Source: Entoloma clypeatum (lineage: Eukaryota; Basidiomycota; Agaricomycetes; Agaricales; Entolomataceae). Taken from it: 64,000 nucleotides of DNA. Below, piece by piece: positions 1 through 64,000 of the stretch. The stretch lies in the NCBI GenBank assembly GCA_963565915.1, contig OY751486.1, positions 1,736,001 through 1,800,000 on the forward strand, written 5' to 3'. Made by a program: the position numbers and the translations under genes. The first letter of the stretch is position 1, and each line of letters begins with the position of its first letter. A model generated the notes under the pieces. That model made no database searches, was not told the origin of the DNA, and saw nothing but the letters and a program-made list of their open reading frames with translations.

Positions 1-26
1 TCAGTGTTGTCACATTGTGACGGCTG

Positions 27-1401
27 ATGACCATCTTTTCCTCTCGCCACCACCACTCTCGCCTCTTGCTTGCCGCCCCCTGCTCCTCGCCGCCTCCACA
101 ACTACCGCGACCCAAGAAAAGAAAGGCGGCAATGCGGGGGCAGAAACAGAGGCGGGTGGGGAAACAGGGAGCGGCAACAACAGAGGGGGAAGAAGAACCG
201 GGAATGCGCGACAAGGGAAAGGCGGCAATGCGGGAAGGTAAACACAAGCGGGTACGCCAGGAAGAGGAGCAAGCGGCAATGCAGGAACGTGAACAGGCGG
301 CAAGTAGGGAGCGATGGCCGGCAACACCGATCCATATGCCTGACACCCCCCTACCACGGCAATCATCCACCCCCAAGCATAGACAACCACAAGAAAGCAG
401 GGCAGAATGGAAATCAAGGAGGAGCAATGTCATGGCCAGCTGTAAGTCAATCAACCCATGACACAGCTCTCACAACTCATATATATTCAGTGGAGGACTA
501 TCTGGATGGCCGTCTTCAAGATTTTGCAGATACTCTTGACTGGCGACTGGAGCTCAATCAAGAGAGGTTCAACCACAAGCAGGAACACCTGCTCGGTCTT
601 GATCAGAAGATCCATGCAATTGCCGGGGGGCTGAATGCAGTCATCACATGAGCTGGGGCCCAGATAACAGCACAGGAGGTGGATTCGGCACAGCGGGTGG
701 AACGGCTGGACGCAAACATCAAGAATCTCACAACAAACTTGGTACCCGTTTGTGAGTTCTTGGGTATACCGATGGAAGGCATTGACAACCCTGGGGTGCA
801 GCCCCCACTTGACAAACCGCCTTGTGTGCAGGTTAAATGGCTTGGGCCTCGTATGGCTCCTCCTCATACCACCCCAACAGTAGATGAACAGGCGCCTGGC
901 GGTTCCTCGCCTGCATTGCCGCCTATCTCCTTTGCATTGCCGCCCAACCCACCGCCAGCTATGCCGCCTCAAGAGCCAACTGTTTCACCCATTCCTCCTG
1001 CCATCAAGCTTGTGCCTGCAACACCTTCCAATTCCCAGGACACCGTGGTGACATATCAAACTCTCTTAAACCCAGCATCTGGCCCACCTGCATTGTCACC
1101 ATCCATGTTCCCAGTAGCCTGTCTGCCAACAAGGTCACAGACCCGCTCTGTGACACCTGGGCTTCAACGTCCCCGCCACTCCCAATCCCACCCTGTGATA
1201 CCTGCTCTATCACCTTGGTCTCGTCCCCAGACACGGTCACAATCCCGGTCCATGACCCCTGCCGCAGGTCCCCCCACCTGCAGCCCATCATATTCAATAT
1301 CTGGTAGTTCTGACATGGATGTGGAATCTGACTTGCCGCTACGGTCTCGTCCCTGGACATGGTCGCAATCTCGGTCTATGACCCCAGCTGGTCTCCTTTG
1401 A
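27..1401 (+). pseudogene. Decayed proline-rich gene, paralogue of the gene at 50.6-52.7 kb
   Basis: Two exons can be joined: 27-441 and 491-1401, around a 49-base GTAAGT...CAG intron (442-490); the frames match across the junction. Exon 1 is rich in basic residues. Exon 2 starts with a helical stretch (about residues 140-240) and then turns proline/serine-rich, with repeated Arg-Ser-Met-Thr-Pro motifs. An in-frame TGA at 649-651 breaks it, and the frame continues beyond, so it is a pseudogene; CGA is a plausible ancestral codon. The helical part and the Ile/Val-Pro-Ala-Thr-Pro motif resemble the minus-strand protein at 50597-51742, which carries a Zn2Cys6 domain. No such cluster is visible here, so the N-terminus may be missing or altered. 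Function unknown. A host gene is possible, but the second copy and surroundings favour a mobile-element passenger. Confidence 0.42.
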
Positions 1402-1624
1402 CCCCCCACCTGCAGCCCATCAAATTTGTCACAAAGGAGGGGTCGGAAGCGCAAGGCAGTAGACAAGGTGGTGCCAACACCAGGTAGGAAGCCTTGCAAG
1501 TAGATAGATCCACATATGCCACACATTATTATCTGGTTTTATTTTCGCCATCTTTTATTTAGATATAATCATTTCTGACATGTTGTTTTTTATTTTATTT
1601 TTAATATTACTATGTTGCATATCT
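1402..1624. other. AT-rich spacer, no gene seen
   Basis: Downstream of the decayed gene the sequence becomes AT-rich, with TTTTATTTT runs around 1540-1615. These may be the A-rich tail of the minus-strand SINE that follows. I see no coding signal. Confidence 0.4.
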
Positions 1625-1953
1625 CACCCAAACCAGGAACTCGAGGTTAGGTGGGAATGCATAGCAGAGTCACCCACTGACACCCGGCAATAGAGCTCTT
1701 TACACTCCCCCACATCCTCCAGCGGAATCCATGCAGAGTCTGAGCGGAGTCTGAGTGGAATGACTTTCTGCTCAGAATTATTGAGCAGAATTGCCTCCGA
1801 TTCCAAGTGGAATCCGCTCGGACTTGAAGTGGACTTCATTCTTGCCTTATTTAGTATTGAAAAAGAGAGTGAGCCGCAAGAATTGAACCTATGACCTTCT
1901 ACAGTGTTATGTAATTATTATGGGCCTTTCAAAACCATTGAGCCACCGAGGCT
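1625..1953 (-). repeat. tRNA-derived SINE candidate
   Basis: Read on the minus strand, this begins with a tRNA-like head. A Pol III A box, TGGCTCAATGG, lies at 1945-1935 and a B box, GGTTCAATTCT, at 1889-1879, 56 bases apart. A body of about 250 bases without an ORF follows, then an A-rich end near 1560-1630. The head does not fold into a clean cloverleaf: the T stem is weak and the anticodon arm is lost, so it is not a working tRNA gene. Box spacing and AT-rich tail are those of a tRNA-type SINE, a retroposon depending on another element's reverse transcriptase. No flanking duplication was found. Confidence 0.5.
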
Positions 1954-1956
1954 TTT

Positions 1957-3014
1957 GTGGTTGGGCGTGTTTGTACACTATATACCCCCTTTGCTTGTGT
2001 AATCAGCCAACTGATTATCGATCCATCACCTCCACCATGCCCTCGAACCCCTCCCTGTTCCACGACTGCTGCCGCTGAGGCCCAAACGACCTGCTCCGGC
2101 CATGTCTGTGCCCCCACATCAATGATTGCCAGCCGCAAGCATACCATGTCAGCAACCAACGACAACGCCAGCCGCAAGTGCCCAAAGGCTACCACGTCAG
2201 CCCCCGACGAGGAGAAGGACAGCAACGCCGCCACCAGGCAGCCGTCAACCAGGGTGAGCAAGAGGAAAGGAAAGGGGACAACAAGGTACGTGGCACCCCC
2301 CCCCTTCCCCTCGTTCCGTGCTCACCACCGCCCAACAGCAACAAAAAACACACCTGCCGGTGCATTTTTTCCCTTCCATTTTCAGTTCGTTCTAACTAAT
2401 CCGCCCACCCTCTCCGTGCTCCCCTCTCCAGGACCAACAAAAAGACCAAGTAGGTCCCCTACAACCGCACACAGAGCCCCTCACTCACTCACCCTTTGCC
2501 CAGCAGCACCAACACTGCCTCTACCCCCGATGAACCCCATCTCATGAGGTGGGTTTTTTTTTCAATTTATTTATTTATCTGTGTCAAACCACAAATACCC
2601 CCCCCCCCCCGAGCACCAGCTCGAGGAACGCGCCATTGCCATTGCCCCCCCCCCCCCCCCCTGCATGTGTGCCAGCTACCACCCCAGTCACAAAGGCCAC
2701 CAAGGTCAATGAGGATGGCCGCCGACGACACTGAGCAGAACCTGCGGAAGCCGAAGCTGACGACCAAGACGAGGATGAGGAGGAGGAGAACAATGACAAT
2801 GACGAGAGCAGCCACAGCAGCAGCTGCAATGGTGGCCGCAACACCAAGACCAAGACCACCACGACCGCCACCACCAAAAAAGAGGGGAGCCGCAGCCCTA
2901 GCCATGGTCACACCCACCACCGCCGCCACAGCTCCCGCCATCCCTGCAGTCACCGCAGCAGCAACAGCAGCAACGAGGGAAGTGCCAGCAACCACCACAC
3001 CCCACTCAACTTAG
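1957..3014 (+). other. Low-complexity Pro/Ala-coding tract, possible gene remnant
   Basis: Open frames here encode proline-, alanine- and arginine-rich low-complexity sequence interrupted by poly-C runs (near 2597-2610 and 2645-2661). A short lysine/arginine-rich segment near 2170-2295 is followed by a plausible GTACGT donor near 2286, so a multi-exon remnant is possible. No conserved domain can be recognised, and frames on both strands are open because of base composition. I treat this as unassigned sequence, not a gene. Confidence 0.25.
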
Positions 3015-3189
3015 AGACTCCTCCCTCCGGACATTCCTATCAACAAACTCTGCCCTCCCACAATATTGGTCATCTGCTCCCACTGTTGCGCCATCGCACC
3101 AAGGAAAGGGTGTGCAGCTTGCGACACGCGTCTCTCGGAGCATCCCACGCCCTGTCATCAAACCCTATCTCTTATCCATTGAACTCCCT

Positions 3190-3660
3190 CCAAACACCCT
3201 AGTTGTCTCTTGTTCACGGCCTGTCCCTGCATCAAAGTTTGCTGGCAAGTGTCTCTTGCAAGTTTCTCGTGTGCGTCACCCACTTCTCAGAGCCTCCCAC
3301 ACCTGTCATCAATTGAAAGCTTGCAGTTTGTCTCTCCCCTCTAGTGTCTCCCGCATGCATTGTGCCCTGGACTGTCCCCATCTCTCGAAGCGTCATCACT
3401 TTCATAAAACCTCCCTCATTCATGTGTCAGTATTTCTCTCCCTCACCCTCTGGCATCTCTTGCATGCATCACATGTGTCCCCATCTTTCAGAGCCTCCCA
3501 CGGCTGCCACCATCAAACGTCCCCCGTTCAGGCATCTATTCTCTCACACTCTATGGCGTCTCCCACATTGTGCTTGTCCTCATCTCTTGGAGCCCCCCAC
3601 ACCTGCCACTGTCAAGTGGCCCTTGTTCATGTGTCAATGTTTGCTGACATATGGAGAGGC
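3190..3660. repeat. Imperfect tandem repeat, about 100-base unit
   Basis: A motif of the form CATCTCTCGGAGCCTCCCAC recurs at about 3281, 3378, 3481 and 3579, giving four diverged units of about 100 bases. ORFs across it are by-products of the repeat. 3660-3885 has no recognisable feature. Confidence 0.55.
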
Positions 3661-3885
3661 CAACACAAGCTTTGATGTAGGGATGGGTTATGAGACATGA
3701 ACCAGTTATGTTTGATGACAGTGACGGGCGTTTGAGGCTCCATGAGATGAGGACACAGTGGAGAGAAACATCTGTTGCACACTTCACCCCTCATCTTTCT
3801 CTCAATTTGTAGCAGAGTGACAACAATAAATACGAAATGCAATAAATAAGTAATCGAAGTTGTTGACTCAATGTTGAGTATACAG

Positions 3886-4938
3886 CTACAGCACTAAGTT
3901 CTCATTAGTAACCATAGCTGCACTCTTCACCCCACGCTTCTTTCTTGGCATGCCCTTGTCCTTCCTTGTTTTGCATTGTTTCTTTGTCAAAGGAATGAGG
4001 CCGCCGTGCTCATTCCCCACAGCCACGTTAGCCATCAATGGACCCGGAGCTGTCACCAATGCAGCTGTTGTGGAAGGAGTTTCTTGCTGAGTCTGTATGT
4101 TCTGTGCATGATTGGTTCAAACTGATGAGCTTGCATCGCCACGATATTGGTCAAGGCCCGGATTTGTCCCTGAAATTGATGTTGTGGTGTCCGTGTTCTC
4201 GGATGTTGCATGTTGTTCCATCCAGTCATTCCATTCCTGTTGCGACATCTTGTAAAAATGAGTGGTACTACTATGCCAAGCATTAAAGAGAGTGTTGAGC
4301 TCAATGCGAGAGCTAATTTCACTTGGACAACAGAACTTGGCCAATGGCCAATTTTTGATGATGATGCCATGTTTTGCAGTGATCTTCATGTCGAAGTTGT
4401 GGTAGAACATATATGACAATACAGGGTTAGAGACATCATACTTACTCAATTTTAGAAGGATCAAGGATGATATTTTCGAGCGAAGATTAGCGAAGATTGC
4501 TTAACTCCTGGATACAGTTTCGGACAACACTTACCAATTGTGTTAGGTGGAGAAGCTAAGAGCATTGGATGTACTTACCATGCACTCCTGAAAGAATATA
4601 AGCTTCCATTCACATTGTGAGATCAAATATATTCTCCTTGACAGCCAGTTCGAAGAAGTCAGACACATGTTCACTTGTTGTGATAACCTCGGGTTGGTTG
4701 TACTGCTCTTTCGAGGACCGCACAACCATGAGTGCAACTTCAGCACCAGTGCGAGCATGGAGGCGTCAGATCTAATACAAAATTTCTTCAGCTTACAAGT
4801 CATGTGGTACAACGAGTGATATTACCTCGTCTTTGAGGCTCTCAAGTGTCACCCGAATGTTGTGGAAGGAAGAGATCAGCACATTGTGAGAGCCCAGCTC
4901 GCGCATCTCGTGCGTGTCATGCAAGGCAGCCAGAGCCT
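3886..4938 (-). pseudogene. 5'-truncated basidiomycete repeat-family gene, decayed
   Basis: A minus-strand gene fragment. The 5' end (4938-4835) encodes a helical segment and is cut by an LTR fragment. A probable short intron follows, then an exon at about 4774-4580, then a segment at about 4464-3886 ending in a lysine/arginine-rich tail and TAG at 3886-3888. The middle, with an Asn-Trp-Pro-Leu motif followed by an 'Asn-Ala-Trp...Thr-His-Phe' motif, resembles a multicopy agaricomycete protein family I know only as hypothetical. Three in-frame TGA stops (4766-4768, 4610-4612, 4117-4119) each sit where arginine is plausible. Function unknown; exon borders approximate. Confidence 0.5.
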
Positions 4939-5025
4939 TGTTATGCTTAACAAACCGTTCCAAGGTTCAGGCAGAGTATGCAGGAAAATGGAAAGGCAAA
5001 GAGCAATGTGATTGCTAAATCTAAG
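4939..5025 (-). repeat. LTR end fragment, gypsy lineage 2
   Basis: This is a near-exact reverse complement of the last 85 or so bases of the LTR at 55421-55823. It starts at the conserved terminus (TGTTATGCTTAACAAACCG here, ending ...AACA in the LTR). Only the LTR end is present. It truncates the gene at 3886-4938 on one side and runs into the 20-base satellite on the other. Confidence 0.75.
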
Positions 5026-5040
5026 GCATGAAGGAAGGTG

Positions 5041-5440
5041 GTTGGACGCGAGGGGAAGCCGTTGGGCAGGAGACGCGGCCGTTGGGCACGAGGGACGGTC
5101 ATTGGGCATGGGGAATGGCCATTTGGCACGAGGAATCGCCGTTGGGCAGGAGACACGGCAGTTGGGCGCAAAGGTAGGCCATTGGGCAAGAGACACGGTC
5201 GTTGGGCGCGAAGGAAGGTGGTTGGAGGCAAGGGGAGGCCGTTGGGCAGGAGACGCGGCCGTTGGGTATGAGGGACGGTCGTTGGGCACGGGGAATGGCC
5301 GTTGGGCAGGAGACGCGGCCGTTGGGCGCAAAGGAAGGTGGTTGGGCAGGAGACGCGGCCGTTGGGCACAGAGGTAGGCCGTTGGGCAAGAAACGTGGAC
5401 GTTGGGCACAAGGGGTGGCTGTTGAGCCCACGAACCGGGC
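5041..5440. repeat. 20-base satellite array, 20 units
   Basis: Exactly twenty consecutive 20-base units with no register slips. A typical unit is GTTGGGCAGGAGACGCGGCC. A higher-order 180-base period is visible: the units at 5041-5120 recur with few changes at 5221-5300. All long ORFs over the array on both strands are artefacts of the repeat. The same unit recurs inverted at 6010-6440 and inside the hAT element at 46380-47110. Confidence 0.92.
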
Positions 5441-6009
5441 GCAGAGCGAGGGGGAGGCGTTGTGGGAAGTGGTTGGCAGTGGTTACATACTTAAATTTTA
5501 AAGTTCAAATGACTCGCTTCGGCGAGTTGAATCGGAGTTTGAATTGACTTGAAAAAAGCTTGAGTGTGCCAGCACAATGTGCAAAGTTCGAGCAGGTGCA
5601 ACGCACCTTTTCGTTGCAAGGCTGGGAATTCCAGGACCATCAGGAAATTTCCCGATGGTGTCTTGATTCCCAACTTTCCCTGTCAGGGACCCCCTCAATC
5701 CCACAAGGGCCGGATTCCACCAGGTCCGATTTTGACTGGGAATCACTGATGCCACGAGGTGTGCTGTGCCAGGCTGTGCCTCAGGAACCCTGATATCCCC
5801 AGGTGTCCTTCATCATTTTTGAATCGTGATGCGATACATTTCCGAGTTCTCGTAAACTCGAACTCGGTTTTTCCAGGCGACCTCAGCCAACTTCTTTCGT
5901 ACCCTCCCATCATGCAGTTTTTTGATCGATTGATGGAATTATTTGTTGTTATTTGTTTGACACATTGATGGCCTAGATAAGTACAGAGTAAGTAACCCAC
6001 TGCCACGGC
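5441..6009. other. Spacer between satellite arrays, no gene
   Basis: No convincing coding signal. The part at about 5640-5760, with TCCGATTTTGACTGGGAATC, loosely resembles sequence near 7230-7300 and the reverse complement near 59615-59640, so an old dispersed repeat probably lies here. Confidence 0.35.
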
Positions 6010-6440
6010 TCCTTCACTCGTCCAACGGCCTGCCCAACGGGGCCCAACCACCTTCCTTCGTGCTCAACGGCCGCCCTTTCCGTCCAACGACCGCCCCTTG
6101 CCCCAACGACTGCCCCTCGTGCCCAACGACCGTCCCTTGCCCCCAACGGTCACCGGCCTCCCCTCGTGTCCAACGACCGTCCCTCGGGCCAAATGGCCAC
6201 CCCTCATACACAACGGCCTCCCCTCGTCCCCAACGGCTGCCCCTCATGCCCAACGGCCTCCACTCATGCCCAACGGCCGTCTCTCGTCCCCAACGGCCTC
6301 CCCTCGTCCCCAACGGTCGCCCCTCGCCATCAAAGGCCTCCCCTCGTCCCCAACGGCTGCCCCTTGTCCCCAACAGCCTCCAATCATGCCGGATGACCTC
6401 CCTTCGCGCCCAACGCCCCCCTTCGTGCCCAATGGCCCCA
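6010..6440. repeat. 20-base satellite array, opposite orientation
   Basis: About 21 diverged units of CAACGGCCTCCCCTCGTCCC, the reverse complement of the unit at 5041-5440. The register slips in places (near 6025-6060 and 6150-6165). With the first array it forms a potential giant inverted repeat around a spacer of about 570 bases. 6441-6790 beyond it shows nothing I recognise. Confidence 0.85.
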
Positions 6441-7289
6441 CTTGGCCTCCCTCGTCACCCACGGCCTCCACTACACAAACTGGGGCTGCCACAGAACCAA
6501 CGAGGATCTCTGCGCGAGCGAAGGCAAGTCATGTATCTGTCTGTACGATGTTCATAACCCTGATGTGTTTTCTCCTTTGTTTGGGATGATTAGCCCACCA
6601 GGGGCTCCTGAATTGCGATGCCGACATATCAGACAGCCGCTGGTGATTGATCCCATTGCCAGAGGTTGTCGTTGCGCGTCTGCGCGTCTGCTTTAGATCT
6701 GTTGTTTCTTTTTTCTCACTCATCGTCTTACAACACATTCTGTCCTACCCACGCACGTGATTTGTGCATATGCTTTATGATTTGAATGATTTGCTACGAC
6801 TTTGAAATGAAAATTTTGTGGTTCAATGAAGTATGAATTCGAAAACATAAAATCCCAAAAAACCACAATGCAACCGACAACATCTGGGAACAGTGGGGAA
6901 TAAATGAAACAAATGAGTGACAAACATGGGAATATCGGGTGACCAAACTGGGCAAGCATGGTAAAATTGGGAATGGTAGGGAAGTTGACCTGGTTAAGGC
7001 CAGGGACGAGCGGGAAAAAGCTGGAACCAGTGGGAATGAGCCGGCGAATATCCTGAGAATGCCCGAAAATTTCAGGGGAAAGTAGAGCCCCATTGGGGAA
7101 AGTCTGGATATCTGGATAGGTATGTCTGGCTCGCTTGTGCTACCCGGAATTTTGAAAATTTGGTCTCCCCATTTTTTCCGACTTTTGGTCCGACATAATG
7201 GGGTTTTCGGGTCCACCCAATCGACCCAGGAAAAGCCAGCTTTGACCCTATCAAACCCTGATTTTTCCGGAAGTAACCAGATCCGATTT

Positions 7290-7675
7290 TGACTGGGCAT
7301 GAGCAATATGGCTTCAGCTAGATTGGGTTCCTGATCTGGATTGGAATCGGAGTCGTCCAAATCTCCATGTAAACTAGTGTCGGAGGGAGGAGGAGATCCT
7401 CCTGGAGGTCCGCCGAATAAGCCAGAATTTGGAGGTACGGAGGGTTCCGTTGGTGGGTTTGGAGGACTGGGGGGAAGTGGTGGAAGCTGATCGGAAGAAG
7501 GCGGAGGAACAGATGGTCCGGAGGTAGGAGTGGATGATGATGCTGTGGCTCCTCGAGGGGTAATGGTTACATTGCGTGTTCCTCGAAGGAAAGCAGAGCA
7601 TGGTGTGGATGATGAACGTTCTGCTGCTGCACAAGCAGTCCTAGTGGTTCGAACTGTATTACGGGTTTGAGACAT
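7290..7675 (-). pseudogene. Gypsy gag N-terminal fragment
   Basis: The minus-strand frame from ATG 7675 encodes a serine/threonine- and proline-rich leader ending in Pro-Asn-Leu-Ala-Glu-Ala-Ile-Leu-Leu-Met. That motif occurs at the same place in the lineage-1 Gag (about 14475-14505), so this is the start of a related gypsy gag. At about 7290 the homology stops, and the open frame continues into unrelated repeat sequence (6960-7290) with no capsid core or zinc knuckle. The upstream GTCGGA-rich sequence (7740-8129) fits its LTR and leader. Confidence 0.6.
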
Positions 7676-7739
7676 GTGGGTAGAGTTTGTTGCGTAGATC
7701 AAGAATGGTGGTATTTCAAATATACTGTCATGTAGCGTT

Positions 7740-8129
7740 TTTCTCAATGTCAGAAAACGTCGGATGAGTCGGAGCGGAGTAGCAGATGAGCGGATGCGAC
7801 AGATTCGACATCTGGCGGAAAGGACCTGGCTTCAACTTGTATGTTGCGCCCCACTCTTTGACGTGGTCCTCGATTTCAGATTGGCGGATGTCGGATGAGT
7901 TGATAAGCGGATGAGCGGAGGTGACGGAGAGAATGCTCAAAGGCAAGTAGAGGCGGATGCAAATGAGGTGTAACATATGATATTTGAACTGAGGTTCTAC
8001 GACAGGTTTGGTACACTATTTATAGTGAACTAGAATGATCAGTATTACTATAAGTGATGTGCAGATATCGGAGTTGACCATCGGAACATTCGGAGTACGG
8101 AGAGTAGCAAATGAAAAGTGAACAACATA
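7740..8129 (-). repeat. Gypsy LTR-like sequence, part 1, split by a Tc1 insertion
   Basis: GTCGGA/CGGATG-rich sequence lying just 5' (minus strand) of the gag fragment. It continues after the Tc1/mariner element at 9748-9890, where GACA may be the LTR edge (TGTC... on the minus strand). A similar stretch with a recognisable 'ATTTGAACTGAGG..TAC' core occurs near 30090-30130. The exact LTR ends are not resolved. Confidence 0.45.
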
Positions 8130-9747
8130 CAGTGACTTCCAAAAGCGGCCCAATATTTTGTATTTTTTGATTGTTGCTTGAATAACATTGGATTGAAAAT
8201 AAATACAAACAAAGTATTGGTGTACCATAGATAGCATTTGATCAGGGCTATCCATCAAAAAAAGAATTACATAATGTCAATCAGTATTACTAGAGATATA
8301 GGCAGTTTAATTCAGAGACTCATTGGGCCACTTATGGAAGTAGTCATCAGAAAAACAGAATTGGGCTATTTTAATACTTGGTATGACCTCCCTTGGCCTT
8401 GATAACTGCTTCTAACCTTCTAGGCATACTTTCTATTAGATTGTGACATACCTCTGGTGGTATATTATTCCACACTTCTGCCACTCTCTCCCAAATCTCC
8501 CAAACTCCCTTTGGTGGTGTTGGATACTTGGCAAGCTCCCTCTTGAGATGAACCCATTGATGTTCAATAGGGCTGATATCTGGAGATTGTGCAGGCCAGT
8601 CCAGAAGTGTGATATTGTTGTCCTTCATCCACTTCTTGGCCTTCTTTGAGGTGTGCTTGGGGTCATTGTCCTGCTGAAAAATTACCTCCTCCTCAGAAAT
8701 CCCACTCTCCTCCAGGCTAGGCAGCATGTGCTCCTCCAGAATGGCCACATACTGGTCAGCATTCATCCTCCCCTCAACCTCTGCAAGATGCCCCACTCCA
8801 TTCCATCCCATACACCCCCATACCATGATGTTTCCTCCACCAAACTTGACTGTCCCCTGCACCTCCCTCTGAATCAACCCTTCTCCCTTCTTCTTCCAGA
8901 CCCACTCTCTTCCATCTGACCCAAATCTGTTGATTTTGGTCTCATCTGACCAAATAATCCTCTTCCAGTCCTCCACAGTCCACTCCTGATACTTCTGAGC
9001 AAAGGCCAACCTTGCCTTTCTATGCCTTGCACTCAACAAGGGCTTTTTCTTCTTCACCACAGCCTTGAATGAATGTTTCTTCAGGACTCTTCTAATTGTT
9101 TGTGAGGAGACTGAATCAGAGATGATGGTATTGATATGTTTCATGGCTTGAACAGCATTGGAAGCTTTGCCAGTCTTGATTTGTGCAATAACTGCATGTT
9201 GATTTGTGGATGAAAGTTTGGATGGGCACCCAGTAAGAGGAGTATAGTGGTTGGGAAGAAGAGTATGAAGTGTTCTGGCAACAGTAGACCTGCCTACACC
9301 AAGTTTGGAGGCAATATGGCAATTGGAGAAACCACTGGAAGCAAGAGAAAGGATATTTTCCTTCTGAGCAGAGGAGATGGGATGCATGATGAATTATAGC
9401 TTTTGGGGAGTGTTGGACTGGTTTATATAGCTTGTAAGCACTGCCTTATGGCTATTAATCATAGCCTCTGAAGCTGTGTGCATTGCTTTAGGCTATGTGC
9501 ATTGCTATTGGGCTGTGTCTGCATTTCTGATAGCTACTTCCATAAGTGGCCCAATGAGTCTCTGAATTAAACTGCCTATATCTCTAGTAATACTGATTGA
9601 AATTATGTAATTCCTTTTTTGATGGATATCCCTGATCAAATGCTATCTATGGTACACCAATACTTTGTTTGTATTTATTTTCAATCCAATGTTATTCAAG
9701 CAACAATCAAAAAATACAAAACATTGGGCCGCTTTTGGAAGTCACTG
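8130..9747. mobile_element. Tc1/mariner element, complete
   Basis: A 1618-base element flanked by TA on both sides (8128-8129 and 9748-9749). Its terminal inverted repeats are about 222 bases (8130-8351 and 9526-9747) and differ at about 6 positions. They begin CAGTGACTTCCAAAAGCGGC. One intact transposase gene fills the interior on the minus strand. Each arm also carries, at its inner end, an inverted copy of the outer tip (8322-8343). The uninterrupted ORF, near-identical arms and clean TA duplication suggest a recent insertion. It sits inside gypsy LTR-like sequence. Confidence 0.95.
8371..9387 (-). CDS. Tc1/mariner transposase (DD34E)
   Basis: A 338-residue uninterrupted protein, the usual size for Tc1-like transposases. 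Residues 1-110 hold two helix-turn-helix units for binding the inverted repeats: an N-terminal 'Ser-Lys-Leu-Gly-Val-Gly-Arg-Ser-Thr-Val' motif, then a second HTH followed by a Lys-Lys-Lys-Lys run. The RNase-H-like catalytic core has Asp in Trp-Ser-Asp-Glu-Thr-Lys, Asp in Phe-Gln-Gln-Asp-Asn-Asp-Pro-Lys-His-Thr, and Glu in Pro-Ile-Glu-His. The last two are separated by 34 residues, the Tc1 signature. It would catalyse cut-and-paste transposition into TA. No intron, stop or frameshift is visible, so this is the window's best candidate for a functional transposase. Confidence 0.96.
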   Translation of the reverse strand: MHPISSAQKENILSLASSGFSNCHIASKLGVGRSTVARTLHTLLPNHYTPLTGCPSKLSSTNQHAVIAQIKTGKASNAVQAMKHINTIISDSVSSQTIRRVLKKHSFKAVVKKKKPLLSARHRKARLAFAQKYQEWTVEDWKRIIWSDETKINRFGSDGREWVWKKKGEGLIQREVQGTVKFGGGNIMVWGCMGWNGVGHLAEVEGRMNADQYVAILEEHMLPSLEESGISEEEVIFQQDNDPKHTSKKAKKWMKDNNITLLDWPAQSPDISPIEHQWVHLKRELAKYPTPPKGVWEIWERVAEVWNNIPPEVCHNLIESMPRRLEAVIKAKGGHTKY

Positions 9748-9890
9748 TATGTCTACTTGTAAGTATGGTTGAGATGTTAAGTAGTAGAAGTATAATCAAA
9801 TATAAATAGAATGTTGTTGGAGCGGATGTCGGAGCAGATGAATCGTCGGAGTCATCAGATAAGTCGTATGTGAATCGTATGGTTATGACA
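9748..9890 (-). repeat. Gypsy LTR-like sequence, part 2
   Basis: Resumes the GTCGGA-containing sequence interrupted by the Tc1 element (TCGGAGCAGATG..TCGTCGGAGTC). The presumed LTR edge is at 9890. From 9891 to 10489 the sequence is AT-rich, with a short GAATGAATGAATGAATGAA microsatellite at 10449-10468 and no recognisable gene. Confidence 0.4.
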
Positions 9891-10489
9891 CAATATAATC
9901 TTATAACTGGTTTAAATGTTTTTGCTTGGATATTCAAATATTGGTTTTGAAATTTCTGTATAATACAGTTGGTCAATTAATTCATGTGAGCAAATACCAG
10001 ACACTCACTATCATACAAATATAGCATATTTGGAATCAGCTTCAAATTCTGCATCCAGCAGTAGTCAAATCAAATCAATTGATTGTTATCAACTGGAACA
10101 AACAAATACAAACAATGTATGCATTTATCATCTGATATATGGCAGCTGTCTGTATCAACTTGAATTATCTTTCCAGCTTCAAAACTGGCAGACTTACTAT
10201 TTCCAGCTATATTTGTATAAATTCAGTCAAACAAGAAACATATCTGACCTCCTTATCCTCTCACATGATCTTGATCTAATCACAACCAATTATTTCATCA
10301 AATGCTTATATAATCATCAAATATTTGTCATTTCATCAAGTCACATGATCAAACAGATGCCATTTTTGAACCCAGCTCGCAAAATGGATCCTGATAGTAT
10401 ATTACTCCAACATTCCAACTAATATTGTTGAGCATTGCTGATTTAAGGTGAATGAATGAATGAATGAAAAATGGTGCTAAGTTGTGGAA

Positions 10490-12253
10490 TGATTCTTTGT
10501 CATATATCTTGTAATTTTGTTCGGCCACGGACATGGTCCGCGACAAGAACGCGATAGGATGCCATTTGTTGTCCTGTTTTTGCGAGAGTATGGCCCCAAT
10601 TGCATAGCCCGATGCATCGGTTTTGACCCTGAACTGTCCATCTGGTTTTGGTAATGCCAAGACTGGTGCTGATGTGATTGCCTGTATGAGACCTTCAAAT
10701 GCCTTTTGTTCCGTTGGTCCCCAAGTAAATGCAGTGCCGCCTGTGAGCGCGGTAAGTGGTTTTGCGATGTTTGAGTATCCTTCAATGAAGCACCGATAGA
10801 AGTTAGCAAACCCAAGGAACTTCTGGACTTCCTTTTTTGATGTGGGTGCTTGCCAGTTTCGGATTGTGTCCACCTTCTCGGTTTCCATCTCGACACGTCC
10901 TTCACCAACGACATATCCCAATATGGGGCATTTCGTTACTCCCCAGAAACACTTCTTCTCCTTCAGGAACAAGTCATTGTCCGATAGGATCTGCAGAATT
11001 TCTTCGGTGTTTCGCGCAAGTTCTTCCTTGGTTTTACCAAGAACCACAATGTCATCCATGTAGATCACACAGATGTGTCGGCGGATCTGGTCCCGGAATA
11101 GACTAGCCATCATCCAAGAGAACATTCCCGGGGAGTTGCAAAGGCCGAAAAACATGACCAATGGTTCAAACAATCCTCGACTGGTGAGGAAGGCAGCCTT
11201 CCATTCATCGCCTTCCTTAATCCGGACATTGTTGTAACCCCACATGATGTCCATCTTATTGAAGTAGACTGCATCTTTCAGCACGTCCAAGAGATCGGAG
11301 ATGCGCGGGAGTGGGAACTTGTCTTTGACCGTAAATTTGTTGACCATGCGGTAATCTTGTACCAATCATTTGGAACCATCCTTCTTGTTGATGAAAAAGC
11401 AAGGGGAAGCATAAGGGGATTTGGACGGGCGGATCTTTCCAGTTGCTAGACCTTCATCAATGAATGCGTCCAATTCCTCTTGTTCCTTTTGTGTCATGGG
11501 ATATGTATTTCCCCCTATTTCCTTCGGTGCGTCCGGTGTAAGTTCAATACCATGGTCCCATTCCCTTTCCTTCGGGATCTTATCAAAGTTCTCCTTCTCA
11601 AAGAGGTGAGTAAACCGATCAATGTATGAGGGTCGTTTGGTTGTGGGAGGTGGTGTGGGAGTGACAGCTTCCAAGATAGGGTCTCCGGGCTTCCATTTCT
11701 GATCCAACTTTTTGTGTGCATCTTTGTCGTGCACCTCAACCATGCAAACCCAGTGTTTGCAACCATCAAGGTTAACCCTGAAATCTGAGTGTTTGGTTCG
11801 ACATGTTGTTGGGCACCGGTTAAATGTTACAGTGCCGGTTGTCCAATTGATCGTAGGGTTGTGGTGTACCAACCAGTCATGTCCCAAGAGCATGTCTGTT
11901 CTCCCAATGTCCAGTACCATTGCTTCCATGGTTTCCTGATGTGTTCCCAAATCCAGCTGGACCTCGGCAAGTTGGTTTGCTTTCTGTTGTCGATTTGGTG
12001 ATCCATCCGCGTTTAGAATTGCTATGGGCGGTATTCCTCGCGTGGGGAGGTTCTGTTCGCGTACTATTCTGGGATGGATGCATGTGTCAACCTCAGGTCG
12101 AATGACTTTTGGTCCTCGTCGTGTTTTGAGCTGAGCTAACAGCCTGATCTCTCGTCGTTTTGGAGGTTTGTCTCCCTTCACAATCTTAGTTGACGCAGCG
12201 GCTTGCTTGGCAGGGATGACATAGGTTCTATTGTCTGCAGTCATACAAGGCAA
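10490..12253 (-). pseudogene. Gypsy lineage 2 pol: protease, RT, start of RNase H (truncated)
   Basis: Reading from 12253 down, the protein has a retropepsin-like region (Leu-Gly-His-Asp-Trp-Leu), then reverse transcriptase with the Lys-Lys-Asp-Gly-Ser motif and a catalytic Tyr-Met-Asp-Asp. RNase H begins with Thr-Asp-Ala-Ser-Gly-Tyr-Ala. Homology to the sister copy at 52.7 kb stops near 10490, after Tyr-Asp-Lys-Glu, so most of RNase H, integrase and chromodomain are missing. A TGA at 11366-11368 breaks the RT just before Leu-Val-Gln-Asp-Tyr-Arg. It follows the gag at 12295-13667 on the same strand. It would copy element RNA into DNA if intact, but is dead as it stands. Confidence 0.9.
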
Positions 12254-12294
12254 GCAAGTCCGTTTAATAGATAAGGGTCGCGACTTAGCGTCGT

Positions 12295-13667
12295 TTAATC
12301 GGACCCTGTGGGAAAATCCTTCTCGTCAGCTTCTAAGATTGTGGTTTCATCATTCTCGGCATCTTCCTTGGACACCTTCCTGACCCTTCTGGAGTTCTTC
12401 TTCGGCTTGCGGCAGTTGCACGCAATATGGCCTTCTTGGTCGCAGTTGAAACACTTGCGACCATCTTTCTTCTTTGGAGCGCTGCAGTCTTTAGCGAGGT
12501 GACCGAAACGTTGACAGTTGTAGCAACGGGCCACTCCTGCTTTGTCGATCTCCATGGCCTTGCCCTGACCGCCATAAGTGGTACCCGATCCGGTGCGCAT
12601 GTCGCCGCCACCTCGGATGACCAGTGCGTGTCCCTCCATTTGTCGTCCCTTGTTTCGGATCTCCTTTGCGTACTCGGAGTATGTCTTGGCATCACTAGAC
12701 ACTTGTTCAGAGATTCTGCGGTTGACATTCTTTTCTAGGATGTATTTCCCAGTTTCTTCGCCAAGGTTTGACAGCTTCAAGAGCTCTTCAAATTCGTCGA
12801 TGGTACGTTTCTCTTGTCTCAGAACTTCGAGTCTTGCTTTGGCAGCGACTGATTTGTTGGCGATAGAGAATCGTGTGGCGATATCATCGGAGAATCCTAG
12901 CCAGGTGATGTTCTCGTTGTCAACGGCAAGAGCGTCTAACTTGTTACTGGCCCAGTGCCTGCTGGACCCTTCCATCATGCGGGATAGCACCGCAAGAATC
13001 TTCTGATCGTCTGTTAGGCTCTTTTGGAACCTGATGTATAGTTTGGTGGCTTTCCACGACTCGTGTCTGTCCTTGAACATCCCAGGATCCTTGATGATCT
13101 TGGATGTATCCATTGTTTGTACTGCCAGAGCTTCTGTCATGTCTAGAGTCTGCGGAGGAGGAGAGGGGTTGGGTTGTTGGAATGAAGATGGGGTTCGGGA
13201 TACAGGTAAGGGTTGAAAATCAGTCCCTGTTCTAGGCGTCTGTTTGATATCTGACTGCACGGAGTCAAAAGTAAATTTGTCAGGGGACTCGTCGGCAGAA
13301 TCGGTGGCAAAATGTTCGGGGTACTTTCTCTGTAGATCTCTAAGGAATCTCTGTTCCTGTGCGTCTGTTGGTCACGAGAAGGGGTCAAGTCTCTTGTTCC
13401 ATGCCCAACGGTTGTACTTGGTCTGTTGCTCTTCAGTGGTGAAGTGGGCATAGATTTGCTGCTTCGAGTAAGACGTGATGATATGGCTCTGGGACGTCTC
13501 GATGTGAGCGTCCTAATCAATCTTCTGATAACAGTTGTCTGGACACCAATAAACTCTCTGATCTCTGTGATCTGACCTGTCTGAGGTCCTGCTTGAACGC
13601 GAAAGCTTTTGAGTTCGTTCTGTTGGGCGTTGTAAAGTGCGATCTGGTGTTGCTGAGCAAGATGGAT
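12295..13667 (-). pseudogene. Gypsy lineage 2 gag, 5'-truncated
   Basis: The capsid-like domain is followed by two CCHC zinc knuckles (C-x2-C-x4-H-x4-C), read from about 12555 down to 12400, then an acidic tail ending at 12295. The upstream frame is open to the LTR of the lineage-1 element at 13668, which truncates its start. A TGA at 13372-13374 interrupts it in a 'Phe-Ser-stop-Pro-Thr' context where arginine or tryptophan is plausible. Gag would form the virus-like particle and bind element RNA through the knuckles. Confidence 0.88.
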
Positions 13668-14160
13668 TGTTACATTCCGATCCATTCCGACGATTTCCGA
13701 CCAATCCCGACACCTCCGACACCTCCGACACCTCCGACATTTTGACTAATACTTATTATGCATACTTACTGTTATGAATCTCGTTACTACGTACATTACT
13801 TACATCCGACCATTTTACTTATGTTAAGAATCTCCGACAGCCACTTGTTATCCGACTCCGACGAAGCCACACGTCCTCCAACATAGTATTTAAACTTATG
13901 TAGAATCGTGTATTAGCTTCAGTTTGAATATCAACTTAGATTCGACATCATACCTCCCGTCCTCTTTCCGACTCTTAACTTGAGTCCGACCTCCGACCTC
14001 CGATCCTCCGATCCTCCGAAATAAGGACACCAACATATTAGCGAGGGCACAACACACAAGTTGAAGCCAAGTCCTTGCCCCTACGTTGCACGCGCTCCGA
14101 CCCTCCGACCTTCCGACGCGTCCGACGTAGCTCCGACGTTTTGTCGATCAGTTCTTAACA
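13668..14160 (+). repeat. 5' LTR, gypsy lineage 1
   Basis: 493 bases, TGTTACATTCC...TTCTTAACA. It holds about 18 copies of CCGAC, including a CACCTCCGA tandem repeat with one unit more than the 3' LTR (13711-13739). TAGTATTTAAACTT near 13885-13898 may be the TATA-like promoter element. Confidence 0.93.
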
Positions 14161-14206
14161 GTATATTCAAACTGCCACTCGCTTATCCGTATTTCAAATT
14201 CCAGTT

Positions 14207-15433
14207 ATGGCAGCCCGCAACACACAGAACTCCCGCGCAGCAGCAGCCGCAGCGGAAGCTTCAAACCTGCAGGACACCAGGGCGACATTTCTACATACGT
14301 TCCAAGATATTTCTGCAGAAGAATCTGCACCCAAACCTGACCCCATATCTCCGACACCTCGTCTCCGAACACCTCAGACACAAGGACCTCCGATTCCTGA
14401 AGAATTCCGTCCTTTTAAATCTCCGACCTCTCCTTTTGACGATAACAATCCTTTCCGTCGCGAGCAAACTCCAAACCTCGCCGAAGCAATTATGCTTATG
14501 ACGCAGGAGCTCCGACGTAGAGAGGCTCCGAAAACTCCGAAAAAGAAGTCGAAGGAACCCGACACTCTTGATGGTTCCGACTCTCGGAAACTCACCAGTT
14601 TCCTCGCACAATGCACACTATATTTCCGAAACAACCCCGCCTTTGACGATGATGATAACAAAGTCAGTTTCGCTCTGTCGTACCTCTGAGGAACCGCGCT
14701 CGAATGGTTTGAGCCCACCCTCTTGGGAGAGTCCGACGACGACTCTGTCTGGTTGGACGACTGGTCCGCCTTTGTGCACATCCTCCGATCCGAATTCGGA
14801 CCTATCGATCTGACCGGAGAAGCAGAGAATAGCCTGGATCACCTTCAGATGCGCGACAATCAGAAGATCCTACATTACAACGTGGACTTCAAACGTCTTT
14901 CCGCTCGCATGCAGTGGGATGATGGCGCGCTCCGATATCGGTACTATACCGGTTTAGCGGAACACATCAAGGACGTTTTGGGGACTTTTCCCAAACCAAA
15001 GACTCTCGCCGAGTTGAAAGTAATGGCCCATAACATTGATGCTCGCTACTGGGAACGTCAACGCGAGAAATCGTGCTCCTCCGACAAATCTACTCCGAAG
15101 TCCGTCAAATCCGACAAATCCGACAAAAAACAGACCCCCGCTTCATCATCCTCCAACAACAACTCCTCATCGTCTAAACCCAACTCGCAACAACAACAAA
15201 AATCGTCATCCACCTCTCTGAAATCCGCCCTCTCCGACAAACTTGGCAAAGATGGGAAATTAACTCCCCAAGAACGCCAACGACGATTTGACAATAATTT
15301 ATGCATGTTTTGCAGCAACGTTGGATATCGGGCTTCCGACTGTTCGAAGAAATCGTCTTCTAACGCCAAAGCAAAGGCCCGCGCGGCCCAAGCTGAGGAC
15401 AAATCGGAGAAGACGACCGAGTCAAAAAAATAG
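14207..15433 (+). pseudogene. Gypsy lineage 1 gag with an in-frame TGA
   Basis: Starts at ATG 14207, 46 bases after the LTR, and reads 409 codons to TAG 15431-15433, apart from a TGA at 14687-14689. The sequence around it (Ser-Tyr-Leu-stop-Gly-Thr-Ala-Leu-Glu-Trp-Phe) is conserved gypsy capsid, and CGA to TGA is the simplest origin. Order: alanine- and proline-rich N-terminus, capsid core (about residues 120-270), Ser/Lys-rich linker, then one zinc knuckle near 15300-15345 whose histidine is replaced by tyrosine (C-x2-C-x4-Y-x4-C). The gene ends in a run of seven A directly before its stop, a probable frameshift site into pol. Two likely lesions make functional Gag improbable. Confidence 0.9.
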
Positions 15434-18400
15434 TAAGCAGTCCTCAGATTCCAGCATGTACTGGGGATTGCGTTGACTCCTTTCGTGCACCTTTGGAAAC
15501 CCTCCGACTCAATGCATCCGCTCTCTCAAATCTGAACTCTCTATGTATTGATTTGATATCTCCGACCTTTTCCGATTCTCTTCCGATAAAGACTCTTATT
15601 GATTCTGGTTCTACACATTGCTTCGCAGATACCAGATTTATTTCTTCTTTAAACTTATCTCCGACTCCGATTCCTTCACCTATGGTTTTGAAACTTTTTG
15701 ACGGTTCTTCAAATACGTATATCACACAATCTATCGATCTTCCTCTCCGATTTCCTTCCAGTGAACTTCTGACCGTTGCATTTTACGTGACAACCCTCGA
15801 TTCGTCTTGTAATTTGGTTCTAGGACACAACTGGCTCACCCGCTACAATCCGTTGATTGACTGGGTATTGGGCAGTATCTTATTCCGTTCTACGTTACCC
15901 GACACTCCGAGTCCGACTCCGACGTCGACTGCTGAGGCAGCTCCGCCACCTCTGCAGTGTCCGCCCTCTCCGATGGGCACCTCCGATCCGCTCACTCTGA
16001 ACACCTCCGACCCGCCACAGATTACCATGGTCAATGCAGCCGCATATCTCCATGCATGTAAAGCTCCTGGGGCATACGCTTTCCGCGTTCACCTCTCCGA
16101 CATCTCCGCCAATTCCGTGTCTGTCTCCAATGACGCTCCCGACCTCTCTGGCATACCCGAGGAATACCACGATTTTGCTGATGTATTCAGTAAGAAAAAA
16201 GCCGACACCCTTGCACCCCACCGACCGTACGACCTCAAGATCAATTTGGAGGAAGGTACTTCCCCTCCGATTGGTCCGATGTACTCACTCTCGCAATCCG
16301 AACTTGGATCCCTCCGAGACTTCATCGACGAGCACCTCAATATCGGTTTTATCAAACCTTCTAGTTCACCTCACGGCGCTCCGATCCTCTTCATCCGAAA
16401 GAAAGATGGATCACTCCGACTATGCGTTGACTACCGAGGCCTGAACAAAATCAGGAAGAAGGACCGATACCCACTTCCGCTCATCTCCGACCTCTTAGCC
16501 ACTGCCGGAAAAGCACGCGTTTATACCACCATAGACCTCCGACACGCATACCACCTAGTCCGCATCGCTGAAGGTGACGAATGGAAAACTGCATTCCGCA
16601 CTCGCTATGGATCATTTGAATGGTTAGTCATGCCATTCGGATTGTCTAACGCACCTGCAGCCTTTCAACATTTTATGAACGACATCTTCTCCGACCTTCT
16701 GGACAACTGCGTTACCGTTTACCTCGACGACATCCTGATCTACTCCGACAACCCCGAGGAACACAAAAAACATGTCCGAGAAGTCCTCCGACGACTCCGA
16801 CAACATGGTCTTTACGCCCGCGCCGACAAGTGCGACTTCTCTGCCGAAACTGTAGAATATCTTGGATTTATCCTTTCTCCCAACGGACTCAAAATGTCGG
16901 AAGCGAAAGTCAAGATTATTCAGGATTGGCCTGAACCGCGCAGAGTGAAGGACGTCCAGTCCTTTTTAGGTTTTGCAAACTTTTACCGATGTTTCATTCC
17001 ATTCTATTCCAACATCACTATTCCACTCACTCGTTTAACCAGGAAACATGCCACTTGGCTGTTCTCCGACGACGCTCGAACCGCTTTTAATGACCTGAAA
17101 AAGGCATTTACCACCACTCCGATCCTGACACACTGGATTCCCGACTCTCCGATAATTGTCGAAACCGACGCATCCGACTATGCCCTAGCGGCTATTCTGT
17201 CGATAGTCACCTCCGACAATGAAGTCCACCCCGTCGCATTCCATTCCCGCACCTTCACGGCCCCCGAAGTAAACTATGACACTCACGATAAGGAACTTCT
17301 TGCCATCTACGAAGCGTTTAAAATTTGGCGCCATTACCTCGAAGGCTCCGGTACTCCGATTGACGTCGTCACCGACCACAAAAATCTCGAGTATTTTGCC
17401 ACCACCAAAGTTCTTTCACGCCGACAAGTCCAATGGTCAGAATACCTTTCTCAGTTCAACCTCGTCATCCGATTCCGCCCCGGCCGATTGGGAACTAAAC
17501 CTGACTCTCTAACTAGACGTTGGGATGTCTACCCTAAAGGGGGAAATAGCGACTACGTCGACATCAATCCGACCAACCTCCGACCAGTCTTTTCGCAAGA
17601 ACAGCTCTCCGCTTCAGTTCGCGCGACTCAACTCCTTGAGCCCGTCCTCCGTGCAACCATTATCATGGACACAGAAAAGCTTCACCACGACATACTCACA
17701 GCACTCCCTTCCGACACTCTTTACAGCACTCTTTCTAAAGATCCTAAACCCCGCTGGTCTCTCGACCCCGATGGTTTCCTCCGACATGATGATCGGATAT
17801 ACGTTCCCGACTCCGACGACCTCCGACTCCGAGTCCTACAGCACAAGCACGATCATATGCTTGCTGGACACCCAGGTCAGAACAAGACACTCAGTCTCAT
17901 TCAGCGTGATTATACCTGGCCCGGAATACGAGATTTCGTTAAAAACTATTGCAAGTCATGTACCACTTGCATGCGATCGAAGCCACAAAGACACAAGCCT
18001 TACGGCCTACTCAAACAGCTTCCGATCCCCGAACGTCCTTGGAATTCTATCTCAATGGATTTCATCGAGACCCTTCCGACCTCCGACAACTTTGATTCAA
18101 TCCTCGTTATCGTTGACCAATTAACGAAACAAAGTATTTTCATTCCGACAACAATTCACTGCACCTCCGAAGACCTTGCCGTACTCTTCGTACTACACGT
18201 CTTCTCTAAACACGGCGTCCCCGAACATATCACCTCCGACCATGGCCCCGAATTCGTCTCCCGATTCTTCCGATCTCTCGGAAAGGCTCTAAACATGACC
18301 CTCCACTTCACCTCCGGTTACCACCCCGAAGGCGATGGCCAAACCAAACGCACTAACCAGACCCTCGAACAGTACTTGCGGATATTCTGCAACTACCAAC

Positions 18401-19134
18401 AGGACAACTGGTCCGCTCTCCTTCCGATTGCGGAGTTCGCGTACAACAACGCACCTAGTGCTACCACTGGCATATCTCCCTTCTTTGCTAACAAGGGTTA
18501 CCATCCGAACATTACTGTTCACCCGGAACGAGACCTCGCCTCTTCCCGAGCCCGATCCTTCGTGACCGACTTAGACGAACTTCACCAAGAACTGAAAGCT
18601 ACCATCTCCGACACTCAACGACGTTACCAGAAGTCCTCCGACAATAATCGGATCGCACCTCCGACATTTTCTGTCAGACAACAGGTTTTCGTCAAAGCAC
18701 AGTTCTTCCGCACAACACGCCCATCCAAGAAACTCTCAGAAAAGTACTTGGGACCATACGAGATCATTGCACAACCCGGCACACACTCCTTTACCCTCCG
18801 ACTCCCCGACACATTCCGCGGTGTTCACCCCGTCTACCACGTCTCCATGCTTGAACATGCAACTCCGAACACCATTCCGAATCGGACCCAACCTCCGCCT
18901 CCTCTGATTGACATTGACGGAGAACTTGAGTACGAGATCGCTGAAATAGTCGACTCAAAAATTGACCGACGACGTAGCTGCAAGCTACTATATTTCATCC
19001 GTTGGTTAGGATATGAAAACACTGATGAAGAATTCTCTTGGCTACCAGCCAATGAATTGGAAAACGCCCCCGAGCTTGTCTCCGACTTTCACTCCGCTTA
19101 TCCCGACAAACCGGGTCCGCTCACATCGCTCTGA
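15421..19134 (+). CDS. pol: Gypsy lineage 1 Pol: protease, RT, RNase H, integrase, chromodomain
   Basis: About 1237 residues if translated by frameshift from gag; no ATG opens the frame, so an ORF start at 15493 would be TTG. Protease: Ile-Asp-Ser-Gly-Ser-Thr near 15600. Reverse transcriptase: Tyr-Leu-Asp-Asp near 16720. RNase H: Glu-Thr-Asp-Ala-Ser near 17160 and Thr-Asp-His-Lys-Asn near 17375. Integrase: zinc site His..His..Cys-x2-Cys near 17850-17970, then Met-Asp-Phe and Ser-Asp-His-Gly-Pro-Glu-Phe. The third acidic residue, expected 35 residues after the second Asp, is Lys (AAA at 18346-18348), where copy 2 has Glu. C-terminal chromodomain at about 18925-19090, expected to guide insertion into marked chromatin. 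No stop or frameshift, but the integrase change should abolish integration. Confidence 0.94.
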   Translation, partial: VKKIVSSPQIPACTGDCVDSFRAPLETLRLNASALSNLNSLCIDLISPTFSDSLPIKTLIDSGSTHCFADTRFISSLNLSPTPIPSPMVLKLFDGSSNTYITQSIDLPLRFPSSELLTVAFYVTTLDSSCNLVLGHNWLTRYNPLIDWVLGSILFRSTLPDTPSPTPTSTAEAAPPPLQCPPSPMGTSDPLTLNTSDPPQITMVNAAAYLHACKAPGAYAFRVHLSDISANSVSVSNDAPDLSGIPEEYHDFADVFSKKKADTLAPHRPYDLKINLEEGTSPPIGPMYSLSQSELGSLRDFIDEHLNIGFIKPSSSPHGAPILFIRKKDGSLRLCVDYRGLNKIRKKDRYPLPLISDLLATAGKARVYTTIDLRHAYHLVRIAEGDEWKTAFRTRYGSFEWLVMPFGLSNAPAAFQHFMNDIFSDLLDNCVTVYLDDILIYSDNPEEHKKHVREVLRRLRQHGLYARADKCDFSAETVEYLGFILSPNGLKMSEAKVKIIQDWPEPRRVKDVQSFLGFANFYRCFIPFYSNITIPLTRLTRKHATWLFSDDARTAFNDLKKAFTTTPILTHWIPDSPIIVETDASDYALAAILSIVTSDNEVHPVAFHSRTFTAPEVNYDTHDKELLAIYEAFKIWRHYLEGSGTPIDVVTDHKNLEYFATTKVLSRRQVQWSEYLSQFNLVIRFRPGRLGTKPDSLTRRWDVYPKGGNSDYVDINPTNLRPVFSQEQLSASVRATQLLEPVLRATIIMDTEKLHHDILTALPSDTLYSTLSKDPKPRWSLDPDGFLRHDDRIYVPDSDDLRLRVLQHKHDHMLAGHPGQNKTLSLIQRDYTWPGIRDFVKNYCKSCTTCMRSKPQRHKPYGLLKQLPIPERPWNSISMDFIETLPTSDNFDSILVIVDQLTKQSIFIPTTIHCTSEDLAVLFVLHVFSKHGVPEHITSDHGPEFVSRFFRSLGKALNMTLHFTSGYHPEGDGQTKRTNQTLEQYLRIFCNYQQDNWSALLPIAEFAYNNAPSATTGISPFFANKGYHPNITVHPERDLASSRARSFVTDLDELHQELKATISDTQRRYQKSSDNNRIAPPTFSVRQQVFVKAQFFRTTRPSKKLSEKYLGPYEIIAQPGTHSFTLRLPDTFRGVHPVYHVSMLEHATPNTIPNRTQPPPPLIDIDGELEYEIAEIVDSKIDRRRSCKLLYFIRWLGYENTDEEFSWLPANELENAPELVSDFHSAYPDKPGPLTSL
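15424..15430 (+). promoter_or_regulatory. Putative -1 ribosomal frameshift site (A AAA AAA)
   Basis: Seven A residues immediately precede the gag stop (TCA AAA AAA TAG). A -1 slip on them enters the pol frame, which is open from 15397 onward and so overlaps gag by 37 bases. The heptamer fits the X-XXY-YYZ slippery pattern. No downstream pseudoknot was worked out. Expression of pol from its own internal start is the alternative. Confidence 0.6.
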
Positions 19135-19161
19135 AACAAGAAAAAACAAGTACTATTCTAT

Positions 19162-20167
19162 CTACTTAGTACGTTGTTTCTTGTTGGACGGACCCTCCTC
19201 CTTGTCTGACTCCCCCTCCGACTCCGCCTTCTCCGACTCGTCCGATATGTCCATGTCGGACTGCTCCGGCATATCCAACCTCTTCCGATTCAACATGTCT
19301 TGCTTGATCTTCTTCGCCAGCCTCTGCTCCAGGCTCAACTCCTCTATCTCCTCATTCACATCCGACTTCCCCGATCCCTCCGACTCCGACTCCGATTCCT
19401 CCACTTCCTCTGGCACGTATGCAATGTTGACAGTTCCTTCAACTGCTGAGAGCAGTCTTCGGATCTGCCTTGTCTCCACCAAAATCTCCTTCAAGACGCT
19501 CAACAGCGTCACCTCCGACTCCGACCCTCCGACCTCTGTCGCTTTCCCTTTTCCCTTCACCTTCACCGTGCGCTTCACCTCCGACTCCGACCCTCCGACC
19601 TCTGTCGCTTTCCCTTTTCCCTTCACCTTCACCGTGCGCTTCACCTCCGACTTCCCCTCCGACGCTCCGACCTCGCACTTCTTCTTGTCTTTGATACAAC
19701 CTTTGCAGGACGACTTATTCCTAAAAACACAAGGTTAAAACAGAAGAGACGAACCAAAGAGGAACTTACTCATCACGTTCGCATTCGACGCCCTTCACAA
19801 TGCACCTATCACAGGTGCCGACCCCGACCCCGACTCCCGACCCCTCTCCGACCATCGCCGACACTTCCTCCACCTTCCTCTTCTTCGTCGTCTTCTTCTT
19901 CTTCTCCGCCTGCGGCTCCCCCGACCCCTTGCTCGATGCGCCTTGCGCAGCGGCCACTTCATTGGCCCTCTTCTGAGCCGCCAGCTCCGATGCCCGACGC
20001 ATCTCCTCCGCTAACCACGTTGCCTCCGCAGCCCTCTCTTCCTCCGCTCTCCGCTCCTCCTCAGCCTTCCTCGCAGCCTCCTCCTCCGCTGCTCGCTTTT
20101 TCGCCTCCACCTCCACGAGCTTAGCCTGCAGCGCCTCCATCTCCTTTTGAAAATCGGATGCCGACAT
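19162..20167 (-). CDS. Antisense Zn2Cys6 / coiled-coil accessory gene
   Basis: Two exons on the opposite strand to pol: 20167-19770 and 19720-19162, joined across a 49-base GTAAGT...TTTTAG intron (19769-19721). Splicing keeps frame and gives 318 residues. Residues about 5-85 form a Glu/Ala/Arg-rich coiled coil, followed by a Lys-rich nuclear-targeting-like stretch. Near residues 119-150 lie six cysteines spaced C-x2-C-x6-C-x8-C-x2-C-x6-C, exactly the fungal Zn2Cys6 pattern; the intron splits the x8 loop. The C-terminal half is acidic and includes an exact 66-base tandem duplication (19511-19642). All six cysteines and the intron recur in copy 2 (62065-63058). Probably a DNA-binding regulator; targets unknown. 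Its 165-base upstream region, next to the 3' LTR, is conserved between copies and likely holds the promoter. Confidence 0.85.
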
Positions 20168-20320
20168 ATTGAGGTTTATTTTCGGAAGAGTTTAAAACGA
20201 AAAGAGAATGGGGGAACAAGAAGAAAGAACCACTCAGACGGTATTTTCAACCAACGCATCACATGACACAGTTCACGCGCACCGACCACCTAGGTCCTTA
20301 GGCCTCATGGGTTCGGCCCT
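20168..20320 (-). promoter_or_regulatory. Conserved upstream region of the antisense gene
   Basis: About 150 non-coding bases between the antisense ATG and the polypurine tract. They are nearly identical in copy 2 (61912-62064), including AAGGACCTAGGTGGTCGGTG and AACTGTGTCATGTGATGC. Conservation of a non-coding stretch in this orientation supports a promoter and 5' UTR for the antisense gene. It is not needed for the sense transcript's coding. Confidence 0.5.
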
Positions 20321-20333
20321 AAGGGGGAAATAC

Positions 20334-20817
20334 TGTTACATTCCGATCCATTCCGACGATTTCCGACCAATCCCGACACCTCCGACACCTCCGACATTTT
20401 GACTAATACTTATTATGCATACTTACTGTTATGAATCTCGTTACTACGTACATTACTTACATCCGACCATTTTACTTATGTTAAGAATCTCCAACAGCCA
20501 CTCGTTATCCGACTCCGACGAAGCCACACGTCCTCCGACATAGTATTTAAACTTATGTAGAATCGTGTATTAGCTTCAGTTTGAATATCAACTTAGATTC
20601 GACATCATACCTCCCGTCCTCTTTCCGACTCTTAACTTGAGTCCGACCTCCAACCTCCGATCCTCCGATCCTCTGAAATAAGGACACCAACGTATTAGCG
20701 AGGGCGCAACACACAAGTTGAAGCCAAGTCCTTGCCCCTACGTTGCACACGCTCCGACCCTCCGACCTTCCGACGCGTCCGACGTAGCTCCGACGTTTTG
20801 TCGATCAGTTCTTAACA
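20334..20817 (+). repeat. 3' LTR, gypsy lineage 1
   Basis: 484 bases, preceded by the polypurine tract AAGGGGGAAATAC (20321-20333). It differs from the 5' LTR by one 9-base CACCTCCGA unit and eight substitutions, all CpG to TpG or CpA in one copy or the other. It ends ...TTCTTAACA at 20817, directly against copia sequence. Confidence 0.94.
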
Positions 20818-22482
20818 GCGGTCGGGGAGGCGGGCGATTACGCCCCCAGAAGGTGAGACGAGGTTGACCCCAGAGGGACCAAAGCTCACGGAGCATGGGA
20901 GGGAGTCAATGAGGCAGCTGACGGAAAGAAGGTGGACAGTGGAGGATGGTATATAAAGAGTGTTGTCAAGGGTAATATGTCCATGGTCAACGACGAGTTT
21001 GATGGTTCCGACACCAACAGCACTGATGGAAGACCCGTTGACACCTTTCACGAGGCAATTGGTGATTGGTTGAAGCGAAATGAAATCACCGTGTTCTGGT
21101 GATATGTGAGTCGTGCAGCCACTGTCAAGTAGGAAGGGTGATGACTTAGTTGAGATGTCGCAAAGGCGGGCGGAAGCCTCAATGGGAGGTATCGAGATGG
21201 CAGAGAAATCCACATCCCTGGAGCGTTGCAACCAGTCAACGGATGATGTGAGCTTGTCCTGGAGATCAAGCCATGTGCAGTTGGCGTATTCCTCAAGGTC
21301 AGGGGGGGTCATGGCATCCAAAACGAGGTCTGAGAGCTCATCCGTGAGTAGGTGGGCAAAATTCGCCTCGGTCTCCTTCTCAAGCAATAACATGGTTCAT
21401 GATGATTCGTCCAGAATATATGCGTGATTTTGGTTATCACAATAAACCGGTTGTGATGACTTTGAAGAGGGGGGTGTCGACGAGGGTAAGGGCAAGGTGC
21501 CATTAGATCGTGACGAGGAGGGTGTGGATGATGATTTTGCCTCAGAAGATCCTCATTTCTTGCCTCCGGATCGGCGCTCCTTGTTTTGTGCCTCACGTTG
21601 GGCGTAGGCGGCGCTACTGATGGATTTGCCTGCCATGCCGCTACCTTCTTTGACGCAAAACTGGATGAGATGAGTGGTTCCCGTGCAGTTTGTGCATACA
21701 AGTGATGACCGTCTTTGCTGGTCTCCACCACGGGCAGTGAAGGCTTCGCCGGGAGTGTTGTGTGTCGATTCGGCGTCCCGGACCCGTTGCTCAAGGTCCA
21801 GGCGTGATCGTATATGCGCAGCAGTGTAAGGGGCGGAATCTGTCGAGTTTGACAATCCGTTGATGATTGCATCACGTATGCCCTGAAAGTCCGGTCTGGA
21901 GAGGGCCAACAGCATGAGAATGACAAGGAAGTTGTCAGCCGTAGGAGGACCCATCGCCCAAATGTGTTCATTTAGGGTGCGAAGTTGCTCAGATGTCGTG
22001 GAGAAAGAGGTAGATGTGGAGTACTGAATCGTGAATCCTTCTTGAATGAGCTGGATCTGGGCAACTGTACCCTGGCATCTGTGGCGGGTTTGGAGAGTAG
22101 TCCACATCGAAAGGGAAGTCGTGCAGGCTTCGATTCCCGAGTATTCTGTGGGCAAGCAGTGGGATAGTATGAACGCATGGACTGCCGCGTCATTGATCCC
22201 CCAGTTCTCATTCGCTCGTGGTTCTATGTCGGCATCTGGCTCAGCTACCTTGCCTTGGAGATATAAGTGAAGTCCTGATGAAAGTTGCAGTATGAGTGTA
22301 ACATGTTTGCTCCAAGATTGCCAGTTGTTCAAGGCAAGGTCAAGGTCTGCATGGTCTTTCCATCCGCTGTCATTGATTTGGTGCACAGCGACGGACGGTG
22401 AAGAGATGTCGGTCGTGATGGGAACCTTTGGTGGGGACGGCGGAGGAGCCGGCAGGGAATCTGGGCTCGTTGGGTTCGTCAT
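20818..22482 (-). pseudogene. Copia gag-protease, truncated
   Basis: From ATG 22482 the minus-strand frame encodes a copia Gag of about 309 residues with a C-x2-C...H...C knuckle-like end. After a TGA at 21553-21555 the same frame continues into a Ser-rich linker, a second TGA (21397-21399), and the copia protease with Leu-Leu-Asp-Ser-Gly-Cys-Thr-Thr-His-Ile. It is cut at 20817 by the lineage-1 LTR, so integrase, RT and RNase H are absent. Both stops may derive from CGA. Confidence 0.88.
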
Positions 22483-22570
22483 AATGGACTAGTATCCAAG
22501 TGGATGGTAGTTGGGCGCAAAGACGATGTTTGATGTGGACTATATGCGGTTACAATCCTAGATTCAGGCG

Positions 22571-22582
22571 GGGCCCATAACC
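22571..22582 (-). promoter_or_regulatory. Copia primer-binding site, initiator-tRNA half type
   Basis: On the minus strand GGTTATGGGCCC directly follows a ...TTCTTACA sequence that looks like an LTR end. It is complementary to the anticodon stem-loop of initiator methionine tRNA, as in Drosophila copia, which primes from a cleaved tRNA half. The gag ATG follows 88 bases later. The LTR itself (22583 to perhaps 22730) has unresolved borders; a 24-base motif CAGTTGATTTCGTTCATCAG.. occurs twice in it (about 22607 and 22725). Confidence 0.6.
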
Positions 22583-22849
22583 TGTAAGAATCTGTACCAT
22601 AACTGCTCAGCTGATGAACGAAATCAACTGTATTCCGTATACTAACCTGTACCGTAACTGCTGTAGTAAGGGATAAGTAAGTATATGGAATGTGGGGGAG
22701 GACGCGTGCACATACATACCTCAGCTGATGAACGAAATCAACTGAGGGAAGTAGACGCGCCCAAGGAAGGTATATAAGGGAATGGGATGATTATATAATA
22801 TGATAACGTGACTGAAGGTGTGGACGCGCATCGTGGTGAAATCCCCAGA

Positions 22850-24169
22850 CTCATATGGTTTATTTGGCACAAAATATCCGCAACCATCGTTTAAGGAGAC
22901 GTCATCCGGGTCATCACGTTTATTCTTACGTTGGAGTTGGAAGTTGCCATCCGTAGAAATATACAGCATGTATTTGTGCCTGCGCAATAGTGAGTAGTAG
23001 GGAATTAAAATAAGAAAACTCAAACTTACGCTTCAGATTCATCAGCGGTCATCATAGTTTCCTGTTCAATGTTGAATCCGACTTCGGGGCACGAAGGGCA
23101 TCTGAGTGTGAGTGAGCCAGGCCGACGGTGTCGTAAGATTGAGTCAATTTTGTGAGCTTGCCCAGCCCGGTGTTTGACGGTGAGCAATCGCCATATTTGG
23201 GATGTCCTCCTGAACTCGCGATATCTGGGCTTGAGTAAGAGAGTGAGCGTTGTGAGGTTGACCTCATAAAAGCAACCTACCGGCACGATCTGTGGGCGGG
23301 CCTTGTTTGTATGACCTACGATGGCCTCATAATAATCCTGAGCCGACTTCTTAGATGTTTCCACGTGGGCCTGGAAGTCACAAAGGACAGCAAAAGAGAA
23401 GACCATCTCTGGTTGATTGACAGAGGCTGGAAAGAGCGCCGCACGCGTCAATTGCACAAGTTCGGAAGGTGCATCGACACAATAGCACCATTCAACATGC
23501 AACTGCTGAATCCCATTGGTGTGGACAGATACAAGTTCGCATCCTGTGGGTTTCGTCACATTGTTGGGGCATTGCGCTCCGTAATGGCCCAGATATAGGA
23601 CAGCTCTGAGTTCCATGAGCCAGACACGCTTGAAGAACTTGCCGTTCCAGCAGGTAATGAAGTGGAAGGGGTTGTGAATGTGTGATGATAGGATGCAAGC
23701 CTTGCATTCAGGATGTGCTTGGAAACAGTCCCGGCACTGGTAAAGTGCTGCGTCCCGCTGGCATTGGCATTTATCGTTCACAGCAGGATCAAAGCGGTGA
23801 AATAGTATTGCATCTTGAAGTGGTTGGAGGTGGGCCTGGAACGAGTCCATCACCACTGATGCCCCCTGATTTACAGAGTGAGAGTTGTCTTGGTAATATT
23901 AAAGGGAAACTCACATATTTACGTTTATCACCCTCCTCTTCCACCGTTTCCCAATCCTCTTCATCCCCGGGGAACCCCTCTGCGATGGGTGGCGGTGGCG
24001 CCGACGGCGGAAAACGGGGCTTCTTCGCAGGTGGTGTTTCAATTTTCTGATACGATTGAGAGGATACGCCGCTGGAGGCATGACCTATTCCGCTGAGAAG
24101 GATGTTGGTCTCTTCATCAAGGTCGTAGATGTCCCCGTTACCGAAGACGCATTTTCGTGACTGCTTCAT
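22850..24169 (-). pseudogene. CxC2-type KDZ transposase gene, N-terminal part only
   Basis: Three exons: 24169-23915 (acidic/proline-rich lead), 23865-23030, and from 22979, separated by 49- and 50-base GT-AG introns that keep frame. Exon 2 holds the CxC2-like cysteine cluster typical of basidiomycete KDZ (Kyakuja-Dileera-Zisupton) transposases (C-x-C...C-x2-C...C-x2-C...H...C, about 23780-23640). Exon 3 begins the KDZ core ('Asp-Gly-Asn-Phe-Gln-Leu-Gln-Arg-Lys-Asn-Lys-Arg'). Homology ends near 22850, so the catalytic domain is missing. The neighbouring copia LTR region may have caused the truncation. The exons are open, but the product cannot be a complete transposase. Confidence 0.85.
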
Positions 24170-25900
24170 GGTGCCAGAGCGAGGGTGTGAGACGAACAGG
24201 GGAGAGGGGACTCGTCATCAAAATGGCCACTATTGTGAGCCCCCCCTTGTCTGAGACGATGCTTTGATGGCCTAAGATCAATGTGATTAATACAAGGTGG
24301 CCAAGAATTGAGGAATAAAGGAAAAAAATTGGAATATGAACTTGGGCGATGGAGTGAAGAGTCAATGGGAATGTCATTGAAGTCCTCAAAAGATACAGCG
24401 TGCAAGACAATGAAAAACGGCCATAAAAGATTAGTGAGTGAATACATATTAATTGGTAGGTAGTAGCAAAGGTAATGTCGCAGTATGAGGGGTCGTGGAT
24501 TTGTATTCGCAGGGTTGAGGAAGACGGCAAAAAAAGAGCGGCGACAACACACACACCTCATCAAAAGTGCGCGGAAAGACAAATAAAGAGCAAAAAACCG
24601 CCATCCCAAGTCAGACTCCCGTCGGATGAGGCGTGAGTTCTGGAAATTCTGCACGCCTATGAAACGTAGCCGAATCCCCATGGACCGCGGGAAGCGGGGA
24701 CTGCAGTGTGCTCGGGACACCCTGGCCACCAAGCTGGGGGCAGGTTCATTCGAGAATGTGTCCGTCTAATGACGGGTCCAATGAACGTCATTGCAAACAC
24801 CTACCGATAACCAAGGAGGGTCAGCAAGCGAGGGACGACGAACATGCAAGTTGCACACACACCTCTGGGCTCCGAGGAAACGCCTGTTGCCCATACCTTT
24901 GCCCAGATCCCTCTCCGCTTCCGTTTCCCCACCCCATGGCCTGTGATATGTTAAACCGGCCATGCACGGCACTAGCCACATGAGCAGCATGTATGTCGCC
25001 GAAAGGACAAGTTGAGGACAGGTCATGCGGTGGCGAGAGCGGCTGGCGTTTGAGAAGGTGGGGTGTGCATGAAGGAACTTTGCAGTAGATAGGATTTTGT
25101 TAGTTAAGATAACAAATAGGTATAGACATACCTAGAGTCCGATGCTGAGCGTTCCGTGAGCAGAGCGTGAAGTTTTGAATGCGAGAGGGCTTAGATGGGG
25201 ACCGTACGTCTACAGATCACTAAGTGTGTTCAGATCGTTAGTATTCATCAATGAAACAAAGAGTGGGAGGACTTACCAGAGTGCCCCCAGTCTTTTCGAG
25301 GGGTTTTCATTGGCAGACATGTACCCTGATGATGTCCTTTTTTAGTTATAATAAGTGCAGACGATTAAGATGTGAGAAGGGTTCACCTACAGTCATGTCT
25401 CCCGTCAAAGCTCCAGGTGTTACGACCTGCAATCTCGAGGGTAGGAGAGGACGAGGAATAAACGGCGCGAACTTAAGTCACCACCTGAGCAATCATGTGG
25501 TCATGTGCATGTGCATTGCGCGTTCGTTGATTCACTGATTGTTGAATCAGCTGATGCACGACAGACCCTTGACAGTCAATCACTATAAGTAGGTGTTGAT
25601 GACCCACATCGCTCCCCTTCCTTCCCTACCAGCACATTGGTGCTCGGGCCTGTCCTCATGTACCACCACTCTGCGCCATGGATACCAAGGTACCTTTTCC
25701 AGCCGCCGTTGCTGACATTCAGATAGGGCAGTCATTCGTTTGAGAAGGGCCTTGTTGTTCTCTTGTCTGTGCGGCCAGTCGTATCTAAGTTTCCATTTCC
25801 TTGCATTCAATCATCCAGTATTGATCGACTTCTTGTTTATACAAGGATGCAATTCAATCTCATCGTCCCATAAATCCACGTGTTCGCTTTCCTGTTGAGT
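24170..25900. other. Unassigned stretch, no supported gene
   Basis: Short open frames occur on both strands (24166-24732 minus, 24708-24983 plus), but none shows a domain, splice structure or biased codon pattern I can defend. A CCCACATCGCTCC motif near 25600 resembles one near 32948 in an inverted-repeat element. Confidence 0.3.
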
Positions 25901-26404
25901 CCACCCCTTTCTTGCTATGCCTTGCGGTCATCCCGGTAAAGCTGGGCGTAACTACTTTCTCCCCCCGACTCGCACACAGACAAACCCACCAGCAGGACCC
26001 TCTGCTGCGGCGCAGAGTCACGCCCGCATCCCTCGGGCCGCTAACCGACCAGACCTCTTTTTCCGCTGGAGCGATAGCACTTTGAAGGCGAAGACCATCT
26101 GTCGCAAGGACAACGATCGCCGGACTCCAACCGGGTACAGGAATGGGTTGGACCACCCCCAGACTTGCCCTCCACAAGCCCTCACAAGAACCACCAGCTT
26201 GGTCTCCACCATATCAATGTCGGTCGCCCCACTGTCAAGTCGTTGGGTTTCTGGATGTGCCGTGTATGTCAGAATTCTCTTATCTATGCCCTCTATTGAC
26301 TACATTCACGGTAGTGCCTGACTTGCAAAAGGCAGGTCTTTCTCTCGGATGCGATTCCAGAGAGCTTCTGGCGTGGGACCGAGTTCGAGCAATGGCTCTG
26401 TATC

Positions 26405-27074
26405 CGTGATGTCGAACTCCGGCCTACACCAAGAGGTTCCCAAGCATCCCCAGTCACCAATGCCTCTGTATCAGCACCACTCGTATCCCCCTCGCATGAG
26501 CGTTCTTCTTTGGTCCCTTCAGCCGCCATCACCTCCCCGTCTGTCACTCCAGCATCTAGCTCCCACCACGTTGCCATTGTGGCCAAGTCCTCCGGTGGCT
26601 CACCCACTCGCAGCATCATGGATACTCGCCCAAATGCTACTGCAATGGTGCGCGTTTGGATTACAGTATGTCCTCTGGCAGAACATATAATGGCATATGC
26701 TCTAACTCCTTCTATAGAATATGAAGTTCTTCGACATTACCGTTACTTCCAGCCCCGACGGACTCATCAAACTTCATGACTATTGTGTTCAACTCGGCGA
26801 GGGAGGTCTAGAGAATGAATTGGTGGACATATACAACACCACATCCAGGAAATGGGTTCAAACTCGGTGATCGACTCCAATCCCTATCTATTCCAATGGG
26901 CAGCTCATCTACGTGAAAGCAGAAACTGTCGATCGCCCAGACGGCTTTGATGAGGTTCTCGCATTCAACACTGGCTATGATGGATACACAGTGGACATGG
27001 AGGATGAAGATGATGTGGAGGTTGAATGGTACTCATCTCCCTCAGACCGCAAGGGAAAGGCTCGCGTCTTTTAA
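26405..27074 (+). pseudogene. Unknown two-exon gene, family member 1
   Basis: A Ser/Thr-rich exon (open from about 26405 to 26665) joins through a 52-base GTATGT...TATAG intron (26666-26717) in phase 0 to an exon starting Asn-Met-Lys-Phe-Phe. The second exon shares with family member 2 (28770-29189) the pattern 'Val-Thr-Ser-Ser-x-Asp-Gly..Lys-Leu-x-Asp-Tyr' and a later 'Thr-Pro-Ile..Ile-Tyr..Gln-Leu-Ile' motif. It carries a TGA at 26869-26871 and ends with an acidic tail at TAA 27072-27074. I cannot name the family. The upstream open frame 25917-26321 may be an earlier exon but is not linked with confidence. Confidence 0.4.
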
Positions 27075-28769
27075 TCCCAAAGACACATTTATTTATTCAG
27101 TAAGATATAAATGGTTGTACGATATCAATGTATTGTAAACCAAAACTCAACCATCCAAGAGCGCGAGACACAAGATAAAGGTATATCTTTTTGAGTTCTT
27201 TTCCCCTGTTTTTCAGCCTCACATCATTCATCCAGATTTCCCCTTCACCTCATCACATATTACGTTCCTGGGTCTTCCACCCTTACGACTTTTGCAGGCA
27301 ATAACCCTGTCAGATCTCTCGGTCCGCTCTCTGACACCGATATGTTTCTTATCCATCATGATGGCTTCTGCATGGCCCCTGAGGAAGCTCGCCACGCCAA
27401 TAACAGGTGCATCTGTGATACCGTACATTCGTGGGTCAGTTGAATCATGCATTGTGCTTCTTCCTCAAATTGACGAGACTATAGTGCTTATCCTGCAACC
27501 AGCAGGTCTTCGCAACATCCCTCACTTCCAGCGGCTCATCTGATTGCCCCATGCAAGCCATCGAGTCCGGGTCTGTTGAATTATCAGCTACTGATTCCCG
27601 CCTGCCTCTGGCTACCACAGCGGTGAGAAGCGAGTTTGTGATGAGCGCTGAAAATGCGAGAGACTCTGGTCAGAGCTCTACAAACACCTCAAACACCCAA
27701 CAACACTCTCAACAAATAGTTCAAGGGTGGCGGGAACTTAACCACTTATTTTGTAAGTAGTTAGACTCGTTTGTCTTTTGTAGAGAATCAACGCGAGGTC
27801 ACGCACATCGAAGCTCAAGGGTGATTCAATAAAATGTTATTAAGGAATTGAGTTTCCTCAGGGTTCACTGAGACTTCCTTTGGATGAGACTTAGAAAATC
27901 AAACCACTCAATCAATCACTGAGAGAGAGAGAGGGATTGGATCTGGCTGGGGGGCCTTTCTAATCTACAGTACATGGCAGGGAACTACAGTTTTATACAT
28001 GACAAGAGATGAAATATATATATAAGGTTTATCACAAGATATGTCCATAACAAATTGGTTTCCAGGGTATCTGTTATTTGGGCATGGTCCAAATATTCAC
28101 AGGGGTCTTTTAAACATATTTCCAAGGTGTCGAGAGGGCAACCGGCCCTGGCAGAGTGGAGCGACAAGAATGCGTTGTTTCGCGAGCATTCTAGAAGTCC
28201 GCATCAATATTGATGTTGTCGATCGATCGATCAAGTTCCCGGTTGATCAAGGGTCCGAAGGGTCACGGACCGGTAACCCGTTTCCAGGGTTTGGTCTATT
28301 TCTGGTAAGTCACACAGATCGACATCACGGCATCAGTGATCGTGGTGATGCGTGGGTATAGCTCTGCACGCGTTTGAGAACACAAGTCCCTGAGGCCCTC
28401 GATAAGTCCATATATAGCAATAGTCAGTGTATGGGGTGATGGGTCATAGAATATGTTAATATTGGTCCCCTCAATGGTCTTATCCATTGATAAATAGAAT
28501 GGTGGTGTCAAGTCTATGGTTAAGCCTTCAGGGAGACTGTTCCCATGATCATGAGCAAAGGGGGTCCAGTGGTATTTAGGCACTCATAGGTAGCCATTAG
28601 TACCATCAGTTCCAATAGAATATATTGTAAATGGGCCAACATCAGATTCTTTATATTGACAAAACCATGAGAAATGTGCCATTTCAAGCACAGCCGCTCA
28701 ACGGTCATATCAGCGGCTAACGCAAATGCTACGTTGAAGGTCTGGTTGTCCTCTATCTTCATTGGGTTG
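27075..28769. other. Unassigned stretch with weak ORFs and microsatellites
   Basis: Minus-strand frames at 27228-27452 and in the region up to about 27760 have some coding look, but are out of register with each other and match nothing I know. GAGAGAGAGAG (27921-27933) and ATATATATATA (28013-28023) are microsatellites. The minus-strand ORF 28296-28583 is unrecognised. Confidence 0.3.
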
Positions 28770-29189
28770 TATCGCTAAATAATGTGCACCCAGGAAACTG
28801 ACTATTTCGATCTCCCAGTCACATCCAGTGGTGATGGGACCGTGAAACTCAGTGACTACAAGACACGTCTCAGTGAAAAGGTGCTTGCAGGAGAGCGCAT
28901 CCATGTTTATCATCCTATCCTAAGGAATTGGTATCACGCCGCCTATCCCACACCCATTCTCATCTATCGCCCCGACCAACTCATCTGCATTCAACTCGAT
29001 ACTGTCGGTAACAATCCTGAAGATTTTTCAGCTTGCCTACACTGGAACCCTGACAGCCACATTGGTGTTGATGATGTAGAGGATAATTGGGGGCCTTTGG
29101 CCTCAGCTTGGACCCGTTCAGCGGACTTTTTCCCTCTCGTGGTGGCACGGAAACGGCCCGCTGCCCATGCCAGTACTTCCATTGTCTGA
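28770..29189 (+). CDS. Unknown protein, family member 2
   Basis: The open frame at 28782-29189 encodes about 135 residues. An AG acceptor near 28792 suggests the true exon begins at 'Glu-Thr-Asp-Tyr-Phe-Asp', aligning with the second exon of family member 1. Shared features are the 'Thr-Ser-Ser-Gly-Asp-Gly' start, 'Val-Tyr-x-x-x-x-Arg-x-Trp', and 'Pro-Ile..Ile-Tyr..Gln-Leu-Ile'. No premature stop is seen. First exon not identified. Function unknown; two copies within 2.2 kb suggest a repeat-borne gene. Confidence 0.4.
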
Positions 29190-29517
29190 CATCAAAGAGA
29201 AGGGCCAAGCCCTATGACATTTGAATGCGATATCTGCCCATATAAGTTTGATTTTTCTCGATAGTCTCATTGCACAATACAACGACTTATTGTTCCAATT
29301 TTATGAAATTCCACCTTTCCTTCCATTCATGACACTTCTTGTTACCGACTCCTGTTTCCCAGTTGTGGTAATCCCCCATTCTTTTCACCCCGTTTTCCAT
29401 CTTTGTTACATGCACTATTGTTCCCGCTTTGAACCTTCGATGAAAACTCCTTTCCCCGCCCGTGCCCATGATTTCTTGCCCCGCCTTTACTCACTGCGAT
29501 CAAAGAATCGAAGATCA

Positions 29518-29765
29518 TGACCGCTTCCTCTGCCACGCCATCCATTCCTCCTGACAACTCTCCTGAACACCACAAACAGCAGAAATTCACGGAGGACGAA
29601 GTGGATTTCTTAACTACTTGGCTGGGACCTTATCGTGCCGAACCCCTTGGTTAAGAAAGGATCCAAGAAGAAATGGATTAAGAAACATGTTTGCTCTGCC
29701 TATTACACCAAGTTCAACTCCGGAGCCCCCGGAGGCCCGGAAATTGGGCCGTTGGAAGACGTACA
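29518..29765 (+). pseudogene. 5' fragment of an unnamed basidiomycete repeat-family gene
   Basis: ATG 29518 opens a frame with a Phe-Thr-Glu-Asp-Glu-Val-Asp-Phe-Leu motif. After a frame change near 29635 it continues with Lys-Lys-Gly-Ser-Lys-Lys-Lys-Trp-Ile-Lys-Lys-His-Val. This resembles the start of a multicopy hypothetical family in agaricomycetes. It ends at LTR-like sequence near 29770. Confidence 0.35.
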
Positions 29766-29799
29766 TAGTACTGAGACCGGAGTGCAACTCCGGAAATGC

Positions 29800-30250
29800 A
29801 GAGGAACGACGAAGGGGAGGGACGTGGCTTCAACGTATGTGTTGCGCTGCTGTTTGTTGGATAAGGTGTCCCAATTTCAGGAGGTCGGAGGAGAGGTCGG
29901 AGGTGTGGAGGTTCTCGGAGAGGGACACACTGACATGGAAGTGATCGGACGACGTCGGAGTTGTGACTTGGACACAGTACTGAGCTCGTTGAAGAGTAAT
30001 GATGGAGGAAGAGCAGTAGATGATGATGTCGTCAGCGTATTGTACCACGGCGAGGATCTCTGGCATGAGATGAGAGTAGAGGAGTGAACTTTGTTGATAT
30101 TCAAACTGAGGAACTACAGGTATGGTACGAGCTTAAATATCTAAATGTAATTACTTTACGGAGATGGTCGGAGTAGGTCTGGAGTTGTGGCATAAGTTGC
30201 CAGCGACTGTAACGAACATCGGAGATGTCGGTCAGCGGACCATGCAGAAA
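29800..30250 (-). repeat. Gypsy LTR-like sequence, possibly a solo LTR
   Basis: GTCGGAG-rich on the plus strand (29880-29960), with further GTCGGA copies near 30165 and 30220. A core near 30090-30130 matches the LTR-like block near 7980-8020. No gag or pol adjoins it, so it may be a solo LTR. Ends not resolved. Confidence 0.4.
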
Positions 30251-30579
30251 AGGCGATGCATAAGTAAACGGGAATATGGATATGAAATGCATAAAGGCAT
30301 GGGGTTATGAATATGAAATGCGCAATGGCAATGTGCGGAGATGCAGAGGTAATGGATGTCCGGAATATTGGAGGATGATTGGAGTGGATCAGAGCTTTGG
30401 AAAATGGATATAACAAAATGTCTTTAAAATGGCAGAAACCCAATGTTTTGCCTCGGTGAATCTCAAAATATGATTTCTCACACATATCACCAAATTCATA
30501 TCTTGCCAATAACACTCCATGCTCATCAATTTTGGTGCTCTTTTGTGGTAGATCATGTTTCTAGACCATCTGTGGGTTA

Positions 30580-32125
30580 TTGGAGCACTTGGGTTTGGTA
30601 TTTACATTGAAGAAAGTTGAGGAATTATGTTATTACGTCTACAAACAATGTGCCCTGGAGCTATGTCAGAACACAAAAAAAATTGTCCCTCAGCCACCAC
30701 ATACTGCTATGTCAACTTCCCTCGAGCTCGTACAATGGCTCGGAAGGCTCTTTCTCAGACAAAGAAGGTCCAGCTTAGTTGGGAAAAATGTGATAAACTG
30801 ATGGCACACGCAGTTCTACAGTATCAGCAGGAGCTGGCAAAACCAGACTGCAAGAAACGAGGGCTTCATACAGTGTGCAGAGGTGTCTCAGACAAGTACT
30901 ACCTGGAAACAAAGGAGAGGGTTGTGCTGAATCACAACACACTCCTGACTCTTGCCAACGGCAGTCGTACAAAAAGCTGAGGCCAACTTCCAAGACAAGA
31001 GTTGGATTAGCCACGAGGAAGCTGAAGAAGTCATCCGCTTTGCTGTCAAAATAGCTGATTGGGGCCATCCACTCACCCAACGACGACTCAAGGAGCATGT
31101 CAATCACATCCTTTGGGCCTGCTTGGGATCCGAGTTTCCAGACAGTGGCATTGGGCAGAATTGGACTCGTTGATTCATAGAGAAGCACTCCAATTATTTA
31201 CATATGTATACTGCAAAACCTCTCGATACCACACATGGACAGGCCATCAACGAAACATCCAACAGAATCCACTTTGACATGGTTGAGGATATCCAGTTGC
31301 GAGGGGATAATGAAAAGCCAATCACGCCAGAGTGCACCTATGCAATGGATGAGATTGGATTCCAGCCCAATGGAGATGAAGGTTTCGAGAAGGTGATTGG
31401 TGCCCCTGGAAAGAAGCTTCAATACAAGCAACAGAAAGGAAATTGTGAAAATACAACCATATTAGTAACAGTGGGGGGTGATGGAAAGGCATTGAACCCA
31501 GCCATGATTTTCAAAGAAAAGGCATATCACGTCCAATGGTGTCAAGATAATCCTGCTAATGCCTTGTAAGTCAAATCAGATATCTAAAGAATGATATGCT
31601 CAAATAAGCATTAGGCTGGGATACTCGAAAAAGGGATGGACAAACCGAATCATCTGTGTCAAATATGCCAAGTACTTCAACACCCAGACCAAGAAGATCG
31701 CACACAGAAGAATACAAGTTTTATGGGTAGACCCACATGACTCCCACATCACATACAACTTTCTTCAATACTGCATCTCACAGAAGATTATCGTTGCCGC
31801 ATATCCTAAGCATGGCATGCATATCTACCAACTGCTCAATGTCTGTCTTTTTGGTCCTCTAAAACAGGAATTTGGTCGTCTCCAGGATGAGAATCTTTGT
31901 GAAACTGGAGAGGCCATCACAAAAGAGAATTTTCTGAAGGTTTATGGCCAGGCTCACCTTAATACCTTGACTCCGGAGCTCATCAAGACAGGGTTTCGCA
32001 AAGTGGGCATTATTCCTGTCAATTGCAAGGTCGTCATGCCAGAGATGATGGCCCTGAGTAAAGACACTTCCTATAAGGTCTATACTCCCCATCATTCCTT
32101 CGACACCGGTTGTATAGCACTGTAG
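30580..32125 (+). pseudogene. Pogo-like DDE transposase, decayed
   Basis: A CENP-B-type helix-turn-helix region (about 30730-31170) with 'Arg-Arg-Leu-Lys-Glu-His-Val' precedes a DDE_1-type core. The first Asp is in Ala-Met-Asp-Glu-Ile-Gly-Phe near 31340. A 49-base GTAAGT...TTAG intron (31566-31614) follows, then the second Asp in Val-Asp-Pro-His-Asp-Ser-His near 31730. The third expected Asp, before Val-x-x-Phe-Gly-Pro-Leu-Lys near 31840, is Asn (CTCAATGTC, one CpG transition from CTCGATGTC). A frameshift near 30975 and a TGA at 31171-31173 add to the damage. Inverted termini were not located. Pogo/Tigger family is secure; activity is excluded. Confidence 0.85.
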
Positions 32126-32389
32126 CATACATTATTTTGTTTGTAGCACTACAGAGTCACATACTCATGTTACAAAGTGCTACAGAGGTATATACTCATG
32201 CTACATTGCACCCCATAGCACTTTGCTACAAAGCACTCCATAGCACTCCATAGCAAGCCATATGTTATATACCATTAGCCTTGGTCTCTTGCTATCACTA
32301 ATCTCACAAACCATACATTTGAAGTAAATGATTAAACCAATTAACCAATACATTATAGGATATACATAAATACACAATTAACAATGTAA
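32126..32389. other. Short-repeat tract after the transposase
   Basis: Repeats of the form AGCACTACAGAG / CATAGCACTCCATAGCA at 32140-32265, then AT-rich sequence. No gene. Confidence 0.4.
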
Positions 32390-33212
32390 CGGTGGGTTCC
32401 CACCTTGGCTTGCCTCCCATGCACACTTCTCGTGCGCCTCCCGCCGTTCCTGCGTTCCCTTGGCCGTTCCTCGCAAGTGTCCCACCGTTCTCGTGTGTTC
32501 TGTATGTTCCCATCGTTCTCACATGTCGTCCTCACATGCCCTGTGTTGTTCCCCCGCCATCCTCGTGTCTTGTATGCAGTCGTTCTCAGTTCCTGTGTTC
32601 CCTCGGCCGTGCCTCGTGCGTATTCTGTACATTCCCCGCCATTCTCGCATATCGTCCTCGGGTACCCCCTGTTCTCGCGTGTCCCGTGCCGTTCCCCGCC
32701 GTCCTCGTGTCTCGTCTGTGGTACTTCGTGCGTGTCCCGCCATTCTCAGGTGTCTTGTCAGTGGCCTGTTTCTGACGTGAAGGCATGGGGCTTATCTATA
32801 TAGGGAAGGGCGTGGACCTTGTTTGAACGGAGGGAGTGGAGGAGGTGATGGGGGGAGGGAAGAATGTATTTGATGTGGACGTGGCAAGACTATTGAGAAA
32901 TACTCGGCAATGGCCGAAAGTCGAACAACAATGAACATTTGAAGTCCCACATCGTCTCCTTGCCTCCCCCCATCAACTCCCTCCACCTCCCTCCACTCCC
33001 TCCTCCTTGGTCGATGCCTCCTCCCTCCGTTCAAACGAGGCCCACACCCTTCTCTATATAGGTAAGCCCCATGCCTTCACGTCAAAAACAGGCCACTGAC
33101 GAGACACCTGAGAATGGCGGGACACACACGAAGTACCACATATGAGCACGAGGACGGCGGGGAATGGCACGGGACACGCGAGAACAGGGGGTACCCAAGG
33201 ACGACATGTGAG
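32390..33212. mobile_element. Inverted-repeat (foldback-like) element 1, right arm cut by gypsy LTR
   Basis: The left arm 32650-32830 (ending ATGGGGCTTATCTATATAGG) is repeated in inverted orientation at 33035-33212. Outer left sequence to 32390 is made of degenerate CGTTCTCGTGTGTCCCGCC units. The centre (32860-33000) is CT-rich and contains AAGTCCCACATCGTCTCC. At 33213 the right arm stops at a gypsy LTR edge, so that element lies in the arm. No ORF is believable. Elements of the same make-up lie at 40889-42781 and around 58560-59340. Confidence 0.6.
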
Positions 33213-33766
33213 TGTTATGGCGATAGCCGACAATCAGTACAAGGTCCTAGTCACGTGGGTTCGTACTGTTTCCACACAAGTCCCTCAGTAGGACAACTTG
33301 TTCAAGGTCAGCGAGTTCCTCAGAAGGACGACTCGGTTCAGGATCTGGCAGAGCTAAGTCCTCGCAAGGCACTTAGTTGGAGAGCATTCGAAGAATAGAC
33401 AAGTAAGCGTTGTATGCCTAGGTCAAGCTAAGGACCTCTACTCTAAGGTTACAGGTCTTATATATGTTATCCTATGGCTATAAATAAGTAGGTGCTGCGC
33501 AGGAGCTAAATAAGCCATTGGTTAGATAAAGGTTTCAAGGGGGCTGTGGCATAGGAGTCAGAGATAAGGCCTCAAGGCCGTGAGTCAGAGATAACAAGTG
33601 AAAATGTATCTAAAAGGAGAATAGTCCAAGTCATTGTGAGTCATAGCGCTGATAGAGGGGACACATGTCCCAGGGTCGTCGGAGTTAAGTGAAACAGGGT
33701 ATGACGGGGATCAAGGGTCGAAGGGTCGTGTGAAGGTGCGTAGGAAGAGGGTGAAAAAGTGTAACA
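33213..33766 (-). repeat. 3' LTR, gypsy lineage 3
   Basis: 554 bases; on the minus strand it runs TGTTACAC...GCCATAACA and is preceded by the polypurine tract AGAAGGGGGGTAA (33779-33767). It belongs to the element whose accessory ORF and pol lie at 33808-36385. Confidence 0.85.
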
Positions 33767-33807
33767 TTACCCCCCTTCTATGCTTGAAGTCACCGGCTTC
33801 AATGTTT

Positions 33808-34695
33808 TCAGGTTGCCATGTTATGCATGGCATCGTCGTCAAATTCGTATGGCTCGCCTTCGAGCTCTGTGTAGCCAGAGCCAAGACACTCATAGGTGTA
33901 ATGTCGGGGCCCGCATTTTTTGCACAAGTAGAGTGCGCACTGACACTCAATGTGTCCTTTAGCTCTGCACATGCCGCATTGGCGCCCTTTGTCAATGTGC
34001 GGCCATCCTGCAGGACAGTGCCAAGGTCCGCTCAGAGAGTGAGCACATCTGTGTGTGTCAATCTCGTAACCAACACAATTGGGTTCGTCGGTGAGGTCGA
34101 TGGGGATCTGATATGAGGAACCATGCCCGAGTGGGACAGACATGATCGTGCGCACGGTTTTTCTTCTGGAGTGTTTAGCAACTCCATAGGATGGTTTCTT
34201 TCCTTTCACGTCCGTCTTGACGCTGGAAAGGCTTCGGTCGCTGGTTAAGGGCGACGTGGATTCGGTGGGGGAAGGGGTACTCAGGGGGTCGGGGTTTCTG
34301 ATGACGAGGGGGACTGGGCCAGGGTCGGGGGTCGGTTCAGGGGTGGTGGCAAGATCGGGGAGGGGAGTGGTCAGGATAGGGTTTTCTACAGGTGGGTCGA
34401 GGAGTGTGACGTCGGGGGTGTTCGTGCGGTTATTGAACAGCCTTTCAAACTGTTGGTAGACACCTTGGTCTAAGAGCGTGTCGATGTGCCCCTCGATGAG
34501 TCGGGCGATGTTGGCAGTGGTATCGTAGTGGAATTGGCGGAGGGTGATTAGCCCGAACAATGTGTTGATCAAGAACTGGTCGGTCTCATTGTCAATGCAT
34601 TGTAGCACTCTGTCATTGTGCTCGGGGTTGGTCAGGAGTCTAAAGAGGCGGTGTCGGTGAAGTTCTTTGGTGGCGGTATCGAAAACAGTGGTCAT
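33808..34695 (-). CDS. Sense accessory ORF of gypsy lineage 3 with zinc knuckles
   Basis: A 295-residue uninterrupted protein on the same strand as pol, between pol and the 3' LTR. Residues 1-95 are predicted helical (regular Leu/Ile spacing), 95-165 are Pro/Thr/Ser-rich, and a basic patch follows. The C-terminal third has a CCHC knuckle (C-x2-C-x4-H-x4-C) immediately followed by a second, variant C-x2-C-x3-H-x4-C. It ends just before the polypurine tract. Since a knuckle is the Gag nucleic-acid-binding module, an RNA- or DNA-binding role is plausible. A similar downstream gene accompanies related gypsy elements in other agaricomycetes as far as I recall, but I can name no function. No stop or frameshift, unlike the adjacent pol. 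Confidence 0.7.
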   Translation of the reverse strand: MTTVFDTATKELHRHRLFRLLTNPEHNDRVLQCIDNETDQFLINTLFGLITLRQFHYDTTANIARLIEGHIDTLLDQGVYQQFERLFNNRTNTPDVTLLDPPVENPILTTPLPDLATTPEPTPDPGPVPLVIRNPDPLSTPSPTESTSPLTSDRSLSSVKTDVKGKKPSYGVAKHSRRKTVRTIMSVPLGHGSSYQIPIDLTDEPNCVGYEIDTHRCAHSLSGPWHCPAGWPHIDKGRQCGMCRAKGHIECQCALYLCKKCGPRHYTYECLGSGYTELEGEPYEFDDDAMHNMAT

Positions 34696-34720
34696 GGTGA
34701 GAGGATGTGGGTCGTTGGGT

Positions 34721-36385
34721 TCAAAGGTGGTGGGTTTGTTTGTAGTATCCCAGCGCTTCCTGGGCTCTTTTTAAGTTGGATTCGGGTTCCCACGTGTTAT
34801 TGCTTGATGGGTATCCCATCCACTTGACCAAATACTTGTACCCTCTGCCCTGTCGCTTGTGGGTAAGGATCGCTTCTACTTCGTACTCGTGTTCTCCTTT
34901 GATCAGATCAGGAGGTGGGTTGTGGAAGTTCGGTCTGTGTGTGTCATTTTCCCGATAAGGTGTCAACAAGGAGGCGTGGAAAACGGGGTGGATCTTCCAT
35001 TGTTCTGGGAGTTTCAGTTTGTACGTCAGGGGCCTGAGCACCTCGGAAATGGTGAAGGGTCCTTCTCCTTTGGGTGCCAGCTTTCTGGAAGGGTATCCGA
35101 TTCGGAGGTTCTTTCCTTCTAGCCATACCTGTTCTCCTTTTCCAAATGGAGTGAAGCCTCATGTTGATCTTTCCGCCATCATCTGACAGGCTAGTTCGTG
35201 CGCTGCTAGCACTTCATCTCTTGCTTGTTTTAGCTCCTTGAGCTGTTCTTCTATGCTTGGTACATTTGTCTTGTCAAATGCCAATGGTATGTCCCTTGGT
35301 TCGTATCCCATCATTAGATAGAATGGGGATTGTTTTGATGTGGAGTGGGTTCTCTGATTGTGACAGGACTCCATTGTTGAGTTGTGATTGTGCCATGTTT
35401 CAGGATTGTTTGAACAGAACATCCGGAAATAGATCTCAAGTTCCTGATTTTCACGTTCCGTTTCTCCATCAGTTTGGGGGTGATAAGCTGTACTCACTCA
35501 TCATCAGTTTGATCCCTAGGAGTCGTCCTAGTTCTCTGAAGACCTGAGAAGCAAATTGTGGCCCTCTGTCGGACAGAATAGAGTCTGGGAGTCCGAATCT
35601 TCGGTACACGTGGTCCAAATAAAGTTTGGCAGTGAGGGTCACATCAGTGGTTTTTGTACAAGGGATGGAAATTACCCCCTTTGTAGAACCATGGTCTACT
35701 ACAACCATGATACTGTCAAATCTGTTGCTCTCGGGTAGGTCCGTGATGAAGTCGATCGTTGTCTGGGAGAATGGTCTAGCATCTTTCTGTGCTCTGATCG
35801 GCATTAATCCAGGGTTCGTGGGGTGTGTGTTGACTTTCATTTGTTGGCAGGTTGCACATCCTCCAACATAATTCTTGACAAACACGTACATTCCTGGCCA
35901 CCAATAGTTTTGTCTGACCAATTCCAGAGTTTTTAGATGTCCCAGATGTCCACTTGGTAGGGAGTCGTGATATCGTTTTGTTATTTCCCGACGCAGAGTC
36001 TCATCTGGCGGTATGTAACACCTGTCATGGAAGAATAATATTCCGTCTTCTGTTCTCCATTCTGATAAATGGGATTTAATCGGTGGTGTTCCCGATTCTT
36101 TTAGGGTGGTGATGGCTTTTGAGAAAAGCTCATTGTTCTCGGTTGCTTTTAGGATATCCCCTTGTAGCTCAAGGTCCACTGTTGTGACAAAGATGTCATT
36201 TGGCAAGACGATAACGTCTTTGTTATCCGTGTCTTCTTCGGGTATATGGTCCGGTCGCCTTGACGGGGCATCAGACTGGATCATCTTTGATCCTGGGGTG
36301 TGTACTAGTTTGAGTTCAAACTCGGAGAGATACAATCTCCACTGTGCTTGTTGTCTGTTCAATTTCTGGGGTTTCCGGTAACACA
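34721..36385 (-). pseudogene. Gypsy lineage 3 pol: RNase H end, integrase, chromodomain
   Basis: Starts in the last part of RNase H (near 36385), so RT and everything upstream are lost. Integrase follows: His..His..Cys-x2-Cys (about 35990-35850), Asp in Thr-Ile-Asp-Phe near 35755, Asp in Ser-Asp-Arg-Gly-Pro-Gln-Phe near 35570. A 4-base GAGT duplication near 35490 shifts the frame before the Glu of Gly-Glu-Thr-Glu-Arg-Glu-Asn. A TGA at 35159-35161 interrupts the C-terminal part. The chromodomain, with Tyr-Leu-Val-Lys-Trp-Met-Gly-Tyr, lies near 34880-34760 and ends at 34721. A dead 3' fragment of a chromovirus. Confidence 0.88.
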
Positions 36386-36389
36386 TAGT

Positions 36390-37270
36390 CAACCTACATT
36401 GTACTGTCTTAGACGGTCCAGCGAAGCCATACATTGTATCGTCTCAGACGGCCGCAGCGGGCCCACTGCAGCTCCAGCAAATGAACCTTAAATTGTAAGG
36501 CTTAGTAAGCAAAGTAGGACAGTCTTGTACGATACCTCTACTAGCACTGCCGGTCAATAATATATTGGGTATATCCCAATGACCTGTGCATGGATTCAGA
36601 TGACCCAGGGCTTGTTTTAAAGCTGGTCCACTGGACATCGACCGGCGCACCTACAATTTTGATGGACCGGCACATTCCCTGCCACATTCATCTATATTGG
36701 GTATATCTCAGTGACCTTTCTCGCGTGTGGTATGGGTGCCGGTGCAACCAGCACTATTTTGTCGCATCACCGGCAGCTTAACCCTGTAAACTGGTACGAA
36801 CGGACATCGACCGGCACCATGACCGGCACCTACAATTTTGATGGACCGGCACATTCCCTGCCACATTCATCTATATTGGGTATATCTCACTGATTGTGTG
36901 CGGTATGGGTGCCAGTATTGGTGCCAGTTGGGACCCAAAATTTCGAGGCACCAGCACATTTCCTGCTACATTCATCGGCACATTGGGCAAAAGACAAGTC
37001 CCAGTCACATCTTGGTGGACCGGCACACCTGGCACTATATTGTTGCATCACCGGCAACTTAACACTGTGCAACTAAACCTTTTTTTTATTTGCAGGAGTA
37101 GATGGTCATCAAACCCAACCCATTGTTAACATGGTTGTCAGCAACCAACATTACTTAAACACTGTGTAGTCAATTACTGGAACTCCCAGTGGGTATCCAG
37201 CCATGATAACACAAAGGAATCTAGTCACATACAAAGGCCAGATTAACAATGCATACATGTACAAGGCAAA
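36390..37270. repeat. ACCGGC-rich tandem repeat, about 179-base unit
   Basis: The block GATGGACCGGCACATTCCCT...ATTGGGTATATCTCA occurs at 36661 and again at 36840, a period of 179 bases. Degenerate copies lie before (about 36565) and after (about 36950). Short ACCGGC/GCCGGT words recur throughout. No gene. Confidence 0.7.
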
Positions 37271-38887
37271 TTATGAACTATAGTCATCTGGGTCAGGATA
37301 ATGTTGAAAGTCTGCAAATGTGAACCGAGATCGAGCACCGAGTACCTCATTATTTGCTTGGGCCAATTGATTAGAGTCAACTTCACCATCAGAATCATCA
37401 GAGAGTAGTGCGCAATGTGCATCACGAGCAGCAACTGATGATGATGAGAAGTCGGCTTCATCAGATTTGTCTGCATCCATCAGGGCATGGTGAGCATCAC
37501 ATGGGGAGATGGATGACGAGGCTGATGATTCTCTGTCAGAATCATTATCCATCAAAGCAAGACGGATATTGCGAGCAGAGATTGAGGATGATGATGATGA
37601 TGATGACAATGATGATTGCTCGTCATCAGCCATGAAGGCACGAAGCACATCTTGAGCTGCAACGGAGTGTGATCTATCACTTTCAGCAGGGGTTGGCGAG
37701 TGGGGGGCAGGGGCATGTGGTGTAGCACTGGGAGGCGATAGGACCCTGGTGGTGATGGTGGGATAACCATGTTCACCGGCATGTGGAATGGGATCGGCAC
37801 CACTGGCACCTTCGATGTGACCGGCACCACCAGCACCTTCAATATAACCGGCACCACTTGCCCTCTGCAGCAGACCGGCACCATGGGCTGTTGCCAAGTG
37901 GGGGGCAGGGGCATGTGGTCTGGTACTTGGAGGCGATAGGACCCTGGTGCTGTGGCACAAGACAAAATGCAAACTTTGGCCTCTGCAAATGATAATGAGA
38001 AAGGGTTTGTAAAGTAAAATTTTGTGAACAAGACTTTGGCTGCACAGAAAGAAAACCTTTCTTTGCACCAAAAAATAATGCAATACTTTGAATTTGGCTA
38101 TAAGAATTTGGCATCTAAGTAATAAGATATTTTGCTGAGGGGAAAAAACATATTTCTCTGGACAAAAGTTGAAAGAGAAAGTAATGGGAAATTTGTATTT
38201 TTCACATTTCATTTAGGCATTAAGAATGTTTTGGTTTTGCATTTGCCATGTGTTCTGCCAAATGATTATTTTGTCAATTGTTTTCAAAACATATTTTGCA
38301 TGTGCCAAATCAAATGTTTTCAAATTTTGCATGTGCCAAAGTTTTTCCCTGGGACCAGCAGATGCAGACACGGGACGAGCCTCACTGGGACGGGGAGACA
38401 TAGTTACGCCACAATTTAGTGGCACTGGCATGTTGGTGTTCCCTCCCCTTGGCAATTCTCCTGGCAGTGTGCAACTGTAAGGCTCGCTGAGGGGGAACTC
38501 ACAGAAGTGCAGTGGAAAATCTCCAGGTGCAAGCTCTGGGACCATGCCATCGTCTTCCACTTGGGAGTACTGCAAGGCGCCAACGCTGCTTGGGCCTGGC
38601 CCCTCTGAGTACTCACCAACAGCCTTCCCGTCCGGCAATGATTCATCATAGCCCGTGTGGGGCAGCAGGTGTTTTCTGCCACGTTGAGGGTGTCGTTGGG
38701 GGTCCCTGTCAGCTGCACGGAACAATTGCCGGATGTTGTCCGGTTCGAGGTCTGTTCCCCATGTCCACTTCAATGATGGGTGTGAGACGAGACGTTGATG
38801 TTTGGCATCGGCATGTTGACTCAAGATCTTGGCCAGCTTGGCCCTACTCAGATTCTTCGGGATGGTCCCTTTAGGTTGCGAAGGCAT
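37271..38887 (-). CDS. Hypothetical multi-exon gene with Ser/Ala-rich repeats
   Basis: Two long minus-strand frames, 38887-38213 and 38212-37271, probably belong to one gene with introns in the AT-rich stretch 38000-38360; exact junctions are not fixed. The N-terminal 90 residues are basic (start Met-Pro-Ser-Gln-Pro-Lys-Gly). The second frame has a duplicated Leu-Ser-Pro-Pro-Ser..Pro-His-Ala-Pro-Ala-Pro-His segment. It then has four repeats of about 24 residues, each an Ala/Leu helix (e.g. Ala-Arg-Asn-Ile-Arg-Leu-Ala-Leu-Met) followed by an Asp/Ser-rich linker. No known domain. It sits between GCCGGT-rich repeats on the same strand as two other unknown ORFs, so it may be a transposon passenger. 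Confidence 0.45.
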
Positions 38888-38998
38888 GATAGGCCGAGGG
38901 GCAGCCCTTTGTGCACGCAGCTGATGTGAGGAAGAGGGCAGTGGTGCTGGTGGTGGTAGTGGTGCCGGTGCCGGTGCCGGTATTGATACAGGACCCGG

Positions 38999-39598
38999 TC
39001 AGGATACCATACCGGAGGCGATGAATCTGGTAGCCGTGTCCGTTTCTTCTTTTAGAAGAGCGGCTTCATACAACCTGTAGAAGGCCGAGGTACGCTGTGA
39101 CGTTCGAAGGTGCCGGTTCTCGCCTGCGGCCTCCTTTGCCTGAACATTCCGGCGCAGTGCATGCAGGTGTCTGAGAGCACTTATCGCAGCATCGCGATAC
39201 AACCGACACTCGTTGCAAGCGAGGTCAACCTCAGGCATCGGACTGAGAGGAAGCTGTACCGGATATTCACCGCTACCTGTGAATGCATGTGGTGGCCGGA
39301 GGTTTGATTGGGATACAACACGATAATGCGCCAAGCAGTCAGGCAGCCGTTCCATGTTGAGGACTTGATCGGCTTGCGCAGGTGAGTCACTTGTCCACCA
39401 ATCACAGAGATAGCTCTCGATCATGCCAGTCAGATGGCTGGGGTGTGAGCTGGCATCCAGGGTGAGCAACAAGTCCAAGGTGAGAGGTGGTGCATTGGGA
39501 GTCTCCAGCCAGTTCCGGGACAGATGCCAGGTAATGACCAGCACACCTACTGCTAGGCCAGATGCCACAGCAATACCAACGAATTGTAACGAAAACAT
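38999..39598 (-). CDS. Hypothetical protein with N-terminal membrane segment
   Basis: A 199-residue uninterrupted frame. Residues 5-26 (Phe-Val-Gly-Ile-Ala-Val-Ala-Ser-Gly...Val-Leu-Val-Ile-Thr-Trp) form one hydrophobic helix, so the protein may be membrane-anchored. The rest is soluble, with a short Cys-x2-Cys and a basic helix near residues 135-165. The frame ends in GCCGGT-rich DNA at 38999. I do not recognise a family; a Gly/Ala codon bias from the GCCGGT repeats is visible near its stop. Confidence 0.4.
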   Translation of the reverse strand: MFSLQFVGIAVASGLAVGVLVITWHLSRNWLETPNAPPLTLDLLLTLDASSHPSHLTGMIESYLCDWWTSDSPAQADQVLNMERLPDCLAHYRVVSQSNLRPPHAFTGSGEYPVQLPLSPMPEVDLACNECRLYRDAAISALRHLHALRRNVQAKEAAGENRHLRTSQRTSAFYRLYEAALLKEETDTATRFIASGMVS

Positions 39599-39625
39599 CT
39601 ACGAGGCAATCTTATTAGCATGTGT

Positions 39626-39841
39626 TTATCGTGATGCAGTGGGTGTGACAGTCACAAGCTCATGTCGCATGAGTTGGGGGATCCATTCTTCTTTGGTCCC
39701 TGTCATGGCATTGAGCATGGCACAAAAATGCGACTCGCAATATGACACAATCTCTTGTGGGTCCACAATAGAAGGAGTGCAGGTTGGGGTGGAGGACATG
39801 ATGAATAGCACAATAATAATAATGTCGTGGTTGGAGATCAA
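39626..39841 (-). CDS. Small hypothetical ORF, possible upstream exon
   Basis: 71 residues on the same strand, 27 bases upstream of the membrane-protein frame. The part after the hydrophobic start (Ser-Thr-Pro-Thr-Cys onward) has ordinary composition. It could be a separate small gene or an upstream exon. Weak call. Confidence 0.25.
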   Translation of the reverse strand: MISNHDIIIIVLFIMSSTPTCTPSIVDPQEIVSYCESHFCAMLNAMTGTKEEWIPQLMRHELVTVTPTASR

Positions 39842-39859
39842 GTTGATAAATCACGTGAT

Positions 39860-40560
39860 CATGAAAATTTTCTGTTTACTAAAGTTAACACCAACCCGTT
39901 GCCGGCCAGAGGTTGCCGGCCAAAGGTTGCCGGTAGAACACAATCTGCCGCTTGTGTCGGTGTTGCGGTGAAACGAAGGAAGTGAGTCTGGGGATGAGCG
40001 CGAGCGATATCTCTATCACACACACAAACACCAAACACAACAACAAAGACCAAACAAGTCTCGCGATGCGTACTTCTCAATCGATATAGTTCAGGGTGAT
40101 GAGTGGGATCACTCAGGATGTGACTCTTCCAAACAACAATTGAATAACTCGTTTAGCAATGGCTCAATAAGTCTCGAACAAGACTTAGAGATAGTTCTCA
40201 ATAGATAATGAACCGAGGTTTGTGATTTCCAAACCAACAAGACTTCGCGAACACGATCTCGACCGAATACAAACACGACAATGACCAATACGACTGATAG
40301 ATAACACAATTTGACGATTGACAAGTTCTCAAACACACAAAACACAATTGCGACTGACTTCCGATGCAAACCAAACGATCTCGAGGCTTCAATGATACTC
40401 GTGAACGATGACAGATGCACAAGACAAATGCTATCAATTCTGGGGCACAATCTAACCTAACCTATCTACCACAAAACTACGAGATTTTATACATGAGCAG
40501 CAATAAATATAGAAAAAGGTTGCATGTGGTATCGATAAATGGTATCCAGTCAAGTGACCT
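39860..40560. other. Unassigned; leader- or LTR-like sequence
   Basis: Begins with three GCCGGCCA-type repeats (39897-39935) that resemble 43590-43625. The rest reads on the minus strand as a non-coding leader with many TCG and TTG steps. No tRNA, ORF or LTR border could be proved. Confidence 0.25.
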
Positions 40561-40848
40561 TCGCTAAAGTTGTTTTGATGCGCCCATGTGGTAGACAACG
40601 CCACAGGTACGCCCCTTTTCCATATCCGAACCTCTGCCACACTGGAGAGGCCACTATTTCAATATCTTGGTTTTGCAATGTACCTGGGACGATGCCGACT
40701 AGTTACTGTGAGGTATCAGCTGCATCAACTAAGGGTCGCCTCGGTAAGCCACCCATCAGATTCGATCTCTATCAAAGTTCACCATAAGGTCATGTTGATC
40801 GCGACATATCAAACCCGATCTCGGTCTGTATCATCCGAGGTCATTTAG
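40561..40848 (+). repeat. Direct repeat, left copy
   Basis: A block of about 288 bases starting CGCTAAAGTTGTTTTGATGC that recurs in the same orientation at 42816-43104 with about 90% identity. The two copies enclose inverted-repeat element 2. They could be LTRs of a non-coding element or a duplicated host segment. Confidence 0.7.
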
Positions 40849-40888
40849 ATAAACCCTTAGGTGCATACAAAAGCCTAAGTGTCTGGTA

Positions 40889-42781
40889 CTAGCCACAAGA
40901 ATTGAAGCATTTATCCCCGATGCTAGCCACCAGTGGCTAGAGCCACAACTCATATCATACAGTCAGTAACCCTGCCTGTGGCTCTAGCCATGGGTGTAAG
41001 TGTGTTTATGTGAACAAATAATGAAATAAATCATTATTAATTCAGTAACTACTAATAATACAGGTGCACCATGCCATTACAGCACGTCCCCCGCCTTGCT
41101 AGCGTGCAACCCGCCGTTCCTGCGCACACCCCGCTGTTCCCACGTGCATCCTGTTGTTCCTGGGTGCATCCCGCCTTTCCCGCGTGTCCTGTGCCGCTTC
41201 TCACATGCCTCCTGCCTCCCCCGGAGGGAGTGGAAGGAGGTGATGTGGGGACAAGAACTTGACGTGGCAAGTTTAGGCTATTGATATATAGCTAGCATGT
41301 TCCTGGCCCAGGCACTCATGATGAAACGTCGGAGCTTGCCGAACCCGGCAACAGCCGAAAGTTGAACAATAGTCACAAGTCCCGTCATGTCTTCTTGTTT
41401 TTCCCACATCACCTCGTCCTCCATCCCTCCCTCCTCCCTCCTCCGTTCACCGTGGGCCACAGAGCCGCCGTGTATGTAAGCACCCCACCTTTTACGTTAC
41501 CCCAGACCTCTGACGAAACACACGGAAAACGACGTGGGAAACGGCACAGGACACGTGGAAAGGCGAGAGACGCAGGAGGAATGGCAGGAGACACAGGAGG
41601 AATGGCGGGAGACCCGAGAAATGACACGGGAGACACAGGAACGGCGGGACACGCGACGAACGAGACAGGACATGCGCAACGAATGGCAGGACACACGGGA
41701 ACGGCGGGAGGCGCGCGCCTGGCGGTATGGGACACGTGAGAAGCGGCACATGACACGCGGGAAAGGCGGGATGCACGCAAGAACAGCGGGATGCATGCAA
41801 GAACGGCAGGATACACACGATACGGCGGGATGCACAGGAACGGCAGGACACGCAAGCAACACACGACGAGCGGCGCGCGGGGAGCAAATCACGCGGGAAT
41901 GGCGCCAGGCGTGCGAGAAGTCGCACAGGGCACGCAGAAAAGACCAGATACACGGGAGGAACGGCCGGACACGTGAGAAACGGCGCAGGAACGGCGGGGC
42001 ACACAAGCAACACACGATGAACAGCGCACAACATGTGAGAACGGCGGGGCACGTGATCAGGGGCACGGGACATGTTCCTCCGTCCCTCCCTCCTCCCCCC
42101 CCCTTCATGCGAGGTCCACGGAGCCCCCGTATTGGTAAGCACCCCACCTTTCCCGTCACCTCCGACCACTGACGCGCCAAAAACGGCGAGAGACATCCCA
42201 GCAACGACACGGGAACGGTGGGCGGCGCTCGAGAAACCGCGCAGAACATGCGAGCATGGCAGGAAACCCGAGAAACAACACGGCCAAGGTGGGAGACACG
42301 GGAGGAATGGCGGGAGACGCGAGAAACAGCGCAGAGGCGGCGGGGCATGTGTGCAACACACAACGAACGGGACAGGACACGCGCGAGCAACAGCGCGGAT
42401 GTGTCAGAACCGCGGGACACGCTAGAAACAGGACAGGACACACGGCAACGGCGGGAGGTGCGCAAGAAATGGCGAGGCACGCAATGAATGGCGCAGGACA
42501 CGTGAGAGCGGCGGGACACTCGAGCAAGCAGCAGGGGTGGGGGCGCGTGGATCCACGCGGGAAAGGCGGGATGTGCGCTGGCACGACGGGGGACGCTCTG
42601 TAACGGCGGGATGCACCTGTATTATTCGTAGTTACCAAATTAATAATGTTTTATTTCATTATTTGTTCATATAAACACAATTACACACATGGCTAAAGCA
42701 ACAGGCAGGGTTATTGCCTGTGTGATATGAGTTATGGCTCTAGCCACCAGTGGCTATAAATGATTCAATTCTTGTGGCTAG
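40889..42781. mobile_element. Inverted-repeat (foldback-like) element 2
   Basis: Arms of about 190 bases, 40889-41085 and 42605-42781, are inverted copies beginning CTAGCCACAAGAATTGAA. The interior holds degenerate tandem units of the type ACACGCGAGAACGGCGGG (41560-42060 and 42170-42600), a CT-rich part and ATATATAGC. All long open frames over it, on both strands, follow from the repeats. No transposase, so non-autonomous. No clean target duplication was found. The central segment (41250-41400) matches the centre of element 1. Confidence 0.7.
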
Positions 42782-42815
42782 AGCCAGGATACAGAAGGCT
42801 ATATTGTACCGCTAA

Positions 42816-43104
42816 GGCTCCGCTAAAGTCGTTTTGATGCGCCCATGTGGTAGACAACGCCACAGATATGCCCTTTGTCCATATATGAACCCCTGCCACA
42901 CTGGAGAGACCACTATTTCAATATCTTGGTTTTGCGATGCGCCCGGGACAATGCCGACGAGTTACCACGAGGTATCAGCTGCATCAATTAAGGGTCGCCT
43001 TGGTAAGCCACCCATCAGATTCGATCTCTATCAATGCTCGCCATAAGGTCACGTTGATCGTGATGTATCAAATCTGATCTCAGTCTGTGTCATCCAATGT
43101 CATT
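42816..43104 (+). repeat. Direct repeat, right copy
   Basis: The same block as 40561-40848, starting CGCTAAAGTCGTTTTGATGC. Substitutions between the copies are mostly C/T and G/A. Confidence 0.7.
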
Positions 43105-44414
43105 TCAATATTCCCAATATGGACGATTTGGACGTGAAGCACGGCGCACGTTGACCAAACCTCTCGCGAGAATGTCTCCGGTCAAGCCCCGACATATGGT
43201 AGACAGTGCTAGTGTCATCGATAACTCCAATATAACCCATCTCCTTGTTTCACACTTCGTCGCAAGACGATCCCATAGCTCTCGAGTATCATAGCTAAGC
43301 CCATAGTGGTGACCAGCGCTATGTCCTACATTGCCAGGGTCACTGGTCTCTCTCTAACGTCGCCACTAAGTCCTCAGAATCGGAGCTCATCTAGGACTCT
43401 CTATATCCCTTAGAGATAGTGTGAAAGGGTGCAAAATGCGCAGATTTTAGGCCTAGACGCATCGCAGCCTTATCAGGTGGTCATTTACATTGATGGGGAC
43501 ATGATGCTGGTAGAGTCCCGGGTGCCGGTTGCTAGTCGGTTGGAGAGCAGATGCCGGTTGAGTCCATCTTACTGGTTTCTGGTGCCGGTCAGAGGTTGCC
43601 GGGAAAAGGTTGCTGGTAGAACGCAATGTGCCGGTTGTGTCGGTGGTGCAGGTCATTTACATTGATGGGGACATGAAGCCGGTAGAGTCCGCGGTGCTGG
43701 TTGCTAGTGCCGGTTGGAGAACAGATGCCGGTTGAGTCCATCATACCGGTTTCTGGTGCCGGATGGATACTGTGGCATATATCGTCTGTAAATTTATGTG
43801 TTACATACAACTGGACAGGGATGTCAAATCAACTGGGTGGTGTATGATCTATCAACCAGAGCAAATGCTCTGTCAGCGTCAGCAGCCAGGGTATGCCACA
43901 TTGCTGACTTCCTGCAAGCATATGCTGCTGGTCCTGCGTGGGACACATTCTCCTCCTTCCGCTCATTCCACCAACTGGCCTTGAACAGAAAATACCTGAC
44001 GGTCCACTGCATTTCATATCCAACAAGAATGGTTTCCTCTTCCGAACAAAGTTTCTGGGCCCGGCCACGTAACCAGTGCACACGTCGGACTGGAAAGTGT
44101 CATGATACTCAACGGTCAACAATAGGTTAACACGCACATTCTTGCAATGCCTGTGGGGTGGTTTGGTTCGTAGGCTGCCCAGTCTGCCATATCCATGACA
44201 GCCGGAGGGTTGAGGACCCAGGAGTGTTAGGATTCAATAGGGCCGTGCTTGATTTGACATCCTGTTTTGATAAAACACGGAACATGGAGAGGATGACGGG
44301 ACCGGCATCCAGGCGGACCATCGCCACCTGGCATTTAGTGTATGCCCGGCAATGAAGGGTTATTCAATTGTTGAGATTAGATATGGTTGAGCGAGCCCTG
44401 CTGCGAACACTCTT
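43105..44414. other. Unassigned; GCCGGT-rich tandem duplication
   Basis: 43470-43765 holds two tandem copies of about 195 bases, each starting near GTCATTTACATTGATGGGGA (43479, 43646), rich in GCCGGT. 43770-44340 has open frames on both strands with no recognisable domain. Confidence 0.4.
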
Positions 44415-45140
44415 TCATGGGGCCACTCTTATGACATGGGAATATTGAAACGACTTCTCGGCAATAGCCTCTTGTAAAGCATTGAGATGTTGGACTGCTT
44501 GCCACCTCCTGAGAGTGAGCTCCAAAGCACAATGCGGCGGATGTGGAACGTCAGATGTGGATGGCATGGGCAGCGGTCGAGACTGAACCGGCACCATGTC
44601 TGAGGAAGATGCCGGTTCCCCAAAAGCCGGTGCTGTGTGACTTTGTGCCGGCTCATCATCCTCATCAAGGTTGTCGAAGGCTGATGGCTCATCATCATCT
44701 CTTGTGGTATTGAAACCCCCTGCAATACCGGAAACTGTTTGTTGCAGTGTTTCCAGCATAACGAACTCGGCATTGTCACACACTTTGGATCCAAGCATTG
44801 CGAGCTTGATGGCACGAAAGCGATTTTCACAAGGCGCTTTCTGCCAAGTGCTGGTCCCATCAATCAACACCAGCATCACACACATTGGGGACTCACTGTC
44901 AGATGCTCTGTTGCTGTTTCCATGAATTCTTGATACTCTTCACATCGTGCGATCATGCCAGCACCCTCAGAGAGCCAAATATCGGATGTGTTTTTTTGCC
45001 GGACATGATCTGCCTTGAAGTTACCATCCGCGACAAAAAAGTGTCAGTACACCCATTTATTGGGGTCATCTCTCCAGTTTGCTGGCAGATTGATCCCAGG
45101 CTGAGGGCACACCGCACAGAAATTCGCAAGCTCTCCTGGT

Positions 45141-47472
45141 TAGTGTTCGAAAGTTGGGTTTGGTTTGGTTAATTGACCCCAAATCCATTAACCTAAACCT
45201 TAACTGGTTAAGAAATTTTCAGAAAAAAATCTAAACCAGACCAAACCATCATTAACCAGTTAATTTTTCATTGCTTTGGTTAATTTGTTGGTTAAACTCA
45301 GTTAAACCATACAAATATCACAAATTGTCCACCAGAGCCATGTTACTTAGTTAATTTGCTGTTGACATAGGTTCACACATGATTAAACCATCCAAACACA
45401 TGATTTTTGGCATGTGTGCCCTCATTGCAGAGTCAGCAGTGGGTGGATGCGTCGTTTCGACATTGGATGACACGCATCATGCGCGCATCAAATGTGTCAA
45501 ATACATGTAAACAAATCCTCAAAAACATCGCACATCTGCTTATTATATCCACACAGGAACAAGTAAGGGTTTCTACTATATCAATTAGGTAGGAGGGGAC
45601 CATATATCATCAAGTATGTATTTATTTTATGAAACTTTGCCACGGATTTTGAGTTATAGAGGTGCCGTGCTCTGACCAAATAATAGTAAACAATGCGCAA
45701 AATGCATCGCGCAGGCGCGCGGGGTGCCTTTCTCATGATCTAATAATAGTTTGAAGTAATAGAACTATATATGGGATATGTATTCACCTTCTGAGACACT
45801 GTGTATAATTTTTGGAAGTCCAGATAAGATAGAAATAATGAAATGTGGAGATTTCAGAAAAAGTGGTATATCTCCCCAAGGAATGAACCAAATTTGAAAA
45901 ACCAATGTGTGATGGGATCCCCTGAATGTGGAGAATCCAAAGCTGAAATAAAAAATTTTGGTCAAATTTTCGAACTATTTTGCTCATATTCACATTGTTA
46001 AGTCCTTGAAACTTATTTGAATGGTCTCAATAGGTTTACATACAATGGTTCAATAGTATATATATATTACAGGTAGTTGAAAGTGCTTGTGGAAAGGAGG
46101 AAGTAAGAAAATGCTGGTTTTTGTGTTTGAGAAAACCCATGATGCACTGTTGATCACAATTTACATTGTATTTTGATGCATCATTGTGGTGTACAGACTT
46201 TCTACCATACAAAGCTCATGTATCTAACTCTTTATATAACTTAAGAACTATTTTTGGTGCTTTTGGTGCCACAGTTTGGACATTGAGGGCGCGATTTTCA
46301 ACAACGCGCATCGCTCGGCAATTGCCGGAATTCGAACACTCGACACCAGCCAAAGCTTCCCACACTCTTGTTTTCCCCCACCTCCACTCCATCTGGCCAC
46401 CATCTGTGCCCAATGGCCACCACTCAGCCGCCTCAAGCGCCCAACGGCCTCTCTAATGCCCAATGGCCCCTCCTTGCGCCCAATGCCCCCCTCTAGCATC
46501 CAATGACCCCAACTCGTGCCCAACGTCCTCCAACGTCCTCGCTTCGCGCCCAACGGCCTCCTCTCGCGCCGAATGGCCCCCTCTAGCGCCCAACGACCCC
46601 AACTTGTGGCCAACGGCCTCCCTTCGTGCTGAATGGCCCCTCCTCGCGCCCAATGCCCCCTCTCCCACCGAAGGGCCCCCACTCGCGTCCAACCCCCTCC
46701 TGTGGCCCCCAATGGCGTCCCAAGCCCATCTCTCGAGCCCAATGGCCTCCAACGGCCCACTCTCGTGCCGAACGGCCCCCACTTGCGTCCAACGGCCTCC
46801 TTTCACCCCCCAATGCGTCCCTCACCTGTTTCTCGCGCCAACGGCCGTTTTTTGTGCCCAACGGCCTCGACTCACGCCCAACAGTTTCCACCCATCCACA
46901 ACACCCGTCTCTCGTGCCCAACGGCCCTCCGACTCACGTCCAATGACCTGCACTCATGCCCAACGCCCAATGCCGTCCACGTGCGCCCAATTGCCCGTCT
47001 CTCCTGTCCAACGGCCTCGACAAATGCCAAATGGCCCCCAACCCACGTCCAATAACCTGCACTCACGCCCAATGGCCTCACTTGCGCCCAACGCTGTCCA
47101 CGCTCGCGCAAATCACCTTGGATTTTTTTTTAGTATTTAATGTAGTTAGACGCGGGCTTTTTTTTAGTATTTACTGTAGTTAGACTCATAGTTCTATAAT
47201 GTAAGATTGGCAAGACTGGTGGGACCAGGCTCCCATTGGTCTTGTCTCCTTTTCTGTCATTTTCGTGTGAGTGAGAGACCCCCTTGCTTGTATGAAGGTC
47301 AGTGGTTTAAACCGGTTAAACCTGGTTAATTTATTTTTCCCAAAGTGATTAACTTAAACCAGTGGTATGTCTAAATCTAATTAACTCAAACCAGTCGGTT
47401 AACCAAACCACTGGTTTGGTTTGGTCTGGTTAGTGGTTAATTTCTTTTTTTTAACTGGACTTTCGAACACTA
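45141..47472. mobile_element. Non-autonomous hAT element carrying satellite DNA
   Basis: 2332 bases with perfect 14-base terminal inverted repeats, TAGTGTTCGAAAGT, flanked by identical 8-base duplications CTCCTGGT (45133-45140 and 47473-47480). Eight-base duplications and TAGnG termini are hAT hallmarks. Subterminal zones on both sides are packed with TTGGTTAA/TTAACCA words, as expected for transposase-binding sites. No transposase is encoded. The interior has AT-rich filler, then a 20-base satellite array (46380-47110). It interrupts a KDZ gene whose reading frame resumes on each side, so the insertion is later than the gene. Confidence 0.93.
46380..47110. repeat. 20-base satellite array inside the hAT element
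   Basis: Diverged units such as CCCAACGGCCTCCTCTCGCG with a 20- to 21-base spacing over about 730 bases. It is the same family as the arrays at 5041-5440 (inverted) and 6010-6440. Open frames across it, up to 225 codons, are repeat artefacts. Confidence 0.85.
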
Positions 47473-48888
47473 CTCCTGGTCCCGACTGATGGAAATCGCC
47501 AGACCTGTGGCCATGCCCGGCCCACTTCTTGTTCTTCAACCACCGCCACAGTTGAGACATTCGCAAAAGCTCCTGGTACAGGTTCAGTGTTTTTGCCGGT
47601 GCCGTTGGAAATGTTAGCCGCCGAAGCTTCTGAAAATATTGATAGGCAGAAGCTTTGCATTCCAAATTAGAAATGCGGTAGTCGTCCAACACTGCAACGG
47701 TAAATAGTGTTCAATAGCATGAAAATGTCGCCAGTACCAACCGGCAGTACATGAGATCTGTGTGAATGCCATCAGTTCCATGGCACAAACAGGTCACCAG
47801 GGCAATGTGATGGATTCCGTTTATATGCATAATCTGGACATAATGGTTATTGAGGGTGTCCTGCCTTGGGGCGGAATGTGTTGAGTCTGTAGAACCGGCA
47901 CCCATACCGGCATTTCCATCGGCACTACCGGTCGCACTCGACAGGTAGCCATAGAGAGGTTCCAAATCTGACTTGTCTTCTTCATTGGATCCGTCTGATT
48001 CCTTGTCATCTTCGTCATCAGTGGGCCCTGTCCTAGATGTAAAGCTGTCGGCTCCTTGTGTTGCTGGTCGTGCAAAGCTGCCGGTCTGCAATGCCATACA
48101 CAGCCTGACCTGTTCCTCCTTGTCCCTGACCAATTGCAAGGTCTCCAAAATGTCTTTCTGGAAGGTGAGAGATCGGCAAAGGGATGTGTCTAGATGATGT
48201 TGCACGAGAATATATACACCAACCTCCCAGAGGTCTGCCGAGCGGAAGAAGGTACCTGTCCAGCATTCGATACGATGTAGCGGATTATCACAATGTGAGT
48301 GGCGCATGCAGCAGCGACACAGAAGTGGTGAGGATGTGCAGTCCTTGCACCTCCATATTCCTTGTTTCCGCCCAACACAACCCATGCAAATTCCATTGCT
48401 TGGCAATGCCTCGCGTGCAAGCAGGGCTGCTAACAGACTTTCTGCATGGTTGACAAACTCCTGCATCCACATTGGTTGCTATGAGATAGTCATTAATCAA
48501 TATTAAGCATGACATGAATTTCAAATGACCTTGTTTTTTGCACAAGCAACAATGGGTTGGTCTCCATCATCATTGCTATACATGCCAATACTAACTCCAT
48601 CAAGGTTCACTCCATCAAGATTATCATTCGGAACGACCTCGACCTCTGTTGTTGTTCCTTCTTGGCTACCTTGTGCCATTGGCCTGAGTGGTACTTCAAT
48701 CCTTCGTATGATTGTCCCTGTCCAGGTGTTTGTCCTAACCTCTTTGAATGTCACGATGTTGATTGCCTCATCATCACCTTCAACTAACATGGCCTTGCCC
48801 TTTTCCCGTTTACGTTTTCTTGAGTGCATTGGAATTGTAGGAGTGTTGTTGTTCATCTGTGATGGATTAAGGAAGAAAGTGTCCTTGT

Positions 48889-50165
48889 TTGATCAAATAT
48901 TCCCCGTTCCAGCCTCATGTTCCAGATCGCAACAACACTGTAGATAATGGGATTTTGGATGTCATTGCCAATATCTCATCCCACCACAATGATGCCAATC
49001 AAGAAAGTGAAGAAGACCAGACAAGACTGCCAATACACATGAGCCGAGCGTGCTGTGATCGATGTTCACAAAGATCAATACCGATCGCAAACCACCTCCA
49101 AACTCCGGGGACATGTTTTCAAATTCAACATACTCCCTGACATCTTCGACCACTGGACAAAGATGCCCGATGCATCTGCAATGCCGGGAATTGATATCAC
49201 GTCCAATGGATTCCCTCGGGTACCCGATATATCATTGGAAAACTGGAAGAAGGAAGAGCTTGAGGATCTCATGAGAAGCTACAGTATTTCAGCAAGCACT
49301 ACAGTATGACTTTCACTCATGTTCGATCTTCGTGGCCTCCTGATGAGTGAGAACAGAGCTGGCCTCAGGTAATCGCAAGAACCATGTGCCATTTAGCACT
49401 CTGGCGACAGAAACATCCCAATTTGTCACACCCGAGTATCTACCCCCGGACTTCAACATCCGAGATCCTTGTAACCTCAAGAAGCAGGAGATCCAAGAAT
49501 TCTTTGCTCACGTGAAGGACCGGCAAGATGAGCATGGTCCTGAAAATGCCTTTCGCTTCTACCAGTACCAGGACAAGGACCACAATTATTGCGCAGCGGT
49601 GTATCCTGAGAGTGGTGTGCCGGCGAGCGGCACCAGCAGGGAAACAAATGCCGGTCAGAATCCTGGTATTGCGCCGGTGACCGGCACTGGCACAGATGCC
49701 GGGAATGCCTCATCACACCCAGACTCGACTGTCACCAGTCAACAGCAGAACAATACTCGTGTTGCGCTGGTGGCCCAAAATAGCAGGGCGTCAGATGCCA
49801 GTCACAATACTTGGGTGCCAGTGACTGGCACCAGCACAGATGCCGGTAATCCCTCATCACATCCAGACTTAATTGTCATCAATCAACAACAAATGGATGC
49901 CCTCATAGCTCAGGGAATATCCCCTGTACCTCCGGTCAATGGACCAAACGAGGGGGATCCTCAATATGCAGTGCCAGTCACGTCCTTACTCCTTTTGCCG
50001 GTGCCGGTTGGCTCATCAAGCAGTGTGGCCGGTCCATCGGAACAATTCTTGATTGATCCCACCCTGATTGAGGGAGGGGGGGAACATGATACAGGTAAGT
50101 CCTGCAACTTGCAAGGGAGGTGTTCATCAACTGGTGTCTTTGAGGTCATCAACACATGCCGGTAA
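48889..50165 (+). pseudogene. Unknown gene remnant with GCCGGT-rich C-terminal part
   Basis: The open frame 49055-49309 (containing Trp-Lys-Lys-Glu-Glu-Leu-Glu-Asp-Leu) and the frame 49347-50165 probably belong to one gene separated by an intron or frameshift near 49300. The latter has a folded-looking start with Leu-Pro-Pro-Asp-Phe-Asn-Ile-Arg-Asp-Pro. From about residue 95 it becomes Ser/Thr/Pro-rich with two copies of a Thr-Gly-Thr..Thr-Asp-Ala-Gly-Asn-x-Ser-Ser-His-Pro-Asp segment, driven by GCCGGT words. It lies head to head with the CxC2/KDZ gene, 33 bases apart. Function unknown; such partners may travel with KDZ elements. Confidence 0.4.
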
Positions 50166-50596
50166 ACCGGCAACGTCGGATGAAAACAGCTGATCAGTTG
50201 GCACGTGAGGAGGCAGAAAAACTTGTCAATAAGCCAGCACGTCGTCGAAGTGCGAGGCATAAACACTAACCGAATATCTCATTGGTTCTCACGTTCCTGT
50301 AATTTCCCAGAAATGAGAATATAAATATTTTGAACCCATAAAGGGTTCCAAGTTCATATATAATATATATACAAAAAAAAGTCCGCAGCTAAAGGAGTGA
50401 CCAGCAATTACCTCTGTGCCTTAGGGCACCCACGTTTCTCGTCATCACCGGTAGCCTTTTGCTTCTTACCCCTTGTGGGTTTGTCAATGTCCATGGCGTC
50501 AGACGGAATCGAAGGTGAGGCCGAACCGGACCGGCTACGTGTGTGCGGGTATGGCAGGACCGGCACAGCGAGCTCTGCCGGCTGTGGTGTCGTACC

Positions 50597-52690
50597 TCAT
50601 GAGTTCGACCTTGTGTTTGGGTAGGGGACCAGCGATGGTGCTGGGGTTGGACTTCGGGTCGGCTTTCCTGCTTCTGGCATGACAAGGGTGACATGGGTGG
50701 CTACGGTTTCCTGCAAGTTCAGCGGGGTGGCAGGTATGAGCTGCACGGCCAGGTGTGGGGGCGGCTCGACCATTGGGGCGGTGGGGACAGTGGAGGGGAC
50801 CGGGTCAACGTCTTGTGCCGGTTGTGGTGCCGGTCCAGGTAGACCAGCAATCAGGTCTGCATCAGGCATTGGGTGCACATCGCCCCCCAAACCAAGGTCC
50901 CGCTCAACATCGGCCTGCGGCTCTAGGTCCTTCTGTGCCGGTGAAGCAGAGGTGGTGAGGACAGTTGAGCAGACCGGGTTGACGCCCTCTGCCGGTCCAG
51001 GTGGACTGGCAACTGGGTTGGTGTCCACTGCCCAGTTATCGTCGCCTGCTGCTCCAAGTGGCTTCTCAACATCGGCCTGGGGCTCGGGGTGCTCCTGTGC
51101 CGGTTCAAGTGGCAACACATTGTCTGCTTGTGCCGGGGCATCTTGTGCAGTGAAGGTTGCCGGGGACGGTGTCCATGTTGCCGGCTTCAACATGGCCTGG
51201 GATTTCCTGTTCCCTTCCCCCACAGAAGCTCCCTCTAAGTCCTCACTCAAAGAAGAATCCGACTGATCCATTTGGCACAGTGTGGGGTTTGCCATCGTGT
51301 CCGGTATTCTGGGTGAGAGATGGCGCACCGCAGAGGCCTCTTGGAGGGGTGTCGAGGGGGAAGGACCGGGTCGGAAGGGGGCCAATGGCGGGGATTGCGG
51401 GGTCCCCGGTGGTGAGGCGGAAGGGCCGTGCTTGACGGGACCAGCAGGCGGGTTGGGGGGTGTCTCAGCTTTCGTCCACCTGAGCCAAGTGAGCTGTGTT
51501 GCTTGTGGAAGATCTTCATCAGCAAAGTCGGCAGGCAGGCCCAAGTACTCGCAGACGCCCAACATTGTCCTTGTGAGCCGGTCGATACCCGCCTCCACAG
51601 CCTCTAGCCATTCAAGGACGGTCACCTCCTGGGCCGTGAACTGTGTTTCCGCCCAAGAAAAGATGGTTTGCAGCTTTGTTGTGATGGCCACCATCTTCTG
51701 GTCATATGTGGCAAGCCGTTCACCCACAGTGTCCATCCTCACCTGGTTGGCATGGAGGGCCTGTTCTGACTCTCTTCAAAATCCACCGGCTCATCCGTTG
51801 AGGTCTTCAAGATAGCTCTCAACCCGAGCAATGTAAGTCCTTGATCTTGTCATCATGGAGGCTGGGACCACTCACCTGCCGCCTCGAGCGTCTCTAGCAA
51901 TTCTACTCATTGGCCCTGTGAACGAGGGGTGGGTGCCGGTGATGGTACCGGCTTTGCTGCTGGTGGTACCGCTTTGCTGCCGGTTGTGGTACCAGTTCTG
52001 ACCCTGTTCCCCCCACGCAATCGGCATCGCTCATCTCAACGTACATGGTGGTCCCCTTCTTCTTCCCCCGCTTCTGCATTTCCTCCTTGAACTCCTCATG
52101 GAGCCTTTCACGGTCCACCTTGCGAAACAACCTCATGTGTTCCTGTTGCTTCGGAAACACACCTCCCTTGGGCCTGCTATACATGCACCTTTCCTTGAGC
52201 CTTGCACACCGCACACAAGCCCCACCCCCAACTTCCTTCTGGCAAGTGTTGTTCATCTTCTGGCATGGCTCACATGGCTCATCATGCAGCTCGCCCGTGG
52301 TTTTCGGCTCGCGGCGACGTTGACGAGGTTTCTTGGAGGGAGGTGGGAGAGGCCCTTTTGACGTCTCCAGGGCTGGATCCTGCGGTTCATCCACATCCAT
52401 CTCCTCGTCAGTCGGGCTACGTGCCCATTGCTTCCCCTTCCCCTTCCCCTGTTCCCCATCCATACCCTTGCGTGCCTGTTCCTTTCCCTTGACCTTCGAC
52501 CGGCCCTTAAGCCTGTATTTCTCATCCGATCTGGTCAAGCTGCCACCTACCATTTGTGTGTCTGCGATGATGGGGCATGGCCTTGCATGCCGGTCCAGCC
52601 AGTTTTGAGGAGGGTGCCGGCTGGGCAGGGGGTGTGGGTTTGGAATGGGGTACCGGTGGGGAGGGAGTTGCCGGGTGGGAAGGGGGTGAT
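50597..52690 (-). pseudogene. Second Zn2Cys6 gene, with proline-rich C-terminal region
   Basis: Minus strand. The 5' end is cut near 52690 by a gypsy fragment. The first frame (to about 51903) has a basic stretch and then six cysteines spaced C-x2-C-x6-C-x8-C-x2-C-x6-C (52275-52184), a textbook fungal Zn2Cys6 domain, followed by a charged coiled-coil-like helix. A small exon near 51850-51780 (Tyr-Ile-Ala-Arg-Val-Glu-Ser-Tyr-Leu-Glu-Asp-Leu) links to the last frame 51742-50597, which starts helical and becomes Pro/Ala-rich. A 1-2 base frame break near 51775 is visible, so the copy is decayed. The last frame resembles 679-1401. Probably a DNA-binding protein of a mobile-element family; targets unknown. 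Confidence 0.6.
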
Positions 52691-52692
52691 AT

Positions 52693-54890
52693 GTCGTTGG
52701 TGAAGGACGTGTCGAGATGGAAACCGAGAAGGTGGACACGATCCGAAACTGGCGAGCACCCACATCAAAAAAGAAAGTCCAGAAGTTCCTTGGGTTTGCT
52801 AACTTCTATCGGCGCTTCATTGAAGGATACTCAAACATCGCGAAACCACTTACCGCGCTCACAGGCGGCACTGCGTTTACTTGGGGACCAACAGAACAAA
52901 AGGCATTTGAAGGTCTCATACAGGCGATCACATCAGCACCAGTCTTGGCATTACCAAAACCAGATGGACAGTTCAGGGTCGAAACCGATGCATCGGGCTA
53001 TGCAATTGGGGCTGTACTCTCTCAAAAACAGGATGACAAATGGCATCCTATCGCGTTCTTGTCGCGGACCATGTCCACGGCCGAACAAAATTACGAGATA
53101 TACAACAAAGAGCTCTTGGCAGTCATGGAAGCACTGAAAGATTGGAGACACTATCTACTCAAAGCCAGGGAACGCTTTGAGATCTTAACTGATCACAAGA
53201 ACCTGGAGTATTTCCGCCGTTCTCAGGACCTAAATCAACGACAAAGGCGCTGGAAGATGAAGTTACAAGACTATGACTTCGAATTACGGCATGTGCCTGG
53301 CAAGACAAATGCAAAAGCAGACATCCTGTCACGCTTACCCTGGTATGAAACGGAACTCGAACCGCAAGACAGTGACCAAATGCTCAAGGAGGGACTATTC
53401 TTGAAACGATTGGAATCAGAAGATGTGGTACAAATGGAGATGTTCACAGAGGAACAATTCTTTGAAGGGGGTGAAACATCTGATTCCATCAAGATTGGAA
53501 ACGTCACAACCATCGAAAATCCGTGGATCACACGCATCAAGGGTTCAAACCGCATGGAGACAGAAGTAGCCCAGGGTCTGAAGAAGAACCCTCATTGGTA
53601 TCAACAGGAAAACGGCATCACATATGCAGGCGAACGAGTCTATGTTCCACCGGACCCACAACTGCGTCAAGAATTGATGTTTGAGTCACACGATGCACCA
53701 GTGGCTGGACATCCAGGACAGTATCGAACACACGAACTCCTCACTCGCACCTACTGGTGGCCTACCATCCTGCATGATGTGAAGAAGTATGTAAAGGGTT
53801 GCGACACCTGTCAGCGCAACAAGATCAACAGACAGAAACGGCATGCTCCGCTACACCCCCATGCAGCACCAAGTCATCCATGGGAAGACATAGGGATTGA
53901 CGTCGTGGGACCGATACCAGAGTCCGAGGGAAAGAATGCGATTCTGGTCATCACGGATAGACATTTGAAGATGCTCCATCTCATTCCGACAACCGTGGAA
54001 TTATCGGCTGAAGGATTAGCCAAGATCTATCGGGATCAGATATGGAAGCTTCATGGGATCCCCAAAAAGATCATCAGTGACAGGGGACCACAGTTTGCTG
54101 CGAAGTTCATGGAGATACTTTGCCGCATGTTAGGGATCAAAAGGAATCTGTCCACTGCATACCATCCACAGACTGATGGACAGGCCGAACGATCGCATCA
54201 GGAAACAGAAGTGTTCTTACGAAACTTTGTCAACCATCTACAAGATGATTGGGCTGAGTGGATCGCAATTGCTGAATTCCAGTACAATGATGCATCCTTG
54301 GAAGGGAGAACTTGTGTTGGAAGACACCAACCCGGCTGCCAACAGCTTCTTGGAAAAACTCAAACAAGCACAAGAAGAAGCCAATGCAGTGCTGAAACAG
54401 GCACAGGATCAGATGAAGAAGACAGTTGATACGCGACGAAGTCCGTCTCGGAACTACCGCATTGGAGACAAGGTGTGGCTGGAAGGGACTAACATCAGGA
54501 CTAACCATCCCTCGAAGAAACTTGACGCACTCCGACATGGACCATTCAAGGTCCTAGAGAAGAAAGGGGCTAGTGCGTACCTTCTTGATCTTCCGAAGAC
54601 TTGGAAAATGATTCACCCTGTGTTCAACGAGACCCTGTTGTCACCTTACGAAACCCCGAAGTACGCCATCCAGAAGAAGAAACCAGCCCCTGATCCGATC
54701 ATCGTTGAAGGACGAGAAGAGTATCATGTGTCCACAATCCTAGACTCTTGAAAGTTCCGTGGAAAGATCCAGTACCTTGTCCAGTGGGAAGGATATGGCC
54801 CAGAAGAGAACACATGGGAACCTCAAGCCAATGTTCAGAACGCTCAAGATTTGATCCGTGATTTCCATCGGCAGAACGCGTCTAGACAGT
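52693..54890 (+). pseudogene. Gypsy lineage 2 pol, 3' half: RT end, RNase H, integrase, chromodomain
   Basis: Begins inside RT (Val-Gly-Glu-Gly-Arg-Val-Glu-Met-Glu) and overlaps by about 110 residues the end of the copy at 10490-12253, nearly identical there. RNase H motifs: Thr-Asp-Ala-Ser-Gly and Thr-Asp-His-Lys-Asn. The integrase has its His/Cys zinc site near 53690-53820 and catalytic Asp (Ile-Asp-Val-Val-Gly), Asp (Ser-Asp-Arg-Gly-Pro-Gln-Phe) and Glu (Gln-Ala-Glu-Arg-Ser). A deletion with frameshift near 54290 joins 'Tyr-Asn-Asp' to sequence some 17 residues further on. The chromodomain is broken by TGA at 54748-54750. 5' part lost. Confidence 0.9.
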
Positions 54891-55014
54891 GTTCGAAATC
54901 CATGACAGTATCGACCTCATCAGTCAACCACACACCGAGTTCCCCGCTCTAGTCTTTTCCCTGCCCAATATAGCCTCCCCCTTCTTCTTCTATCTCTCAA
55001 CCATCCTCACCGCC

Positions 55015-55386
55015 ATGTCCAACACCACCGTTACCTCCACCTCCACCACCGACATCAACCCCGCCATCGCCGCCCTCATGAACGAAGCACTCTCCATGAG
55101 AGACCAAATCCATGCCCTCGAAACTTCCCTTGCCGACCTCCTTCATCACCAGATGCATATCCGGCTTCACTCGCTGTCCAACCTCCCCGTCGCCCCAAGT
55201 CCCGAGGAAAAACAAATTCTCGGAAATTACACCAGCACCCTCGTGATCGAAAATCGACGTATTCGGCTGGCTATCAAAGGCCTCGAACTCGCCGTTGCCA
55301 TCAACGAGGAGTTGATATATGATTGGAGTCTCAAGGAGAGTCCGAACTGGTCCGATCCCGGCAACAACGAGGGATGGGGACAATGA
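55015..55386 (+). CDS. Sense accessory ORF of gypsy lineage 2
   Basis: 123 residues from ATG 55015, between the end of pol and the 3' LTR, same strand. After a Thr-rich start (Ser-Asn-Thr-Thr-Val-Thr) the rest is strongly helical, with heptad-like Leu/Ile spacing (Ala-Leu-Met-Asn-Glu-Ala-Leu..., Glu-Thr-Ser-Leu-Ala-Asp-Leu-Leu), so coiled-coil assembly is likely. No cysteines or known domain. A pyrimidine-rich leader with AATATAG at 54967-54973 precedes it, as in many basidiomycete promoters, so it may have its own transcript. The ORF is intact although the neighbouring pol is not. The open frame extends to 54889, but that part overlaps pol-derived sequence, so the internal ATG is preferred. 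Confidence 0.55.
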   Translation: MSNTTVTSTSTTDINPAIAALMNEALSMRDQIHALETSLADLLHHQMHIRLHSLSNLPVAPSPEEKQILGNYTSTLVIENRRIRLAIKGLELAVAINEELIYDWSLKESPNWSDPGNNEGWGQ

Positions 55387-55420
55387 CTCTGTGAGGACAC
55401 AGAGCTTGAAGAGGGGAACA

Positions 55421-55823
55421 TGTTACGGACTCTACGGTATGCAGACGACGTCATCACTTTTACTTATCGGCCCGGCTCGGCACCCTCTTACGAGCTTACT
55501 ATGTCTAATGTCTACTTTCGCAACCTTCGATTCCCAGTCTGACTCACTACCTTTACTTCGTCAGCCCCTTTAGTATACTTCGCTCCCGCGCTGACTCGCT
55601 TTCCGCAGTCAGCTTACTTATTGTACATAGCCTTCCGCAGTCGCCTTACTCATGCGCACTGCCTTCCGCAGTACTGACTCATCTGCTACCGCCTATAGTC
55701 AGTACCTATATAAACCTCCTGTACTGTAGTAGATTCCTTAGATTTAGCAATCACATTGCTCTTCGCCTTTCCACTTTCCTGCATACTCTGCCCGAACCTT
55801 GGAACGGTTTGTTAAGCATAACA
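55421..55823 (+). repeat. 3' LTR, gypsy lineage 2
   Basis: 403 bases, TGTTACGGAC...AAGCATAACA, preceded by the purine tract GAAGAGGGGAACA. Internal CCTTCCGCAGTC repeats occur at about 55600-55670. Its last 85 bases recur inverted at 4939-5025. Confidence 0.85.
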
Positions 55824-56260
55824 GGGGTGTATGTTGGGCTTACCGGGGGTCTGGTGTGGCGGCAGTGGCCGTGGTGGTGGCGATGCAGTGTTGTCACTGG
55901 TGCCGGCGTACTTGGATGGTGGTCAGTTGTTGCGGGTAGGCTGGGGTATGGGTTGGGCTTACTGGGTGTGGCCGGTGGTGGCGACTGGGCGGCGGTGTTG
56001 TAACGGATGGGCGGTGGTGGCAGCGGCGGGGGGAGATGCACAAGGATTGTGGTGGTGAGAGGGCAGAGAGAGAGGTCAGCAGGAGTCACAATGTGACAAC
56101 ACCGATGTTCGGAATTTGCTGAACTGTTCGGAAGTTGCCGAACATAGTCGAACATCGTCAAATGTCATTGAGTGTCGTCGAGGGCAGTGATGGGGTCTTA
56201 CCAATGGATAGTTCAATCCCTTGATGTATTTTCTATAATACATTACCTATTAATAATAAT
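55824..56260. other. GT-rich tract and inverted match to the window start
   Basis: GGTGGTGGCGG-rich sequence ends at GTCACAATGTGACAACA (56085-56101), the exact inverse of bases 5-21 of the window. GTTCGGAA/GCCGAACA words follow. No gene. Confidence 0.4.
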
Positions 56261-56500
56261 GGTATAGTAAATGTTATGCAAATCCACATGGAATCCATAT
56301 GGAATTATCTGAAATACAAAACCCATGTGGAATCCTTGGACCAGTGTAAGGAAATTCCACATGGATTATTCCACATGGATTCCACATAGACAATATAACA
56401 TTCTACTACTAAATATTGATCATTACTGATGGTTGAAATTCCACATGGAATCCCATATTCCACATGGAATCCCATATTCCACTATGGAATCCTTGGGGGA
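56260..56500. repeat. Cluster of ATTCCACATGGAAT palindromes
   Basis: At least six close variants of the palindrome TTCCACATGGAA lie within 240 bases, some overlapping (e.g. near 56355, 56371, 56437, 56458). No coding signal. Confidence 0.6.
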
Positions 56501-56849
56501 CAGTAAAGCACTCGTTATACTTAAGGTATTTCTTTCAGATTATCAAGGAAAATCCTCTTTGTATTCCCCACACAAACACTACATCAGAAAACCTACAAGT
56601 TGACTCTTTCCAATCTTTGATGATCATACGATCACCCACAACCATCCACAATCACCCACAACCCAGAGCTGATGACCAAAAAGAGTTTGATCAAGATTTT
56701 CAAGATTCAACAATTGTGATTGTTGCCAAGAGCAACCACAACAGGAATAACCACGACTTGAAGAGTCCTTGACCAAAGGACAGTCGCAAATGCAAGTTGA
56801 GGTAGTGTAGTAGTATCATTCAAGGGGGTGGCGGAACAGAAAAAATATA

Positions 56850-58080
56850 CTGGGGGTCAAACTTTTTTTTCAGGCACCAGGGACCCCCACCCCCTCCTTC
56901 CTAATTTAGTATGTTGTACTCACACATATATGTTTTTCCAAGAATAAATGACATGAAAAACAAAAAAAACCCTAAGCACACAATGGGGAGCAGAAATGTA
57001 TGGCCTGGCCACCTCTCATTCCACACTGTCCCAGTCCCCACCCACACCCAGCCCCATCACACCCATTTGCCATCCTCAACTCCTTGCAGACGGCGCACAC
57101 GACCCCCCTCCTGTGTTGCATTCACCCCGCCCAAGGGGATGCTGTGGGTCAAGGCCGTCCCACCCTCGGTCATGTGCAATGTCACAAGGGCGCTGGTCCC
57201 CAACATGTGCATGTGGGTCTTCTGATGAGGTGCCGGCAGGGTTGTCTGTGACATGGGAGCTGGAGAGGGTGTTCACCCTGCCCGAGGGGATGCTGTCGTG
57301 CGCGACGTCGCAAAGGAGCTGGTCCTTGATATGCATGTGTGGGTCTGACAAGGTGCTGGCAGGGTGGAGCACAAAAGAACCATCAGAAGGTGAGCCGGGC
57401 AGGTCACCTTCCACCTGCACGCTGGGCAAAGGTTCGGTGGTTGTGTGGGACTGCTGTTTTTGGTAGGATTATGTCATAATTTCGGATGTGCAAATTTTTT
57501 TTTTCCCCAGATGGGACCCCCCTCTCCCACCCCAGGTACGGGATTCCTATTTCACCACCCCCTTGGTATCATTGTGATAATATAGAAATTTACACCGCAG
57601 GCATTGGCTGCCATAAGCTCAGGTAATATGTGAAATATAAGGAGAATAAATTAACAATAAAATTTGATTATCACTGATGGATATATTGCAACTTATATTT
57701 TTAATATAATTCCATTATCTTTTGCAATATCTCCACTGATTATGATGGAGATTTTTTAAAAATAACATTCAGATCTAACCCTAGCTTATATTGTGATTAT
57801 ATTTACAATCAGATCTATCTAAAAATAAGGAAGATAAGCAGAAGATATTGCAGCTGATATTGTGTATAAGATCCTCATTTCCTCTCTGATTAGAATGGGG
57901 GCTTATTTATAGATGTGATCAATTCTCCACGGGGGTGTCGGAACATGACTACAGCAACACATGTCAGACTTTTTTTTCGGCCTCGCTAGACCCCCCACCC
58001 CCTCCTTCCTAATATAGTATGTTATGCCCACAAACATATATATTTCTGTGAAAAACATGAGATAAAATAAAGGAAATACA
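56850..58080. repeat. Direct repeats around an AT-rich stretch
   Basis: A block of about 110 bases (CCCCCACCCCCTCCTTCCTA, then ATGTT..CACA.ATATAT) occurs at 56850-56960 and again at 57965-58080 in the same orientation. A weaker third part lies near 57485-57560. Between them are a GC-rich stretch (57000-57460) with open frames on both strands and an AT-rich stretch (57580-57900). Possibly terminal direct repeats of a small element. Confidence 0.45.
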
Positions 58081-58348
58081 TGGCCCTCTTGCTCAATTAC
58101 GAAATTGATGAGTGCGGGCGCGAGGCACTGCACCCACACCTCTGCCTGCAGCTGCCGCAGCGGCTCTGAGCTCTTCTTCCCGTGCGCCGAGAGGCTCAGG
58201 GCACACAGCGCCTCTTGGAGGTCGGGCTGCAACAAGGGCGTGCAGGAGGGCAAGCACCATTGATGTGTGTTTGAAGCCGTGGATGTACGCGCGGGCGGCG
58301 GAGAGCGTGGAGGTGGTCGGAGGTGGTCAGGGGCAGTGAGGATGAGGG
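58081..58348. other. Unassigned sequence up to the assembly gap
   Basis: Minus-strand frames here look protein-like (Cys and His scattered, proline-rich end) but run into the gap. No domain recognised. Confidence 0.25.
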
Positions 58349-58548
58349 NNNNNNNNNNNNNNNNNNNNNNNNNNNNNNNNNNNNNNNNNNNNNNNNNNNN
58401 NNNNNNNNNNNNNNNNNNNNNNNNNNNNNNNNNNNNNNNNNNNNNNNNNNNNNNNNNNNNNNNNNNNNNNNNNNNNNNNNNNNNNNNNNNNNNNNNNNNN
58501 NNNNNNNNNNNNNNNNNNNNNNNNNNNNNNNNNNNNNNNNNNNNNNNN
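58349..58548. other. Assembly gap, 200 N
   Basis: Exactly 200 unknown bases, probably a placeholder length. ORFs spanning it are meaningless. Confidence 0.99.
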
Positions 58549-58559
58549 CCCTGGCACGG

Positions 58560-59340
58560 AACCTGCCGAGTATATATTAACCGAGCCTTGCTGTCAGGTT
58601 CTTGCTTACCTCCCATCAGTTCCCTCCACTCCACTCCTCCCTCGATGCCTCCTTCCTCCCCCCGCTCCATCTATCCCTCCTACCTACGGTGTTACAAGGA
58701 GCCACTGAGGCCCAGCATAGGTATGCACCTGCCCACTCATGCCACATCACACCACTGACAAAATGTGTGAGAACAGCGGGAGGCGCTCGAGAAACGGCAC
58801 CGGCCCTCCCTTCCCCTGTCCGTTGACGCCTCCGCTCACAACCGGGCCACGGGGACCCGTATAGGTAAGCATCGGCCCACTCACGTCACGTCATACAATT
58901 GACAAAACACGTGAGAACAGCGGGGCGCGTGCAAGAACCGAGGGGTGACATGCGACAACAGCAAGACACGCACCATCAGACACAAGAGCAACGGCCAGGG
59001 ACGCGAGCAACGGCGTAACACGCACGAGAGATGGTGGATACGCCAGACGGTGCGGCCCACATGAGAAACGACACCGGACACGCGCCAAGCATGGGGGCGG
59101 GGGCAAACCAAAGGATGACACACGACAATGGCAAGACACACACCATCAGACACAAGAATGCACCAGCAACGGCGAGAAACACCACAAGACACGTGAGCAA
59201 CGGCGTAACGTGCACCAGGAGACACCGTTTCGAAGAGGTGCAGAAGACAGCGGGAAACGGGAGCCGCGAGAAGGATAGGACATGTGCTAGCAACAGCATA
59301 GGGCAGATGGCGAGCGTGGGAGGCACGTGGGAAGGGTGGG
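58560..59340. repeat. Relative of the foldback elements, partial
   Basis: CT-rich leader (58600-58680), GTATAGGTAAGCA near 58858 and ACACGTGAGAACAGCGGG-type units (58895-59330) match the inner parts of the elements at 32390-33212 and 40889-42781. The left side is lost in or near the gap. No gene. Confidence 0.5.
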
Positions 59341-60302
59341 TGACACCGCCGATGTTGATGCTGGTCAACAGGGAGAGACAGGCGACGCGCCCTACCTTAT
59401 TATATAAAAGAATTTTCTTACGGACTGCGACAAGATTTAATGTACCGGCTCAAGCCGCCAGCCGCACCGAAACTGCCTTCAACCACGGTCCCGCAAGCCA
59501 CAGCTTCCGAACCTCACGGTTCGGCTCGGCTCCCGCTCTGTGCGGTGCGGTTTCGGCTTCCAACCAACTGGAGTCGGAACCGCGGCAACACTAGATAAGT
59601 ACAACATGTGGGGCCCAGTCAAAATTGGATTACGGTTCCAGATGGGGAAATCAGGTGAAACCCAGCCCCTACATGATCCTTCCCAGATGGACCCACCGAG
59701 AACCTGCTGTTCCAAAAAAAACAGATATCTTGCCTAAAATCTGTGGATGGATGGGGTTAAGTGGGTCAAAAACAGGTGCTGATGTGGGATTTTTCTGATT
59801 GGTTTTTCAGGGTTGTTTTCGGGGAATTTTCGGTTGGTTCACTTTTAGTTGTAGATGATGGTTTTGAATGATTTGATTCACTATACTAATATAATACAAA
59901 ATGACTACAAACTATACTATATTAAACTAATTTGGGCACGAGGGCATTGGACGCGAGGACGGTGGTTGGGGGGGTAAGGAGCGGCTGTTGGGCCCGAGGG
60001 ACAGTCACTGTGGAAAGTAAAAACAGTATAATCTATTGTCGAAGCAGTAATATAGAGTATTGGGCAGTGTAGATCACAGCCTCCTGGTAATACTGCCTTT
60101 GTCATGTCGTCAGTCCAACCGCCTGTAAGGTGGTCATTCAATTTCCATGGAAAGCAGTCAATTAAACTTCGTGGGATGCAGTGATTCTTTGATCTCTCAC
60201 GTCGAAGCCACACCGTAATGCAAACCTACTTAGGATTTCTCACTTTTTGACGTGTTGATACCATTTCAATAGGCTGCAAACAGAATCTTGGAATCTCTTA
60301 CA
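59341..60302. other. Unassigned stretch with a satellite remnant
   Basis: GC-rich GGTTCGGCTCGG repeats (59515-59560); a TCAAAATTGGATTACGG motif near 59620 resembling 5700-5750 and 7270; and a short remnant of the 20-base satellite at about 59932-60005 (TTGGGCACGAGGGCATTGGA). No convincing gene. Confidence 0.4.
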
Positions 60303-61668
60303 ATGACACCAAAATCCGCACCTCGGCAAAACCGATTACGGCGCAAACCGACACCTAGTCGAACTAACAAGCATCGCAAAGCAGTGATTGCAAGTACTGT
60401 ACCCAAAAGGAAATATTGCCACTGCACCTCGACATGCAACAAAAAGCTTACACAATAGACGAGGCGCTTACACTATGCCAAAGTCCACAATCAAGAATAT
60501 GCTCCATCAGAGTCAATTGCGAGCCTCGACCTTCAAACCCCGCGGCAAGGACGACGCCAGGGAACACCATATCTCAGTTCAGACTCCTCCATGGAGTCGG
60601 ATTGTGCCTACTTATTAGCAGATCAGGAAATGGCATATGAGGCCTGCACGTTGAACATGGAGGGAGTGGGTGGAATTCTTCTCGACCACCATCCGGACTT
60701 CACAAACATTCTCTTCGATGACCTGAACTTGACATATCTGGAGGAGGAATGGAATGGTATCGAGGACTCGGAGAGCCAGTCATACTCTGAAGAAGAAGAA
60801 GTGATGGAAGCACTCGAGGATATAGCGGAAGGGAGCAACAAGGACAAACTCAGTGATGAATCTGCAGACTCGGATCATGCTCTTTTTGATGCATACTTGT
60901 GCAATAGCGAGTCAGAATCGGCATGTGCCAGCGATTCGAACTCAATGGATTCAGAGTTTGATGACTGGAGACTGTTTGATGAAGACGAAGAACTTGGCGT
61001 CATTTTTGATGAAGAAAAAATGAAGGAGATTGACGCCATGTTCACGGCTGAACAATATGCTGAGCTTTGGCAGGCTCGTGTGTTCCAGTCTTCACCCACC
61101 TCTCGAATGAATCAGTCTGACCCAATCTGTAGGTGGTTCTGAGCTCACAGAGGAGGATCATGACAACATACGTGCATTCAAGCTTTGCATGGTTTCAAAC
61201 ATGCCACGGACTGTGTTTCAGCAAATGTGTTTTGCATTTTGACATAAGCTCAATATAGCCTCTGAGTATGTCATAGTACATCGCCTTTCCTTCCTTTCCA
61301 GCATTGAGCCCCAGTGGTTTGATTGCTGCATCAACTCCTGTATTGCATACACCACTGTGTACGACCACCTCAGTGAATGCCCATATTGTGGTGAAAATCA
61401 CTATTCTTCTGGCAGGAATCATTGATCTCGCCGTGTTTTCTGCTACATTCCATTAATTCCGTGCCTCAAGAAGTTATTTGAAAATCTGCGGTCTCTGACG
61501 GAAATGCTCTACCGCCACCAATATCCAATTAGTAATGATTCGATTTCCGATGTCTTCGACTGTGAACATTATTGGATCGTGTGCAAGACCAAGGTCACTG
61601 TCGATGGTCAAAAACTTGCACACAACTATTTCTCAAACAAACACGATATCGCCTTCTCCATTTGCTTG
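60303..61668 (+). pseudogene. CACTA-type (Tnp2-like) transposase gene, 5' part
   Basis: ATG 60303 starts a basic N-terminus with a Cys-His-Cys..Cys cluster followed by Arg-Arg-Leu-His-Tyr, then a long acidic region (60740-61040). A frame change near 61120 leads into the conserved block: Phe-Ala-Phe, 'Pro-Gln-Trp-Phe-Asp-Cys-Cys-Ile-Asn-Ser-Cys-Ile-Ala-Tyr', Cys-Pro-Tyr-Cys, Tyr-Ile-Pro-Leu-Ile-Pro, and Ser-Asp-Val-Phe-Asp. This is the front of basidiomycete Tnp2/Transposase_21-type proteins. In-frame stops: TAG 60456-60458, TGA 61240-61242, TGA 61423-61425. It is cut at 61669 by a truncated gypsy LTR before the catalytic core. Dead fragment. Confidence 0.75.
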
Positions 61669-61898
61669 TTCTACATAAGTTTAAATACTATGTCGGAGGA
61701 TGTGTGGCTTTGTCGGAGTTGGATAACGAGTGGCTGTCGGAGATGCTTAACATAAGTAAAATGGTTGGATGTAAGTAATGTACGTAGTAACAAGATTCAT
61801 AACAGTAAGTATGCATAATAAGTATTAGTCAAAAATGTCGGAGGTGTTGGAGGTGTCGGAATTGGTCAGAAATCATCGGAGCTGATTGGAATGTAACA
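61669..61898 (-). repeat. Partial 3' LTR, gypsy lineage 1 copy 2
   Basis: Reverse complement of the first 230 or so bases of the lineage-1 LTR, from TGTTACATTCC at 61898 to ...TTATGTAGAA at 61669. Many CCGAC words are changed to CCAAC or similar by CpG transitions. Confidence 0.9.
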
Positions 61899-62064
61899 GT
61901 ATTTCCCCCTTAGGGCCGAACCCATGAGGCCTAAGGACCTAGGTGGTCGGTGCGCGTGAACTGTGTCATGTGATGCATTGGTTGAAAATACCGTCCGAGT
62001 GGTTCTTTCTTCTTGTTCCCCCCATTATCTTTCCGCTTCAAAAACTCTTCCAATAATCCTCAAA

Positions 62065-63058
62065 ATGTCGGGAAACAAATTCCAAAAAGAATTGGAGGCG
62101 CTGCAGGCCAAACTCGCGGAGGTGGAGGCTAAGAAGCGAGTGGCGGAGGAGGAGGCTGCCAAGAAGGCTGAGGAGGAGTGGAGAGCGGAGGAAGAGAGGG
62201 CTGCGGAGGCGGCGCGGGTGGCGGAGGAGATGCGGGTAGCGGAGGAGATGCGGGTAGCAGAGGAGACATGTCAGGCGTCGGAGCTGGTGGCTCAGAAGAG
62301 GGCCGATGAAGTGGCCGCTGCGCAAGGCGCGTTGAGCAAGGGGTCGGGGGTGCCGCAGGCGGAGAAGAAGAAGAGGGCGACGAAGAAGAGGAAGGGGGAG
62401 GAGGTGTCGGCGATGGTCGGAGAGGGGTCGGGAGTCGGGGTCGGGGTCAGCGCCTGCAATAGGTGCATTGTGTAGGGCGTCGAGTGCGAACACAATGAGT
62501 GAGTTCTTCTTTGGTTCGTCTTTTTCTGTTTTAACCTTTTGTTTTAGGAATAAGTCGTCCTGCAAGGGTTGTGTCAAAGACAAGAAGAAGTGCGAGGTCG
62601 GAGCGTCGGAGGGAAAGTCGGAGGTGAAGGAGGTGAGGAAAACGGTGAAGGTGAATAAGGGGAAGAAAAAGGCGTCGGAGATGCCGTTGGAGAGTGGGTC
62701 GGAGGACACTGTCTTGAGTGTCCTCAAGATGATTTTGGCGGAGACCAGGCAGGTGAGGCAACTGCTAACAGCAGTTGAAGACTCGGTGAACACTGAGTAC
62801 CGACAAAAGTTGCCGGAGGTGTCGGAGGAGGAGACAGAGTCAGAGATGGATACAAGGGAGGAGATGCATGAATTAAGGCTGGAGAAGAGGATTGCGAGGA
62901 GAATAAGGAAGGACATAGTGAATAGGAAGAGGTTGGAGTTGCCGGAGCTGTCGGACGATTCCGACATGTCGATTTCGGAGCCGTCGGAGAAGGCGGAGGA
63001 GGAGGAGGAGGAGGACAAGGAGGAGGGTCTGTCAAACAAGAAACAATGTACTAAGTAG
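62065..63058 (+). pseudogene. Antisense Zn2Cys6 accessory gene of copy 2, one nonsense codon
   Basis: Exons 62065-62498 and 62548-63058 around a 49-base GTGAGT...TTTTAG intron (62499-62547), the same position and length as in copy 1. Without its stop it would give 314 residues. All six cysteines of the Zn2Cys6 pattern are kept, but TAG at 62473-62475 lies within the cluster, where copy 1 has a lysine AAG. The coiled coil has an extra 'Val-Ala-Glu-Glu-Met-Arg' repeat (62218-62265), and the C-terminal half lacks copy 1's 66-base duplication. Protein similarity is lower than for pol, especially in the second exon. Same proposed role as copy 1, but this copy is probably inactive. Confidence 0.82.
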
Positions 63059-63086
63059 ATAGCAATAGTACTTGTTTTTTCTTGTT

Positions 63087-64000
63087 TCAGAGCGACGTGA
63101 GCAGACCCAGTTTGTCAGGATAAGCAGAATGAAAGTCGGAGACAAGCTCCGGGGTGTTTTCCAATTCATTGGCTGGTAGCCAAGAAAATTCTTCATCAGT
63201 GTTTTCATATCCTAACCAACGGACGAAATATAGTAGCTTGCAGCTATGTCGTCGGTCGATCTTTGAGTCGACGATTTCAGCAATCTCATACTCAAGTTCT
63301 TCGTCAATGTCAATCAGAGGAGGTGGAGGTTGGGTCCGATTTGGAATGGTGTTCGGAGTTGCGGGTTCAAGCATGGAGACGTGATAGACAGGGTGAACAC
63401 CGCGGAATGTGTCGGGGAGTCAGAGGGTAAAGGAGTGTGTGCCAGGTTGTGCAATGATCTCATATGGTCCCAAGTACTTTTCTGAGAGTTTCTTGGATGG
63501 GCGTGTTGTGCGGAAGAACTGTGCTTTGACAAAAACCTGTTGTCCAACAGAGAACGTCGGAGCTGCGATCCAATTATTGTCGGACGACTTCTGGTAACGT
63601 CGTTGAGGTCGGAGATGGTGGCTTTCAGTTCTTGGTGAAGTTCGTCTAAGTCGGTCACGAAGGATCGGGCTCGGGAAGAGGCGAGGTCTTGTTCCGGGTG
63701 AACAGTAATGTTTGGATGGTAACCCTTGTTAGCGAAGAAGGGAGATATGCCAGTGGTAGCACTCGGTGCATTGTTGTACGCGAACTCCGCAATCGGAAGG
63801 AGAGTGGAACAGTTATCCTGTTGGTAGTTGCAGAATATCCACAAGTATTGTTTGAGGGTCTGGTTAGTGCGTTCGGTTTGGCCATCGCCTTTGGGGTGGT
63901 AACCGGAGGTGAGGGTCATGTTTAGAGCCTTTCCGAGAGATCGGAAGAATCGGGAGATGAATTCGGGGCCGCGGTCGGAGGTGACATGTTCGGGGACGCC
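63087..64000 (-). pseudogene. Gypsy lineage 1 copy 2 pol, C-terminal part
   Basis: Runs from inside integrase at the window edge (Ser-Asp-Arg-Gly-Pro-Glu-Phe) through Gly-Gln-Thr-Glu-Arg-Thr-Asn, where the catalytic Glu is intact, to the chromodomain and stop at 63087-63089. A 6-base in-frame deletion (near 63910) and a 1-base deletion near 63600 shift the frame. TGA at 63420-63422 replaces the CGA found in copy 1 (18799-18801). Non-functional, but it supplies the reference residues for judging copy 1. Confidence 0.9.

Follow-up and report, generated by a model that had tools for sequence, protein, structure and literature searches.

The question raised by this locus is whether a two-exon reading frame, lying antisense inside a Ty3/gypsy retrotransposon, is a real protein-coding gene and, if so, what its product might do. 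The locus belongs to a stretch of 64,000 nt of the Entoloma clypeatum genome (the window; C2:1736001-1800000 of 60.1 Mb), whose relevant features are collected in Table 1.

Table 1. Features of the retrotransposon and of its antisense gene, numbered from the first letter of the window
Feature	Position	Strand	Remarks
5′ LTR	13668..14160	+	TG...CA
gag	14207..15430	+	in-frame stop at about 14687-14689 in the window copy; start codon a guess
pol	15397..19134	+	protease, RT, RNase H, integrase, SH3_Tf2-1, chromodomain; stop codon ends at 19134
Antisense gene, whole coding span	19162..20167	-	ATG at 20167, stop at 19162
Exon 1	19770..20167	-	holds Cys1-Cys3, a charged segment (helical/coiled-coil) and a basic stretch resembling KKRKV
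Intron	19721..19769	-	49 nt, GTAAGT...TTTTAG, phase 2, between Cys3 and Cys4
Exon 2	19162..19720	-	holds Cys4-Cys6, a linker and the C-terminal part, which ends in KKQRTK
Swapped C-terminal block	19220..19620	-	groups A and B 60-87% identical; matches lineage F; limits approximate
Antisense leader	20168..20333	-	conserved in the lineage F copy L096; contains the polypurine tract; no sense-strand TCCGA
3′ LTR	20334..20817	+	18 TCCGA, every one on the sense strand
Second antisense gene copy	62065..63058	+ (element on -)	inactivated by a TAG at about 62473-62475 (CNRCIV*GVEC); its intron spans about 62499-62547

A gene between pol and the 3′ LTR

The host element encodes RT, RNase H and an integrase with a C-terminal chromodomain, is bounded by TG...CA LTRs and is flanked by 5-bp target duplications, as Ty3/gypsy chromoviruses are. 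In Pfam searches, pol matched RVT_1 (8e-40), Integrase_H2C2 (above its cut-off), Chromo (29.5 bits, cut-off 25.1) and, slightly under the cut-off of 32.6, rve (31.1 bits). The fungal names among the best 120 pol relatives listed, at 69-76% identity, were Leucocoprinus, Agaricus, Coprinellus, Trametes and Pleurotus; most of the 120 were nameless, and some were amphibian or ascomycete proteins at 41-52%. The window copy itself is not intact, having an in-frame stop in gag and mismatched target-site flanks.

The spliced antisense frame described by the first-pass annotation, made from the letters alone, was present as stated: a product of 318 aa with a C-x2-C-x6-C-x8-C-x2-C-x6-C cluster, interrupted by a 49-nt intron and located between pol and the 3′ LTR. 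The gene and pol are arranged tail to tail, and 27 nt separate their stop codons.

When the antisense leader of the window copy was aligned with that of the diverged copy L096, 120 of 167 alignment columns were identical. Such conservation fits a promoter, albeit without proving one. The further claim that the gene must have a promoter of its own held only in part: removal of the intron does require an antisense transcript, but this could start in the 3′ LTR (compare HBZ, below) or outside the element.

We read 82 copies of the gene, namely the two of the window and loci L009-L088, all from this single genome and picked by similarity to the query, which favors preserved copies. Loci L001-L008 repeated the same places and were left out, while L096-L099 were handled separately; among the latter, L098 had no exon 1 and L099 was riddled with stops and shifts. 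Copy counts from the three genome searches are lower bounds (40/185, 125/394 and 150/232 candidates scored), and 20 of the roughly 150 exon-2 matches listed contained a stop codon, as counted by eye.

All 20 copies fetched with their flanks showed the order LTR, gag, pol, antisense gene, LTR, with pol in pieces in three and the 5′ LTR truncated in one. The arrangement that defines an aORF-3R (opposite to gag-pol, between pol and the 3′ LTR, in most copies) was therefore found in 20/20 long copies, and the tail of pol lay beside the gene, on the opposite strand, in 78/86 loci. Identical 5-bp target duplications flanked 17 of the 20 long copies, the LTR pair was identical in 10, and pol was one uninterrupted frame in 13 (broken in four, in pieces in three); this high-copy chromovirus family has been active recently.

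The flanks of the window copy read TGGAT/GCGGT, and those of L009 (C2:1441200-1449600), an inverted copy that the same contig carries at a distance of about 0.3 Mb, read GCGGT/TGGAT. Such reciprocal flanks are the pattern expected if recombination had inverted the stretch between the two copies, or from an assembly join. With 186 codons, exon 2 is longer in these two copies than in any other of the 82.

Constraint on the spliced frame

The intron was in place in 82/82 copies, always with the acceptor TTTAG and with GTAAGT (72), GTGAGT (9) or GTAAGC (1) as the donor. Its length was 48 nt in 46 copies, 49 in 23 and 50-57 in 13, falling 49/26/7 in the three phases, mostly through changes in the T run that precedes the acceptor. 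Exon 1 ranged from 344 to 449 nt, yet was 2 mod 3 in 79 of the 82. The spliced ORF was open (ATG, phase, product >250 aa) in 65 copies, 63 of which had the exact six-cysteine spacing; the removal of L066 and L087, with odd C-termini, left 63 open copies for codon analysis, and in every one of these the unspliced reading hit stops.

The six cysteine codons were kept in 82, 82, 82, 81 and 81 of the 82 copies and, for the last, in 81/81 aligned copies; the cysteine columns were 99.6% conserved, compared with 86% over all columns. Given the intron in 82/82 copies, the phase of exon 1 in 79/82 and the near-universal cysteine codons, the arrangement is far beyond chance. The second copy of the window, which had been reported to share the features of the first, does match it in orientation and retains a 49-nt intron as well as all six cysteine codons, but a TAG in the cluster blocks its protein.

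Nei-Gojobori distances were calculated between groups of open copies, with at most eight copies per group. The dN/dS ratios involving group D were 0.15 for B-D (dS 0.27), 0.18 for B2-D (0.26), 0.20 for B3-D (0.28) and 0.28 for A-D (0.51), the pairs B-B3 and B-B2 giving 0.23 (0.16) and 0.27 (0.045). Comparisons of A with the B groups gave 0.39 for B3 (dS 0.38), 0.43 for B2 (0.30) and 0.45 for B (0.26). For the zinc cluster alone, the ratio between groups was 0.06-0.14. The first-pass annotation had named dN/dS and the fate of the cysteines across many copies as a check on the gene; the ratio proved to lie well under 1, and conservation of the cysteines extends far beyond the two copies of the window.

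When seven copy pairs were compared in all six frames, the frame of the antisense gene had the lowest dN/dS in 7/7 (0.12-0.47), followed by the sense frame that shares its wobble position (0.19-0.72); the remaining four frames gave 0.91-2.62. Differences by codon position leaned to the third (e.g. 13, 11, 50). These figures bear on the idea that a sense-strand coding region, or a structure of the sense RNA, is what is conserved, the antisense ORF being its shadow. Long sense frames do exist in the window copy (19010-19738 and 19450-20124), and the sense-strand motif CTCCGAC, discussed below, is enriched in exon 2. However, the sense frames were open in only 0, 1 and 7 of the 63 copies for exon 1 and in 0, 35 and 0 for exon 2, and they scored worse than the gene frame in 7/7 pairs; moreover, the motif is almost absent from exon 1, and still the portion of this exon that precedes the cluster shows a dN/dS down to 0.14 (groups B vs D). 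We regard such a shadow as exceedingly improbable.

Two loci, L096 and L097, form a lineage (F) whose exon 1 and intron are unlike those of the other copies, the intron being at the same place and in the same phase (donors GTACGT and GTATGT, acceptor TTTTAG). Between lineage F and copies of groups B, B2 and D, dS was 0.68-0.77 and dN/dS 0.34-0.42; for the zinc cluster the ratio was 0.09-0.20, a rough value because it comes from 30 codons with dS above 1. One of the two, L096, is without Cys2.

We also compared one copy of group A, to which the window copy belongs, with one of group B, in 60-bp windows from the end of pol to the LTR. The two were 93-100% identical (mostly 97-100%) outside 19201-19620; inside, identity was 87% and then 60-73%. 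Group A was, on the other hand, 93-100% identical to lineage F over 19261-19620. Group A elements are thus of B type except for a C-terminal half of F type, acquired through recombination, and both versions of this half are constrained as protein.

Constraint between lineages is relevant to a further possibility, namely that the element picked up a host gene by chance and has it as a mere passenger, or that the gene is a pseudogene, its openness simply reflecting the youth of the copies. Many copies are indeed very young, as the identical LTR pairs in 10/20 indicate, so that openness alone proves little. Constraint at a dS up to 0.77, however, lies beyond such young copies, no host paralogue was found (0 of the genome's 18 Zn_clus matches fell at the gene's listed places, judged by eye), and the gene is present in two LTR families, as described below; this explanation is thus very improbable.

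One could also suppose that only the antisense RNA matters, pairing with the sense genomic RNA and limiting the element via RNA interference, with the protein incidental. The sense transcript covers the whole of the gene, so the two RNAs would be double-stranded there, and the idea has been discussed for plant elements, as the accessible text of PMC7264820 relates. It leaves unexplained why a single frame shows a dN/dS of 0.12-0.47, why exon indels stay in phase while intron indels are free, and why the cysteines are kept; we consider it improbable. All in all, it is near certain from these comparisons that the spliced antisense gene is real and under purifying selection as a protein.

The predicted protein and its counterpart in another LTR family

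The first-pass annotation had called the product a putative Zn2Cys6 transcription factor. Proteins of the Zn2Cys6 type hold two zinc ions in a C-x2-C-x6-C-x(5-12)-C-x2-C-x(6-8)-C pattern and bind specifically to CGG triplets (CCG/CGG being the half-site type); in the GAL4 type, the basic loop that contacts DNA sits between Cys2 and Cys3. The spacing of the antisense protein does fall exactly within this pattern, with x8 in 63/65 open copies and x10 in L097 and in the family G copy described below. The score of the cluster against the Pfam model Zn_clus (PF00172), however, was just 12.6 and 13.1 bits, the cut-off being 21, and the match aligned out of register.

For the whole protein, no Pfam family reached its cut-off, and neither Zn_clus nor a bZIP domain gave a match at E up to 1. 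GAL4 was the best PDB match for the cluster, at E = 2, with six of six cysteines aligned. Unlike in GAL4, the basic residues are in the second loop (Cys5-Cys6, IKDKKK) and not in the first, the Cys2-Cys3 loop reading IVKGVE. With Zn_clus below its cut-off, GAL4 matching only at E = 2 and no PDB match for the cluster of family G, the protein is best labelled Zn2Cys6-like.

Two basic stretches, KKRKV and KKQRTK, look by eye like nuclear signals. The designation as a transcription factor is not fully supported, its basis being the cysteine spacing, these stretches and the weak GAL4 alignment; that the protein is a DNA-binding regulator of its own element is probable.

When the protein was searched against a database of 5.8 billion proteins, no homologue appeared among the candidates scored (7988 with a single sequence, 7987 with five). 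Pol relatives at 70-80% identity are plentiful in the same database, and our guess is that the candidate lists were filled by proteins sharing words of the charged coil; for these reasons we do not read the result as absence. A scan of viral contigs gave 123 pattern matches, none of which was confirmed.

A counterpart was reached by asking where the LTR motif (next section) clusters in the genome. This led to family G, which has a different LTR and of which one copy was read (L101, C2:1832280-1834100). The stretch from the end of pol to the 3′ LTR of this copy holds an antisense gene of two exons for 273 aa, in which a charged coil precedes a C-x2-C-x6-C-x10-C-x2-C-x6-C cluster, and a 49-nt phase 2 intron falls between Cys3 and Cys4, at the same position and in the same phase as in the window gene. 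The protein ends in GPPAKKAKTQ, compared with GPSNKKQRTK in the window, and the pol proteins end, directly before the stop, in SAYPEKPGPLSRL (family G) and SAYPDKPGPLTSL (window element).

In global alignment, the two antisense proteins scored 134, against 76.9 (s.d. 12.3) for shuffles, a score reached by 0/500; taken by part, the cluster score was reached by 14/2000 shuffles and that of the C-terminal part by 21/1000. The family G cluster gave no PDB match and 7.7 bits with Zn_clus. Searching the genome with the family G protein produced at least 157 matches, from 141 scored of 296 candidates, and an opposite-strand gene lay between the members of 5/5 LTR-spaced motif pairs of this family on C2 (among the matches listed, by eye, L101 included). 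The family G gene was absent among the listed matches of the genome search with the window protein (125/394 candidates scored). Shared architecture and alignment thus show that family G has a diverged version of the antisense gene.

A third group, family X, differs in this respect. We examined seven SH3_Tf2-1 loci of the family X type (L089-L095), together with three element regions of the window whose pol end was not located. An antisense C-x2-C-x6-C half-cluster was found in 0/10 of these regions, which gave two chance hits on the sense strand; a control region of the studied element had both halves. As family X is abundant and has no such gene in the loci examined, such elements can thrive without it.

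An oriented motif and the putative role of the protein

The pentamer TCCGA, mostly as CTCCGA(C), occurs 135 times on the sense strand of the element and 13 times on the other, over 7150 bp. In the LTR, 18 TCCGA compare with a shuffle mean of 1.9, and gag-pol has 86 on both strands together, compared with 19.1 (reached by 0/200 shuffles in either case); gag has 10, compared with 3.9. Within the region of the antisense gene, the motif is found twice in the 613 bp of leader, intron and exon 1 and 17 times in the 559 bp of exon 2. Seven other coding stretches of the window showed no such excess.

In pol, the TCCGA sites are spread over the codon phases (19, 16, 23). When codons were shuffled at synonymous positions, the observed counts of CTCCGA (40 vs 8.1) and TCCGA (58 vs 19.1) were reached by 0/1000 shuffles each, while that of TCGGA (7 vs 4.0) was reached by 80/1000. 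The motif excess in pol is not explained by the protein sequence. Ser-Asp is written TCC-GAY in 17/18 cases, Leu-Arg CTC-CGA in 12/14, and CCG is the codon used for 23/25 Pro that have T before and A after them. Since Ile-Arg (2/5), Val-Arg (1/4), Phe-Arg (1/8) and Ser-Glu (2/6) show hardly any excess or none, the flanking C and Y seem to matter.

Among 17 other pol copies, motif sites differed from the window copy in 1.7% of copy-sites; the values for other NCCGN, other NNCGN, TCGGA and non-CpG pentamers were 3.6%, 5.7%, 3.4% and 6.6%, respectively (motif vs other NCCGN, Fisher 0.007, the copies not being independent). Genome-wide, three-fold CTCCGAC clusters numbered 532, against 6 for the reversed pattern; among the matches listed, by eye, some fell within exon 2 of the antisense gene, and others formed pairs at LTR spacing that belong to several families.

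In the pol of a family X element (L100, C5:1202200-1205640), CGGAG, GCGGA and TCCGA/TCGGA were in excess on both strands beyond synonymous shuffles.

CTCCGA(C) is a plausible, or at least possible, target of the antisense protein. Against this, family X has the motif without the gene, and an orientation bias is unexpected for a plain double-strand site. A signal at the RNA level (for packaging, export or protection) is an equal alternative for the motif.

VANDAL elements are DNA transposons, and their anti-silencing protein VANC, which binds its motif and removes methylation, is unrelated to the one studied here. The likeness to VANC/VANDAL of Arabidopsis lies in the accumulation of a short motif in the element, CTCCGA(C) being the candidate target in our case; VANC, in the accessible text of PMC5735166, is an element-encoded protein acting on target sequences that are often tandemly repeated in the element. 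By analogy, the zinc-cluster protein might recognize its own element, binding the oriented CTCCGA(C), with its CCG/CGG triplet, that has built up in the LTRs and, by synonymous codon choice, in gag and pol, and so marking the DNA or the sense RNA of that element and driving it or shielding it from silencing. The two gene-bearing families, the studied one and G, share the oriented motif, and family X, with both orientations and no gene, may use the protein in trans. We put this forward tentatively, as a rather doubtful proposal.

Irrespective of the motif, the explanation that we favor, with moderate confidence, is an accessory antisense gene, spliced and translated into a nuclear DNA-binding protein that regulates or protects its own element. 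The antisense RNA would start in or near the 3′ LTR, be spliced and then translated; the protein would enter the nucleus through its basic stretches, dimerise by the N-terminal helix and use the six-cysteine zinc cluster to bind DNA, the likeliest sites being those within the element itself. Once bound, it would regulate transcription of the element or protect it from silencing. Being in an unspliceable orientation in the sense genomic RNA, the intron would survive retrotransposition. The C-terminal half, for its part, has moved between lineages by recombination.

Alternatively, the protein could act at a later step, with no role in transcription, by coating the cDNA or RNA, helping the pre-integration complex into the nucleus or directing integration. 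The charged helix, the basic stretches and the six-cysteine cluster would suit a nucleic-acid chaperone just as well, and nuclear import of the pre-integration complex has been raised for plant antisense ORFs (in the accessible text of PMC7264820). The element's own integrase, however, has a chromodomain, and a gene transcribed antisense would be an awkward source for a particle factor; we therefore hold this alternative to be unlikely.

The first-pass annotation knew of no named system of this kind, which does not stand as a general statement, since some extra ORFs that run antisense between pol and the 3′ LTR already have names and HBZ is also known. HBZ, as a bZIP protein, is a coiled-coil dimer. 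Like the studied gene, the HBZ gene of HTLV-1 is antisense and spliced, and encodes a transcription regulator, its start in the 3′ LTR being a feature of HBZ (accessible text of PMC1459196); it differs in belonging to a deltaretrovirus and in having no zinc cluster, and no sequence relation between the two proteins is claimed.

Closer in architecture are the antisense extra ORFs of the Ty3/gypsy elements Grande (gene23, maize), RIRE2 (rice) and Retand (TRP28 domain), which lie between pol and the 3′ LTR, with Boty as the fungal case (passages of PMC7264820). Antisense transcription from an own promoter has been reported for Grande, and antisense TRP28 ORFs occur in 97% of Retand clusters (passages of PMC11963269). 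Retand, however, is a non-chromovirus lineage of plants, whereas the element studied here is a fungal chromovirus; the main texts of PMC7264820 and PMC11963269 contain the word "intron" 0 times and, in the passages on these ORFs, name no zinc cluster. The same architecture is seen in brtn of the Boty-like chromoviruses of Botrytis cinerea (Zhao et al. 2011), an additional antisense gene of a fungal chromodomain gypsy element; this comparison rests on the descriptions in citing papers (passages of PMC7264820, PMC8365987 and PMC4227169), not on sequence.

In a literature search by titles and abstract openings, which left subscription papers, brtn's included, mostly uncovered, no zinc-cluster antisense gene of a fungal retrotransposon was found. 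The architecture is thus already known, and the spliced, selected zinc-cluster version is new. That LTR retrotransposons can bear extra antisense genes is long established, although, as passages of PMC7264820 put it, no function is known for them; the copy number, the depth of divergence and the diagnostic intron firmly identify one such gene as a spliced protein gene under selection. Its six-cysteine cluster, together with the saturation of the sense strand, down to the codon level, with a CCG-containing heptamer, offers a concrete, directly testable protein-site pair. Should protein and heptamer prove to be partners, the coding sequence of LTR elements would be overwritten with a self-recognition code that spans the whole element.

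Elsewhere in the window, two long arrays with a 20-nt period were observed at 5005-5464 and 6111-6450, the second type recurring at 46511-46670. An ORF at 47711-48478 gave a weak match, under the Pfam cut-off (E 6e-4), to a cysteine cluster associated with CxC2/KDZ transposases.
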